From: an uncultured Candidatus Saccharibacteria bacterium
Lineage (GTDB): Bacteria > Patescibacteriota > Saccharimonadia > Saccharimonadales > Saccharimonadaceae
Length of the DNA stretch: 38,754 bases
Direction of reading: 5' to 3'
Assembly (NCBI GenBank): GCA_949480205.1
Contig: CASXXK010000008.1
Coordinates: 1-38,754, forward strand
The position numbers were made by a program, and so were the translations under genes. Shown piece by piece: positions 1-38,754 of this stretch. Below the pieces are notes generated by a model. The model was not told where the DNA came from. It worked only from the letters and a program-made list of their open reading frames with translations, and did not search any database. Position 1 is the stretch's first letter. Each line of letters begins with the position of its first letter.

Positions 1-25
1 AAGTTACAATGATTTTTCTGTACAG

Positions 26-56
26 AAAAGGACTAGAGCAAATTCTAGTCCTTTTT
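26..56 (-). terminator. rplA intrinsic terminator
   Basis: A perfect 12-bp stem (arms 26-37 and 44-55) with a 6-nt loop lies just after the rplA stop. Read on the minus strand it ends in a short U run, so it should end the rplA transcript. Confidence 0.8.
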
Positions 57-79
57 CCAACTTTAGCTGTTTTATTAGC

Positions 80-1012
80 TTAGTTGTAGATATTCTCAAC
101 CGCGATGGATGGGCCCATGGTGGTGGTGATATAAATCGACTTCACGAAATTACCCTTGATGGAAGCTGGGCGGTGACTCTTGAGGGAGTCGAAGAAAGTC
201 TCAGCATTCTCGAGTAATTTGGCTTGGTCAAAGTTGGTTTTACCGAGGCCAATGTGAATGATGGCTTGCTTGTCGACGCGGTATTCAACTTTACCAGCTT
301 TGGCTTCTTTGACGGCTTTTTCGATGTCGGTGGTGACGGTACCAGCCTTAGGATTTGGCATCAAACCTTTTGGACCGAGCAAGCGGGCGAATTTACCAAG
401 CTTGGGCATGTAAGCTGGGGTAGAAATGAGAACGTCAAAATCGATAGTTCCCTTCTCTAGGCGCTTCAAAAACTCTTCATCTTCAGCGATGTCGGCACCA
501 GCGGCAGCGGCCTTTTTGGCTTCGTCGAGCGGAGCAAAAACAGCAACGCGTACAGTTTTACCATTACCATGAGGCAAAACGACGGTAGCGCGGATGTTTT
601 GATCAGCCTGGCGTGGATCAACACCGAGACGAATGTGAGCTTCGACGGTAGCATCAAATTTGGTTGGGTTGGTCTTGGTGGCTAGCTCCAAAGCCTCTTT
701 GAGACCATAAAGTTTGCCAGCTTCAACTTGCTTGGCGGCAGCTTGGTATTTTTTACCGCGGCGCTCAATGCGAGGACGAGTAACTGGAGCGGCACCGCGA
801 GGCTTTTCACCAGCTTCCTCTAGGGCCTTAGTCTCAGCTTTGCGTGCTTGACGCTCTTCTTCGGCCTTTACCTCTTCGATATGTTTCTTTGATTTTTTGC
901 CAGATTTAGCGAATTTTTCTTCGCTTTCAGTGGCAAGGGTTTCCTCAATCTCGGCACCAGCCTTGATTTCGTCAACCTTTTTAGTAATTTCTGCAGTTTT
1001 ATCTTCTGCCAT
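80..1012 (-). CDS. rplA: 50S ribosomal protein L1
   Basis: L1 forms the mobile L1 stalk of the large subunit near the E site and in many bacteria represses its own mRNA. The last ~230 of 310 residues match the family, with the signature [13 protein letters not shown] near residue 215 and KVEYRVDK near 243. The first ~80 residues are a charged Lys/Glu/Ala-rich extension beyond the usual ~230-residue length, probably disordered. The start is fixed by an AAGGAT Shine-Dalgarno sequence 6 nt before the ATG. The gene has its own promoter and terminator and is separated from rplK by a nuclease-like gene, although the two are normally adjacent. Confidence 0.97.
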
Positions 1013-1036
1013 AAATATCCTTTCTGTGGTAATAAT

Positions 1037-1050
1037 GGAGCGGACGCTCC
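1037..1050 (-). promoter_or_regulatory. rplA leader hairpin
   Basis: GGAGCG and CGCTCC form a short GC-rich hairpin in the ~55-nt leader between the rplA promoter and its Shine-Dalgarno sequence. L1 autoregulates through leader RNA in other bacteria. A role as an L1-binding operator is inference only. Confidence 0.35.
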
Positions 1051-1075
1051 TCCCAACACGGTTAGTATTACTTAC

Positions 1076-1104
1076 ATTATAGCAAAAAATTGGGGATTTG
1101 GCAA
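1076..1104 (-). promoter_or_regulatory. rplA promoter
   Basis: On the minus strand: TTGCCA (1099-1104), a 17-nt spacer and an extended -10 TGCTATAAT with hexamer TATAAT at 1076-1081. This is close to a perfect sigma-70-type promoter and would start transcription near 1069, giving a ~57-nt leader. Confidence 0.8.
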
Positions 1105-1113
1105 GAAAAGAAT

Positions 1114-1158
1114 AAAAAAGCGAGGCCTAGGCTTCCTATCCAGGATGCTGTACCTCGT
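1114..1158 (-). terminator. Probable terminator after the nuclease-like gene
   Basis: On the minus strand, CGAGG (1153-1157) pairs with CCTCG (1121-1125) across a ~27-nt partly structured loop, followed directly by six U (1114-1119). It lies between the stop at 1244 and the rplA promoter. The stem is short, so confidence is moderate. Confidence 0.5.
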
Positions 1159-1243
1159 CGCGGTGCCAAGCTGTGGTCTTATGCCAATCTTTAGAAGGAT
1201 TTAGGCTACCATACTAGGTCGCATAATAAATCTAAAATGTCTA

Positions 1244-1651
1244 TTACTCTTTCATTATCTCAAAATTACAAAATTTGTCAATAACTCTATTGGCTTTTGC
1301 TATGACGAGTACGTTTTTGATGGCTGCGACTCGATTAATTTGTCGTTGAATGCATCTTAGACATTGTAATTCGGATATTTTGGTGAAGCGAATATCGATG
1401 ATGAGGTTCGGTGACTGAGTTGCTCCTCGGCGTAGGCAGTCTTCGATTGTCCGGCTGCTTTTACCTAATGGCGTTTTAATTTCCCATTCTTTGTTCATAA
1501 AAATGATATCTGGAGTTTTGGTTGGGCGGGGCGGGAGAAAAGTAATTGATTCGCTAGTAGCAGCTATGAGCGTTTTGGCGGCTGTCAGCTCATGTTTGCT
1601 AATCTGTGCTCCGTATGGCTTAATTATTTTTCCGGATGTATTTTTAGGCAT
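1244..1651 (-). CDS. Small PD-(D/E)XK-like nuclease, CdiA C-terminal toxin-like
   Basis: A 135-residue protein whose centre reads TPDI...EWEIKTP (about residues 46-60), the D-(E)xK arrangement of PD-(D/E)XK nucleases. It is followed by a basic, Arg-rich helix (KSSRTIEDCLRRG) and a hydrophobic strand. The overall look resembles the tRNA-nuclease domain found at the C-terminus of CdiA contact-dependent inhibition toxins, here as a stand-alone small protein without signal peptide or delivery domain. No immunity gene is obvious beside it. It sits between rplK and rplA with its own probable terminator. Family assignment is from motif memory, not a search; it could instead be a housekeeping or defence nuclease. 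Confidence 0.6.
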   Translation of the reverse strand: MPKNTSGKIIKPYGAQISKHELTAAKTLIAATSESITFLPPRPTKTPDIIFMNKEWEIKTPLGKSSRTIEDCLRRGATQSPNLIIDIRFTKISELQCLRCIQRQINRVAAIKNVLVIAKANRVIDKFCNFEIMKE

Positions 1652-1698
1652 ATTGCTAGCCTAGCATAAAAAAGAAAAAATTAGCAAGCATAGGCATC

Positions 1699-1728
1699 AA
1701 AAAAGCAGAAGTTGTTGCTCTTCTGCTT
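1699..1728 (-). terminator. rplK intrinsic terminator
   Basis: A perfect 9-bp stem AAGCAGAAG/CTTCTGCTT (1703-1711 and 1720-1728) with an 8-nt loop and a U run on the minus strand, directly after the rplK stop. It would separate rplK from the nuclease-like gene. Confidence 0.8.
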
Positions 1729-1737
1729 CTTCGAGAA

Positions 1738-2166
1738 TTAGTCTTCGACGACTACACCCATTGAACGAGCGGTGCCGGCGATGACTTTGACGGCGCCGTC
1801 AAGATCGACCGCGTTAAGTTGATCCATCTTGACTTTGGCAATATCTTCGAGATCGGCGCGGGAAATTTTACCAACCTTTTCCAAGTTTGGCTTGCCGCTG
1901 CCTTTTTCGATTTTGATTTTTTCGCGAATCAAATCGTCAACCGGTTGACCGAGACAGACCCAGTCGAACGTGCGGTCATCGTAAACTTTGATGTGAACGA
2001 TAACGTTCTTGCCCATAAAATCTTTGGTGGCTTCGTTGAATGGATTGATGAAATCCATCATGTTGAGACCCCATTGACCGAGGGTAGAACCAACTGGAGG
2101 TCCGGCCGTAGCTTTGCCGCCAGGGATGCGCAACTTGAGGTTGCCGATAACTTGCTTTCCTGCCAT
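1738..2166 (-). CDS. rplK: 50S ribosomal protein L11
   Basis: L11 binds the GTPase-associated region of 23S rRNA and takes part in factor-dependent GTP hydrolysis. The 142-residue length is typical. The N-terminal domain keeps the proline-rich PGGKATAGPPVGSTLG signature (residues 15-30). The C-terminal RNA-binding domain ends in GTARSMGVVVED. An AAGGAAA Shine-Dalgarno sequence precedes the ATG. It is transcribed from its own promoter and stopped by its own terminator rather than forming a direct L11-L1 pair. Confidence 0.97.
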   Translation of the reverse strand: MAGKQVIGNLKLRIPGGKATAGPPVGSTLGQWGLNMMDFINPFNEATKDFMGKNVIVHIKVYDDRTFDWVCLGQPVDDLIREKIKIEKGSGKPNLEKVGKISRADLEDIAKVKMDQLNAVDLDGAVKVIAGTARSMGVVVED

Positions 2167-2182
2167 AATTTGTTTCCTTTTC

Positions 2183-2204
2183 TTTCTGGAGAAGCTTCCA
2201 GAAA
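2183..2204 (-). promoter_or_regulatory. rplK leader hairpin
   Basis: TTTCTGGA (2183-2190) pairs perfectly with TCCAGAAA (2197-2204), plus one G-U pair, around a 4-nt loop. It lies in the rplK leader just upstream of the Shine-Dalgarno sequence. The position suits translational control of an L11/L1 transcript, but no L1-binding consensus is proven here. Confidence 0.45.
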
Positions 2205-2233
2205 ACGATTAATTAACCGTGCGTAACATAAAT

Positions 2234-2262
2234 ATTGTAACACATGGGGAAAATGCTGTCTA
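2234..2262 (-). promoter_or_regulatory. rplK promoter
   Basis: Minus strand TAGACA (2257-2262), a 17-nt spacer, then TACAAT (2234-2239) with an upstream TG (extended -10). It would start transcription about 60 nt before rplK. Confidence 0.7.
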
Positions 2263-2288
2263 TATATTGACATTTTTTGAAATGTGTA

Positions 2289-4040
2289 CTATAATGAAGA
2301 GATAGGGTCCTTCTTGCTGGCGAGGTATTTTTGGATGATTGGCATATGGCTAAGGTAATTTTTCCACATGTTGAGATAGTTACCGCGAGCTTTGCTAGCA
2401 TCGCCGTAACCGTCGGCCTGTCTGGCATATTCGTAGAGCGGAGTGCCATAGTCACCGATGCTTGCCCATTCGGTGCGTAGCCCAGTAGAACTGATTTTAG
2501 CATGATTGATTTCGACATTCCCAATCCAGGCTTGACCAGCAGTGTCACGATTAAAAGTGTATTTTAGAGATTTGTCGGCGGATGGAAAATGTTCGACTTG
2601 AATTTGCCCGTAGAGTCCAGTGTTGGTGACATAGGAATTTTCGGAGTTTTGGAAGTTAGGGGCATTGGGGCCAGTAAGATCGAGAGTTTGTGGCGGAACT
2701 TTAGTAAAACTGACAGTACCAAGGTTAAAAGAGGCTGAGGGTGAGACTTCTTGATAATGATTGCCGCGTAGGGTGTGCTGATTGACATAACTCCGATACT
2801 CGTCTTTGGAATTATAGCGTTTGGCGGTGCCAGCAAAGTAGAAGGCGGCATTTACTGGGTTGACTTCAACTGGTGGGCGATTATTAGAAATAAGCTCAAG
2901 AGCATATTGGGTTTCGCTGGGGAGGTTCAGGCTCTCTTCATTATAACCTTTGCCAAACCATTCAATTAGTTTATTATTTTTGGTGTCAGAAACGTAATCC
3001 GGGAGGAGGCGCCAGATGCCTTGCGAATTGCTACGATAGTACGAACAAACTTTGGTGCCATTCTCGGTTTTGATATATGCGGTGACGGCGGCATGATCTT
3101 GAACTTGGTATGGGTCAGAAAGATTGACTTCAGCGTTCTGAAGCGTGAATTTATAGTTAGGAGCGAGACCAGCTTGTTCTAGGCTGGCGGGCGTAAGTTG
3201 ATAGGCTTGTCCTTGATAGAAAAAGTCATCACCGTCGATTTGGCTAGATTTAAGAATGTCGGCTTTTTCTTGAGCGCTTATAGGTTGAAGCTCAATTGGC
3301 TTAGAAATTGTTTCTGGTTGAGTTGGGGCTTGATTACTGGTATAGCTATGCAATACTTGCGTACGAGCGTCTTTTTCGGCGGCAGCCTTGTTGGCTTTGG
3401 TTTGGAGAGACTCCATAGAATTATAATACTCTAAACGTTTACCGTAGAACTTTTGTTTAAAATTCGCCATAGCTTCTTGGTACTCAGCGTATTTTTGTGG
3501 CGAATTGTGCTCGCGGATATCATTGAGCAAGTTCTCTTCGGCACTCTTGAGTTCATATGGTGTAGGAAAACGGTTAAGCGCGTTGCGAAGATCGTAAATC
3601 GAGGCAGATTGCCAATAATCAAAACCCGTACCACTGAGGTAAGTGAGAATGCGTAACTCGTGTTTGTCTTGCATGGAATCGATAGTATTTTCTGGAGAGC
3701 GATCAACTGGCGTCGCAATGTTGCTAATAAGATTTGATTTTTGTTGGTCGGTAATGGTGCCGTTGGCTAAATAGTCATAAACGATTTGACGTTCGTACTC
3801 AGAAATATTTGCATCGGGTTTGCTAAGTCCATTATTTCCGCGCAAGAAGGCGTCAATGATTTTACGTTCCTGACGCTCTTGACTTTGGAGATGTGCATTG
3901 GTTTGATCGGCTTCAGCTGAAGCGATTTTAGTTTGATTACTAAAATCGCTTGAAGACTCAAGATTCTCCCAAGGATTATTGGTTTCTGCGGATGATGGGG
4001 CGGTTTCAGTTTTGTTTCGAATGCGATTAAAAAGGCTCAT
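2289..4040 (-). CDS. Hypothetical protein, 583 residues
   Basis: I do not recognise this family. A start at 4058 is possible, but the second Met (MSLFNRIRNK) at 4040 is preferred because a -10 box TATACT lies 6 nt upstream, implying a leaderless mRNA. Residues ~1-260 are polar and helical, rich in Gln/Glu/Asn, with a coiled-coil-like stretch near residues 150-220. The remainder (~260-583) is mixed alpha/beta and rich in Tyr, Asn and Gly. No signal peptide or clear membrane helix is seen, so it is probably cytoplasmic. It lies between nusG and rplK, which are normally neighbours, and is transcribed separately. Confidence 0.75.
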   Translation of the reverse strand: MSLFNRIRNKTETAPSSAETNNPWENLESSSDFSNQTKIASAEADQTNAHLQSQERQERKIIDAFLRGNNGLSKPDANISEYERQIVYDYLANGTITDQQKSNLISNIATPVDRSPENTIDSMQDKHELRILTYLSGTGFDYWQSASIYDLRNALNRFPTPYELKSAEENLLNDIREHNSPQKYAEYQEAMANFKQKFYGKRLEYYNSMESLQTKANKAAAEKDARTQVLHSYTSNQAPTQPETISKPIELQPISAQEKADILKSSQIDGDDFFYQGQAYQLTPASLEQAGLAPNYKFTLQNAEVNLSDPYQVQDHAAVTAYIKTENGTKVCSYYRSNSQGIWRLLPDYVSDTKNNKLIEWFGKGYNEESLNLPSETQYALELISNNRPPVEVNPVNAAFYFAGTAKRYNSKDEYRSYVNQHTLRGNHYQEVSPSASFNLGTVSFTKVPPQTLDLTGPNAPNFQNSENSYVTNTGLYGQIQVEHFPSADKSLKYTFNRDTAGQAWIGNVEINHAKISSTGLRTEWASIGDYGTPLYEYARQADGYGDASKARGNYLNMWKNYLSHMPIIQKYLASKKDPISSL

Positions 4041-4046
4041 GGTAAA

Positions 4047-4052
4047 AGTATA
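4047..4052 (-). promoter_or_regulatory. -10 box for a probable leaderless gene
   Basis: TATACT on the minus strand, with an upstream TG, ends 6 nt before the ATG at 4040, and no Shine-Dalgarno sequence is present. The predicted start of transcription falls on the start codon. No good -35 box is visible. Confidence 0.5.
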
Positions 4053-4056
4053 ACAC

Positions 4057-4087
4057 AAAAAAGCGAACTTTCTCGGTCCGCTTTTTT
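4057..4087 (-). terminator. nusG terminator
   Basis: A 12-bp stem (4057-4068 with 4076-4087; one G-U on the minus strand) flanked by A6 and T6 runs, 10 nt after the nusG stop. It reads as a terminator mainly on the minus strand. Confidence 0.75.
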
Positions 4088-4096
4088 CTAAAAACT

Positions 4097-4645
4097 TTAT
4101 TGCAACTGTTTGACTTGCAAAGCGTCAAGTTCGACAGGTGTTTCGCGACCGAACATTGAGACCATGACTTTGAGCTTGCCTTTTTGGGTGTCGATTTCGG
4201 AAATCGTGCCTTCGAAGCCTTTGAATGGACCATCAATGATAGAGACAACTTCGTTGATTTCGTAATTGACGGAATATTTGGGATCTTCTACGCCCATGCG
4301 CTTTTTGATTTTGGCAATTTCTTTTTCGGAAACTGGAGTTGGCTGGGTGCCATTGCCGATGAAGCCGGTGACGCCAGGAGTGTTGCGTACGATGTACCAA
4401 GTTTCGTCCGACAAACACATTTCGACCAAGACGTAGCCTTGGAAAATTTTGCGGTCAACAACTTTGCGCTTGCCATTTTTGATTTCGATGCGCTTTTCTT
4501 TTGGTACGATGGCGTCGAAAATTTTGCCTTCAAATTCGGGGCTGCCGACGCGTTGATTGATACTTTCGGCGACCTTGTCTTCGTAGCCGCTGTAGGTACT
4601 AATAGTGTACCAAGCGCGGGTGTCGTCATAACGGTTTACTGCCAT
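4097..4645 (-). CDS. nusG: Transcription termination/antitermination factor NusG
   Basis: NusG binds RNA polymerase as a processivity factor and links it to Rho or the ribosome. The 182-residue length is normal. The NGN domain begins ARAWYTI-like (RAWYTISTYSGYEDKV) and contains YVLVEM. The C-terminal KOW domain carries GPFKGFEGTISEID near residue 138. It follows secE with a 19-nt gap and has an AAGGAG Shine-Dalgarno sequence, the classical secE-nusG pair. Confidence 0.96.
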   Translation of the reverse strand: MAVNRYDDTRAWYTISTYSGYEDKVAESINQRVGSPEFEGKIFDAIVPKEKRIEIKNGKRKVVDRKIFQGYVLVEMCLSDETWYIVRNTPGVTGFIGNGTQPTPVSEKEIAKIKKRMGVEDPKYSVNYEINEVVSIIDGPFKGFEGTISEIDTQKGKLKVMVSMFGRETPVELDALQVKQLQ

Positions 4646-4664
4646 ATATTTCTCCTTTTTATGG

Positions 4665-5051
4665 TTAGTTAATACCTAATAACAAATTAAAGATGAATGT
4701 GAAAAGAGCGTCGAGTGCGAGGATAAAGACCATGAAAATTGCACAGTAGATAAATACGGCGAGGGTCATTTTCCAGGTAGCTTTGCGGTTGGGCCAGCGG
4801 ACTTGGCGGATTTCGCGCCAGGAATCGCGTAGATAGCGCCCAAGAGCAACAAATGGTCGCGCAAGGACGAAAACCTCCTTTAGTGGTTTTTCGTCAGTTG
4901 AGTTTTTGGCGGATTTTTGTGGTTTTGACTTTTCTGGTGTAGTTGTGATTTGTTTTTGGGGTTGGTCTTCGATTTTGACTTCTGGTTTTGGTGCGGAATT
5001 AGCTGTAATTTTGGTGATATTGGTTTTGGCTTTTTGTGGCTTATGCGACAT
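4665..5051 (-). CDS. secE: Preprotein translocase subunit SecE
   Basis: SecE clamps the SecY channel. The last ~65 residues are the conserved part: an amphipathic helix (RYLRDSWREIRQVRWPNRKA) and one membrane segment (about residues 96-122). The ~65-residue Lys/Pro/Thr-rich N-terminal extension is longer than in most single-helix SecE proteins (about 60 residues) and is probably disordered. AAAGGAGTGTT gives a clear ribosome-binding site. It is the first gene of the secE-nusG unit. Confidence 0.92.
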   Translation of the reverse strand: MSHKPQKAKTNITKITANSAPKPEVKIEDQPQKQITTTPEKSKPQKSAKNSTDEKPLKEVFVLARPFVALGRYLRDSWREIRQVRWPNRKATWKMTLAVFIYCAIFMVFILALDALFTFIFNLLLGIN

Positions 5052-5116
5052 AACACTCCTTTCCCTGGTCTGGTAAACTTTTTACGGCTGACTACCTCTT
5101 TGGTCGTCTGCCTAAT

Positions 5117-5138
5117 AAAAAAAGTCTGTTACCAGACT
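5117..5138 (-). terminator. Terminator between recombinase/tRNA locus and secE
   Basis: AGTCTG-TTAC-CAGACT (5123-5138) with seven A below it gives a hairpin and U7 on the minus strand. It lies just beyond the recombinase stop (5140). In an empty chromosome it would block antisense reading through the tRNA into secE. Confidence 0.65.
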
Positions 5139-5139
5139 G

Positions 5140-6873
5140 TCAATAGTATTGTAGCATGAAAAACGCAAATTTGGAAGACTTTTTCGAAAAAGTGTGATAC
5201 AATAGCTTTGCACTGGGGATTCGCCAAGTGGTAAGGCACTGGGTTCTGGTCCCAGCATTCGGGGGTTCGAATCCCTCATCCCCAGCCATAAAAGACTTTT
5301 CAGATTTTGGAAGGTCTTTTTTGGTGGTTCTACCCCTATAAAATGGGCTAATTTGTGGGGTGCGAACTTTTTTGTCGGAAGTTACTAAAAATCCACCAGG
5401 AAATAGCAAAAGTTCGCACCTCTTAGTTTCTTCTAAAGTAAGATCAAAGAAATGATCTGCTAAATTATCGACCAAACTGAGAGCAAACTCCATAAAGTCC
5501 TTTTTATCGACATCTACTTTATTTTGAAGGTTATTCAGCCTAGCTACAACATCGACTAGGGCTTCTTTTGTGCGTTTAATGGCAGCTTCTACTTCAGAGC
5601 GAATTTCTGGATCGCTAATTTGGCATAAAGTTCGCACCTGCTCATTTTTCGTAGCTTCCAAAGACGATTTTCTTTGTGTAAGTTGATAGATTTCCGTTTG
5701 ACGCATACGCTCTTCATCTTTCCAGACCAGCTCAAGCTGCTTTAAGATACGTTTTCTACCATCATCTGATAGATCGAATTGGCTAATCTGTTCCTGAATA
5801 GCAGCGTGAGCCTCCTCTCGTGAAATACGTTTGTGACATCTACGGCAACCATAGACATCATATTGGTTGCCTTTGCCGTTACTGCTAACGTAGCCGCAGA
5901 ACTTACTGTGGTCGTGGATACCAATATTACCAGCAGCAATTTCAGCCTTGTGGCATTCCTCGCACAGCATAATGCAATTCAGTGGATAATGAGTATTGCC
6001 GCTTTTTCTGGGTGCAGCGTGACATTTTTTGCGATTACTAATAATAGCCACGATACGCTCGTGCTGTTCTTTCGTAATGAGCGGCTGATGAAGGGCATTA
6101 GGATTAAAGACCTTAACTTGCTTTTTGCCTTCAACGCAACCAGCATAATAAGGGTCATTCAATACCTTCTTCCACTTATCCATTTTATAAAGAGCGTGAC
6201 CACCACACACGAAATAGTCGCTTTGGTTTAGCTCTTTTAATCCATCAGATACTGAAAGAAAACCATCAGCGATACGAGCCATAATGTCGCTTAGAGTAGC
6301 GGCAAGATCATAGTCGTCATTTGGAACATGCATCCCAGGCGTAAATGTGCGTTTATAGCCAAACTTTGGCGGATATGGCGTTCTGCCAGCCTTGAGCGAC
6401 CCCTCTGCATTAGCAAGGCCCTTTCTAGTGCGTTCCTCATTGCTAACTTCAGCCTCAAAAAGTTTCGTAATACGTCGAAACTTGGTCATAGCATCACACC
6501 CGTTTAAACTCTCATCATCCGTATAGTAGATTTCCACGCCAAGCTTTTTGAACTCGATCTCAAAATAAACAGCTTCTTGAATCGATCGCATAAAACGGTC
6601 AGGCGATGATACCAAGAGATACTTGACCTTTTTGTGCTTTCTACAATAGTCCATCATTTCTTGGATATCCTTACGATGAACATTCTTGCCGCACTTGCTT
6701 GACGCACTACCGCTCCATTGACCGTCATCGGGGATATATACGCCAAGCCTATTGGCAGCCGCTAAGATAGATTTCGCCTGACTGTCTAGACTATGATTTT
6801 CTTTTTGTTCAGGGGTGGATACCCTGCAAGCAGTAATCGCCCAAGGTTGGGTGAGTGGGTTATATTTTGCCAT
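5140..6873 (-). CDS. Large serine recombinase (integrase), integrated-state form
   Basis: It catalyses site-specific integration and excision through a phosphoserine link. From the ATG at 6873 (GAGAGG ribosome-binding site) it has 577 residues. The resolvase domain (1-~150) carries ACRVSTPEQ with the presumed catalytic Ser, and SPDRFMRS. The recombinase domain follows (~180-300, GYKRTF...LNDPYYAG). A zinc ribbon has CIMLCEEC and YGCRRCHK, then comes a coiled coil (~400-475). The shared body ends at GDEG, residue 534. The last 43 residues are tRNA-Gln antisense plus host DNA, not a natural C-terminus. In the circular element the frame would instead run into the 77 codons at 10273-10043. A further in-frame start at 6960 is less likely. 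Confidence 0.92.
   Translation of the reverse strand: MAKYNPLTQPWAITACRVSTPEQKENHSLDSQAKSILAAANRLGVYIPDDGQWSGSASSKCGKNVHRKDIQEMMDYCRKHKKVKYLLVSSPDRFMRSIQEAVYFEIEFKKLGVEIYYTDDESLNGCDAMTKFRRITKLFEAEVSNEERTRKGLANAEGSLKAGRTPYPPKFGYKRTFTPGMHVPNDDYDLAATLSDIMARIADGFLSVSDGLKELNQSDYFVCGGHALYKMDKWKKVLNDPYYAGCVEGKKQVKVFNPNALHQPLITKEQHERIVAIISNRKKCHAAPRKSGNTHYPLNCIMLCEECHKAEIAAGNIGIHDHSKFCGYVSSNGKGNQYDVYGCRRCHKRISREEAHAAIQEQISQFDLSDDGRKRILKQLELVWKDEERMRQTEIYQLTQRKSSLEATKNEQVRTLCQISDPEIRSEVEAAIKRTKEALVDVVARLNNLQNKVDVDKKDFMEFALSLVDNLADHFFDLTLEETKRCELLLFPGGFLVTSDKKVRTPQISPFYRGRTTKKDLPKSEKSFMAGDEGFEPPNAGTRTQCLTTWRIPSAKLLYHTFSKKSSKFAFFMLQYY
5198..5203 (+). promoter_or_regulatory. tRNA-Gln -10 box
   Basis: TGATACAAT (extended -10, hexamer TACAAT) ends 10 nt before the mature tRNA 5' end. 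No convincing -35 box is seen. Confidence 0.5.
5214..5288 (+). tRNA. tRNA-Gln (anticodon CUG)
   Basis: The cloverleaf can be drawn by eye. Acceptor TGGGGAT (5214-5220) pairs with ATCCCCA (5278-5284). The anticodon stem CTGGG/CCCAG (5239-5243, 5251-5255) holds loop TTCTGGT with anticodon CTG at 5246-5248. The T stem is GGGGG/CCCTC with loop TTCGAAT (5266-5272). The discriminator is G5285 and CCA is encoded (5286-5288). The 3' 16 nt are duplicated at 10275-10290, marking this as the integration site of the element that follows. The tRNA sequence stays intact. Confidence 0.95.
5273..5288 (+). repeat. attL core (16-bp direct repeat)
   Basis: CCCTCATCCCCAGCCA is identical to 10275-10290. The bases on either side differ, so the match is exactly 16 bp. 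It forms the 3' T-stem strand, 3' acceptor strand, discriminator and CCA of the tRNA. Confidence 0.85.
5290..5322 (+). terminator. Element-borne terminator downstream of tRNA-Gln
   Basis: AAAAGAC (5290-5296) pairs with GTCTTTT (5314-5320), with extra pairs inside, followed by T. It starts 2 nt after the tRNA CCA and lies antisense within the recombinase gene. It would replace the tRNA terminator displaced to 10291. Confidence 0.6.
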
Positions 6874-6881
6874 ATTACCTC

Positions 6882-6953
6882 TCGTGAATACGATTGTGGA
6901 TTGTCGGGTAAGGCTCGCGAAAAACCTATTACAATCCACAGTCCTACTCACGA
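6882..6953. promoter_or_regulatory. Nested dyad upstream of the recombinase
   Basis: TGTGGATTGT (6895-6904) and ACAATCCACA (6931-6940) form a perfect 10-bp inverted repeat. TCGTGA (6882-6887) and TCACGA (6948-6953) form an outer 6-bp pair, each 7 nt away from the inner arm. It lies in the recombinase leader. It could be an operator for a dimeric repressor or an RNA stem masking the ribosome-binding site; the symmetry is seen, the function inferred. Confidence 0.55.
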
Positions 6954-6987
6954 AGACCATTAGATAATATTTCGCAAATTTTACCCT

Positions 6988-6993
6988 ATTATA
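6988..6993 (-). promoter_or_regulatory. Recombinase -10 box
   Basis: TATAAT on the minus strand, ~115 nt before the recombinase ATG. It would place the nested dyad in the transcript. No clear -35 box is seen. Confidence 0.4.
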
Positions 6994-7005
6994 TAAAATA
7001 GTTAG

Positions 7006-7128
7006 TTATTTAGATCGCTTTCTTTTCCATACTTGATATGCAAAAAGGGCGACATTACGTGCATGTTCATCAAGCCGTTCCGAAGAGAGTTCTCCCGAAA
7101 TACTTGATGGCATATTCTGCAATGGCAT
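7006..7128 (-). CDS. Possible small basic protein, probably decayed
   Basis: A 40-codon frame ending LFAYQVWKRKRSK, with no good ribosome-binding site of its own. A better start signal (AAAGG, then ATGATG at 7144) opens another frame that stops after ~24 codons. A frameshift near 7100 would join the two into one ~50-residue protein. Same strand as the recombinase and directly upstream of its promoter. Function unknown. Confidence 0.3.
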   Translation of the reverse strand: MPLQNMPSSISGELSSERLDEHARNVALFAYQVWKRKRSK

Positions 7129-7140
7129 AAGAATTAGTCA

Positions 7141-7290
7141 TCATTTCTTCTGCCTTTCATAAGACCAGCTCGCAGTGAGTTCTGGATTTTCAGGTGTCAG
7201 TTTTGCCCCGTCCGCCAGTCCTCCTAGATTTGGTTTTCGCGAGCTGTAGTTATATCCATCATAGACTAACAGGCGAAGTTTGTAAAGAAC
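7141..7290 (-). pseudogene. Start-less coding remnant
   Basis: On the minus strand a frame without stops ends ...LADGAKLTPENPELTASW and a TGA at 7141-7143, overlapping the next ATGATG as coupled genes do. No ATG, GTG or TTG start is found before the upstream stop near 7434, and the promoter of the opposite-strand RNA crosses it. It looks like the tail of a broken gene. The left edge is exact; the right edge is approximate. Confidence 0.3.
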
Positions 7291-7292
7291 TA

Positions 7293-7321
7293 TTAAAAGG
7301 TGGCACGTTTTATGATATAAT
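7293..7321 (+). promoter_or_regulatory. Promoter of the structured RNA / membrane-protein operon
   Basis: Extended -10 TGATATAAT (hexamer 7316-7321) with a weak -35 TTAAAA 17 nt upstream. The predicted start (~7328) coincides with the first base of the long stem that opens the structured RNA. Confidence 0.65.
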
Positions 7322-7326
7322 AAAAT

Positions 7327-7462
7327 TGTTCACATTCTTCGATAAATCCAAAACTAGCGTAAGCCAGTTTTAGGCGAGAAAAGCAGCCATTGTGCTAGCA
7401 TCTAAGCCTAAAACTTGGATAGCGAAGAGTGTGAACAGCCTGCAACGATGGCTGCTTTTTAT
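7327..7462 (+). ncRNA. Structured, apparently pseudoknotted RNA or leader
   Basis: Four pairings can be drawn. S1: 7327-7341 with 7423-7437 (15 bp, one G-U). S1b: ATCCAA/TTGGAT, 7346-7351 with 7415-7420. S3: GTTTTAGGC/GCCTAAAAC, 7367-7375 with 7406-7414. S2: 7379-7393 with 7445-7459 (15 bp, one G-U). S2's 5' arm lies in the loop of S3 and its 3' arm lies beyond S1, so S2 with S1 makes a pseudoknot or a switch. S2 ends in five T, like a terminator. A promoter starts at S1. It may be an independent ~135-nt RNA or an attenuating leader of the operon at 7510. I do not recognise a known RNA class. Confidence 0.7.
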
Positions 7463-7509
7463 GTTGCCATTGAATGGGGTAAAAGTCAACTTAATTTAAG
7501 GACAATGAT

Positions 7510-8625
7510 ATGGCACAAGGTCATAAGGTGGGTAGTTCTCCTGCCGCCACCAAAACAAAATTAAATAAATCGCCAATAAAACAAAGCGATATGAATAAGT
7601 CGAAGCCCACCAAGAAGCAGATCGGGATTGTTTGCGGAATTATAGCGGTTTTGGTGGCGGTTCTCGTAGTAGCACTAGTTTTCATCCTCAACCGCAACCA
7701 GCCACAGGCAGACACGCAGGATGATGCAGAAACTACCCAGACCGAACCAGAGATCGATTATGAACAAAAGATTACTAGTGAGGATGGTGGTGAATTCAAA
7801 GCAGAATACCAACAAGGCTCAGAAACCAACTTCACGGCTCGCTTTTCCGACTTGAAATGCGAAGATAACTGTAAAAACGTTAGCGAAGTCAAGGTTGGCG
7901 ATAAAGTTCTTAAGCAAGGCGAAGACTATGAGATTAAAAGCGGCAGTATTATAGTTATACTAAAAGCCACTTTTCTAGATAGCCTGCAGGTTGGCAAGTT
8001 TGACCTTGTGATAGCGGTTAAAGACGGAGATGCAATTAGCCTTTACGGAGTAAAGTTCACTATCAAGCCAGTTCCGACTTGTGGCGAAGATGAGATGTTG
8101 GAAAAAGGCGAATGTGTCGAGAAGCCAGAGGAGCAGCCAGATCAGAATCAGACCAACAATAAAACTCCGAACACCAGCCAGTCGGCTAAACCTAGTCAGC
8201 CATCACAGCCAAGCCAGCCATCTACTCCAAGCAAACCACAAGCCCAGATAGAGTGCGAAAATAAAACAGCTCCGACAGGTTTTTCTCAAGTTTACTGGTA
8301 TAGTGACGCAGATAGACAGCAAAACGGCTATACGACTGATATGGTCGTAGGCATTTCTACCTGGTCGATAGATAATAGCGTAGTAAAAATGCATTGGGTG
8401 AATGGAACTTGCCGACCAGCCATTGCTCAAAACATGAGCAATGGAAGCGTGACAGGTGCTGGTTTAATGCCAACCACCCTAGAGAACCTACGAACCTTGC
8501 CATATCCTGCTTACCAAGCCGCTTACCAAAATCAAGGCAAGAACATGGTCGTTTGGTATTGGGACAGCCAATCGAACTACGCGATCGAGTATATGCCCAA
8601 TGTCGGGGCAGTTTGGAGTTATTAA
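7510..8625 (+). CDS. Membrane-anchored, proline-rich extracellular protein
   Basis: 371 residues: a basic N-terminus, one membrane segment (about residues 38-60), then an extracellular region. After the helix come acidic sequence, a beta-rich module to ~200, a cysteine pair motif (CGEDEMLEKGEC), a Ser/Gln/Pro linker made of SQP repeats (~230-250) and a Trp/Tyr-rich C-terminal module (~255-371) with two Cys. This is the build of a surface adhesin or effector with a stalk. AAGGACA precedes the ATG. It heads a three-gene operon. The first ~15 codons include a stretch that looks like a tRNA 3' end (7531-7552). No enzyme motif recognised. Confidence 0.8.
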   Translation: MAQGHKVGSSPAATKTKLNKSPIKQSDMNKSKPTKKQIGIVCGIIAVLVAVLVVALVFILNRNQPQADTQDDAETTQTEPEIDYEQKITSEDGGEFKAEYQQGSETNFTARFSDLKCEDNCKNVSEVKVGDKVLKQGEDYEIKSGSIIVILKATFLDSLQVGKFDLVIAVKDGDAISLYGVKFTIKPVPTCGEDEMLEKGECVEKPEEQPDQNQTNNKTPNTSQSAKPSQPSQPSQPSTPSKPQAQIECENKTAPTGFSQVYWYSDADRQQNGYTTDMVVGISTWSIDNSVVKMHWVNGTCRPAIAQNMSNGSVTGAGLMPTTLENLRTLPYPAYQAAYQNQGKNMVVWYWDSQSNYAIEYMPNVGAVWSY

Positions 8626-8658
8626 GTTTAAGGTAAAAAATAAGGAGATATAAAAGAA

Positions 8659-9102
8659 ATGACAGTTCAACCAAAGAACCGTAATTATATTCTAATTGGA
8701 GTAATTGTAATATTGGCACTTATTGCCGTTATTGGCATAGTGGTATTATTTGGTAATCGTTACGAGGATGATGTAGAAAATAAAAAACAAGATATAAGCG
8801 ATATGCTGGTTCTACAATCAGCCATTACGGATTACCAGATGTCTAATAATGGTAAATTCCCAACGGATGCCGCCAAACTCAAGAGCGATTATATTCGTGG
8901 CTCTTTCCCATATCCAATTTCTTTGACGAACCTAAACGAGGGCGAAACCGAAACATTGCCAACTACTAGCAACACGATGTATGTTATTAAGAACGCAGCT
9001 TGTGACAATGACGGCAAACAGGCAATCTATAATAGCACTTCTCGTAGATATGTGATTATGTATCACCCAGAGGGAGTGGCGTCAGCGATTTGTATCGAAT
9101 AG
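8659..9102 (+). CDS. Pilin-like single-pass membrane protein
   Basis: 147 residues with a hydrophobic N-terminal helix (about 10-30), then an amphipathic helical stretch and LQSAITDYQMSNNGKFPTD, the layout of type IV pilin and pseudopilin globular domains. The classical prepilin peptidase site (Gly before Phe, Glu at +5) is not present, so processing is doubtful. There are two Cys in the C-terminal half (one near the end), possibly a disulfide. An AAGGAGAT ribosome-binding site lies 11 nt before the ATG. Second gene of the operon. Confidence 0.75.
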   Translation: MTVQPKNRNYILIGVIVILALIAVIGIVVLFGNRYEDDVENKKQDISDMLVLQSAITDYQMSNNGKFPTDAAKLKSDYIRGSFPYPISLTNLNEGETETLPTTSNTMYVIKNAACDNDGKQAIYNSTSRRYVIMYHPEGVASAICIE

Positions 9103-9117
9103 TAGCAGAGGTGAAAT

Positions 9118-9396
9118 ATGAATAATACACCAGAACAGCCAAAAAACTCCAATACCGTCTTATGGTTAATATTAGTAGTTCTAATAATTTTCGTAGTTTT
9201 TGTAATCATTAATATTATGGAAGACGATAAAACTCGCACAAAACAGCCAGTATATGTTCCCAGTAGTTCGTCCACCAAGACAGACTGGGAGGCTTACTGC
9301 CGTGATATGTTCCCAGATAGCCCTTCGGCTCGTCGAGGATGCGTGAATGGAGCAACAGCAACCGACAACCTAATGGACGGCAAATACAACAGATGA
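9118..9396 (+). CDS. Small membrane protein with paired cysteines
   Basis: 92 residues: a short polar N-terminus, one strongly hydrophobic helix (~14-34), a charged linker and a C-terminal motif DWEAYCRDMFPDSPSARRGC with two Cys, likely exported and disulfide-bonded. GAGGTG ribosome-binding site; 15-nt gap from the preceding gene. Its stop abuts the stop of the convergent helix-turn-helix gene with no base between. Function unknown. Confidence 0.7.
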   Translation: MNNTPEQPKNSNTVLWLILVVLIIFVVFVIINIMEDDKTRTKQPVYVPSSSSTKTDWEAYCRDMFPDSPSARRGCVNGATATDNLMDGKYNR

Positions 9397-9909
9397 CTAA
9401 ACAAAAGCACCAATAAACAATTCCTCGTCAGGCTGATGCCTTTGCTTCCATACCGCCATAGAACACGAGTGTAAAACGAAGCCGTATGAACCTTCGTCAA
9501 TCCACTCAATCGTGGCGGTTTCTTCATTGAGATAGGGTGAGGTGATAACATACGGAATAGGGCGTTTTCTAATAGGTAAGCCCATCCAAGCCCTCGGAGC
9601 AGGCAGATTATGCCCCTGTGAGCCACGCAGAGCCGCTGCGTGCGGCTTGTCATAGTAATTAGGACTAATATAAGATGAACGCCGATAAAAACGGAATCCA
9701 CGCCTCCTGATACGATCGGCATTCCCCCATTGCCGAGCGGTTGCCTCTAGAAAAACCTTGTTGAATGCAGGGTCTTTGAGCCGCCATCTCATTATGGTGG
9801 TATCCGATACTCCAGCCATAGCTGCCACATCCTTTACGCAGTAGCCCTCAGCAACCAAACCAAGAATGCGATCGGTGATTTCTTTAGAAAACTTTGTCGG
9901 TCTAGCCAT
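9397..9909 (-). CDS. Helix-turn-helix protein, small-terminase/regulator-like
   Basis: 170 residues from the ATG at 9909 (MARPTKFSKE). An upstream start at 9942 is less likely because a -10 box lies 6 nt before 9909. Residues ~8-50 form a helix-turn-helix of the kind found in phage small terminase subunits and transposase N-termini (VKDVAAMAGVSDTTIMRWR). The rest is Arg/Tyr/Pro-rich and unfamiliar. At the right end of the element it is a candidate regulator or recombination directionality factor, by position only. Confidence 0.7.
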   Translation of the reverse strand: MARPTKFSKEITDRILGLVAEGYCVKDVAAMAGVSDTTIMRWRLKDPAFNKVFLEATARQWGNADRIRRRGFRFYRRSSYISPNYYDKPHAAALRGSQGHNLPAPRAWMGLPIRKRPIPYVITSPYLNEETATIEWIDEGSYGFVLHSCSMAVWKQRHQPDEELFIGAFV

Positions 9910-9915
9910 AATCCT

Positions 9916-9921
9916 ATTATA
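9916..9921 (-). promoter_or_regulatory. -10 box of the helix-turn-helix gene
   Basis: TATAAT on the minus strand, 6 nt before the ATG at 9909. Another probable leaderless arrangement, although AGGA in the gap is Shine-Dalgarno-like. Confidence 0.5.
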
Positions 9922-10039
9922 GGCTACCAACAGAGAAAACATTTTACTACCAGCCAGAAAACTAAATTCATCGACAAAACCTGCAAAACTGCAAAACTCT
10001 ACAGTTCAGCACGAATAACGCTTCGAGGCTAGGCTATAT

Positions 10040-10290
10040 TCAGGCAGAGGTATTAGTTTTTACTTCACACTTGTCTATATTAGAATCCTTAATAGTATTA
10101 CTTACTAATGACTTTTTGTTTTGATAAGATCTATAATCGCTACCTAATTCGTCAAACCACCTCTGTAGTTCAACAGGAAATTCTTTCCTAATAGCCTGGG
10201 CATAACTATCGGAAGATGCAGTAGATGCTTCGTCATCATCTCCCCGTTGAACCCTATTTTTGTGCGAACTTTTGCCCTCATCCCCAGCCA
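10040..10290 (-). pseudogene. Displaced native 3' end of the recombinase gene
   Basis: Reading the minus strand from the attR core in the recombinase frame (AGDEG), the frame stays open for 77 codons after the core and stops at a TGA (10040-10042). The peptide is hydrophilic and helical, containing YAQAIRKEFPVELQRWFDEL. If attL and attR recombine, these codons rejoin codon 534 of the recombinase, giving a 611-residue enzyme. There is no start or ribosome-binding site here, so it is silent while the element is integrated. Confidence 0.75.
10275..10290 (+). repeat. attR core (16-bp direct repeat)
   Basis: CCCTCATCCCCAGCCA, identical to the tRNA-Gln 3' end at 5273-5288. It is preceded directly by the motif GTGCGAACTTTTGC (10262-10275). 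Confidence 0.85.
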
Positions 10291-10335
10291 GGCTCTATGG
10301 AATAGTTTTGTTCTATGGGGCCTGGTTTGGTTTTT
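10291..10335 (+). terminator. Displaced tRNA-Gln terminator
   Basis: GGCTCTATGGAA (10291-10302) pairs with TTCTATGGGGCC (10311-10322), 12 bp with three G-U pairs on the plus strand, followed by a T-rich run to 10335. It directly follows attR. In the empty chromosome it would follow the tRNA CCA. No plus-strand gene in the integrated state needs it. Confidence 0.6.
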
Positions 10336-10349
10336 AGATAGTCTCATTA

Positions 10350-12329
10350 CTATGTCATCATTAGGTATGAAATTTTCCACGTATTTTCTATTTTGGAGAA
10401 TCCTATTGCTATACATTTATCTATATCCGTCCATTCATCCTTATGCTTTTGGCTTAGTTTGGCCATGTAATATGTAAGCATATTTTGATTGTTACATGCT
10501 ACGCAGGCTAGTCCAATTTTTTTGGTGTTTCTATATGTTTGGGTTTTTACGCTGAAATCAGAAATTGGCCTCCCAAGCTCTATTTGGCATTTCATTCTTT
10601 TAATATTATTAATGATATCCTTTGCTAGATCGCTGGGAAAATAGTGCATTGCAAATATGATATCAGTTTTTTCTGGGCTATTGCAGTCAATATGACCGAT
10701 TTCATTTAGTAGATCCATATATTCAGACGGTAAACGTCTTTCGATTGAGCTAGAATAACATATGTCATTGTGTAGAAAAAGTTTATTATAATAATACTCT
10801 TTTCTAAGCACTGACTCTAAATCGTCGCTCAATGCCAAAAAATCTGTATTGTTTGGGATTAATAAGTCATGCGTTAAGTAGAATGATAGGTAATTGATTT
10901 CATTATTGGTACCTAAATTTTCGTAATCTGAAGTACGTCTTTCTAAATAAAATAGAAAGTCGTACGGATTGCGTAGGTAATCCGTGGTCATTTCTAAATC
11001 GAAGATACTCATTTGTATCGGCGGGAAGTGTTCTTGTATTTTTAATTGGCATCTTTCAGCATGTTTATTTCCGGGATAATAGTCGCCGTTTACGCAAATG
11101 ATATATGCTCGATTGATTTTGCGGGGCTTGATAATGGTGTTATTTTGAAGTAGTTTGTAACTTTCGGTTTGTAGTATTTTTGCGGCTTTGACACCTTGTT
11201 CATATGGGTCTTGTATAGACTTTTGAAAATCCTGTTTAATAGTTTCTGGGTTACCGCTTTTTGATGCTGCAGTAAGTTTCTTGTTTTTATTTTGGATAAT
11301 TATTGCCGTTGAGTCGCAGTATGCCAGGACATCTATATCTGTAACTCGTCGTTTGCCTTGATATAGAATGACTGATTCGTATGTGTTATTTTTACCAAAG
11401 ATTTTTTCTATATATTCTCTTGTCGTGTCTTCTAGAGCTTTACCGATATTTTGGCTGAAAATTGGTCTATAAGAATCGTTTTTCATTGCTGCATAGTATG
11501 GGAACAAGAAAATAGCTTTTGCAAGAAGTATGGGCGATGATACGAAATATCCATTATTAGTTTTTATTAATGGTCTTTCGTATATAATGTTTTGTGATGA
11601 CGGATCGGAAAAATTGCAATATTGTTCTTGTTTGGCATAACCAAACATATCAAAGAATATGTTAACTTCGTCCGGCGTTATTGGAGCACCATTGTCTGAC
11701 GTAATGGCTGGTATTTCTGTTGGTTGCACTAAAAAGAGATTAATGGCTTTTGTGGGGTCAGTAAGATCTAGTTGTGTTGTAATGCCTTGACTAGCTATGT
11801 AACACGAATGGTTTATTTTTGTTAAGATGGCCATGAATATCTGTGCTATTGCATAAGTATCAAATGACTTGTTTTGTTTTAGCCATTCCATATCGTATCT
11901 ATATAGTTTTTCTATATGTTCGATGAATTGAAGGTCATAGGCACCAGATTCGGAGTAGAAAATTGATTCTATGTTTATTTCTGGGTTATCAATTAAATTT
12001 TTATTTCTTATGTCGGGTATATAAGTGTAGTGCAGCTTTTGGAGTAATTTCTTTATCTGTTTTTTAACCTTAATAATTTCTCTGGTATCGATTTTAGCTA
12101 TAGCGTTTGACGTGTAATTTTTATTTTGTATCATTAAACCGATGAGAAAGGCGATTTCATTAAAGGTTGTTTCATCTTGGGGATTAATTTGCGTAACATC
12201 ATTGTTTGATATATCCATGAACGATTCTTCTTGCATAATGCTAGACAGCACAATCAAAAAACCGTCCGATTGGGCGATTTTGGTCAAATCGTTAATGATC
12301 TTTGAACGTGTTTTATTGGACGTTTGCAT
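10350..12329 (-). CDS. Putative nuclease-like protein, 659 residues
   Basis: Mostly helical and unfamiliar. Near residues 328-350 it has a pattern DIDVLAYCDSTAIIIQNKNK, like the D...(E/Q)xK core of restriction-endonuclease-fold proteins, with Gln in place of the usual acidic residue. No signal peptide or membrane helix. It is clearly AT-richer than the ribosomal genes, suggesting horizontal acquisition. The ATG at 12329 is 7 nt after a -10 box (TATACT). It lies beside a NERD gene on the same strand, so a defence or DNA-processing role is possible. It lies outside the integrated element. Confidence 0.75.
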   Translation of the reverse strand: MQTSNKTRSKIINDLTKIAQSDGFLIVLSSIMQEESFMDISNNDVTQINPQDETTFNEIAFLIGLMIQNKNYTSNAIAKIDTREIIKVKKQIKKLLQKLHYTYIPDIRNKNLIDNPEINIESIFYSESGAYDLQFIEHIEKLYRYDMEWLKQNKSFDTYAIAQIFMAILTKINHSCYIASQGITTQLDLTDPTKAINLFLVQPTEIPAITSDNGAPITPDEVNIFFDMFGYAKQEQYCNFSDPSSQNIIYERPLIKTNNGYFVSSPILLAKAIFLFPYYAAMKNDSYRPIFSQNIGKALEDTTREYIEKIFGKNNTYESVILYQGKRRVTDIDVLAYCDSTAIIIQNKNKKLTAASKSGNPETIKQDFQKSIQDPYEQGVKAAKILQTESYKLLQNNTIIKPRKINRAYIICVNGDYYPGNKHAERCQLKIQEHFPPIQMSIFDLEMTTDYLRNPYDFLFYLERRTSDYENLGTNNEINYLSFYLTHDLLIPNNTDFLALSDDLESVLRKEYYYNKLFLHNDICYSSSIERRLPSEYMDLLNEIGHIDCNSPEKTDIIFAMHYFPSDLAKDIINNIKRMKCQIELGRPISDFSVKTQTYRNTKKIGLACVACNNQNMLTYYMAKLSQKHKDEWTDIDKCIAIGFSKIENTWKISYLMMT

Positions 12330-12336
12330 AATATAT

Positions 12337-12342
12337 AGTATA
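12337..12342 (-). promoter_or_regulatory. -10 box for a probable leaderless gene
   Basis: TATACT on the minus strand, 7 nt before the ATG at 12329; no Shine-Dalgarno sequence. Confidence 0.5.
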
Positions 12343-12365
12343 GACTATATATTAGTTTTTGGTAG

Positions 12366-13025
12366 TTAGGCTTTATAATCTTCGATTTCAGAGATGTGTT
12401 CGTCACGAATGATAGTGGTAGGATTAACGCGGCTGGCGTCGAGTTTGTTGCGAATATCAACGACCTGTTGAGGCGAGAATGGTGGACGGCGGCTGGTAAT
12501 ATTATCTAATGTTGCGCTCAGTTCGGCCTGGGTGCAAACGTAGCAATCAGGTGGTAAATTATCGATGACTTTGAGGGTAACATCGCCGCCAAAAACGATT
12601 ACAGAATACAGTGGTACGATAGTGCCGAAAATACTGGCAATAGCGGAAACATGGGAAGCATTTTGGCGGACGGGACTATAAAATTGATGTTTGTTTTTGC
12701 CGTAAGCGGAAACCTGAGTCCAATGGATGCGGTCGCCATGACCAAAAATCCAGCCAAGATGACCTTTAGACTCAAAGACGAAGATTCCCCGTTCGTCAAC
12801 GGCGAGACAATCAATTTGTAGAAGTTCGGCGTCGGAGACGACGTGATTTTTGATGCGTTGATCATTGGGCTTGGAATCGGGTTTGGGAAAATAACAATCG
12901 ACGAGGATGTTTGCCGGGGTGAAAAGTTTTTGCAGACTATAAACTAGACGAGTTTCGGCAGGAGTGAGTTTGACGGGATAGGGTGAAGTGATTTTGGTGC
13001 CGGTAATTTTATATGGTTGTTCCAT
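12366..13025 (-). CDS. NERD-domain protein
   Basis: 219 residues. The NERD (nuclease-related) domain spans about residues 20-130: LVYSLQKLF, then ELLQIDCLAVDERGIFVFESKGHLGWIFG with the conserved D...ExK residues, then the W of IHWTQ. NERD domains belong to the restriction-endonuclease-like fold and are often paired with helicases, kinases or DNA-binding domains. Here the domain is nearly alone, with only a short helical C-terminus. It precedes the 659-residue nuclease-like gene with a 36-nt gap, possibly one unit. Confidence 0.85.
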   Translation of the reverse strand: MEQPYKITGTKITSPYPVKLTPAETRLVYSLQKLFTPANILVDCYFPKPDSKPNDQRIKNHVVSDAELLQIDCLAVDERGIFVFESKGHLGWIFGHGDRIHWTQVSAYGKNKHQFYSPVRQNASHVSAIASIFGTIVPLYSVIVFGGDVTLKVIDNLPPDCYVCTQAELSATLDNITSRRPPFSPQQVVDIRNKLDASRVNPTTIIRDEHISEIEDYKA

Positions 13026-13058
13026 AAGATAATTAAAGCATAAGTTTAATGGTTTTGG

Positions 13059-13087
13059 GAGTTATTGAACACTTTGTTCAATAACTC
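13059..13087. repeat. Perfect 12-bp inverted repeat in a divergent intergenic region
   Basis: GAGTTATTGAAC and GTTCAATAACTC around a 5-nt spacer, between the divergent starts 13025 (minus) and 13159 (plus). Neither side has a T run, so it resembles an operator more than a terminator. The remaining ~100 nt of this intergenic stretch hold no convincing promoter that I can point to. Confidence 0.6.
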
Positions 13088-13158
13088 GAAATTTGGTAAT
13101 TTGAGAGCTGGACGATTGTAGTAAAGTGGAGATGGAGGTAGAGAGTATGTAGGAGAAA

Positions 13159-13707
13159 ATGTTAAAAATAGTAGTTTTTGATAGCGGCTGGGGTGGTGAG
13201 CTGGTGGCAGATTTTTTGATGGGTGAGCTAACAACGGTGGAGGTTGTGCGCGTAATTGACTGGTCTGAGGCTCCATATTGCGGCAAGAGTATATCGGAGA
13301 TTTGTGGGCTGGCAGATATGGCTTTGCGGCGTTATGTTGGTGAAGCGGATTTGATTGTGCTTGGTGGCTATGCAGTGTCGTTAGCGTTGGACTTCTTGCA
13401 AGAGAAATATCCCCGGCAAAAATTTGTGGGCATGGGAATAAATTATGATATGGTGCTACGTTCGCGAAATTTTCCTGGCCAGATAGTATTATTGATGGAT
13501 CGGTTGATTAGTGAATCTGCACTGCGTCAGGAATTGCGAGATGCGCTACCATATTCGACGTTGATGATTCCAGATTGTACGGGGTGGGAGGAGCTGATTA
13601 ATGAGAACTTGATGTCGACGGAGGTTCTGCGTCAGGACTTGGGTTATGATTTTGTGCTGGCGCCAGAGAAAAAAACGGTGCAATGTGGTGAGTGCGACGG
13701 TTCATGA
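13159..13707 (+). CDS. Glutamate-racemase-like protein, N-terminal part (frameshifted)
   Basis: 182 residues. VVFDSGWGGELVADFL at the N-terminus parallels the DSGVGG motif of Asp/Glu racemases, and VLGGYAVSLALDFL (~75-88) aligns by position with the first active-site segment, but the expected Cys-Asn-Thr is Gly-Tyr-Ala. AGGAG precedes the ATG. The frame ends at 13707 shortly after an A7 run (~13669-13675). The next frame continues the same fold, so this is probably half of one ~300-residue protein. Catalysis is doubtful. Confidence 0.6.
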   Translation: MLKIVVFDSGWGGELVADFLMGELTTVEVVRVIDWSEAPYCGKSISEICGLADMALRRYVGEADLIVLGGYAVSLALDFLQEKYPRQKFVGMGINYDMVLRSRNFPGQIVLLMDRLISESALRQELRDALPYSTLMIPDCTGWEELINENLMSTEVLRQDLGYDFVLAPEKKTVQCGECDGS

Positions 13708-14065
13708 ACAAACTTTTGATGACTTAACAGTGCAAGCAGCGATTAGCCGACCGGAACTTTTTGGTGAAAAACAACAATCTTTGCGCATGGCGATTGCAAA
13801 ATTTACTCAGGCAGCAAAAGCGGCGGCTGATGAAGAACAAGAAGCAAAAGATATGATGACGAAACATAATGATGAGATGGAGCGACGCAATAGTTGGGAG
13901 CCAGATGTGATTTTGTTGCTCAATACGCATTTTTGGGAGATTAAGTTGCAATTGGAAGAGATTTTTGGCTACAAAGTGCGCGTGCTAGATTTCCGGGAAA
14001 AGCTTTTGCACGATGTTTGCGCAGCGCTAAAATTACGTGGCGTGCATGGGAGGAGGGCGAAGTGA
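13646..14065 (+). CDS. Glutamate-racemase-like protein, C-terminal part (frameshifted)
   Basis: The frame is open from 13646, but its authentic part probably begins after the A7 run. PDVILLLNTHFWEIKLQLEEIFG near the end matches the position of the second racemase motif (GCTHYP), with the catalytic Cys replaced by Asn, then VRVLDFREKL. A Lys/Glu-rich helical insert lies between. Its TGA overlaps the ATG of the toxin gene by one base. Without the frameshift, 13159-14065 would be one gene. The sequence alone cannot tell decay, slippage or a read error apart. Confidence 0.55.
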   Translation: MILCWRQRKKRCNVVSATVHEQTFDDLTVQAAISRPELFGEKQQSLRMAIAKFTQAAKAAADEEQEAKDMMTKHNDEMERRNSWEPDVILLLNTHFWEIKLQLEEIFGYKVRVLDFREKLLHDVCAALKLRGVHGRRAK

Positions 14066-14334
14066 TGGATAGGTGTGAAAGTAAGACTTTTGCTCGGCCA
14101 GTTATCGTTTTGCGTAAGTTAAATAAACGCAGCTTTATGGCGGTCCCTTTAACTTCAAAGAGGCACGAAGGCACTTGGTATGTTAGTTTTTCTTTTAAGG
14201 GTATAGAAGAATATGCAGTTTTAGCTCAGTCTAGGATTATGAGCGCTGCGCGGCTGTATCAACGTATAGGTAGAGCTGATGAAATTGATATGTTAAAGAT
14301 TAGGATTGGTTTTCACGATTTATTTTGTGATTAG
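14065..14334 (+). CDS. PemK/MazF-like toxin
   Basis: 89 residues starting at the ATG that overlaps the preceding TGA, with a strong AGGAGG 8 nt upstream. RPVIVLRKLNKRSFMAVPLTSK (in two blocks, residues ~9-30), WYVSF and VLAQSRIMSAARLYQRIG follow the MazF/PemK/Kid pattern (RPvlVl, PlTS, SqiR). Family members are ribosome-independent or ribosome-associated mRNA interferases. No antitoxin gene is next to it: the upstream gene is racemase-like and the downstream region is non-coding. An opposing promoter at 14397-14425 could make antisense RNA. Confidence 0.75.
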   Translation: MDRCESKTFARPVIVLRKLNKRSFMAVPLTSKRHEGTWYVSFSFKGIEEYAVLAQSRIMSAARLYQRIGRADEIDMLKIRIGFHDLFCD

Positions 14335-14342
14335 AAAGAAAT

Positions 14343-14390
14343 GTCTCCAGCATCATGGCTGGAGTAGGCGAGAAATCCTCGAAAAATTGT
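14343..14390 (-). ncRNA. Possible antisense RNA to the toxin gene
   Basis: From the promoter at 14397-14425 the minus strand would give an RNA starting near 14390. It has two small hairpins (CGAG/CTCG at 14369-14381; CTCCAGC/GCTGGAG at 14345-14364), then a weak U-rich run (ACATTTCTTTC) and the antisense of the toxin 3' end. It could stop near 14335 or continue. There is no open frame in it. Confidence 0.35.
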
Positions 14391-14396
14391 ATTTTC

Positions 14397-14425
14397 ATTA
14401 TAGTACATGAAACTATGAAAGTCAA
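14397..14425 (-). promoter_or_regulatory. Strong minus-strand promoter facing the toxin gene
   Basis: TTGACT (14420-14425), a 17-nt spacer and TATAAT (14397-14402) on the minus strand. There is no minus-strand gene for more than 1.3 kb downstream; the first sequence reached is antisense to the toxin. Confidence 0.65.
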
Positions 14426-14459
14426 TAGGGTTTCTTGATGAGTTGAGAAACCCTATTGA
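14422..14459 (-). terminator. Terminator-like hairpin after the LCP gene
   Basis: A perfect 14-bp stem (14422-14435 with 14446-14459), loop 10 nt, just downstream of the LCP stop (14475). The U tract is poor (ACTTTC). Its left arm contains the -35 box of the antisense promoter. Confidence 0.6.
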
Positions 14460-14474
14460 TAAGTTAGACTTTGA

Positions 14475-16454
14475 TTATTTCTCGGTGAGAGTGAGCTCGG
14501 ATAGAGGTTTGCCTTCGATGACGCCCATAATATTGTCGTGGGCAGTTTTGACGGTTTCTTGGTTGGGCTCCATCACGTAAAGCAATTGTTGGCCCATAGA
14601 GTAAGTATAATTACGCGAGTCGCTACCATTGAGGCTATATTGGCCGATCTGCCAAGACGGCATGCTCTGGAGCTGCATTTTGACAAGGCTGCTGATTTCA
14701 TCCTTGCCGATATTGGTGGTGAGACAGTTGGCAAGGTTGTCGAGGATCTCGGCATATTTGGTCAGGATGACGGTGGAGCCGCTGACTTTCTTGATGATGG
14801 CGGTGATAACATCTTGTTGGTTTTGGACGCGGTGGCGATCGCCGGTGGCATATGATTTGCGTTCGCGCGCGAAGGCGAGAGCCATGGCGCCGTCCATATG
14901 AACGTTACCTTTAGGAATAGTAATATTGCGGTTAGTCCAGGGTACGAATTGCTGGTCAGAATAGACGTCGATGCCACCAATGGTATCTACAAGATTAACG
15001 ACAGTTGAGAAATTAACTTTGAGATAATAATCGATTTCAATGTCGAGTAAATCCTCTAAGGTTTGCATGGACATTTGCACGCCATAGATGCCAGCGTGGG
15101 TGAGTTTGTCGCGGTAGCCAGTGGTGCCGTGGAGCTGGACATAATAATCGCGTGGGATAGAAGTGAGCAAAACTTCGTGTGTTTCTGGGTTAACCGTGGC
15201 AAGCATGTTGACGTCGCTGCGACCGCGTTGCATGTTGGACATGTCACCATAAGCGTCAATGCCGCTAATGAAAACCGTGAATGGCTCGGTGGCGATATCG
15301 ATGTTGTTTCCTACGACGTCTTCGGTGTCGACGCGGACTTCGATGGTGTACAATATGCGAGTATTTTCGCTAAAACGGTTTTTACCGTCTTCAGAAAGAT
15401 CATCAAGTGTTTCTTGGTGGACGGCGCTGATCAGGACAGCGTTAGCTTCGTGGTTGCTGAGACTAGTGGCGAGCGCACCGATTGAGTCGACAGTTTTGAG
15501 TTCGATTTTAACTAAAGCTTGTAACTTTTTGAGAGCTTCTTGGTAAATGTCCTGGCCTTCGTCATAAGTGGCGATGGTCTTGCCACGGAGATCGTGAATT
15601 TCTTGATAGTCGGAATCTTTTTCGACGACTACATAATAGCTTTCAGTGAGGTAATCTTGACCTTTGAGACTATCAAAGAAGTCGAAAGTTTTGTCGAGGT
15701 AAGTAATTCCAAAGATGTAAACAGTACTAAAAATCAGTGAGAGCAAGAAGAATGGAGTTTTGATGGCGGGTTTAACTTTACGACGAATCATAAGGACGCT
15801 AAAGCCAATCGCAATGATGGCGAGTATAGCTAATGTGGGTAGGAGATAGTTGTTCGGTAGAAGATTAATGGCGACCACCATTGCCCCAAGTACGGCGCTA
15901 CTAGCTAGGAGTAGAATTGAAAGGATGATTCCAATAATCTGAAAGACTTTGCGGGGTTTGGAATCGAGCTTGGTATTTTTGACTTTTTTAGCTTCGGTTT
16001 TGGACTTTTTGGGAGATTTTTTAGGTTCGTCTAGCGCATAATCGTCAACATCGTAATTCTCGACGCGCTTTTCCAAATCATCCCAATTCATTTCCGTGTT
16101 TCCGGCCGAAGTTTTGCTGCGATCGGCGGGAATGGTAAATGAGTCAATGGACTTGCCAGATTTTTTAGCGGTAGGTTTCTTGGCTACAGGATTTTGAGCG
16201 GTTGGCTTTTTAGCTGTAGTAGATTTAGTTTTGGTTGAAGTGGATTTACTACCATTAGTCTTGGCGTCAGTAGATTTCTTGGCAGGTTTGACGTCGGTTA
16301 ATTTGGGAGAAGTTTTGGTCTTAGCGGAAGTAGTTTTTGGCTTGGTAGCGGTGGATTTGACAGCGACTTTTGCAGACTTAGCTTTTGGTTTAGCATTAGG
16401 ATCGGTACTTTTTTTGGTGGCTGGTTTTTTGGAGGTTGATTTTGCTTCTGGCAT
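14475..16454 (-). CDS. LytR-CpsA-Psr (LCP) family glycan ligase
   Basis: LCP proteins transfer lipid-linked glycans to the cell wall. 659 residues: a Lys/Thr/Ala-rich disordered cytoplasmic region (1-~165), three membrane helices (~171-198, 204-223, 234-253), then an extracellular part. Residues ~262-370 look like a periplasmic-binding-protein-type module (DLRGKTIATYDEGQ). The LCP core (~375-600) has GRSDVNMLATV, SIPRDYYV, LVDTIGGIDV and FARERKSYATGDRHRVQNQQ with the conserved Asp and Arg residues. An AGGGGA ribosome-binding site lies upstream. It lies beside a glycan-synthesis locus, which suggests the substrate. Confidence 0.9.
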   Translation of the reverse strand: MPEAKSTSKKPATKKSTDPNAKPKAKSAKVAVKSTATKPKTTSAKTKTSPKLTDVKPAKKSTDAKTNGSKSTSTKTKSTTAKKPTAQNPVAKKPTAKKSGKSIDSFTIPADRSKTSAGNTEMNWDDLEKRVENYDVDDYALDEPKKSPKKSKTEAKKVKNTKLDSKPRKVFQIIGIILSILLLASSAVLGAMVVAINLLPNNYLLPTLAILAIIAIGFSVLMIRRKVKPAIKTPFFLLSLIFSTVYIFGITYLDKTFDFFDSLKGQDYLTESYYVVVEKDSDYQEIHDLRGKTIATYDEGQDIYQEALKKLQALVKIELKTVDSIGALATSLSNHEANAVLISAVHQETLDDLSEDGKNRFSENTRILYTIEVRVDTEDVVGNNIDIATEPFTVFISGIDAYGDMSNMQRGRSDVNMLATVNPETHEVLLTSIPRDYYVQLHGTTGYRDKLTHAGIYGVQMSMQTLEDLLDIEIDYYLKVNFSTVVNLVDTIGGIDVYSDQQFVPWTNRNITIPKGNVHMDGAMALAFARERKSYATGDRHRVQNQQDVITAIIKKVSGSTVILTKYAEILDNLANCLTTNIGKDEISSLVKMQLQSMPSWQIGQYSLNGSDSRNYTYSMGQQLLYVMEPNQETVKTAHDNIMGVIEGKPLSELTLTEK

Positions 16455-16538
16455 ATAATTCCCTATCCCCTCTTAGATAAATATTAGAATCTGTGTATTA
16501 TTATAGCACAGGATAATGACAAAATGGAGGCCGGATGA

Positions 16539-16544
16539 TATAAT
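16539..16544 (+). promoter_or_regulatory. -10 box of the acyltransferase gene
   Basis: TATAAT 11 nt before the ATG at 16556, leaving a leader of only ~5 nt; AGGA lies between. Confidence 0.5.
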
Positions 16545-16555
16545 TTTATGCAGGA

Positions 16556-17626
16556 ATGAAGGTTGAAGAGCGAAATTACGGGGTTGATGCATTGCGAATA
16601 GTCGCAATGTTTATGGTTGTCCTTCTTCATGTTTTAGGAAATGGTGGGATTTTGGAAGGGTTACAATATGGCTCATTTAAATATCAGCTCGTATGGCTTT
16701 TGGAGATAGCCGCTTATTGTGCTGTTGACTGCTATGCTTTGATTTCGGGATATGTTGGAGTGAAGTCGAGGTATAAGTATACCAACTTGGCCCTGATTTG
16801 GCTGAGGGTGGTGTTTTATACGTTTGGCATTACGCTTATATTCCAGCTCTTTTCTATAAATGATTTGACTGGTTATGATTGGAAGAAGGCTTGTTTCCCG
16901 GTGCTGTTTAAAGATTACTGGTATGTAACGGCATACGTGGTGCTGTTTATTTGTATGCCGGTGTTAAATATAGCGGTAAATAATTTAAAGCAAAAACAGC
17001 TTTTTATAGTGTTGATATTCACGCTACTGCTCTCTTCGTTGCTGCCAATGTTCACTGGCATTGACATTATGAGCTTAAAGCTAGGTTACTCTGCTGGTTG
17101 GCTTATGATTTTATACATGGTCGGTGGGTACATTCGTTTATATGAGCCTTTCAAGAGAGTGCGAACTTTAGTTTGGGGTTTGCTTTATATTGTCGTAATT
17201 CTTGTAACGTGGCTATTAAAAAACGTCACGACTACCAAAGCGTTAAATGCGGGCGGAAACGCAATTGTAAGCTACACGTCGCCGTTTATTGTTGTATCTG
17301 GTATATGCTTAGTGCTACTGTTTAGTAGATTGCGCGTGGCGCCACGCGCAAAGAAGATTATTGGTTTCTTTGCGCCAATGTCTTTTAGTGTTTATATTAT
17401 ACATTCGTTTTATTTAATTAGTAAAAATATGATTGCCGAGCATTTCGTAGCTTTGACTAATTTACCTACAGTCGTATTGCTAATTGCGGTGCTTGGATCA
17501 GCTATAGTGATTTATGTTGTTTGCTCAATTATAGATATGTTACGCGAGTACGTATTTTATAAGTTAAGATTAAAGCAATGTTTGTTGGCTCTAGAGCGCA
17601 AGACTATTGGAGATATCTGGAAATAG
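16556..17626 (+). CDS. Acyltransferase family 3 (wall/glycan O-acyltransferase)
   Basis: 356 residues, about ten membrane helices. The N-terminus NYGVDALRIVAMFMVVLLH has the family's Arg and the His that ends the first helix. These membrane enzymes move acetyl or other acyl groups onto surface polysaccharides; some act on sugars or peptidoglycan. It faces the flippase gene with 3 nt between the stops, so it joins the glycan locus from the opposite strand and probably decorates its product (inference). Confidence 0.88.
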   Translation: MKVEERNYGVDALRIVAMFMVVLLHVLGNGGILEGLQYGSFKYQLVWLLEIAAYCAVDCYALISGYVGVKSRYKYTNLALIWLRVVFYTFGITLIFQLFSINDLTGYDWKKACFPVLFKDYWYVTAYVVLFICMPVLNIAVNNLKQKQLFIVLIFTLLLSSLLPMFTGIDIMSLKLGYSAGWLMILYMVGGYIRLYEPFKRVRTLVWGLLYIVVILVTWLLKNVTTTKALNAGGNAIVSYTSPFIVVSGICLVLLFSRLRVAPRAKKIIGFFAPMSFSVYIIHSFYLISKNMIAEHFVALTNLPTVVLLIAVLGSAIVIYVVCSIIDMLREYVFYKLRLKQCLLALERKTIGDIWK

Positions 17627-17629
17627 ATG

Positions 17630-19039
17630 CTACTTGTTTTTTAGTATTCTATATAGAAATTTTAGATTTAGCGCTCCGTAGATTGCGGTTCCAGTTATAA
17701 TCTGGCTTATTAGGCAAACTGTTTTGTTTGGGATTGCGTGGCCAAGAGCTACGATGATTATGAACATTACGGTCCCAGTTGTTGCGAATAGAGCAATTTG
17801 ACGCATAACCTTTTGAAATTTGATTGACTTGCGTGAAAGAAATGATTGCGTGAACATGATTAGAAACTCTGAGCATATGGTGCCAATGCTTGCGCCAACG
17901 CCGCCATATCTTGGGATCAATATTAAATTTATAATAAAATTGAGACACGCTCCGGCGATTGTCGTGCCAATGTATATACTATCTTTTTCATTCGGAATCA
18001 GCCATTGTGTCCGCACTACGTTTGCCCAAGCGGTGAATAAAAATGTAATGGATAGGAATTGCATAATTATGCCAGTTCGAGCGTACTCATTGCCCAGGAA
18101 GAGTGTAGATAGGTTATTGCTGATGGCGATGAGACCAAGGCAACATGGTATGGCCATGAAGGTAATGATCTCTAATGATTTATATAAGTATTGTTTAATA
18201 CTGGAAGAATTGTTTTGACTAACTAGGTTGGAGATTTTGGGCAGCATAACAGTCCCAACTGCAGTAACGATACCTATGGGTATATTGATTACTTTTTCGG
18301 CATATTCGTAAAATGCAACTTCATCTATGGAATACATTGCGCCGAGCATGATTTTATCCATAATTTTGTATATGGAATATGAAATGACCGGAATGAATAG
18401 AATTAGAATTCCTTTAAAATGTGAGCGCACTTTTTTAAATGTGATTTTGGCTAGTTTGAGGTTGACATGTTTCTTTATGCCAAACCATAATATAAATTGG
18501 CTTAGCATTGTGCTGCCACTCATGATAAAAGTGTAAATATTGATATCCGTACTATTATGCACAAATATGAGAATAAATATGACAGACAAAATCTTTACTA
18601 TACTGTTGCGAGCTACAGTGGTTTTGAATTCCTCAAGCCCAAAATATAACCAACTGATATCAAGTAATGTTGAGATTAGGAATAAAATTTCTATATAACT
18701 AACTATTTTGTAATTAGAAAAGAAGATGCAGTAAAACGTGTATAAGATAATTGAAATTAAGCTAAGTAATGCTTGAACTGTATATATTGTTGCGAATTCG
18801 GTGGCCAAACGTTTTTTGTTATCTCTGACTTTTGCAATACGTCGGTTGCCATAATTGCTGATGCCAAGCATGGCAAAAATCATAAAGTAGTTAACGATAG
18901 AGTATGTGTATGAATAGATGCCGTTGCTTTCCACGCCAAGTACACGTGAGACGTAGGGCACTGTAATGAGTGGTAGTGCTACGTTGAGTAATTGATAAGC
19001 AATATTATAAAATAGATTTTTTTTGAGCTTATTCGCCAT
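17630..19039 (-). CDS. Wzx-type oligosaccharide flippase (MOP/polysaccharide biosynthesis family)
   Basis: 469 residues with about 12-14 hydrophobic helices. The N-terminus NLFYNIAYQLLNVALPLITVPYVSRVLG is the family hallmark. It would flip lipid-linked repeat units across the membrane. Last gene of the eight-gene operon; its start overlaps the end of the pyruvyl transferase gene by 11 nt, so translation is probably coupled. Confidence 0.92.
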   Translation of the reverse strand: MANKLKKNLFYNIAYQLLNVALPLITVPYVSRVLGVESNGIYSYTYSIVNYFMIFAMLGISNYGNRRIAKVRDNKKRLATEFATIYTVQALLSLISIILYTFYCIFFSNYKIVSYIEILFLISTLLDISWLYFGLEEFKTTVARNSIVKILSVIFILIFVHNSTDINIYTFIMSGSTMLSQFILWFGIKKHVNLKLAKITFKKVRSHFKGILILFIPVISYSIYKIMDKIMLGAMYSIDEVAFYEYAEKVINIPIGIVTAVGTVMLPKISNLVSQNNSSSIKQYLYKSLEIITFMAIPCCLGLIAISNNLSTLFLGNEYARTGIIMQFLSITFLFTAWANVVRTQWLIPNEKDSIYIGTTIAGACLNFIINLILIPRYGGVGASIGTICSEFLIMFTQSFLSRKSIKFQKVMRQIALFATTGTVMFIIIVALGHAIPNKTVCLISQIITGTAIYGALNLKFLYRILKNK

Positions 19040-20171
19040 CTTTTAATGCTCCGAGTAGGAAGTCTACTGATTTTTTGCGTAGTTTAGGCAGTTCTTTTTC
19101 ATAGACTGAATAATCTGGCATTTGTAAATAATCGAAATTGCCGTCAAATTGCATAGGAATCAATCGTTCGGAGATATGTAGTTGATCGATTAGTGTCTTT
19201 ACTCGATCGTCGTCGCCAAACATGCCACCATTTTTGATGGTCCAAAATTTTTTTCTATAGATTGTTGAAAAAATCGTTCCATGGAATGATGTTGTAACTA
19301 CCATTGCGGAGTTTTTGATAAGCGAGAGATAAACGCCCGGATTTTGGATTTTTGGTAGATAGAAATTGCTAAAATTCATACCTTTAAGGTAGAAGTTTTT
19401 AGGGTTCCATGCCACAACTTTTAGATTGTATTTTTTGGCAATTTTTGCAACTAGGCGATTTATTTTTTTGTTGTACGATGGTGAGTAGTAGAAAATATAT
19501 TTATTCTTTTGAAGTTTGTCGTCTAGCGGCTGCTCTAAGCTAATGTAATCCTCTTGGTCGAGTAGCAAGGTTGGGTCTAAAACTACTGGCACATCTTCGT
19601 TAAGCATCTCTCTGAGCCATTTTCGCCCATTATTCTCTCGGACGCTAAGATTATCGTAGGATGATAGTAGTTTTTTGTACTTATTGTATTCGCTTGGTGT
19701 AGTGTAGCTGGCGATATTTTTGGCTCCAAAGCTTGGGGCATAAGCTATTTTCTTTCCTTTCTTTACGAAGTCTAGAAAATAAGCATCGTCGCTATCGGCG
19801 ATTGTGATGTTCCAAATTTGGTCACTACCGCTAACGTAGGCATCGTAAGAAAAAGAAGCTTCCTTTAGCTCGGAATTGCTATTAAATTCTTTTGAAGACA
19901 GTTTGAGATTGTTTTTAATGAAATTGTTGTACCTAGAATAGGTTGCATGTAAAATATTCTTGTGTGGTAATAATACTACGTTTTTAATGAAGGTCTTTAC
20001 ATTATCTATTTTTGGAATGGGGCGATAGAAGTCGCGCTGACCCTGGTTAGAGAAGTTGATGATCTCGCTAGGTAGCTCATTGTTATTTAGAAAATGTTGT
20101 AGAGCATAAGCTTGCATGAAAGAACCGCAATTGTGCGATGCGTGAAAAGTAATAATTCCGATTTTTGCCAT
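19029..20171 (-). CDS. Polysaccharide pyruvyl transferase family protein
   Basis: 380 residues from the second Met (MAKIGIITFHASHNCGSFMQ), preceded by AAAGGAT. An upstream ATG at 20192 lies inside the previous gene. Motifs SGSDQIWN (~115), IAYAPSFG (~143) and SFHGTIF near residue 290 are typical of the CsaB/WcaK family. The family adds pyruvate ketals to sugars, usually from phosphoenolpyruvate, although many glycan-locus members are untested. 2-nt gap from the preceding glycosyltransferase. Confidence 0.9.
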   Translation of the reverse strand: MAKIGIITFHASHNCGSFMQAYALQHFLNNNELPSEIINFSNQGQRDFYRPIPKIDNVKTFIKNVVLLPHKNILHATYSRYNNFIKNNLKLSSKEFNSNSELKEASFSYDAYVSGSDQIWNITIADSDDAYFLDFVKKGKKIAYAPSFGAKNIASYTTPSEYNKYKKLLSSYDNLSVRENNGRKWLREMLNEDVPVVLDPTLLLDQEDYISLEQPLDDKLQKNKYIFYYSPSYNKKINRLVAKIAKKYNLKVVAWNPKNFYLKGMNFSNFYLPKIQNPGVYLSLIKNSAMVVTTSFHGTIFSTIYRKKFWTIKNGGMFGDDDRVKTLIDQLHISERLIPMQFDGNFDYLQMPDYSVYEKELPKLRKKSVDFLLGALKDGE

Positions 20172-20173
20172 TT

Positions 20174-21151
20174 TTAGATCCTTTCTATGCAATTTTCACT
20201 TAAATTGAGCCGGTTTTTGATTCTTATGATTATATAAACTAGTCTGTATTGGTGGACTCGCAAAAGCCGTAGCATGAGCCTTTGCGCCTTAGTGAAGTAT
20301 CTTTTATACATATTATACTCCTTTAGCTTGTTTTGATACAGTGCATTTTTGATGAGCGGTAGCAAGTCAGTGATATAAAAGTGACTATTATGGCTGTAGC
20401 GCTCAAAGAAGATAATCCATGCATTAATGATACTTAAGTCACTAAGAAATAGATACTCTTTACCATATAGATTTAATATCTTAATTAACTCTTTTTGAAA
20501 AATAAAGTCTGATTGAATGAATTTTGGATTAAAGGTTTGCGTGGCTGAGAATTGGTTTACGTTATAATTGTAAAATCCTGTACGCCAGCGAAGAGTATTA
20601 TTGCAGTACAAATTAAATTCCAGATTGAATAGTAAATCTTCTCCATTGACAATATTTTCGTTAAACTTTAGGTTGTGTTCTTTTATTATCTGATGACGGT
20701 ATAATTTGGATCCGATTGCGCTAGCGTTTGTTTTTTCGTTACTGAATCCGCATATTTGTTCGGCAGTTAATTTTTGAACGGAGTTGGCTGGAAGATAGTT
20801 GGAAAATATAATATAGTCAGCTTCTTTATTTTCCATGGCGTTTTGTATGGTATCCGCCCAATCATTAGAAAGGAAGTCATCGCCATCAACGAACATAATA
20901 TATTCTCCTTGAGCGTGCCGGAGACCAAGGTTCCTGGCGCTAGAAACTCCGGAATTTTGTTGCCTCAATAGTGTGATTTTGTTATTCTTTTTAGAATATT
21001 GCTCTAGAATGGCGAGAGAATTATCATTAGAACCATCATTTACGACTAGTACTTCATAATTGAGGTCAGTTTTTTGTTTTAGTATACTATCAAGGCATCG
21101 TTTGATTGTCGGTTCGTTGTTATAAACTGGTATGATTATACTGAGTTTCAC
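20174..21151 (-). CDS. Glycosyltransferase family 2
   Basis: 325 residues from a GTG at 21151 (GGGGAG 8 nt upstream, one base after the previous stop). A TTG at 21166 is possible but lies inside the upstream gene. GT-A fold: LSIIIPVYNNE, VVNDGS (~37-41) and VDGDD (~88-92) as the nucleotide/metal-binding acidic motif, and NGEDLLF further on. It would add one sugar to the repeat unit at the inner membrane face. Donor and linkage cannot be read from sequence. Confidence 0.9.
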   Translation of the reverse strand: MKLSIIIPVYNNEPTIKRCLDSILKQKTDLNYEVLVVNDGSNDNSLAILEQYSKKNNKITLLRQQNSGVSSARNLGLRHAQGEYIMFVDGDDFLSNDWADTIQNAMENKEADYIIFSNYLPANSVQKLTAEQICGFSNEKTNASAIGSKLYRHQIIKEHNLKFNENIVNGEDLLFNLEFNLYCNNTLRWRTGFYNYNVNQFSATQTFNPKFIQSDFIFQKELIKILNLYGKEYLFLSDLSIINAWIIFFERYSHNSHFYITDLLPLIKNALYQNKLKEYNMYKRYFTKAQRLMLRLLRVHQYRLVYIIIRIKNRLNLSENCIERI

Positions 21152-21152
21152 C

Positions 21153-22115
21153 TTAGTGCTCCCCAATGTTGTGTTTAGTTTTTCTTAGATAAACGATAAC
21201 GGGGTAAAAGTTCTTATAGAGGAAAAGTTTTAGATATTGTTTTATAGTGAGAGTGTGAGCTTGTTTGGCTTTTTGAAGAAAAACTTTATATTTGCTATTA
21301 ATTATTTTAGCTATTCTTTCATCACTGGTTTTGGAAATACATTCATAATGTCTGCGATGCATTGTAATGGCAAATTCAAAATTGTAGTCTCTCCGGGTTT
21401 TTGCTTGTTCATTTGCGATGAGCTCTGAGATTGTAGCTAGTGCATCTATCTCAGATAGAAGATGCTTCGTATTCATAGTATGCGTTGCGCTAGGAGCGTC
21501 TTGGTGGTAATTATATAAATGCTCGTTAACTATTGCTGCGCTTTGGATTTTTTTTGCAATTTCGATCGTGAAGACAAAATCTTCGCAAATTGCAATATCT
21601 TTTTGGAAGCGCGTATTGCCGATTATCCTTTTAGTGAAAATTTTATTTGCGACGAATCCCTTTAGGTTATACAATAGCTCGTCAAGATATTTTTCTCGAT
21701 TGAGTGTTTGTTGATTTGAAATACACAATGGACGTTCGTCATGATGTTTATATCTATATATGACATTACAAACACCCACATCTGATCCTGTGTTTTTACA
21801 AGCTCGTACAAGTTTACTGATAAAGTCTACGTTGATTGTGTCGTCTGCGTCAATAAAGGCTATAAAATTGCCGTGTGATTCTGCAATTCCGCGATTTCGA
21901 GCTGTAGATACGCCCTGTTGGGATTGTTGCAAAATGATAATACGAGGGTCTTTCGCTTGACAATTAGTAGCAACTTTGTACGAGTCATCCTTCGAGCCGT
22001 CATCTATTACTATTATCTCTAGATTACGATAGCTTTGTTTTTCTACACTAGATAAACAGCGCGCTAACGTCTGTTCCATATTGTGTACTGGAATGATAAC
22101 TGATACTAGGTCCAT
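21153..22115 (-). CDS. Glycosyltransferase family 2
   Basis: 320 residues. VSVIIPVHNMEQT at the start, IDDGS (37-41), IDADD (88-92) and CEDFVF (177-182) are the GT-A signature positions. The C-terminal ~100 residues are basic and helical, perhaps membrane-associated. AAAGGAA ribosome-binding site; 10-nt gap from the polymerase gene. Confidence 0.9.
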   Translation of the reverse strand: MDLVSVIIPVHNMEQTLARCLSSVEKQSYRNLEIIVIDDGSKDDSYKVATNCQAKDPRIIILQQSQQGVSTARNRGIAESHGNFIAFIDADDTINVDFISKLVRACKNTGSDVGVCNVIYRYKHHDERPLCISNQQTLNREKYLDELLYNLKGFVANKIFTKRIIGNTRFQKDIAICEDFVFTIEIAKKIQSAAIVNEHLYNYHQDAPSATHTMNTKHLLSEIDALATISELIANEQAKTRRDYNFEFAITMHRRHYECISKTSDERIAKIINSKYKVFLQKAKQAHTLTIKQYLKLFLYKNFYPVIVYLRKTKHNIGEH

Positions 22116-22125
22116 GTGATTCCTT

Positions 22126-23211
22126 TTATTGACTTAAAATACTTGAATAATCTCGAACTTGATTTGCATCATCAAACACGAATGACTTTAAAAAATTTGC
22201 ACCATAGACTGTTAGAATACAGAAAAGTATAAGGAGGCTGACATTTGGTTTTAAATGGAGTTTAGTTTTAAGACAGTACAATATATAGGGTATTGATATT
22301 ATTTGCCAGTAGTCGACTAGTTGCTCAATTCTGTATGCCTGGGGGATGCAGAATGACGCGATGCATACGATTACTGAGATTGTCTGTAGTTTTAGATAAA
22401 AATTATATTCTTGGTCGTTGCGACACTCAAGGTATATATAAAACATTGTTGCGAGTATAATGGTGTTAATAAGCAACATACTGAGTAATGGATCAATATA
22501 CATGGTGCCTTTGAAATAATTTGCGTAGGATGTGCCACTTAAAACGAATGTGGCGATTGGGCGAATAAATGGTAAGAATATTACGCTAATAAATAGACAC
22601 GCTAGTAGCTGTTTGGGTGTGATGTTGAGATGATATAATGGATATAGTATAATGAAAGGCGCTACGCTGGTATGAATCATGGAAGCGAGGGTTATAAGGA
22701 ATATATACTTTGTTAATGAGCGCTTTTTTATGAAGCGAAAGGCATAAAAGACAATAGCGATTGCCACATAACTGCGCATACCATTTAAGCTCAATAAGAA
22801 TGCCCCTGAGAAGAAGAAAATAAAAACACTGAGGACTGGACTCTTGGAATTTTGATATATGGACGCGTATGTTAGACCGGTTGTGATAATTGAGCATACG
22901 GCAAAAAGTATAGCTGGATGTTTGCATACTTGTGCTAGCGTAAATAGTATAATGCTGAAGCCGGCTGAGTATTTAGCAGATAAATATTCTGGTATATTGA
23001 ATCTATCTCCATACAATGCTACGCTTTCAAAGGCTGGCCAGTAGTTTTTCCATGTGTCGATACCAATGGACCAACTACGGAAGGTAGCTATTGCTATAAA
23101 TGGCAGTGTAGACGCTGTCATTAGTGCTATTTTGTGCGCCTTCTTCTTCGCTGTCGTGGAAAGAAAAACTAGTAGTATGGATATTATGAAAGCTACACAA
23201 TATGCTGACAT
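22126..23211 (-). CDS. EpsG-like polysaccharide polymerase (Wzy role)
   Basis: 361 residues with about ten membrane helices. GIDTWKNYWPAF near 49-60, SLNGMRSYVAIAIVFYAFRF near 139-160 and MIHTSVAPF near 177 follow the EpsG pattern (GxDT, NGxRQ, HxS), with Ser where Gln is usual after Arg. The protein would join repeat units on the outer face. Its ATG abuts the TAA of the glycosyltransferase 4 gene. Confidence 0.85.
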   Translation of the reverse strand: MSAYCVAFIISILLVFLSTTAKKKAHKIALMTASTLPFIAIATFRSWSIGIDTWKNYWPAFESVALYGDRFNIPEYLSAKYSAGFSIILFTLAQVCKHPAILFAVCSIITTGLTYASIYQNSKSPVLSVFIFFFSGAFLLSLNGMRSYVAIAIVFYAFRFIKKRSLTKYIFLITLASMIHTSVAPFIILYPLYHLNITPKQLLACLFISVIFLPFIRPIATFVLSGTSYANYFKGTMYIDPLLSMLLINTIILATMFYIYLECRNDQEYNFYLKLQTISVIVCIASFCIPQAYRIEQLVDYWQIISIPYILYCLKTKLHLKPNVSLLILFCILTVYGANFLKSFVFDDANQVRDYSSILSQ

Positions 23212-24318
23212 TTAATAATTCTCCTTCAGCTGAGCTCGATAGAAAGTGGTTAACCATTGGGATATCGTGTCTATGTTGTATTGCTGTGCGGCTGGAAATA
23301 GCGAAGATGGTGTTGTATTGTTACTTGTAATGATTTCATCTGCCCATTGCTGTGTGGCTTTTGTACCGATTGGTAAAAAATTAACATTAGAGCTAATTTG
23401 TACGTCTTTTGTAATGGCATCTGAGAAAATGCATTTTTTGCCTGCTATTTGAGCCTCTATACCAACAACTGGAAGACCTTCGAATAACGATGGAAGCACA
23501 AAAATATCTATGCCGCAATAGAAGTCTGGTGTGTTGGTAATCTCTCCTAAGAACAGTACGGACTCTGATAGCTGTTGCTGGGCTACGTATTGCTGTATGT
23601 GTTTTTTAAGATTTCCTTCGCCGGCTAGTAGTAGTACGGTGTTTGGTGCCTTCTTGTGTACTTGCGCAAAGATGTCTATTAAGAATTTGTGGTTCTTCTG
23701 CGTGTCAAAACGACCTATATGTCCGATTACTAAAGCATTTTGTAATTTCATATTTTTGCGGTACAATAGGCGTCTTTTTTCGTCATTTTTAAACTTATTA
23801 ATATCTATGGCGTTTGGCACAACTTTAAACGGTTTCTTATGGCCATACAAGAATATTCCAGCCTGGTTGGAACAGGCTAGATTATATGTTGACATAAATT
23901 TTAATGGTTTAATAAGTAGGGATTTTGCAGCTCCTTTAAGTGTCCTTTCGGTGTTGGAATTATGACTATGCGCAATTCTTACATGCACTCCATTCTTTTT
24001 TGCTATTGCAAAATTAATTGCGCCAATACTGCTCATATGACAATGAATGATTTTATACTCAGGGTGTTGTTTATAGAATTTATCTAATTGGTGGAGATAC
24101 TTAATCAAACGATGGTCATCGCGTAAGCTAAAGCGGTATATCTTTCCTCCGAGTTTTAGTATTTCGTTGTCGTAAAAAAAAGTGTCTTGGTAGTGAACTA
24201 AAAAATCAAATTGAATCTTTGTTCTATCTATGTTTCTATAGATATTCATTATAAATGTTTCTAGCCCGCCCGCTTGCATGTTTGGAACTATATGGAGGAT
24301 TCGTATGGGATTACTCAT
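23212..24318 (-). CDS. Glycosyltransferase family 4
   Basis: 368 residues, GT-B fold. The N-terminus ILHIVPNMQAGGLETF is the EpsF/CapM-like opening; GHIGRFDTQKNHKFLID (~195-211) and the E-x7-E motif in LFEGLPVVGIE near residue 280 identify family 4. It retains the stereochemistry of a nucleotide-sugar donor. It overlaps the preceding gene by ATGA. Confidence 0.92.
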   Translation of the reverse strand: MSNPIRILHIVPNMQAGGLETFIMNIYRNIDRTKIQFDFLVHYQDTFFYDNEILKLGGKIYRFSLRDDHRLIKYLHQLDKFYKQHPEYKIIHCHMSSIGAINFAIAKKNGVHVRIAHSHNSNTERTLKGAAKSLLIKPLKFMSTYNLACSNQAGIFLYGHKKPFKVVPNAIDINKFKNDEKRRLLYRKNMKLQNALVIGHIGRFDTQKNHKFLIDIFAQVHKKAPNTVLLLAGEGNLKKHIQQYVAQQQLSESVLFLGEITNTPDFYCGIDIFVLPSLFEGLPVVGIEAQIAGKKCIFSDAITKDVQISSNVNFLPIGTKATQQWADEIITSNNTTPSSLFPAAQQYNIDTISQWLTTFYRAQLKENY

Positions 24319-25166
24319 TGGTTTTTGCCTCCACGTAAGATTTTTCTATATGTCCAATCACGTAGCGCATTTGGCATTAGGCAAACGACGATATGCGGGG
24401 CAACGCTTTTTATGAAATCGATCCTTGAAAAAAAACCAGTATCCATTTGCTCTTTTTTGAAACGTAAAATTGATTTTAGATATGTAATTCCACCTCTGCG
24501 GCGATAGAAGTTCTCGTCTATACGCATATAAGTAAGTGGTTCTTGTATATTGTAACATTTTGTTCCATTTTGTATCATACGGGTATATAGGTCATAGTCT
24601 TCGCACAAATAATATTCCCTATAGTTCCCGGCTTCTAATACGGCCGTTTTTTTATATAATAGCGATGGGTGGCGAAAAGGACAACGTCTTTTTGCAAAAG
24701 CGGTTATGGCTTCATGATTTTCTGGCAATATAACTTTAGACACTATATGGTCCGGGCTGTCTTTAAATTCGTAAACGTTGGAGCCAACAAGACTTATGTT
24801 AGGATGTTTTGCAAAAATACTTAATTGCTGCTCTATGCGAGTAGGCACAGAATAATCGTCGGAATCCATTCTGGCTATATATTCGTTGTGGCAGTTTTCG
24901 ATGCCAATCTTTAGGGCTGGGCCAAGACCAATATTCTTTTCTAATTCTATAATATGGAAGAGTGATGGATTATCTTGTACGAAGTGATCTACAACATTTT
25001 CTAACTCAGGGGTGATCTCCCCGTCTTTTACTAGCACGAATTCGGAGGGTTTAACTGTTTGGCTGAGCATGCTATCAATGCTAGTTCTTAGCCAATTTGG
25101 ATTCTCTTTGAAATATACGCTCATCAGGACAGTGTATTTGGTGTGCGTATTGATTTTTTGAACCAT
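24315..25166 (-). CDS. Glycosyltransferase family 2
   Basis: 283 residues: VLMSVYFKENP, VKDGE (46-50) and MDSDD (100-104), then CEDYDLYTRM (~193-202). This subclass often transfers galactose- or N-acetylglucosamine-type sugars, but donor choice cannot be read here. Its ATG overlaps the stop of the phosphoglycosyltransferase gene by one base, and it probably adds the second sugar (inference from order). Confidence 0.9.
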   Translation of the reverse strand: MVQKINTHTKYTVLMSVYFKENPNWLRTSIDSMLSQTVKPSEFVLVKDGEITPELENVVDHFVQDNPSLFHIIELEKNIGLGPALKIGIENCHNEYIARMDSDDYSVPTRIEQQLSIFAKHPNISLVGSNVYEFKDSPDHIVSKVILPENHEAITAFAKRRCPFRHPSLLYKKTAVLEAGNYREYYLCEDYDLYTRMIQNGTKCYNIQEPLTYMRIDENFYRRRGGITYLKSILRFKKEQMDTGFFSRIDFIKSVAPHIVVCLMPNALRDWTYRKILRGGKNQ

Positions 25167-25795
25167 TATTGTGCTCCTTTTTGGCGTAAAACGGTGCCAA
25201 CGGTACGGAATAAGATTTTGACGTCCAATACGATTCCGCGATTCTCGATATAGAAATATTCAAGTTTGAGGCGTTCGTCATAGTCGCTGTTTTTGTCGCT
25301 ACGAATGCGCATAGCCCAATAGCCAGTAACGCCGGGTTTGACGGATTGGTATTTTTCGATGTCTTTGGCCTTGCCGCCATGTTCTTTGAGCTCGCCGGGT
25401 ACGAGCGGACGTGGGCCGACCATGGACATCTGTCCCAGCAGGACATTGACGAATTGTGGAAATTCGTCAATTGAACCATTACGAATGATTTTGCCAACTT
25501 TGGTGATGCGGGGGTCATTGTCGAGTTTTTGGTATTCTTCCCATTGGTCGCGATACTTCTTTTGTTCGAGGAGTTTTTCTAGGGATTCGTCGGCATTTGG
25601 TATCATGGAACGGTACTTGATAATTTTGAAAGTTTTGCCATTTTTGCCGATGCGCTCTTGGGTATAAAAAATGGGGTGAAAATCACCAGTGCAAATGTAA
25701 ACTAGTTTGATAATCACGGTGAGTGGTATTAAAATAATCAGTCCCACAAGGCCAATCAAGATATCGCTCAATCGCTTCACGCATGCGTAAATCAT
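25166..25795 (-). CDS. Initiating sugar-phosphate transferase (PglC/WbaP catalytic type)
   Basis: 209 residues. It moves a sugar-1-phosphate to undecaprenyl phosphate, the first step of repeat-unit assembly. An N-terminal hydrophobic re-entrant helix (~10-33) is followed by FKIIKYRSM, the catalytic Asp-Glu in GSIDEFPQ, MSMVGPRP and SVKPGVTGYWAM. It is the short, monotopic form without the extra N-terminal domain of WbaP. First gene of the glycan operon. The nearest AAGGA is 14 nt from the ATG, a poor spacing, and an 11-G tract lies just upstream. Confidence 0.93.
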   Translation of the reverse strand: MIYACVKRLSDILIGLVGLIILIPLTVIIKLVYICTGDFHPIFYTQERIGKNGKTFKIIKYRSMIPNADESLEKLLEQKKYRDQWEEYQKLDNDPRITKVGKIIRNGSIDEFPQFVNVLLGQMSMVGPRPLVPGELKEHGGKAKDIEKYQSVKPGVTGYWAMRIRSDKNSDYDERLKLEYFYIENRGIVLDVKILFRTVGTVLRQKGAQ

Positions 25796-25815
25796 GGTGT
25801 TCGCTAAAATCCTTA

Positions 25816-25826
25816 CCCCCCCCCCC
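25816..25826 (-). repeat. Poly-G tract (11) in the glycan operon leader
   Basis: Eleven C on the plus strand, so G11 in the mRNA, between the -10 box (25849-25854) and the start at 25795. Long G tracts are prone to slippage. No start codon lies upstream in frame, so any effect would be on transcription or ribosome binding rather than on reading frame. The exact count may be uncertain in an assembly. Confidence 0.8.
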
Positions 25827-25848
25827 TGTTATTTGCTTACTTTATATA

Positions 25849-25854
25849 ATTATA
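25849..25854 (-). promoter_or_regulatory. Glycan operon -10 box
   Basis: Extended -10 TGCTATAAT on the minus strand (hexamer 25849-25854). No good -35 box. Predicted start ~25842, leader ~47 nt including the G tract. Confidence 0.55.
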
Positions 25855-25960
25855 GCACGAAAATGCCGCAAGCGACATGGCTTGGCGCGCTAATTTGGTT
25901 TGATTATATCATAGATTGCTGGAAATGGGAAGAGGGGATATAGGCACGGTGCAGATAGTT

Positions 25961-25989
25961 TTGTTGTAGTGCTAATTATATGCTATCAT
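25961..25989 (+). promoter_or_regulatory. Reverse transcriptase promoter
   Basis: TTGTTG (25961-25966), a 17-nt spacer and extended -10 TGCTATCAT (hexamer 25984-25989), 11 nt before the ATG. The leader would be only ~5 nt and has no Shine-Dalgarno sequence. Confidence 0.45.
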
Positions 25990-26000
25990 ATGTGTAAAAT

Positions 26001-27506
26001 ATGGAAAGTGTTTTAAATTTATCTGCAGAGGACGCGCGTAGATTCTTTTTGAATCAGAAGAGCTATTGCAATATTGGGTTGCCTAGTTATTTTGATTTCC
26101 AATCGTTATTGGATGCGCTTGCTGAAGATTATATGTCTGCCTTATCTTGTAAGGATGTTACGAAATATGTAAATTGCTTGCGAGGTTTTAGCAAAAGAAG
26201 AACGGATGAAGTAAATTGTCAAATATATGCTAATAAAGATGGTGAATTTGCATGGAGACGGCTACAGCTAGTGAACCCAATAGCTTATATCTACTTAGTA
26301 TTCCTGATGACTGACAGAAAGAACTGGAAGGTTATTGTTGACAGATTCCACGATTTTCAGAAGGATAATAAGATTAAATGTTGTAGCGTGCCTATAAGCA
26401 TGATGGAAAGCAACAGCAAGTCTGAAAATGTGAGCAATTGGTGGCATGAGAATGAGCAGGAATCAATTAAGCTTGCTATGAGATATACGTATATGTTGAT
26501 TACGGACATTTCAGATTGTTACAGTTCGATCTATACACACTCTGTTCCATGGGCTTTATACGGACAAGCGTACGCGAAAAAACATAGAGGCGATCATGCG
26601 CTTTTAGGCAATCAGATTGACGAGGTGATTCAGAATATATCGTACGCACAGACAAATGGAATTCCTCAGGGTAGCGTTCTGATGGATTTTATAGCTGAAA
26701 TGGTTTTAGGGTATGCAGATGCATGCTTGTCTGAAGAGTTGAGGCGTGAAAAAATTAACGATTATTACATTTTGAGATATCGTGATGATTATAAGATATT
26801 TGCCAACGAAAAAGAGAATGTCGTTAAAATTACGAAATTGCTAGATAGGGTTTTAGCGGAGTTGAGCCTAAAGCTAAACGCAAGCAAGACGGTGATTAGT
26901 GACAATATTATATGCGATTCCGTAAAACCTGATAAACTTTCTTGGATGGAAAAAGCAGAGTCTAATACTATTCAAAAGAGGCTACTGAGTATACATAAGT
27001 TTTCGAACGATTTTCCAAATTCCGGCAGTATAGAAAAGAGTCTATGTAGGGTTGCTGATAGTATAGAAGAAAATGTGGTGATATTAGCAAATGAAGACCT
27101 GGATGCGATTGTTAGTATTTTGGTGGATATAGCATTTAGAAATCCTAGGACTTATCCCATAACGGTCGTTATATTGGGGAAGATTTTGCCAATTCTGAGT
27201 AGGCGACGAATCAAAGATCTTTTTGATCAGATTGATAAGAAGTTTAAACGACTCCCTAACACAGAGTTTATGTCTATTTGGCTACAACGTCTAACTATAA
27301 AAGTTGGTCTTCGCAGAAAATATGATAGCAGGGTTTGCATGTATGTACAGCAAATTAAAAGTGGGCATAAAAACGCGAAAATGGTTTGGGAATGCAACGG
27401 TTTTAGCAAGATTTTTAGAGATAATCCGTTTATTAATCTTGAGCAGATAAAAACGATGCCACAGATTCCGGAAGTTAAGGAGGCGAAACTGTTTTGGCAT
27501 TATTGA
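26001..27506 (+). CDS. Reverse transcriptase, unknown-group/abortive-infection type
   Basis: 501 residues. Palm motifs: TDISDCYSSIYTHS (168-181) with the first catalytic Asp, NGIPQGSVLMD (219-229), ILRYRDDYKIF (257-267) with the catalytic Asp pair in YRDD, and LKLNASKT (290-297). The last ~200 residues are helical with no known motif, as in Abi and defence-associated (DRT/UG) reverse transcriptases. There is no group II intron maturase, HNH or retron-like partner nearby. Stand-alone members of this class defend against phage; the exact subgroup cannot be fixed by eye. A very stable stem-loop follows the gene. Confidence 0.85.
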   Translation: MESVLNLSAEDARRFFLNQKSYCNIGLPSYFDFQSLLDALAEDYMSALSCKDVTKYVNCLRGFSKRRTDEVNCQIYANKDGEFAWRRLQLVNPIAYIYLVFLMTDRKNWKVIVDRFHDFQKDNKIKCCSVPISMMESNSKSENVSNWWHENEQESIKLAMRYTYMLITDISDCYSSIYTHSVPWALYGQAYAKKHRGDHALLGNQIDEVIQNISYAQTNGIPQGSVLMDFIAEMVLGYADACLSEELRREKINDYYILRYRDDYKIFANEKENVVKITKLLDRVLAELSLKLNASKTVISDNIICDSVKPDKLSWMEKAESNTIQKRLLSIHKFSNDFPNSGSIEKSLCRVADSIEENVVILANEDLDAIVSILVDIAFRNPRTYPITVVILGKILPILSRRRIKDLFDQIDKKFKRLPNTEFMSIWLQRLTIKVGLRRKYDSRVCMYVQQIKSGHKNAKMVWECNGFSKIFRDNPFINLEQIKTMPQIPEVKEAKLFWHY

Positions 27507-27572
27507 CGGTTAATGGTTGCGCTAACCTATGAGTTAGTATTTACGCCTTTTCTTTATTCCGTGGATCATGAA

Positions 27573-27614
27573 ACGCCCTGCTGTCCGTTTTTTGTATGGT
27601 GGGCAGCAGGGCGT
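27573..27614. terminator. GC-rich stem-loop between convergent genes
   Basis: A 14-bp stem (27573-27586 with 27601-27614, one G-U on plus) around a T-rich 14-nt loop. It lies 67 nt after the reverse transcriptase stop and just before the opposing gene's stop (27619). T runs outside the stem are weak on both strands, so it is either a poor bidirectional terminator or a structured RNA element. Confidence 0.5.
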
Positions 27615-27618
27615 GGGA

Positions 27619-27912
27619 TTACATTTCTGGCAGATTGGAGATATTGTTATATGGGTTGCCATCAGCTACTGACTTAAGATACTCGATACCATCCTTTGAT
27701 GTGGCCACGTAGCATTTAGCTCCAGCAACGCCATTTACTCCGCTTGGGCAGGTGTATGCCGCTGATCCGGATTTTACCTTGTTGACTACATACTGTCGCC
27801 CGGCATAGTATTTGCTGTCATTTTCGTAGTAATGATAAGTGTCAATAGCTTCGTCTGGATCGCTGTGATTTCCGTCATCTTTAGTAATTCCATAAATATA
27901 AATTGTGCTCAT
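27619..27912 (-). CDS. DUF3892-like small protein
   Basis: 97 residues. MSTIYIYGITKDDGNHSDPDEAI and the final YVATSKDGIEYLKSVADG...NLPEM resemble DUF3892 proteins, small cytoplasmic proteins of unknown function found in accessory regions. This is from memory of the family pattern. An AGAGGAA ribosome-binding site is present. It lies downstream of a decayed frame and a hypothetical gene, probably one transcript from the promoter at 28545-28573. Confidence 0.65.
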   Translation of the reverse strand: MSTIYIYGITKDDGNHSDPDEAIDTYHYYENDSKYYAGRQYVVNKVKSGSAAYTCPSGVNGVAGAKCYVATSKDGIEYLKSVADGNPYNNISNLPEM

Positions 27913-28086
27913 TATTAATTCCTCTTATTACTTGATTTAAAAGACGCTCTGTGATAAAATCAAAAACATAGAGTTTGGTTTTATCGCCAGCTCGTTTAGA
28001 GTAGACATCCGAATTGAGATTGAATTTGTTTACTGCAACTTCTCGCTATCGGGTGTCTATTTTTGTGGCTTTTTCAACTGATTCAT
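27881..28086 (-). pseudogene. Decayed gene between the DUF3892-like and hypothetical genes
   Basis: A textbook AAAGGAGG and ATG (28084-28086) open a frame that stops after nine codons. The overlapping frame from 28084 reads ESVEKATKIDTR, a TAG, then REVAVNKFNLNSDVYSKR...VFDFITERLLNQVI and ends at 27881 inside the next gene. Two lesions (frame at the start and the TAG) imply decay of a ~65-residue gene. Confidence 0.5.
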
Positions 28087-28121
28087 ATGTACCTCCTTTT
28101 GGCTCGGATTTTTTGAGCCTC

Positions 28122-28517
28122 TTAATTGTTATACTCCAATTCTATCAGGTATAAGCTGATATTGTCAAGACCCTTTTTTATCTCCTTCTTTTCATAGTCA
28201 TAGCGTCCGGTTCTAATTTTCCCCATAAGATCATTTAGTATAAAAAAGTTTTTGGCAGTGATGTATCCGCCGTACATACCATTGTTTGGTGCCGTGATTT
28301 TGAACCCTTTTTCATTAACGTCCATTTTGAATTCTATGGCTATTTGCTTAGTTTGCTTATTATAATACAGCAATGCCGATCTAGCATTTTTTATCTCGTT
28401 TAGCGTATAAAAGGCTGACGGGAAGTTCAGCATGTAATTTTTCGTTATGGTTATTTTGTTTACTATGCGACTAACTGCTTGGTTATTGAATAACTCAAAG
28501 CCCTCTAATTCTTCCAT
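28122..28517 (-). CDS. Hypothetical protein, 131 residues
   Basis: Not recognised. It has alternating strands and helices, is rich in Asn, Lys and Tyr, with no membrane helix or signal peptide, and contains no catalytic motif I can name. The strong promoter and AGGAG ribosome-binding site argue that it is expressed. First gene of a short minus-strand unit with the decayed frame and the DUF3892-like gene. Confidence 0.6.
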   Translation of the reverse strand: MEELEGFELFNNQAVSRIVNKITITKNYMLNFPSAFYTLNEIKNARSALLYYNKQTKQIAIEFKMDVNEKGFKITAPNNGMYGGYITAKNFFILNDLMGKIRTGRYDYEKKEIKKGLDNISLYLIELEYNN

Positions 28518-28544
28518 GTTGTTTGCTCCTGTATTATTGATTGT

Positions 28545-28573
28545 ATTATATCATACTATTGGTTTATAAACAA
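28545..28573 (-). promoter_or_regulatory. Promoter of the 28517 gene
   Basis: TTGTTT (28568-28573), a 17-nt spacer and extended -10 TGATATAAT (hexamer 28545-28550) on the minus strand, ~28 nt before the ATG. Confidence 0.6.
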
Positions 28574-28604
28574 AAAGTTAACAATACGCCATGATGTCAA
28601 CTTT
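28570..28604 (-). terminator. Terminator of the recR-VanZ unit
   Basis: A 10-bp stem (28574-28583 with 28595-28604; one G-U on the minus strand) followed by a short U run, 10 nt after the VanZ-like stop. Confidence 0.6.
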
Positions 28605-28613
28605 CTATTGTAC

Positions 28614-29153
28614 TTAGTTTTTGTTCGCTATTTGTGCTTTATGATTTCCCGCCCACCACGCCAAATAATAACTAGAAAACAATAATGTTCCTACGCATGC
28701 CCCGGCGGTGTCGATCAATACGTCAGAGAATTGTCCAGTACGACCGTCGACAAATGTTTGATGGTACTCGTCAGTCATAGCAAAGAGAAAACATAGGAGG
28801 ATAGTGGCAGCGCAAGTGAGGAGATATTTTCTACCGCCAAAAATCACGCGACCAAGAATAAGTGAGATAATCGCAAGTACAAAATATACGGTGGCGTGCG
28901 CAACTTTGCGCAGCGGTGCATTAATGAGGCTGGCGGCTTTGGCGAGCTTTTCGTCGTCTGGGTGAGAGTCGGTAAGTCCAGCTTCGTTGGTGGCGTCAAG
29001 AACTTTGGAGATAAGTTGTTCGGTGACCCCCTTACTCTTGTTATTAGAAGTTTCTGAGTTCATTGCGGAGAACTTAAAAATAGTGGCGCACCAGGCGATT
29101 GCGATGACGGATATTATGGCAAGAATGATGAGTTTTGTGCGCTTTCTTTGCAT
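28614..29153 (-). CDS. VanZ-like membrane protein
   Basis: 179 residues with four membrane helices. The motif set LRKVAHATVYFVL (~81-93), DEYHQTFVDGRTGQFSDVLIDTAG (~127-150, two blocks) is the VanZ-like family pattern. VanZ itself confers low-level teicoplanin resistance; the wider family is found in envelope and phosphotransbutyrylase-like contexts with unknown activity. It follows the orphan membrane gene in a recR-headed unit. Confidence 0.85.
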   Translation of the reverse strand: MQRKRTKLIILAIISVIAIAWCATIFKFSAMNSETSNNKSKGVTEQLISKVLDATNEAGLTDSHPDDEKLAKAASLINAPLRKVAHATVYFVLAIISLILGRVIFGGRKYLLTCAATILLCFLFAMTDEYHQTFVDGRTGQFSDVLIDTAGACVGTLLFSSYYLAWWAGNHKAQIANKN

Positions 29154-29169
29154 TTTATTCTGTCTTTAA

Positions 29170-29994
29170 TTACTTTTTCATTAGTTTCGGCGCGCTTAAT
29201 AGTCCAATATTATTAATACGCGTTTGATCGTAGGTAATGGACGTATCATCATTAGACTCCAGAATATTAGCATCTATGGTAGAGGAGATTTTGATTCTTT
29301 GCTGGTAAAGATTATTATAACAATCTTTATATAGAATTTCTATTGAGAATATTGCTTCAATGGCCGATACTATGCTCTTCCCCTTTGGTATTATAGAGAT
29401 AACTTCTGGGTCAAATTTACCCACCATAACTGGTTGTAGGCGTATTGTTGTTGAACTATTTTTATAAATAATTGGCGCAACTTTGACTTTTAAGAAGGGC
29501 TTGCTTGGAAGATTGCACATGACATTTGCGATCACTACGTCATACATTTCTCGCATGCCAACATTTTTTAGCTCTAGAATGGCCCCATTTGATGGGTTTA
29601 GATTAGTATCCGAGATAGGTATATTCGTTATGATTTTAGATATGTCAGCGCGCCCCGTGTTCTTATTGGCTGTTTTGACTTCTATGAGTGGCAAGACTTC
29701 TTTTCGCTTGTCTTCGTGACGAGACTCTTCCTGTTTGTAAATTGTTATTAACACTGCAAAATAACCAGCAACTGCGGCTAATGCCGATGCAAAGTAACCT
29801 AAGAATGCACTGGTCCATGCGCTCGGCTCTTGATTAATTATCCCTCTAATGCCTAGTTGAGTGAACCAGTTTGTTCCATCAACAATTATCCATACTGTAG
29901 GAAAAACTACTACGATTAACAGTATAAAAACCCATGATCCTTTGATGGGGTTAAAAGAACTAGGATTTGTTCTTTTCTTTTTGTGGTTCATCAC
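29170..29994 (-). CDS. Hypothetical membrane protein, 274 residues
   Basis: Two hydrophobic helices (about 21-38 and 65-87), then a soluble ~185-residue C-terminal region rich in Ile, Asn and Thr with beta-strand character. The short charged link after helix 2 (KQEESRHEDKRKE) suggests a cytoplasmic C-terminus. Family not recognised. It overlaps recR by ATGA, so it is translationally coupled to it. Confidence 0.65.
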   Translation of the reverse strand: MMNHKKKRTNPSSFNPIKGSWVFILLIVVVFPTVWIIVDGTNWFTQLGIRGIINQEPSAWTSAFLGYFASALAAVAGYFAVLITIYKQEESRHEDKRKEVLPLIEVKTANKNTGRADISKIITNIPISDTNLNPSNGAILELKNVGMREMYDVVIANVMCNLPSKPFLKVKVAPIIYKNSSTTIRLQPVMVGKFDPEVISIIPKGKSIVSAIEAIFSIEILYKDCYNNLYQQRIKISSTIDANILESNDDTSITYDQTRINNIGLLSAPKLMKK

Positions 29995-30596
29995 AACCTC
30001 GTCCGATTCTCTAGCGCCGCCGACAGCGTAATTTGGTCAGCATAGCTAAGATCTACGCCGAGCGGCAGGCCGCGGGCGAGGCGGGTGACTTTGACATCGG
30101 GATATTGCTCGTGGAGCATTTTTTGTAATAGCAACGCAGTCGATTCCCCTTCCACGCTGGGGTTGGTGGCGATAATGATTTCTTGTACATTGTCGGGTTC
30201 AATCCGGGCTAATAACTCCTTGATATGTAACTGGTCGGCGGTAATGCCATCAATTGGGCTGATTGCGCCGCCAAGTACGTGATAAGTTCCCTTAAATTGT
30301 TTGGTTTGTTCCATTGCGTAAATATCTAACGGTTCTTCTACTACGAGGATTGTAGACTTGTCACGCGTCGGATCATTATAAAGCGGAGAAACTTCCTCGT
30401 CAGCATCAATTAAGGCAAAAGTCACTGGGCAAGATTTGACGCCATTATGTAGATTAACTAAAGTCTCGGCGATTTCGGTGCTGATACGGGGGCTACTTTT
30501 GAACAAATAATAGGCATAGCGTTCGGCGGTGCGAGCGCCCACGCCGGGTAAGTGTCCGAGTGATTCAATTGTATCCTGTAAGGCTTGGGGTAACAT
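29991..30596 (-). CDS. recR: Recombination protein RecR, zinc finger degenerate
   Basis: RecR loads RecA on SSB-coated gaps with RecO/RecF. 201 residues, normal length. The helix-hairpin-helix region has LGHLPGVGARTAERYAYYL (12-30). The Toprim domain has LVVEEPLDIYAME (84-96) and the C-terminal Walker-B-like ARGLPLGVDLSYAD. The usual four-Cys zinc finger (~55-75) keeps only Cys56. The ATG lies 7 nt after a TATAAT box with no Shine-Dalgarno sequence. Confidence 0.93.
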   Translation of the reverse strand: MLPQALQDTIESLGHLPGVGARTAERYAYYLFKSSPRISTEIAETLVNLHNGVKSCPVTFALIDADEEVSPLYNDPTRDKSTILVVEEPLDIYAMEQTKQFKGTYHVLGGAISPIDGITADQLHIKELLARIEPDNVQEIIIATNPSVEGESTALLLQKMLHEQYPDVKVTRLARGLPLGVDLSYADQITLSAALENRTRL

Positions 30597-30603
30597 AGTA
30601 TAT

Positions 30604-30609
30604 ATTATA
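30604..30609 (-). promoter_or_regulatory. -10 box of recR (leaderless)
   Basis: TATAAT on the minus strand, 7 nt before the recR ATG, placed just after the rpsI terminator. Confidence 0.6.
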
Positions 30610-30613
30610 CATC

Positions 30614-30644
30614 AAAAAGGGGCTGACAGATAGACTGTAGCCCC
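30614..30644 (-). terminator. rpsI operon terminator
   Basis: GGGGCT/AGCCCC (30619-30624, 30639-30644) with an inner ACAG/CTGT extension, then five U on the minus strand. It ends the long ribosomal-protein transcript. Confidence 0.85.
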
Positions 30645-30659
30645 AACTTGATACGTAGA

Positions 30660-31061
30660 TTAACGCTTTGAGAACTGCTCTTTCTTGCGAGCGGAGCGTA
30701 AACCGTATTTCTTGCGTTCCTTTTCGCGTGGGTCACGCTTGAGGAAGCCAGCTTTCTTGAGCACTGGGCGCAAGTCGGCCATTTCGGTAGTCAATGCTTT
30801 GGACAGTGCCAATTTGATCGCATCAACTTGACCAGCTAAGCCACCACCGGCAACGCGAATGCTAACGTCGTAGGCATTCTGCTTCTCAGCGAGAGCGAGT
30901 GGGTCGGTGATTTCGGCCAACAAGCTCTTGTTGCCAGAGAGATACTCTAAAGCAGGTTTGTCATTGATGGTGACGTTCCCTTTGCCTTTGTAAAGACGAA
31001 CGCGAGCAGTGGCTGCTTTGCGACGACCAAGGCCGTAAATGTAAGAATCTTTAGTAGCCAT
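30660..31061 (-). CDS. rpsI: 30S ribosomal protein S9
   Basis: 133 residues. YIYGLGRRKAATARVRLYKG at the N-terminus and the basic C-terminal tail ending KKEQFSKR, which reaches the P-site tRNA in known ribosomes, are both intact. Start overlaps the rplM stop by one base (TAATG). Confidence 0.97.
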   Translation of the reverse strand: MATKDSYIYGLGRRKAATARVRLYKGKGNVTINDKPALEYLSGNKSLLAEITDPLALAEKQNAYDVSIRVAGGGLAGQVDAIKLALSKALTTEMADLRPVLKKAGFLKRDPREKERKKYGLRSARKKEQFSKR

Positions 31062-31486
31062 TACTTAATCTCCTTTGGATTTTGGGCCGTGTGGCTATGC
31101 TCAGCGCCATCAAAGACGCGGAGGCGAGCCAAACGATCGGCGGCCAATTTGTTCTTGGGCAACATTCCCTTAACGGCGTGTTCAATTGCGACTTTTGGAT
31201 CTTTTTCGATTACTTCCTCAAGTTTCAATTCTTTGATTCCGCCGGGAAAACCGCTGTGGCTGTAGTATTTCTTATCAACCATTTTGTTGCCAGTAACTTG
31301 AATATTCTTGGCGTTGATGACAACAACATAGTCACCGTTATCAACATGTGGGGTGAAAGTTGGTTTGCTCTTACCCATCAGTTTGTCGGCAATAACGACG
31401 GCAAGTTTGCCGAGTGGCATGCTACTAGCGTCAATCAAGTACCATTCGCGGTTAATTTCTGAACCTTTTTGACTATAAGTTTTCAT
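31061..31486 (-). CDS. rplM: 50S ribosomal protein L13
   Basis: 141 residues. WYLIDASSMPLGKLAVVIAD, GDYVVVINA and YYSHSGFPGG are L13 signatures. An early-assembling 23S-binding protein. AGGAGGGG lies before the ATG, overlapping the end of rplQ. The rplM-rpsI pairing is standard. Confidence 0.97.
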   Translation of the reverse strand: MKTYSQKGSEINREWYLIDASSMPLGKLAVVIADKLMGKSKPTFTPHVDNGDYVVVINAKNIQVTGNKMVDKKYYSHSGFPGGIKELKLEEVIEKDPKVAIEHAVKGMLPKNKLAADRLARLRVFDGAEHSHTAQNPKEIK

Positions 31487-31888
31487 TTATTTCCCCTCCT
31501 TTTTAGCTTTTGGCGTAGCTGGGGTTAGGTCGATGTTGTCGACAAAACTAATCGTACCCATTTCGGTGTTGTCGCCCTTACGGAAGCCAGCCCGTTCAAT
31601 ACGTAGATAGCCAGAATCGCGTTTGATTTGGGGAGCGATAACATCCATCAGCAAATCGGCGGTCTTGATGTCGTCCAAACGGGCGATAAGTAGACGGCGA
31701 TTAGCCAGACCACCACGCTTAGCGATGGTGATTAGTTTTTCGGTGTCGCGACGGATTTCTTTGGCGCGGGCCAAAGTGGTCGTAATCGATTGATTCTCGA
31801 TTAGCGCTTTCATTAGCCCACGTTTGAGCGCTCGTCGCTGGTCGGTTTCGCGGCCGAATTTGCGGCCTTTGTATCCATGACGATGCAT
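31487..31888 (-). CDS. rplQ: 50S ribosomal protein L17
   Basis: 133 residues. MHRHGYKGRKFGRETDQRRA and the LMKALIENQSITTTLARAKE segment are diagnostic. It sits directly after rpoA (1-nt gap), the classic alpha-operon end, here continuing into rplM-rpsI. Confidence 0.97.
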   Translation of the reverse strand: MHRHGYKGRKFGRETDQRRALKRGLMKALIENQSITTTLARAKEIRRDTEKLITIAKRGGLANRRLLIARLDDIKTADLLMDVIAPQIKRDSGYLRIERAGFRKGDNTEMGTISFVDNIDLTPATPKAKKEGK

Positions 31889-31889
31889 T

Positions 31890-32828
31890 TTATAGTAACT
31901 CCGTTAATTTTTCCTTAACTTCGTCCAATGCCTTGCTACCAAAGCCCTTGAGATCTTTGAGATCAACTTCGGACAACGCAACGAGGTCGCGGACGGTCTT
32001 GATATCATTGTTGACAAGCGCATTAGCGGTGCGGGCCGATAGACCGAGCTCTTCGATTGGCAAAGCTAGACCAGAATCGTCAGATTCGGATTCGACGCCT
32101 GGAGCCGGTGCACTTTCGACGGTGGTACCATTAGCTAAAGCCGTGTATTGATTGACCAAAATTGCATTGGCTTCTTCAAAGGCTTCTTGTGGGGTGATGG
32201 TGCCGTCGGTGTCGACAGTGATAGTTAACTGCTGCAAGTTGGTATCTTGACCAACGCGGGTGTTTTCAACTTTGAAACGTACACGTAGTACTGGACTAAA
32301 GACAGCGTCAAGCGCAATCATGTCGCTATGAATGCGGTCGTTAGAAGATTTCTCGATTGAAAGGTAACCGCGGCCAGTCTCAATGACGAAGTTCATCTTG
32401 AGAGTAAACTCAGGGTCATCAATGTGGCAAATGATTTGGTTAGGATTACCAACCTCAATGCCAGCTGGGAATTTGATATCGCCAGCGGTGACTGCGCCAT
32501 CTTTGCCAGCATTTTTGCCTTTGAGTTCAAAAGCAATTTCGACTGGCTCGTCAGTATGTGACTTAAGGCGGATGTTCTTGAGGTTGAGCATCACGTCAAC
32601 GATGTCTTCACGGATACCAGCTACAGGAGCGTATTCGTGGTTGGTGCCTTCAATACTAAATGCAGTGATAGCAGCACCCTTGATGCTAGAGAGCAAAACG
32701 CGGCGAATTGAGTTGCCCAAAGTATTGCCGTAGCCATAGAACAATGGACGAATCACAAATTCAGCGCTGTTGTCACCCAACTGGTTGACTTCGGCTAAAT
32801 TGGCCTCGTGGATAACTTTTGTAGTCAT
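31890..32828 (-). CDS. rpoA: RNA polymerase subunit alpha
   Basis: 312 residues. The N-terminal domain (~1-230) has FVIRPLFYGYGNTLGNSIRRVLLSS for dimerisation and core assembly. A flexible linker rich in Glu/Ser (~232-250) leads to the C-terminal domain (~250-312) with ELGLSARTANALVNNDIKTV and the helix-hairpin-helix GFGSKALDEVKEKL that contacts UP elements and activators. Slightly shorter than E. coli RpoA (329). Confidence 0.97.
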   Translation of the reverse strand: MTTKVIHEANLAEVNQLGDNSAEFVIRPLFYGYGNTLGNSIRRVLLSSIKGAAITAFSIEGTNHEYAPVAGIREDIVDVMLNLKNIRLKSHTDEPVEIAFELKGKNAGKDGAVTAGDIKFPAGIEVGNPNQIICHIDDPEFTLKMNFVIETGRGYLSIEKSSNDRIHSDMIALDAVFSPVLRVRFKVENTRVGQDTNLQQLTITVDTDGTITPQEAFEEANAILVNQYTALANGTTVESAPAPGVESESDDSGLALPIEELGLSARTANALVNNDIKTVRDLVALSEVDLKDLKGFGSKALDEVKEKLTELL

Positions 32829-32836
32829 TTTCCTCC

Positions 32837-33454
32837 TTAGCGTGAGTAGTACTCAACGATTAGTTGTTCATTAATGCCAGCTTCAGCCTCTTCGCGTTTT
32901 GGCAAGCCGGTAATTTCAATCTTCATTTTCTTCGGATCAGATTTGAGCCAACTAAGTGGAGTCGTTGCCGCACCGCTGACTACGCTTTCGATGTTCTTGA
33001 AATATTCAGATTTTTGCGATTTTGGACGAACTTCCAAAACATCACCTGGTTTGAGGCGGATGGATGGAATGTCAATCCGGCGACCGTTGAGCAAGAAGTG
33101 GCCGTGAGATACGAGCTGACGTGCTTGGCGGCGAGTGCCGGCAAAACCAGCGCGATAAACGGCGTTATCGGCGCGACGCTCAAGGTATTGCAAAAGGTTT
33201 TCACCAGCAAGACCATCGGCGCGAGCAGCTTCTTTCATCAACTTAGCAAATTGTTTTTCGAGTAAACCGTAAAGACGGCGTACTTTCTGCTTTTCGCGGA
33301 GCTGAGTCAAATATAGACTACCACCGCGCACGCGCATGTCGGCGTGTTCGCCAGGAATGCCAGACTTTTTAGCCATGACCTTGTGGGCTTTTGGCGCTAA
33401 AGCATAGCCTTCGCGACGACTTTGTTTAACGATTGGAGAAATATCTCGTGCCAT
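32837..33454 (-). CDS. rpsD: 30S ribosomal protein S4
   Basis: 205 residues. The S4 RNA-binding domain is at ~95-160 (RRADNAVYRAGFAGTRRQARQLVSHGH, in two blocks). The N-terminal zinc-binding Cys cluster is absent. A 16S assembly initiator that in many bacteria represses its operon. Overlaps rpsK by one base. Confidence 0.97.
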   Translation of the reverse strand: MARDISPIVKQSRREGYALAPKAHKVMAKKSGIPGEHADMRVRGGSLYLTQLREKQKVRRLYGLLEKQFAKLMKEAARADGLAGENLLQYLERRADNAVYRAGFAGTRRQARQLVSHGHFLLNGRRIDIPSIRLKPGDVLEVRPKSQKSEYFKNIESVVSGAATTPLSWLKSDPKKMKIEITGLPKREEAEAGINEQLIVEYYSR

Positions 33455-33894
33455 TACGGTTTCCTCTCTCCCTTAGGACGCACGCCACCGTGCGCAATTG
33501 GGGTAACATCAGTGATACTGTCAATCTTGATACCAACGGACGATACGGCGCGGATGGCGCTGTCGCGACCGAGACCGATGCCACTAACATAGACATCGAC
33601 GCTGTTTAGGCCGTGTTCACGCTTGGCGACTTCAAGAGCTTTTTCAGCGGCGATTTGGGCGGCATAAGCGGTGCCCTTCTTGCTACCACGGAAGCCGTTG
33701 GCGCCAGCTGAGCTGGCCGCAAGTGCGCCACCGGATTTGTCGGTGATCGTGATGATAGTATTGTTGAAGGTAGCTTGAATGTGAACTTGACCAGAAGTTA
33801 CAACGCGCTTACCTTTTTTGCCTTTGACTTTGGTCTTGGTGACCTGCTCCTCGGCAACAGGAGCATCTAGATTCTTTTCAATCTCTTCTGCCAT
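33454..33894 (-). CDS. rpsK: 30S ribosomal protein S11
   Basis: 146 residues with a ~25-residue Lys/Glu-rich N-terminal extension. GQVHIQATFNNTIITITD, GFRGSKKGTAYAAQIAAE and the C-terminal THNGVRPKGERKP-like ending (IAHGGVRPKGERKP) identify it. It lines the platform near the E site. Third of rpsM-rpsK-rpsD-rpoA in usual order. Confidence 0.97.
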   Translation of the reverse strand: MAEEIEKNLDAPVAEEQVTKTKVKGKKGKRVVTSGQVHIQATFNNTIITITDKSGGALAASSAGANGFRGSKKGTAYAAQIAAEKALEVAKREHGLNSVDVYVSGIGLGRDSAIRAVSSVGIKIDSITDVTPIAHGGVRPKGERKP

Positions 33895-33911
33895 TTTTAT
33901 ACTCCTATTTC

Positions 33912-34298
33912 CTAAGTCTTACTTGCTGCCTTTGGTTGGGCACCACCTACAGCAATCGCTTTACCCTTGCGCGTACGTGCATTCGTGCGGGTACGTTGGC
34001 CATTGACTGGTAAACCAGCCTTGTGGCGGACGCCTTTGTAGGAGTTAATGTCTTTGAGACGTTTGATATTGTTGGTAACGAGGCGTTTCAGATCGCCCTC
34101 GACGGTGCATTTTACACCAATCAAGTCGTTGATTTTCTGAATTTCAGCCTCGGTGAGATCTTTCACCCGAGTGGTAGGCTCAATCTTGGCCTCCGCAAGG
34201 ATGGCTTTACTCGTTGTGCGACCAACTCCATAAACGTAAGTCAGTGCAATCCACACTTGCTTTTCGTTAGGAATGGTCACGCTAGCAATTCTTGCCAT
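33912..34298 (-). CDS. rpsM: 30S ribosomal protein S13
   Basis: 128 residues. [26 protein letters not shown] and [22 protein letters not shown] are signature blocks. It bridges to the large subunit (B1) in the 30S head. It starts two bases after the rpmJ stop. Confidence 0.97.
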
Positions 34299-34300
34299 GC

Positions 34301-34417
34301 TTAACCCTGCCTTTGCTTATTCTTAGGTTTTTTCTTATTGATGACACGTAGTACTCCTTTGCGGCGCACGATGATGTCATCTGGGGAGATTTTTTTAACA
34401 CTTGCACGTACTTTCAC
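34301..34417 (-). CDS. rpmJ: 50S ribosomal protein L36, zinc-free type
   Basis: 38 residues from a GTG (34415-34417), chosen because KVRASVKK is the universal N-terminus. AAAGGG lies 10 nt upstream. The usual Cys-x2-Cys...Cys...His zinc ligands are replaced (SPDD, NKKKPKN), so this is the C-minus form, while [10 protein letters not shown] and KQRQG are conserved. A longer reading frame from 34492 is only leader. Confidence 0.9.
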
Positions 34418-34441
34418 AGTGTCAAAACCCTTTCCGTTACC

Positions 34442-34512
34442 TGTTGTGAGCCTTAAAACAAGTTGCCGTAGTTTTGCGCACCTCCACGACAAATGCTGTA
34501 AAAATCACAACA
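34442..34512 (-). promoter_or_regulatory. Inverted repeat in the rpmJ leader
   Basis: TGTTGTGA (34442-34449) and TCACAACA (34505-34512) could close a ~71-nt structured leader just upstream of the rpmJ ribosome-binding site, in the 105-nt gap after infA. A leader controlling the alpha operon (S4 target in other bacteria) is a possibility, unproven. Confidence 0.4.
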
Positions 34513-34522
34513 CTTAATATTA

Positions 34523-34786
34523 TTACTGCAAGCGAAAGCTGATTCTACCCTTTGACAGATCGTAAGGGGTTAACTCAACTTCGACCCGGTCTCCCGGCAC
34601 TAAGCGGATAAAATTTTTGCGCATCCGTCCGCTCATGTGTGCAATGATATTATGGCCGTTCTCAAGCTCCACCCGAAATTGAGTGTTAGGCAAAGACTCA
34701 ACGACCTTGCCTGTGAGCTTAATAACTTCCTTCTGGCTACTGCTTGAAGAAGCCTTAGCCTTGGTAGCTTGTTTGTGACTAGCCAT
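34523..34786 (-). CDS. infA: Translation initiation factor IF-1
   Basis: 87 residues: an N-terminal Ser/Ala/Lys-rich extension of ~15 and then the S1/OB domain with [22 protein letters not shown] (two blocks), [21 protein letters not shown] and [13 protein letters not shown]-1 occupies the A site during initiation. It leads the infA-rpmJ-rpsM... run from its own promoter. Confidence 0.96.
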
Positions 34787-34799
34787 AAATTACTTTTTC

Positions 34800-34828
34800 A
34801 TTTTAGCACAGATTTTTGGGGTTGTAAA
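34800..34828 (-). promoter_or_regulatory. infA operon promoter
   Basis: TTTACA (34823-34828), a 17-nt spacer and extended -10 TGCTAAAAT (hexamer 34800-34805) on the minus strand. A hairpin (34811-34839) ending the sortase gene overlaps the -35 box. Confidence 0.65.
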
Positions 34829-34841
34829 GCCTAAAAATCCC

Positions 34842-35660
34842 TTAATTATCATTCTCGGTGGGTTCTTCCAGAACGGCGCGCACGAATAGGCGATGAGAGA
34901 AAGTTTTTTGAGCGAGCCAATAATCGCCAGTACAAGTGATAAGCGTGAGTGAGCCTTGGCCTTCTGTCACTGGTGATAATGCGACGGCCATGTAATTGTT
35001 AGCATCGGCGCCGATCTTTTTTGTGATGGTTTCGACGATGCGGTAGTTATATAAGCGACCATCCCCCATTTCGATCTGAATTAAGTCGTCCTGCTGAACG
35101 CGTGGGAGTTTACCAAAAACACCGATTTCGTTGACGCCACTATGGCCATCGATTACGACTACACCATTGGTGCCGGGTAGAGCGGATTTATTATACCAGC
35201 CAACGTCATATATATTATATGGTGTAGAAAGTTCGCCGGTTGCTTTGACGCCGATTTCCACAATTCTAGCATTACGGATGTCGATACTAGGAATGGAAAA
35301 ATAACGTGGTTTACCTGGAGCAACGACGTATTCGGTGATTTCCTGTTCGGTAGGTTCATTTTCGTCAATATCTTCATCGATCTCGTTGACTGGTGTGATA
35401 CCGCTGTTAGCCGTGTGCCGTTCGCTACCCTCCATGCGATTTAAGTAACCGTGTTCCCAAATCGCAACTCTAGCGAAGAAAATCACTAAGAGTAAAACTA
35501 TAATGCCAAGGATAATGTAGCTAGGGCGAAGATAGATTGGGCGAACTTTGGGAAGGCGTAAAGATGGATCTTGGCTGGAAATGGTTTTTTTGTTTGCTGT
35601 TTTGCTTAGTTTTTTCGCTTTGCCCACTTTTGGATTTCCTTTATTATTTATATTCGTCAT
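34842..35660 (-). CDS. Sortase
   Basis: 272 residues. A Lys-rich cytoplasmic tail, one membrane anchor (~47-66), an acidic linker (~90-110) and a catalytic domain with His173 (VVVIDGHSG), Cys243 (LTLITCTG) and Arg257 (SHRLFVRA), the full sortase triad. Sortases cleave a sorting signal and join proteins to the wall or polymerise pilins. The subclass (D, E or F type) is not settled. No obvious LPxTG substrate gene is in the window. It overlaps the end of secY by 17 nt and stands where adk and map usually lie. Confidence 0.9.
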   Translation of the reverse strand: MTNINNKGNPKVGKAKKLSKTANKKTISSQDPSLRLPKVRPIYLRPSYIILGIIVLLLVIFFARVAIWEHGYLNRMEGSERHTANSGITPVNEIDEDIDENEPTEQEITEYVVAPGKPRYFSIPSIDIRNARIVEIGVKATGELSTPYNIYDVGWYNKSALPGTNGVVVIDGHSGVNEIGVFGKLPRVQQDDLIQIEMGDGRLYNYRIVETITKKIGADANNYMAVALSPVTEGQGSLTLITCTGDYWLAQKTFSHRLFVRAVLEEPTENDN

Positions 35661-37059
35661 AAGTAACCATCAGAGCTCGTGAGTTGAGCTGACGGATATT
35701 TTCTAGAGCGACGGTGACTACGATAAGTAATCCGGTGCCAGAAATTGATAATCCAAGAGGTGCGCCAGCTAGAACAATGAAGACATAGTCAGTAATGAAT
35801 GGTAGCATGGCAATAAAGCCGAGAGCGAGCGCGCCAAAGAGGTTGAGGCGATTGATGGTTTTGCCGAGGTACTCGGCAGTTTGCAAGCCTGGTCGAACTC
35901 CTTCAATAAAGGTGCCCTGTTTTTGTAAATTGTCGGCAATTTCTTTGGTGTTGAAAATGATGCTAGTGTAGAAGTAAGTGAAGAGTACTACTAGGATAAA
36001 ATAGACTGTTGGATAGAAGAACCATTGCAAAGTGATGCCGTTCGGATAAAGACTAGCAAAATTTTGTTGCGACGGAGCGGTAAACAATGCCGTAAGAGTA
36101 TTGCCGAAGCTATTCCCCGGATCGGCAGTTTGGATTAGTTGCCCAATCAAAGCTGGTAAGGACAAGAAAGCTGTGGCAAAAATCACTGGCACTACACCGG
36201 CAGCGATGAGTTTGAGTGGCAAAATTGATTTGATACCACCGTAGGCGCTGTTGCCGTGGACGCGTTTGGCATAGTTGATGGTGACGATGCGTTGGGCCTC
36301 GTTGAGTTTGACGAGGAAGTAGACAACAATAATGACAGCAATGGCAAAACCGACTATAATCCAGAAGATGACTGGGTTGACTGGTAGATTAAACCAGCCA
36401 AATAGTGATAACGAGCCAGCAGATGTGTCAAACAAGGCTGTGCCAAGCGTTGCGAGTGTGGTTGGAAGCTGAGAAATAATGGAGGTGAAGATTATGATAG
36501 AAATACCGTTGCCAATTCCCTGTTCAGTGATAAGTTCACCGAACCACATGAGGATGATGGACCCAGCCACCATTGCCGTGATGGAGAGCAACCAATCGGC
36601 TGTGGTAGGGATGAATTCTAGCGTGCCAGCGCCAGATACGGACTGGTAAAGAATAAAGATATAGATGATGGACTGGAAGATCGCCATTGGCACCGTGAGG
36701 ATACGCGTCCACTGGCTAATTTTGCGGCGACCGGTCTCACCGTCTTGAGATAATTCTTCTAGACTGGGGATAGCCTTAGTGATGAGCTGCACAGCAATCT
36801 GGGTAGTGATATATGGAGACAAGCCAACCAAAAGAATAGAGAAAGTCGTGAGGCCGCCACCAGAAATTAGGTTGAGAAAACCACCAAAGTCGGACTGAGA
36901 AATCAGGGCTTGGATAGCATCTTGGAAGGTCTTGGGCTCGCCAAACGGCACAGGGATATGCGCCAGAAAACGATACATTACCAATAGCCCTAAAACGATA
37001 AAAATGCGTTTGAGCATATCTTTATTTTTGAATGACTTGAAAATATTTTTGAAATTCAT
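35644..37059 (-). CDS. secY: Preprotein translocase subunit SecY
   Basis: 471 residues with ten membrane helices forming the protein-conducting channel. Seen: YRFLAHIPVPFG (~25-36), the plug/helix 2 region SGGGLTTFSILLVGLSPYITTQI (two blocks), GIGNGISIIIF and the cytoplasmic loop motif FVEGVRPG-like (TFIEGVRPGLQT). Slightly longer than E. coli SecY (443). It has its own promoter downstream of an inverted-repeat unit that separates it from rplO. Confidence 0.97.
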   Translation of the reverse strand: MNFKNIFKSFKNKDMLKRIFIVLGLLVMYRFLAHIPVPFGEPKTFQDAIQALISQSDFGGFLNLISGGGLTTFSILLVGLSPYITTQIAVQLITKAIPSLEELSQDGETGRRKISQWTRILTVPMAIFQSIIYIFILYQSVSGAGTLEFIPTTADWLLSITAMVAGSIILMWFGELITEQGIGNGISIIIFTSIISQLPTTLATLGTALFDTSAGSLSLFGWFNLPVNPVIFWIIVGFAIAVIIVVYFLVKLNEAQRIVTINYAKRVHGNSAYGGIKSILPLKLIAAGVVPVIFATAFLSLPALIGQLIQTADPGNSFGNTLTALFTAPSQQNFASLYPNGITLQWFFYPTVYFILVVLFTYFYTSIIFNTKEIADNLQKQGTFIEGVRPGLQTAEYLGKTINRLNLFGALALGFIAMLPFITDYVFIVLAGAPLGLSISGTGLLIVVTVALENIRQLNSRALMVTYDEYK

Positions 37060-37089
37060 GAAATTCCCTGATTACTCCGTATGGTATTC

Positions 37090-37095
37090 ATTATA
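37090..37095 (-). promoter_or_regulatory. secY -10 box
   Basis: Extended -10 TGCTATAAT on the minus strand (hexamer 37090-37095), ~30 nt before the secY ATG, no strong -35 box. Confidence 0.5.
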
Positions 37096-37109
37096 GCATA
37101 CTATAAGCC

Positions 37110-37232
37110 AACAAAAAAGATAAATAGTAATTTTCTCAAGGCGCGTTCGCGGTGCTCGTCGTTACGGGGCTGCGCCGCTCTTCCTTGGCCGAGTCTCCGG
37201 ATTCTTTCGAAAATACTACTTATCTTTTTGTT
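37110..37232. repeat. GC-rich inverted-repeat unit between rplO and secY
   Basis: Arms 37110-37135 and 37209-37232 pair over ~23 bp (one mismatch or wobble, two single-base bulges). They enclose a 73-nt GC-rich core (37136-37208) that itself contains short palindromes (GCGCG/CGCG, CAAGG/CCTTG). Base composition is unlike the flanks. On the minus strand the outer arm ends in TCTTTTTTG, so it can also act as a terminator for rplO. It resembles a small non-autonomous or REP-like element. No coding frame. Confidence 0.65.
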
Positions 37233-37237
37233 AACTT

Positions 37238-37705
37238 TTATTCTGCTTTTTTCTCAGCGATGCGCTGTGGGACGGCGACTTTCGTGAAGTTGCCGCCAGC
37301 CTTCTTGATGGCTTCAATTGCAGTTTTGCTGGCGAATTGAGTTTCAAGCTCAACTTTAGCAGTGAGCTCGCCGCGAGAGATAACCTTAACTTTGGCGTAT
37401 GGGTTTTCAATCAGACCCTTATCAGCCAAAACGAAATTATCAATTTTACCAGTGAGGCCATTTAGACGGTCAGTATAAACCACAGTAGCTTTGTCGTGCA
37501 AGCTCTTAAAACCTTTGAGTTTTGGAATAGCTTGCATAATTGCGCGTTGTCCGCCCATGAAGCCAGCTGGCATTTTGCTGTGACCAGTACGGGCTTTTTG
37601 ACCTTTAGTACCACGTCCAGCAGTTTTACCACGCCCAGCAGAAATACCGCGACCAGCACGAGTAGGGCGAGTATTGCGATTAACTTGTAAATCGTTGTAC
37701 TTCAT
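37238..37705 (-). CDS. rplO: 50S ribosomal protein L15
   Basis: 155 residues. RAGRGISAGRGKTAGRGTKGQKARTG (two blocks) and GFMGGQRAIMQAIPKLKGF are diagnostic. It directly follows rpsE (TAATG overlap), so no rpmD (L30) lies between them, as reported for CPR bacteria. Confidence 0.97.
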   Translation of the reverse strand: MKYNDLQVNRNTRPTRAGRGISAGRGKTAGRGTKGQKARTGHSKMPAGFMGGQRAIMQAIPKLKGFKSLHDKATVVYTDRLNGLTGKIDNFVLADKGLIENPYAKVKVISRGELTAKVELETQFASKTAIEAIKKAGGNFTKVAVPQRIAEKKAE

Positions 37706-38364
37706 TATTTATCCTCCTTCTTTGCGGTGGATTTTTTGGCTTCAGCTTTCTTGTCTGCATTGCCAACCCATTCGCTGCGTGGAACTTGCTGACGCAAGCC
37801 TTCAACTACGGCATAGGCAATGTTGACTTTGTTGGTACTACCGAGGCTCTTGGAGATCAAGTTTTTGATGCCCGTGAGACCGATGATGCTTCGGACGACG
37901 CCACCAGCAATAATACCAGTACCAGGAGCGGCTGGTTTCATGAGAATGTCGGCGCCAGTAGAACGAGTTTCAACTTCGTGACAGATGGTTTCGCCATCCA
38001 TGTTGAACTCAATCATATTTTTCTTGGCTTTGGTGGTAGCTTTTTGGACGGCGCTAGTGACGTCGCCACCTTTGGCAATACCGATGCCAATTTTGTTTTT
38101 GTGGTTACCCATGGCAACAAGAGCCTTGAAGCGCATGCGACGTCCACCTTTAACGGTGCGGGATACGCGGTCGATATTGATAGTTACGGTGTCAAACTCT
38201 TTGGGAGTAGTGTCCATGTTGCGGTTGCGATCGCGGCGACCATTACGGCGAGGCATGGCCTTGCCATTGATGTCTTTGCGAGCGCGAGTAGCAGCCGTCT
38301 CGTCGGTCATCTTGAGAGTGCCGGACTTATTGACGACTTTTGCGTTCTTGTCAGCATCAGCCAT
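37705..38364 (-). CDS. rpsE: 30S ribosomal protein S5
   Basis: 219 residues. The double-stranded-RNA-binding fold has VNIDRVSRTVKGGRRMRFKALV (two blocks), GIGIAKGGDV and APGTGIIAGGVVRSIIGLTGI. It has a ~50-residue N-terminal extension and a Lys/Ala-rich C-terminal tail. It acts in decoding fidelity and mRNA unwinding at the entry channel. It starts one base after the rplR stop. Confidence 0.97.
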   Translation of the reverse strand: MADADKNAKVVNKSGTLKMTDETAATRARKDINGKAMPRRNGRRDRNRNMDTTPKEFDTVTINIDRVSRTVKGGRRMRFKALVAMGNHKNKIGIGIAKGGDVTSAVQKATTKAKKNMIEFNMDGETICHEVETRSTGADILMKPAAPGTGIIAGGVVRSIIGLTGIKNLISKSLGSTNKVNIAYAVVEGLRQQVPRSEWVGNADKKAEAKKSTAKKEDK

Positions 38365-38365
38365 A

Positions 38366-38695
38366 TTAGAACTCCAATCCTTCCTTGCGGGCGGCGTCTG
38401 CTAATGCAGAGAGGCGGCCGGCATATAATTTTGATCCACGGTCGAAAACGACAGTCTTGATTTTAGCCTTTTTGGCTTTGTCGGCGATTTCTTTGCCGAT
38501 TGCAGCAGCTTTTTCGGTCTTGGTGTCGGTGAGTTTGCTACCTACAGTGGTAGCGTAAGCTAGAGTAGTACTCTTGTCGTCGTCGATGACTTGTGCAGTG
38601 ATGTGCTGGTTGCTGATGTGTACACTAAGACGTGGGCGTTCAGCAGTGCCATGAATTTTAGCACGAGTGCGATTTGCACGGAACATACTATTCAT
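38366..38695 (-). CDS. rplR: 50S ribosomal protein L18
   Basis: 109 residues. RPRLSVHISNQHITAQVIDD and the terminal YAGRLSALADAARKEGLEF are L18 hallmarks. It binds 5S rRNA in the central protuberance. Its ATG overlaps the rplF stop by one base. Confidence 0.97.
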   Translation of the reverse strand: MNSMFRANRTRAKIHGTAERPRLSVHISNQHITAQVIDDDKSTTLAYATTVGSKLTDTKTEKAAAIGKEIADKAKKAKIKTVVFDRGSKLYAGRLSALADAARKEGLEF

Positions 38696-38754
38696 TATTT
38701 CTTACCAGCCTTTCCTGCCTTGCGAAGAATAACTTCGTCGACATATTTAATGCC
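38695..38754 (-). CDS. rplF: 50S ribosomal protein L6, C-terminal end only
   Basis: The last 19 codons of a gene cut by the window edge: GIKYVDEVILRKAGKAGKK then TAA (38695-38697). The Arg-Lys-Ala-Gly-Lys-Ala-Gly-Lys ending and the position before rplR identify L6. Confidence 0.9.
   Translation of the reverse strand, partial: GIKYVDEVILRKAGKAGKK

Follow-up and report, generated by a model that had tools for sequence, protein, structure and literature searches.

A multicopy, pseudoknotted leader RNA of Saccharimonadia and its possible role in transcription attenuation

An RNA locus within an integrative element

The window (the whole 38,754-nt stretch analysed here) contains a 5.0-kb serine-recombinase element (positions 5273-10290), located in tRNA-Gln(CTG) and bounded by 16-bp attachment repeats (Table 1). 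The reading frame of the recombinase ends within the tRNA gene, on the opposite strand. The corresponding empty site is found in a relative (G377:C8:4128-4332), where the joined flanks match unbroken (96% over query positions 1-206, with the junction at 162/163). Besides the recombinase, the element carries the RNA described below, three small genes for membrane or secreted proteins that accompany it, and a protein resembling the small subunit of a phage terminase; no other phage structural gene was seen in the window element. In L005 (G268:C4; same genus, 69%), the one full-length relative returned by BLAST, the RNA is followed by a homologue of the second downstream gene of the window (29% identity) and, beyond it, the terminase-small-like HTH gene (46%). 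This shared order indicates that part of the operon moves with the RNA, and the terminase-like protein kept beside the RNA in each element points to a phage satellite or remnant. The RNA thus lies in a mobile element, as first annotated, yet the class is not tied to it: other copies are found in ordinary chromosomal leaders, and the family is multicopy and genus- to class-wide.

Table 1. Features of the RNA locus and of the surrounding element (window coordinates)
Feature	Position	Strand	Remarks
Attachment repeat, left	5273-5288	+	16 bp, CCCTCATCCCCAGCCA; at 3' end of tRNA-Gln
Large serine recombinase	5140-6960	-	3' end overlaps tRNA-Gln
Promoter (predicted)	7293-7321	+	-35-like TTAAAA 7293-7298 (weak); extended -10 TGaTATAAT 7313-7321
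P1, 5' strand	7327-7341	+	Begins at predicted +1; covariation on alignment A6
P2, nested	7346-7351 / 7415-7420	+	Different sequence but still paired in L005
P3, nested	7368-7375 / 7406-7413	+	Arm A in its loop; also in L005
Arm A (pseudoknot 5' arm)	7379-7393	+	AAAAGCAGCCAUUGU; A:S complementarity in 108/108 copies
P1, 3' strand	7423-7437	+	Covariation on A6; fully compensated in homologue L005/L025
Hairpin T (alternative; putative terminator)	7436-7454	+	B 7436-7440 (CAGCC) with 7450-7454 (GGCUG), loop 9 nt
Arm S (pseudoknot 3' arm)	7445-7459	+	ACGAUGGCUGCUUUU; complementarity and covariation
U-tract (U5)	7456-7460	+	U-run of at least 4 in 102/108 copies
Arm Q (third S partner, downstream)	7466-7472	+	GCCAUUG with CGAUGGC 7446-7452
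First downstream gene	7510-8625	+	371-aa membrane-anchored protein, CBM_X2 domain; SD-like AAGGA 7498-7502
Second gene	8659-9102	+	147-aa pilin-like membrane protein; homologue directly 3' of RNA in L005
Third gene	9118-9396	+	92-aa small membrane protein
HTH protein like phage terminase small subunit	9397-9942	-	Synteny marker; 46% identical in L005 (69-596)
Attachment repeat, right	10275-10290	+	16 bp, CCCTCATCCCCAGCCA

Other features of the region are recorded here for reference. A 23-nt inverted repeat (87%; 6882-6904 / 6931-6953) lies at the start of the recombinase gene and is a possible operator or recombination site, and a perfect 13-nt inverted repeat (7544-7556 / 7648-7660; CCGCCACCAAAAC / GTTTTGGTGGCGG) lies inside the beginning of the first cargo gene. 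On the minus strand, two neighbouring genes (10353-12329 and 12369-13025) encode proteins with the nuclease-related NERD domain, the first starting just beyond the right repeat. An L1/L11/NusG/SecE ribosomal cluster includes extra genes at 1244-1651 (135 aa) and 2289-4058 (minus strand; 589 aa); a protein resembling the 135-aa one was seen by eye near a copy in another genome, G181 (L123, 1948-2380 relative to the U-tract). Near the copy L024, a terminase-large-like C-terminal fragment (4180-4518) was likewise noticed by eye.

The RNA of the window is almost certainly structured and pseudoknotted. The position of the extended -10 motif predicts transcription initiation at about 7327-7328, at the first base of the outer stem, where the initial annotation had put it; the outer stem itself, P1, was also placed correctly and is perfect (15/15 bp), and the two stems nested within it, P2 and P3, are present. 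The second long stem of that annotation, formed by arms A and S, lies at the expected place and interlocks with P1, but is complementary at 14 rather than all of its 15 positions. Moreover, the stretch of five T is real, but the stem does not end before it: arm S takes in four of the T residues, and stem and T-run overlap. The nested fold of the window RNA has an energy of -54 kcal/mol (z = -5.9 against dinucleotide shuffles).

Distribution and covariation of the structure

Apart from L005, BLAST returned many short chance matches; with a single true homologue recovered, sequence search alone is insufficient to find the class. In L005, all 15 P1 pairs are retained though most letters differ from the window, and the pseudoknot arms have changed jointly (GCAGUCACGUA / UACGUGGCUGC). 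A first covariance model was built from these two sequences using P1 and P3 only, with the pseudoknot left out; it found 45 places in 35 of the 174 genomes of the genus, and a second model was built from 36 of the 45. The second model detected copies in at least 102 of 170 genomes of the genus, 69 of 295 of the order and 86 of 245 of the class (in searches over 40 genomes, only the top candidates of each genome were scored, so that the counts are minimum values). In a phylum-wide draw of 287 genomes, matches were confined to the same order; the lack of copies in about 260 other Patescibacteria genomes of this draw, outside the order, doubles as a specificity control. The class thus appears to occur only in Saccharimonadia, among the genomes searched. 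The carriers are uncultured Candidatus Saccharibacteria, mostly animal-gut MAGs, with as many as about 40 copies in one genome; searches of single genomes yielded 30-34 copies each in G369, G378 and G181, and seven in the window's own genome. When viral contigs of IMG/VR were searched for exact occurrences of the motif of one subfamily, there was no match, though phages may nevertheless carry copies. We found no earlier description of the class in Saccharibacteria in the literature, and regard the family as previously undescribed.

A set of 108 distinct copies was annotated by one script. P1 is present in all of them (10-23 bp), starting at the predicted +1; it begins 3-6 nt past the -10 in 98 copies, and the extended -10 (TGn) is kept in 93. 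Every copy has an A:S helix of 10 bp or more, in each case with a shuffle p ≤ 0.01, and a run of at least four U follows in 102 (of the six copies lacking it, L065, L066 and L068 were inspected). Arm S is almost wholly different between subfamilies (GGCUGC, GGUCGC, GGUGCC, GUGUCC, GGUUGUCG and others); since it changes in this way, and since the pseudoknot was absent from the search models, the A:S complementarity constitutes independent evidence. For the 61 distinct S arms, complementarity to the arm's own loop has a z of 44 against shuffled loops, with values of 27.7 for the own loop and 15.7 for the loops of other copies.

In alignment A6 (31 sequences), made without structural information, 94.1% of the cells of P1 and the pseudoknot are paired, against 79.8% after shuffling and 33-47% in slid controls. 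The covariation score is 0.460 against 0.190 for the shuffled alignments (0/500), and 16 pairs show changes on both sides. Absence of covariation in homologues had been named at the outset as evidence against the structure; P1 and the pseudoknot covary strongly. The recurrence of the arrangement in 108 distinct copies, with compensatory changes, is more than chance would give. Within one subfamily, only the A, S and B strands (for B, see below) approach invariance, and these strands change completely between subfamilies; no invariant core resembling a ligand pocket was noticed across subfamilies, though the non-arm positions may hold a structural pocket.

The pairing also bears on whether the conserved entity could be DNA, as a folded single strand or a recombination site. 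The class was first found in a recombinase element and some copies lie at contig ends, but G-U pairs occur in 107 of the 108 pseudoknot helices (196 of 1611 pairs) and one pair is G-U in 21 of the 31 rows of A6, which argues for RNA over folded DNA. Promoter, U-tract and gene keep a fixed orientation, most copies belong to the leaders of ordinary genes, and the contig ends agree with the repetition of surface genes (see below); we give the DNA reading almost no credence.

Downstream genes, competing pairings and a proposed mechanism

For 101 of the 108 copies, the start of an ORF of 60 aa or more lies on the same strand no more than 200 nt from the U-tract (median distance, 38 nt); transcription from the RNA's promoter must therefore cross the U-tract to reach the gene. 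The RNA is, as judged from this position, the leader of the downstream gene. Two possibilities had been considered in the initial annotation, a stand-alone RNA and an attenuator of the membrane-protein operon, and the second is by far the better fit. A trans-acting sRNA of about 135 nt, ending at the U-tract, with the gene reached by read-through or merely adjacent, would agree with the sharp promoter and U-tract and with a structure that would protect both RNA ends; where a genome holds 30-40 copies, these have S and Q in common, making cross-talk possible. However, the median spacing leaves no room for a second promoter, the position of the gene is constant while its identity varies, and S would be masked by A or B in the terminated RNA. 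Independence from the downstream gene, expected of a self-contained sRNA, was not found, and we consider this reading improbable.

The downstream genes are diverse. Among 75 representative downstream proteins scanned against Pfam, PADLOC and NCBIfam, at least 11 are DNA methyltransferases (EcoRI type, five; N6_N4, four; C5, two; plus one MmeI-like match) and seven have a FISUMP/Fib_succ_major domain; helicases, a serine recombinase, oxidoreductases and many unclassified membrane proteins were also found. Judged by these genes, a retron was considered and rejected, as was a CRISPR or omega RNA. Of 33 copies looked at in G181, 28 precede members of one surface-protein family, and two of the other five are at contig ends. 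Eight intact genes of this family were first scored as having no copy; a direct search of their leaders found one in six and none in two. The family comprises secreted paralogues of 500-600 aa, with about 44 gene fragments (e.g., L115-L134) in a 0.8-Mb genome; nearly all are led by the pseudoknot RNA, and contigs tend to break at the repeated parts. That some of the surface genes might be broken was rejected, their reading frames being open. An invertible promoter, suggested by the contig ends beside copies, was also rejected; the ends fit leader and N-terminal gene sequences that are conserved and repeated.

Arm S has a second potential partner upstream. Segment B, made up of the end of the P1 3' strand and the linker, pairs with S to give a short hairpin, T, directly before the U-tract. 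The B:S complementarity has a z of 18 against shuffles (61 distinct S arms), 97.5% of the B:S cells of A6 are paired and hairpin T is at or below -5 kcal/mol in 97 of the 108 copies. Gene linkage, promoter motif, P1, A:S and B:S are conserved, covarying sequence features, and a promoter of its own, a terminator before the gene and an alternative antiterminator, as expected of an attenuator, are all present at this level. From these features we infer termination, an antiterminator role for the pseudoknot and regulation; the best explanation, which we hold to be probable, is that the leader acts as a transcription attenuator, with the A:S pseudoknot as antiterminator and B:S as the terminator against which it competes. 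Transcription would start at the first base of P1; P1 and P3 would fold first, exposing arm A in its loop. If the emerging S pairs with B, a short GC-rich hairpin would form right before the U-tract and act as an intrinsic terminator, leaving the gene OFF. If S pairs with A instead, the pseudoknot would form with P1 intact, the terminator would be blocked and polymerase would read on, turning the gene ON. Given that no invariant pocket-like core was seen across subfamilies, the signal is as likely to be a trans-acting protein or RNA, polymerase speed or stochastic switching as a small molecule.

Arm S had been taken from the start as part of a terminator, and in the model proposed here it would be one; less likely is the accompanying view that the terminator is the pseudoknot stem, as S:B makes a conventional terminator hairpin. 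The polarity could nevertheless be reversed, with A:S, closed through the pseudoknot, terminating transcription, and P1 or any occupant of A acting as antiterminator. A:S adjoins the U-tract directly, is longer and stronger than B:S (mean duplex energy of -24 kcal/mol, against -9 for hairpin T) and is universal, whereas about 10% of copies (L034, L039, L045, L047) have a weak B:S; together with the six copies lacking the U-run, this counts against attenuation as proposed, in that termination would not be universal while the pseudoknot is. In several copies, the pairing of arm A extends into the beginning of the U-tract, resembling a terminator with an A-tract. Furthermore, in almost every copy a linker of just 0-8 nt separates P1 from S, so that P1 and a full pseudoknot may be hard to combine unless P3 folds back, and A:S could then be the OFF state. 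On the other side, a terminating A:S leaves the conserved B:S pairing without an explanation, the pseudoknot stem, with its span of 50-100 nt, would need to outpace the adjacent hairpin, and L065, L066 and L068 retain A:S without a U-run. We regard reversed polarity as unlikely, and retain B:S as the putative terminator.

A third partner of S, arm Q, lies beyond the U-tract. In the attenuation model, S in the read-through mRNA could pair with Q, close to the ribosome-binding site; translation may thereby come under control as well. S:Q complementarity is enriched over the 61 distinct arms (z 8.2), but weak in any single copy (p 0.07 for the window) and individually significant (p ≤ 0.05) in just 16 of the 61. 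In the surface-protein subset it is very strong, at -20 to -28 kcal/mol, and in G181 a Q-like RUGGCACC is kept in all four unrelated sequences of the spacer between U-tract and gene. In L119, Q forms the loop of a hairpin whose 3' arm includes the SD, and in several copies the P1' and P3' strands can pair with the SD region. These pairings would suit a purely translational switch, in which an S:Q hairpin would have the U-tract as its loop and the choice between S:A and S:Q sets access to the ribosome-binding site, with no termination involved; the prevalence of the U-run and the B:S hairpin would then be hard to account for, and we see little prospect that this reading is right. As a separate observation, the P1 5' strand is repeated between the U-tract and the start codon in L027, L031, L044, L046, L064 and L067, and by eye the P3 5' strand is repeated, in a stretch including the start-codon region, in L027, L041 and L046; such repeats could pair with the 3' strands in a read-through RNA.

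To our knowledge, almost nothing is known about gene regulation in Patescibacteria. The family described here is found in front of surface-protein, DNA-methylation and mobile-element genes and, from its sequence features, probably decides whether each gene is transcribed. Surface proteins and DNA methyltransferases are often phase-variable in other bacteria. More tentatively, and with doubt outweighing confidence, the copies may form an RNA-only system, different from the riboswitches known so far, that runs the accessory and surface repertoire, with a switch of its own for each surface paralogue (30-40 per genome), for methyltransferases and for mobile cargo. The shared A, S, B and Q arms might then allow coordinated or one-at-a-time (phase-variation-like) expression through competition of A, B and Q for S, possibly with cross-talk. 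In any event, a multicopy structured-RNA class outside Rfam, in the tiny parasitic Saccharibacteria, marks surface-protein, methyltransferase and mobile genes, and so offers a sequence handle on the regulated repertoire of uncultured genomes and a possible native switch for genetic tools.

Comparison with known RNA classes

That the RNA matches no known class, as initially proposed, agrees with our Rfam searches, which gave no match to the RNA in the window or in 20 diverse members. Against the 4227 families of Rfam 15, the window gave only tRNA; at E ≤ 10, the locus gave c-di-GMP-I-UAU, with 13.7 bits against the 65.9 needed. The 20 members gave tRNAs outside the RNA and a chance match to mir-9 (32.8 of 58.6 bits).

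In type III toxin-antitoxin systems (ToxIN), which are often carried by mobile elements, a pseudoknotted RNA likewise precedes a terminator and a gene. Here, in contrast, there is one long RNA without tandem repeats and the downstream genes are not ToxN-like: no repeat array was found in the window leader and, for the 75 downstream proteins, ToxN was not among the best 25 of the 36-133 families matched in Pfam, PADLOC and NCBIfam. A type III antitoxin was rejected in view of the downstream genes. In the IncI/IncB repZ leader, a loop pairs with a downstream strand beside the gene start, and the pseudoknot activates translation after a leader peptide is read, countered by an antisense RNA; neither leader-peptide reading nor an antisense RNA was found here. 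Short AUG frames in the loop of L025 and L036 were considered as leader peptides and rejected, as by eye they are not conserved between copies. Classical leader attenuators and the T-box resemble the proposed model in that a leader transcribed from a promoter of its own contains one strand able to pair in either the terminator or the antiterminator, but here no leader peptide or conserved core was noticed and the antiterminator would be a pseudoknot; the T-box, which is in Rfam, was not matched.

In the proposed model, the RNA would also work like the ZTP/ZMP (pfl) riboswitch of the transcriptional ON type, in which a pseudoknot antiterminator impedes formation of a rho-independent terminator (PMC7337938). 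Unlike in that riboswitch, here a long P1 begins at +1, a pseudoknot of 11-16 bp reaches to a loop arm, there is no pfl core, the genes are unrelated and the distribution is Saccharimonadia only; the pfl/ZTP Rfam model matched neither the window, nor the locus, nor the 20 members. By sequence comparison, the pseudoknot and the putative terminator pairings that would oppose it are both present and conserved, and the family offers a test case of a long pseudoknot set against an intrinsic terminator.

Follow-up and report, generated by a model that had tools for sequence, protein, structure and literature searches.

The gene at positions 26001-27506 (+) of the window (the whole 38,754-nucleotide stretch of contig CASXXK010000008.1, from an uncultured Candidatus Saccharibacteria bacterium, that was analysed here) is, as judged from its sequence and predicted fold, an intact Abi-P2. 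Very probably it encodes a stand-alone anti-phage polymerase that would form a trimer and prime untemplated DNA synthesis from its own Tyr30, with no need for an RNA or a partner gene. The initial annotation had called the product a reverse transcriptase (RT) of an unknown group; the stand-alone defence type of the UG/Abi kind stood up to analysis, whereas the class is a known one, of which this gene is a further member.

Family assignment, catalytic residues and predicted fold

The reading frame runs from an ATG start to a TGA stop, is open throughout and encodes 501 amino acids. Met1 was invariant in a 44-row alignment, which supports the annotated start. The product matched RVT_1 in Pfam (E = 1.1e-12) and, over residues 1-499 of 501, the PADLOC class model for AbiP2 (PDLC03744, 574 bits, E = 6.6e-173); the runner-up PADLOC classes were RT_UG14 (180 bits), Drt6 (168 bits) and Drt4 (148 bits), and AbiK scored 118-120 bits. 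Eight NCBIfam hits were obtained, none of them to an Abi-P2 model and none above its cut-off. The nearest solved protein by sequence was Abi-P2 itself (7r08; phmmer E = 9e-83, query residues 1-451), and identity to the Abi-P2 of E. coli P2-like prophages was about 35%. Contamination of the genome bin was ruled out because core genes are found on the same contig (ribosomal proteins, rpoA and secY, recognised by eye from translations, and RecR, identified by Pfam) and because the flanks of the gene are syntenic in a sister genome.

The polymerase motifs, which had been described as intact and as including YRDD, were indeed complete. The motif A catalytic residue Asp169 (codon at 26505-26507, +) and the YRDD motif (residues 260-263; 26778-26789, +) with the catalytic residues Asp262 and Asp263 were invariant in the alignments, giving a full triad of catalytic aspartates. 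All 41 columns that were invariant across 70 relatives were retained in the window RT, which deviated at three columns with at least 95% conservation (P87R, H187Y and R265K) and had one gap. These conservation counts leave out the Listeria and Erysipelothrix phage rows, and the alignment and trees leave out seven fragments shorter than 400 amino acids. The predicted priming tyrosine is Tyr30 (codon at 26088-26090, +), which aligned to Tyr61 of Abi-P2; this column held a tyrosine in 72 of 73 rows and a gap in the remaining row. In the sequence alignment to 7r08, Tyr30 and Phe15 of the query are opposite chain residues 61 and 46, respectively. Synthesis by Abi-P2 is reported to be lost in the Y61F mutant and retained in the Y46F mutant (PMC9508834). 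The residue numbering of that paper appears to follow the 7r08 chain index, which fits since chain positions 46 and 61 are both tyrosines, whereas the EC58 protein has the aligned tyrosine at residue 60.

An AF2 model computed from the query and 43 relatives had a mean pLDDT of 89.5 and a pTM of 0.90. The six best Foldseek matches to this model were the six chains of 7r08 (E = 4.3e-30; TM 0.83-0.85 by query and 0.86-0.88 by target), and a representative fit (TM 0.84 by query and 0.87 by target, 522 columns) covered both the RT-like and the helical lobe. The C-terminal helical domain, initially put at about 200 residues, comprises about 190 in the model (approximately residues 310-495; 26928-27485, +) and is part of this whole-chain fit. 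The next best fold family was DRT6 (TM 0.58), and DRT6, UG15, DRT4, AbiK and AbiA together ranged from 0.48 to 0.61 by query. The folds of G2L4, DGR, group II, DRT9 and DRT2 enzymes gave TM values of only about 0.30-0.38, and those of DGR and group II enzymes ranked 22nd and below.

The window protein thus shares with the Abi-P2 of the E. coli P2-like prophages (P2-EC30 and P2-EC58; 7r08) an alignment of nearly full length, the YRDD motif, the position of the priming tyrosine, the helical C-terminus and the whole-chain fold. Like the prophage gene as described in PMC9508834, it is a single gene in a variable region; unlike it, it occupies a chromosomal slot next to a polysaccharide cluster and not a prophage, and its N-terminus is about 30 residues shorter than that of 7r08, so that the alignment begins at chain residue 32. 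AbiK and AbiA, of class 1 of the UG/Abi enzymes, have the same general fold and presumably the same chemistry (AbiK, TM about 0.5 to the window model). AbiA has a HEPN domain (PMC11077055), whereas the window RT had no HEPN match in Pfam.

Distribution of Abi-P2 and its variable slot

A search with the single protein at E = 1e-3 matched two of 60 relatives, namely the window's own genome and a weak 18-bit hit. With a 33-row profile at 1e-30, 10 of the 392 genomes of the class were matched, the window's own included; the best PADLOC class was AbiP2 in eight of these and UG14 in two (G070 and G154), and Abi-P2 is therefore rare in the class (8/392). A sample of the phylum gave matches in 5 of 379 genomes, one being a further AbiP2 (G723), one a partial match (G500) and three having already been found. 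Other sources yielded 72 loci in a genome collection, one in viral contigs, nine phage records and 209 plasmid records, just 22 of which span 80% or more of the query.

A careful tree was calculated from 41 rows (33 of the 73-row alignment and 8 others). In this tree the query paired with the sequence of G316 (100/99) within a clade that holds Bacteroidales sequences (100/99), G109 and G178 grouped separately with Pediococcus and a Clostridia MAG (97/91), and G166, G091, G146 and G176 made up a third group (99/94). In a larger quick tree, from which onward the Erysipelothrix row was left out, G166 fell outside the group with G091. Forcing the eight sequences of the class into one clade was 53.5 log units worse (p-AU = 0.008), which indicates that the class acquired Abi-P2 at least twice; taken at face value, the tree implies three gains.

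The closest relative by both tree and identity, and the best found, was the Abi-P2 of G316 (48% identity), a genome of the same genus. This copy carries one in-frame TAG, which indicates that Abi-P2 genes do decay, and it differs from the window gene in lying in another neighbourhood with a Fic neighbour. Fic-family proteins adjoin Abi-P2 both there (L094:10281-11414) and in G166 (L093:10402-11547). Long imperfect palindromes follow the RT gene in Bacteroidota relatives (L006, L011, L014 and L017) and in a Chlorobiota MAG (L012); at L017:6530-10957 they recur between small ORFs in the manner of attC sites, and in these genomes Abi-P2 may be mobile as an integron cassette. The same arrangement was considered for the window and rejected, no attC-like R' or R'' motif being present in 27400-27700.

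The window gene is next to core genes and borders on a polysaccharide cluster with genes for a flippase, EpsG, a pyruvyl transferase and a sugar transferase. The left border of its slot is the bacterial sugar transferase that ends the surface polysaccharide cluster (25166-25795, -; Pfam Bac_transf 5.8e-58), and the right border is a VanZ-like protein (28614-29153, -; Pfam VanZ 2.3e-21); these are 94% and 79% identical, respectively, to their counterparts in G330, a genome of the same genus with a RecR 99% identical to that of the window. Homology between the window and G330 ends at 25936 and restarts at 28653, and the cargo segment 25937-28652 is missing from G330, which carries other genes at this place. 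Besides Abi-P2 this cargo includes a DUF3892 protein not known to be linked to Abi-P2 (27619-27912, -; Pfam 1.2e-07) and a 131-residue protein with no family above cut-off in Pfam, PADLOC or NCBIfam (28122-28517, -); relatives of these two proteins were not found beside other RT loci. The cargo of the G330 slot includes a Fic protein (L133:15455-15988; Pfam 7.9e-11), which matched the PADLOC candidate PDC-S04 (5.7e-82), and in G013 the relatives of the VanZ and sugar transferase genes are about 250 bases apart. The slot was kept in 2 of the 11 neighbourhoods compared (G330 and G013); the other nine, some of them truncated at contig ends, showed neither of the border genes next to recR. These comparisons indicate that the slot between the sugar transferase and VanZ is a small site of swapped defence genes. 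From the presence of the gene in a reduced genome, strong phage pressure had initially been deduced; this does not follow, because so few genomes of the class carry Abi-P2 and the cargo of the slot is exchanged between sister genomes.

Three further features of the window were observed. A run of 11 C residues at 25816-25826, just upstream of the start of the sugar transferase and by eye also 11 long in G330 (L133), is a candidate tract for phase variation of the polysaccharide cluster. A large serine recombinase ORF (5140-6960) overlaps with its C-terminal end a tRNA-Gln gene on the opposite strand (5214-5288), which suggests an element integrated at the tRNA. Two NERD-domain proteins are encoded at 10350-13025, partly in a stretch of low G+C content, and had no PADLOC match.

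The patchy occurrence in the class, the absence of Abi-P2 from the slot of the closest sister and the TAG codon in the nearest relative would all be expected if the window gene were a decaying passenger of a variable slot and functionless in this cell. We consider this quite improbable, given a fully open frame with every invariant column retained and a divergence from the G316 copy that is large for a gene that is unused and yet open. A functional Abi-P2 is the reading that we prefer.

Stand-alone status and proposed mechanism

The assembly to which the window belongs (855,131 bases in 28 contigs, 87.6% complete) contained one RVT_1 match, the Abi-P2 gene, and the only Rfam match over the window was one tRNA. 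These searches gave no sign of a retron, an intron or another RNA partner, in agreement with the initial annotation. The search for a conserved flanking RNA that it had proposed yielded none, either in Rfam or in all-against-all comparisons and folding of flanks among the relatives. Among the hits listed (40 of 49 upstream and 17/17 downstream), no match joined the query flanks to those of relatives. Upstream hits between relatives were mainly at loci with hsdS upstream, where they appear to reflect coding sequence.

In the mechanism proposed, the protein would assemble into a trimer, as expected by homology, and DNA synthesis would begin on the Tyr30 hydroxyl of the polymerase itself. Catalysis would proceed via Asp169, Asp262 and Asp263, and an untemplated single strand would grow through the channel between the RT-like and helical lobes, with no RNA template, primer or partner gene required. 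In an infected cell phage growth would be halted, and the cell itself would probably be lost or turn dormant. The present analysis supplies the assignment to the family, the intact residues, the fold of the whole chain, the lack of any other RT or Rfam RNA, the variable slot and the repeated acquisition, and the trimer, priming, untemplated synthesis and exclusion of phage T5 are carried over from papers on relatives. Abi-P2 (7r08) is described as a trimer that makes untemplated DNA, and orf570 of P2-EC30 as excluding phage T5 (PMC9508834). The class 1 UG/Abi enzymes are described as protein-primed and as synthesising untemplated DNA, with a role in defence that is not determined (PMC12632851; PMC13275509).

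An RNA-templated defence RT of class 2, like DRT2, DRT9 and DRT10, would instead use an adjacent small non-coding RNA, for which the best candidate is a strong hairpin at 27573-27614, where the Abi-P2 and DUF3892 genes converge. This region was more stable than 200/200 shuffles (z = -3.5 on the + strand and -4.1 on the - strand) and its arm sequence occurs once in the genome. The hairpin, however, is flanked by the stop codons of two converging genes, where terminators are usually found, and in the simplest reading it is probably a terminator for both genes; no U run follows it on the + strand. Upstream, the sequence specific to the Abi-P2 allele is limited to 64 bases (25937-26000), which together with 20 coding bases folded no better than shuffles (z = -0.67). 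A possible but weak promoter was read there by eye (TTGTTG-17-TATCAT with TG before the -10; 25961-25989, +); it was missed by the promoter scan, its first hexamer matches at 3 of 6 positions, and it would leave a very short leader, a few bases long. Downstream folding in the relatives was ordinary as a set (median z = -0.48, 83 flanks). With no Rfam match for such an RNA and a much weaker fold match to DRT2 and DRT9 (TM 0.32-0.36), templated synthesis is very unlikely. That the enzyme is a group II intron, retron or DGR RT that has lost its partner, with which it has the RVT_1 core in common, has next to no probability when group II (50.5 bits) and retron (27 bits) models score far under their cut-offs, against 574 bits for AbiP2, and the group II and DGR folds rank so low. 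We therefore keep to the self-primed, stand-alone Abi-P2.

Linkage to type I restriction operons in relatives

Neighbouring genes were compared for 87 RT loci with flanking sequence, of which 85 belong to relatives of the query and two (L101 and L102) have UG14 as best class; the window was excluded. This set includes two loci of identical sequence (L001 and L013), and many of the contigs end early. An hsdS gene upstream and an hsdR gene downstream, on the same strand and within four genes, were found at 17/87 loci, and either one at 25/87; without L101 and L102 the figures were 16/85 and 24/85, L101 being among the 17 and having the same hsdS-RT-hsdR layout with its UG14-best RT. At 7 of the 17 loci, hsdS shares 4 bases with the RT gene. 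These loci were spread over many phyla (L037, L048, L051 and L069 among them) and three of them (L095, L096 and L100) are Abi-P2 genes of the window's own phylum. Pfam confirmed HsdR at 12 loci, HsdS at two and HsdM at two; the remaining hsd calls rest on HMMs grown here, and type IIG enzymes may be among the hits of the hsdM model. When the restriction-modification label, carried by 24 of the 81 rows, was mapped on the tree, it changed 16 times, indicating that the linkage has often been gained or lost.

The RTs at L095, L096 and L100 belong by PADLOC to the same family as the window RT and differ in being sited between hsdS and hsdR. Neither of these genes was found beside the window Abi-P2, which has the DUF3892 protein, the 131-residue protein, VanZ and the sugar transferase as neighbours, and no HSDR_N protein was found in the assembly, at its 87.6% completeness. 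Some precedents are described. PrrC is kept silent by a type Ic system (PMC3506569; PMC3710099), RTs with an AbiA-CTD are tabulated in operons with restriction-modification genes (PMC3710099), and one AbiK has been placed within a restriction-modification system and some AbiP2 in CRISPR loci (PMC8934634). No statement of Abi-P2 in type I restriction-modification operons was found in those portions of the literature that were searched, which did not extend to the main UG/Abi surveys, and no priority is claimed.

From gene order, and with no such link at the window, we raise as a tentative and rather doubtful possibility that Abi-P2 serves in much of its range as a second line of defence coupled to type I restriction. 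Like PrrC with PrrI, it would be silenced by the restriction complex and freed for DNA synthesis once a phage disables restriction, and stand-alone copies such as that of the window would be escapees with another trigger. If this were true, the loss of restriction would answer the open question of what switches on the Abi polymerases. The linkage in the relatives is the part of these results most worth following.

Literature searches for RT-based defence in Saccharibacteria and for phage defence or abortive infection in Patescibacteria found no paper, and the available part of an article on phages of these bacteria (PMC10746230) contains neither "reverse transcriptase" nor "abortive infection". 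Epibiotic bacteria with small genomes are reported to encode CRISPR-Cas seldom (PMC6509639). The gene itself is ordinary; its patchy gain by bacteria with tiny genomes and its frequent siting in restriction operons of other bacteria are worth testing. A defence consisting of one gene of 1.5 kb suits a tiny genome, and the class has acquired this one on more than one occasion, here at a site that in a sister genome holds a different candidate defence gene.
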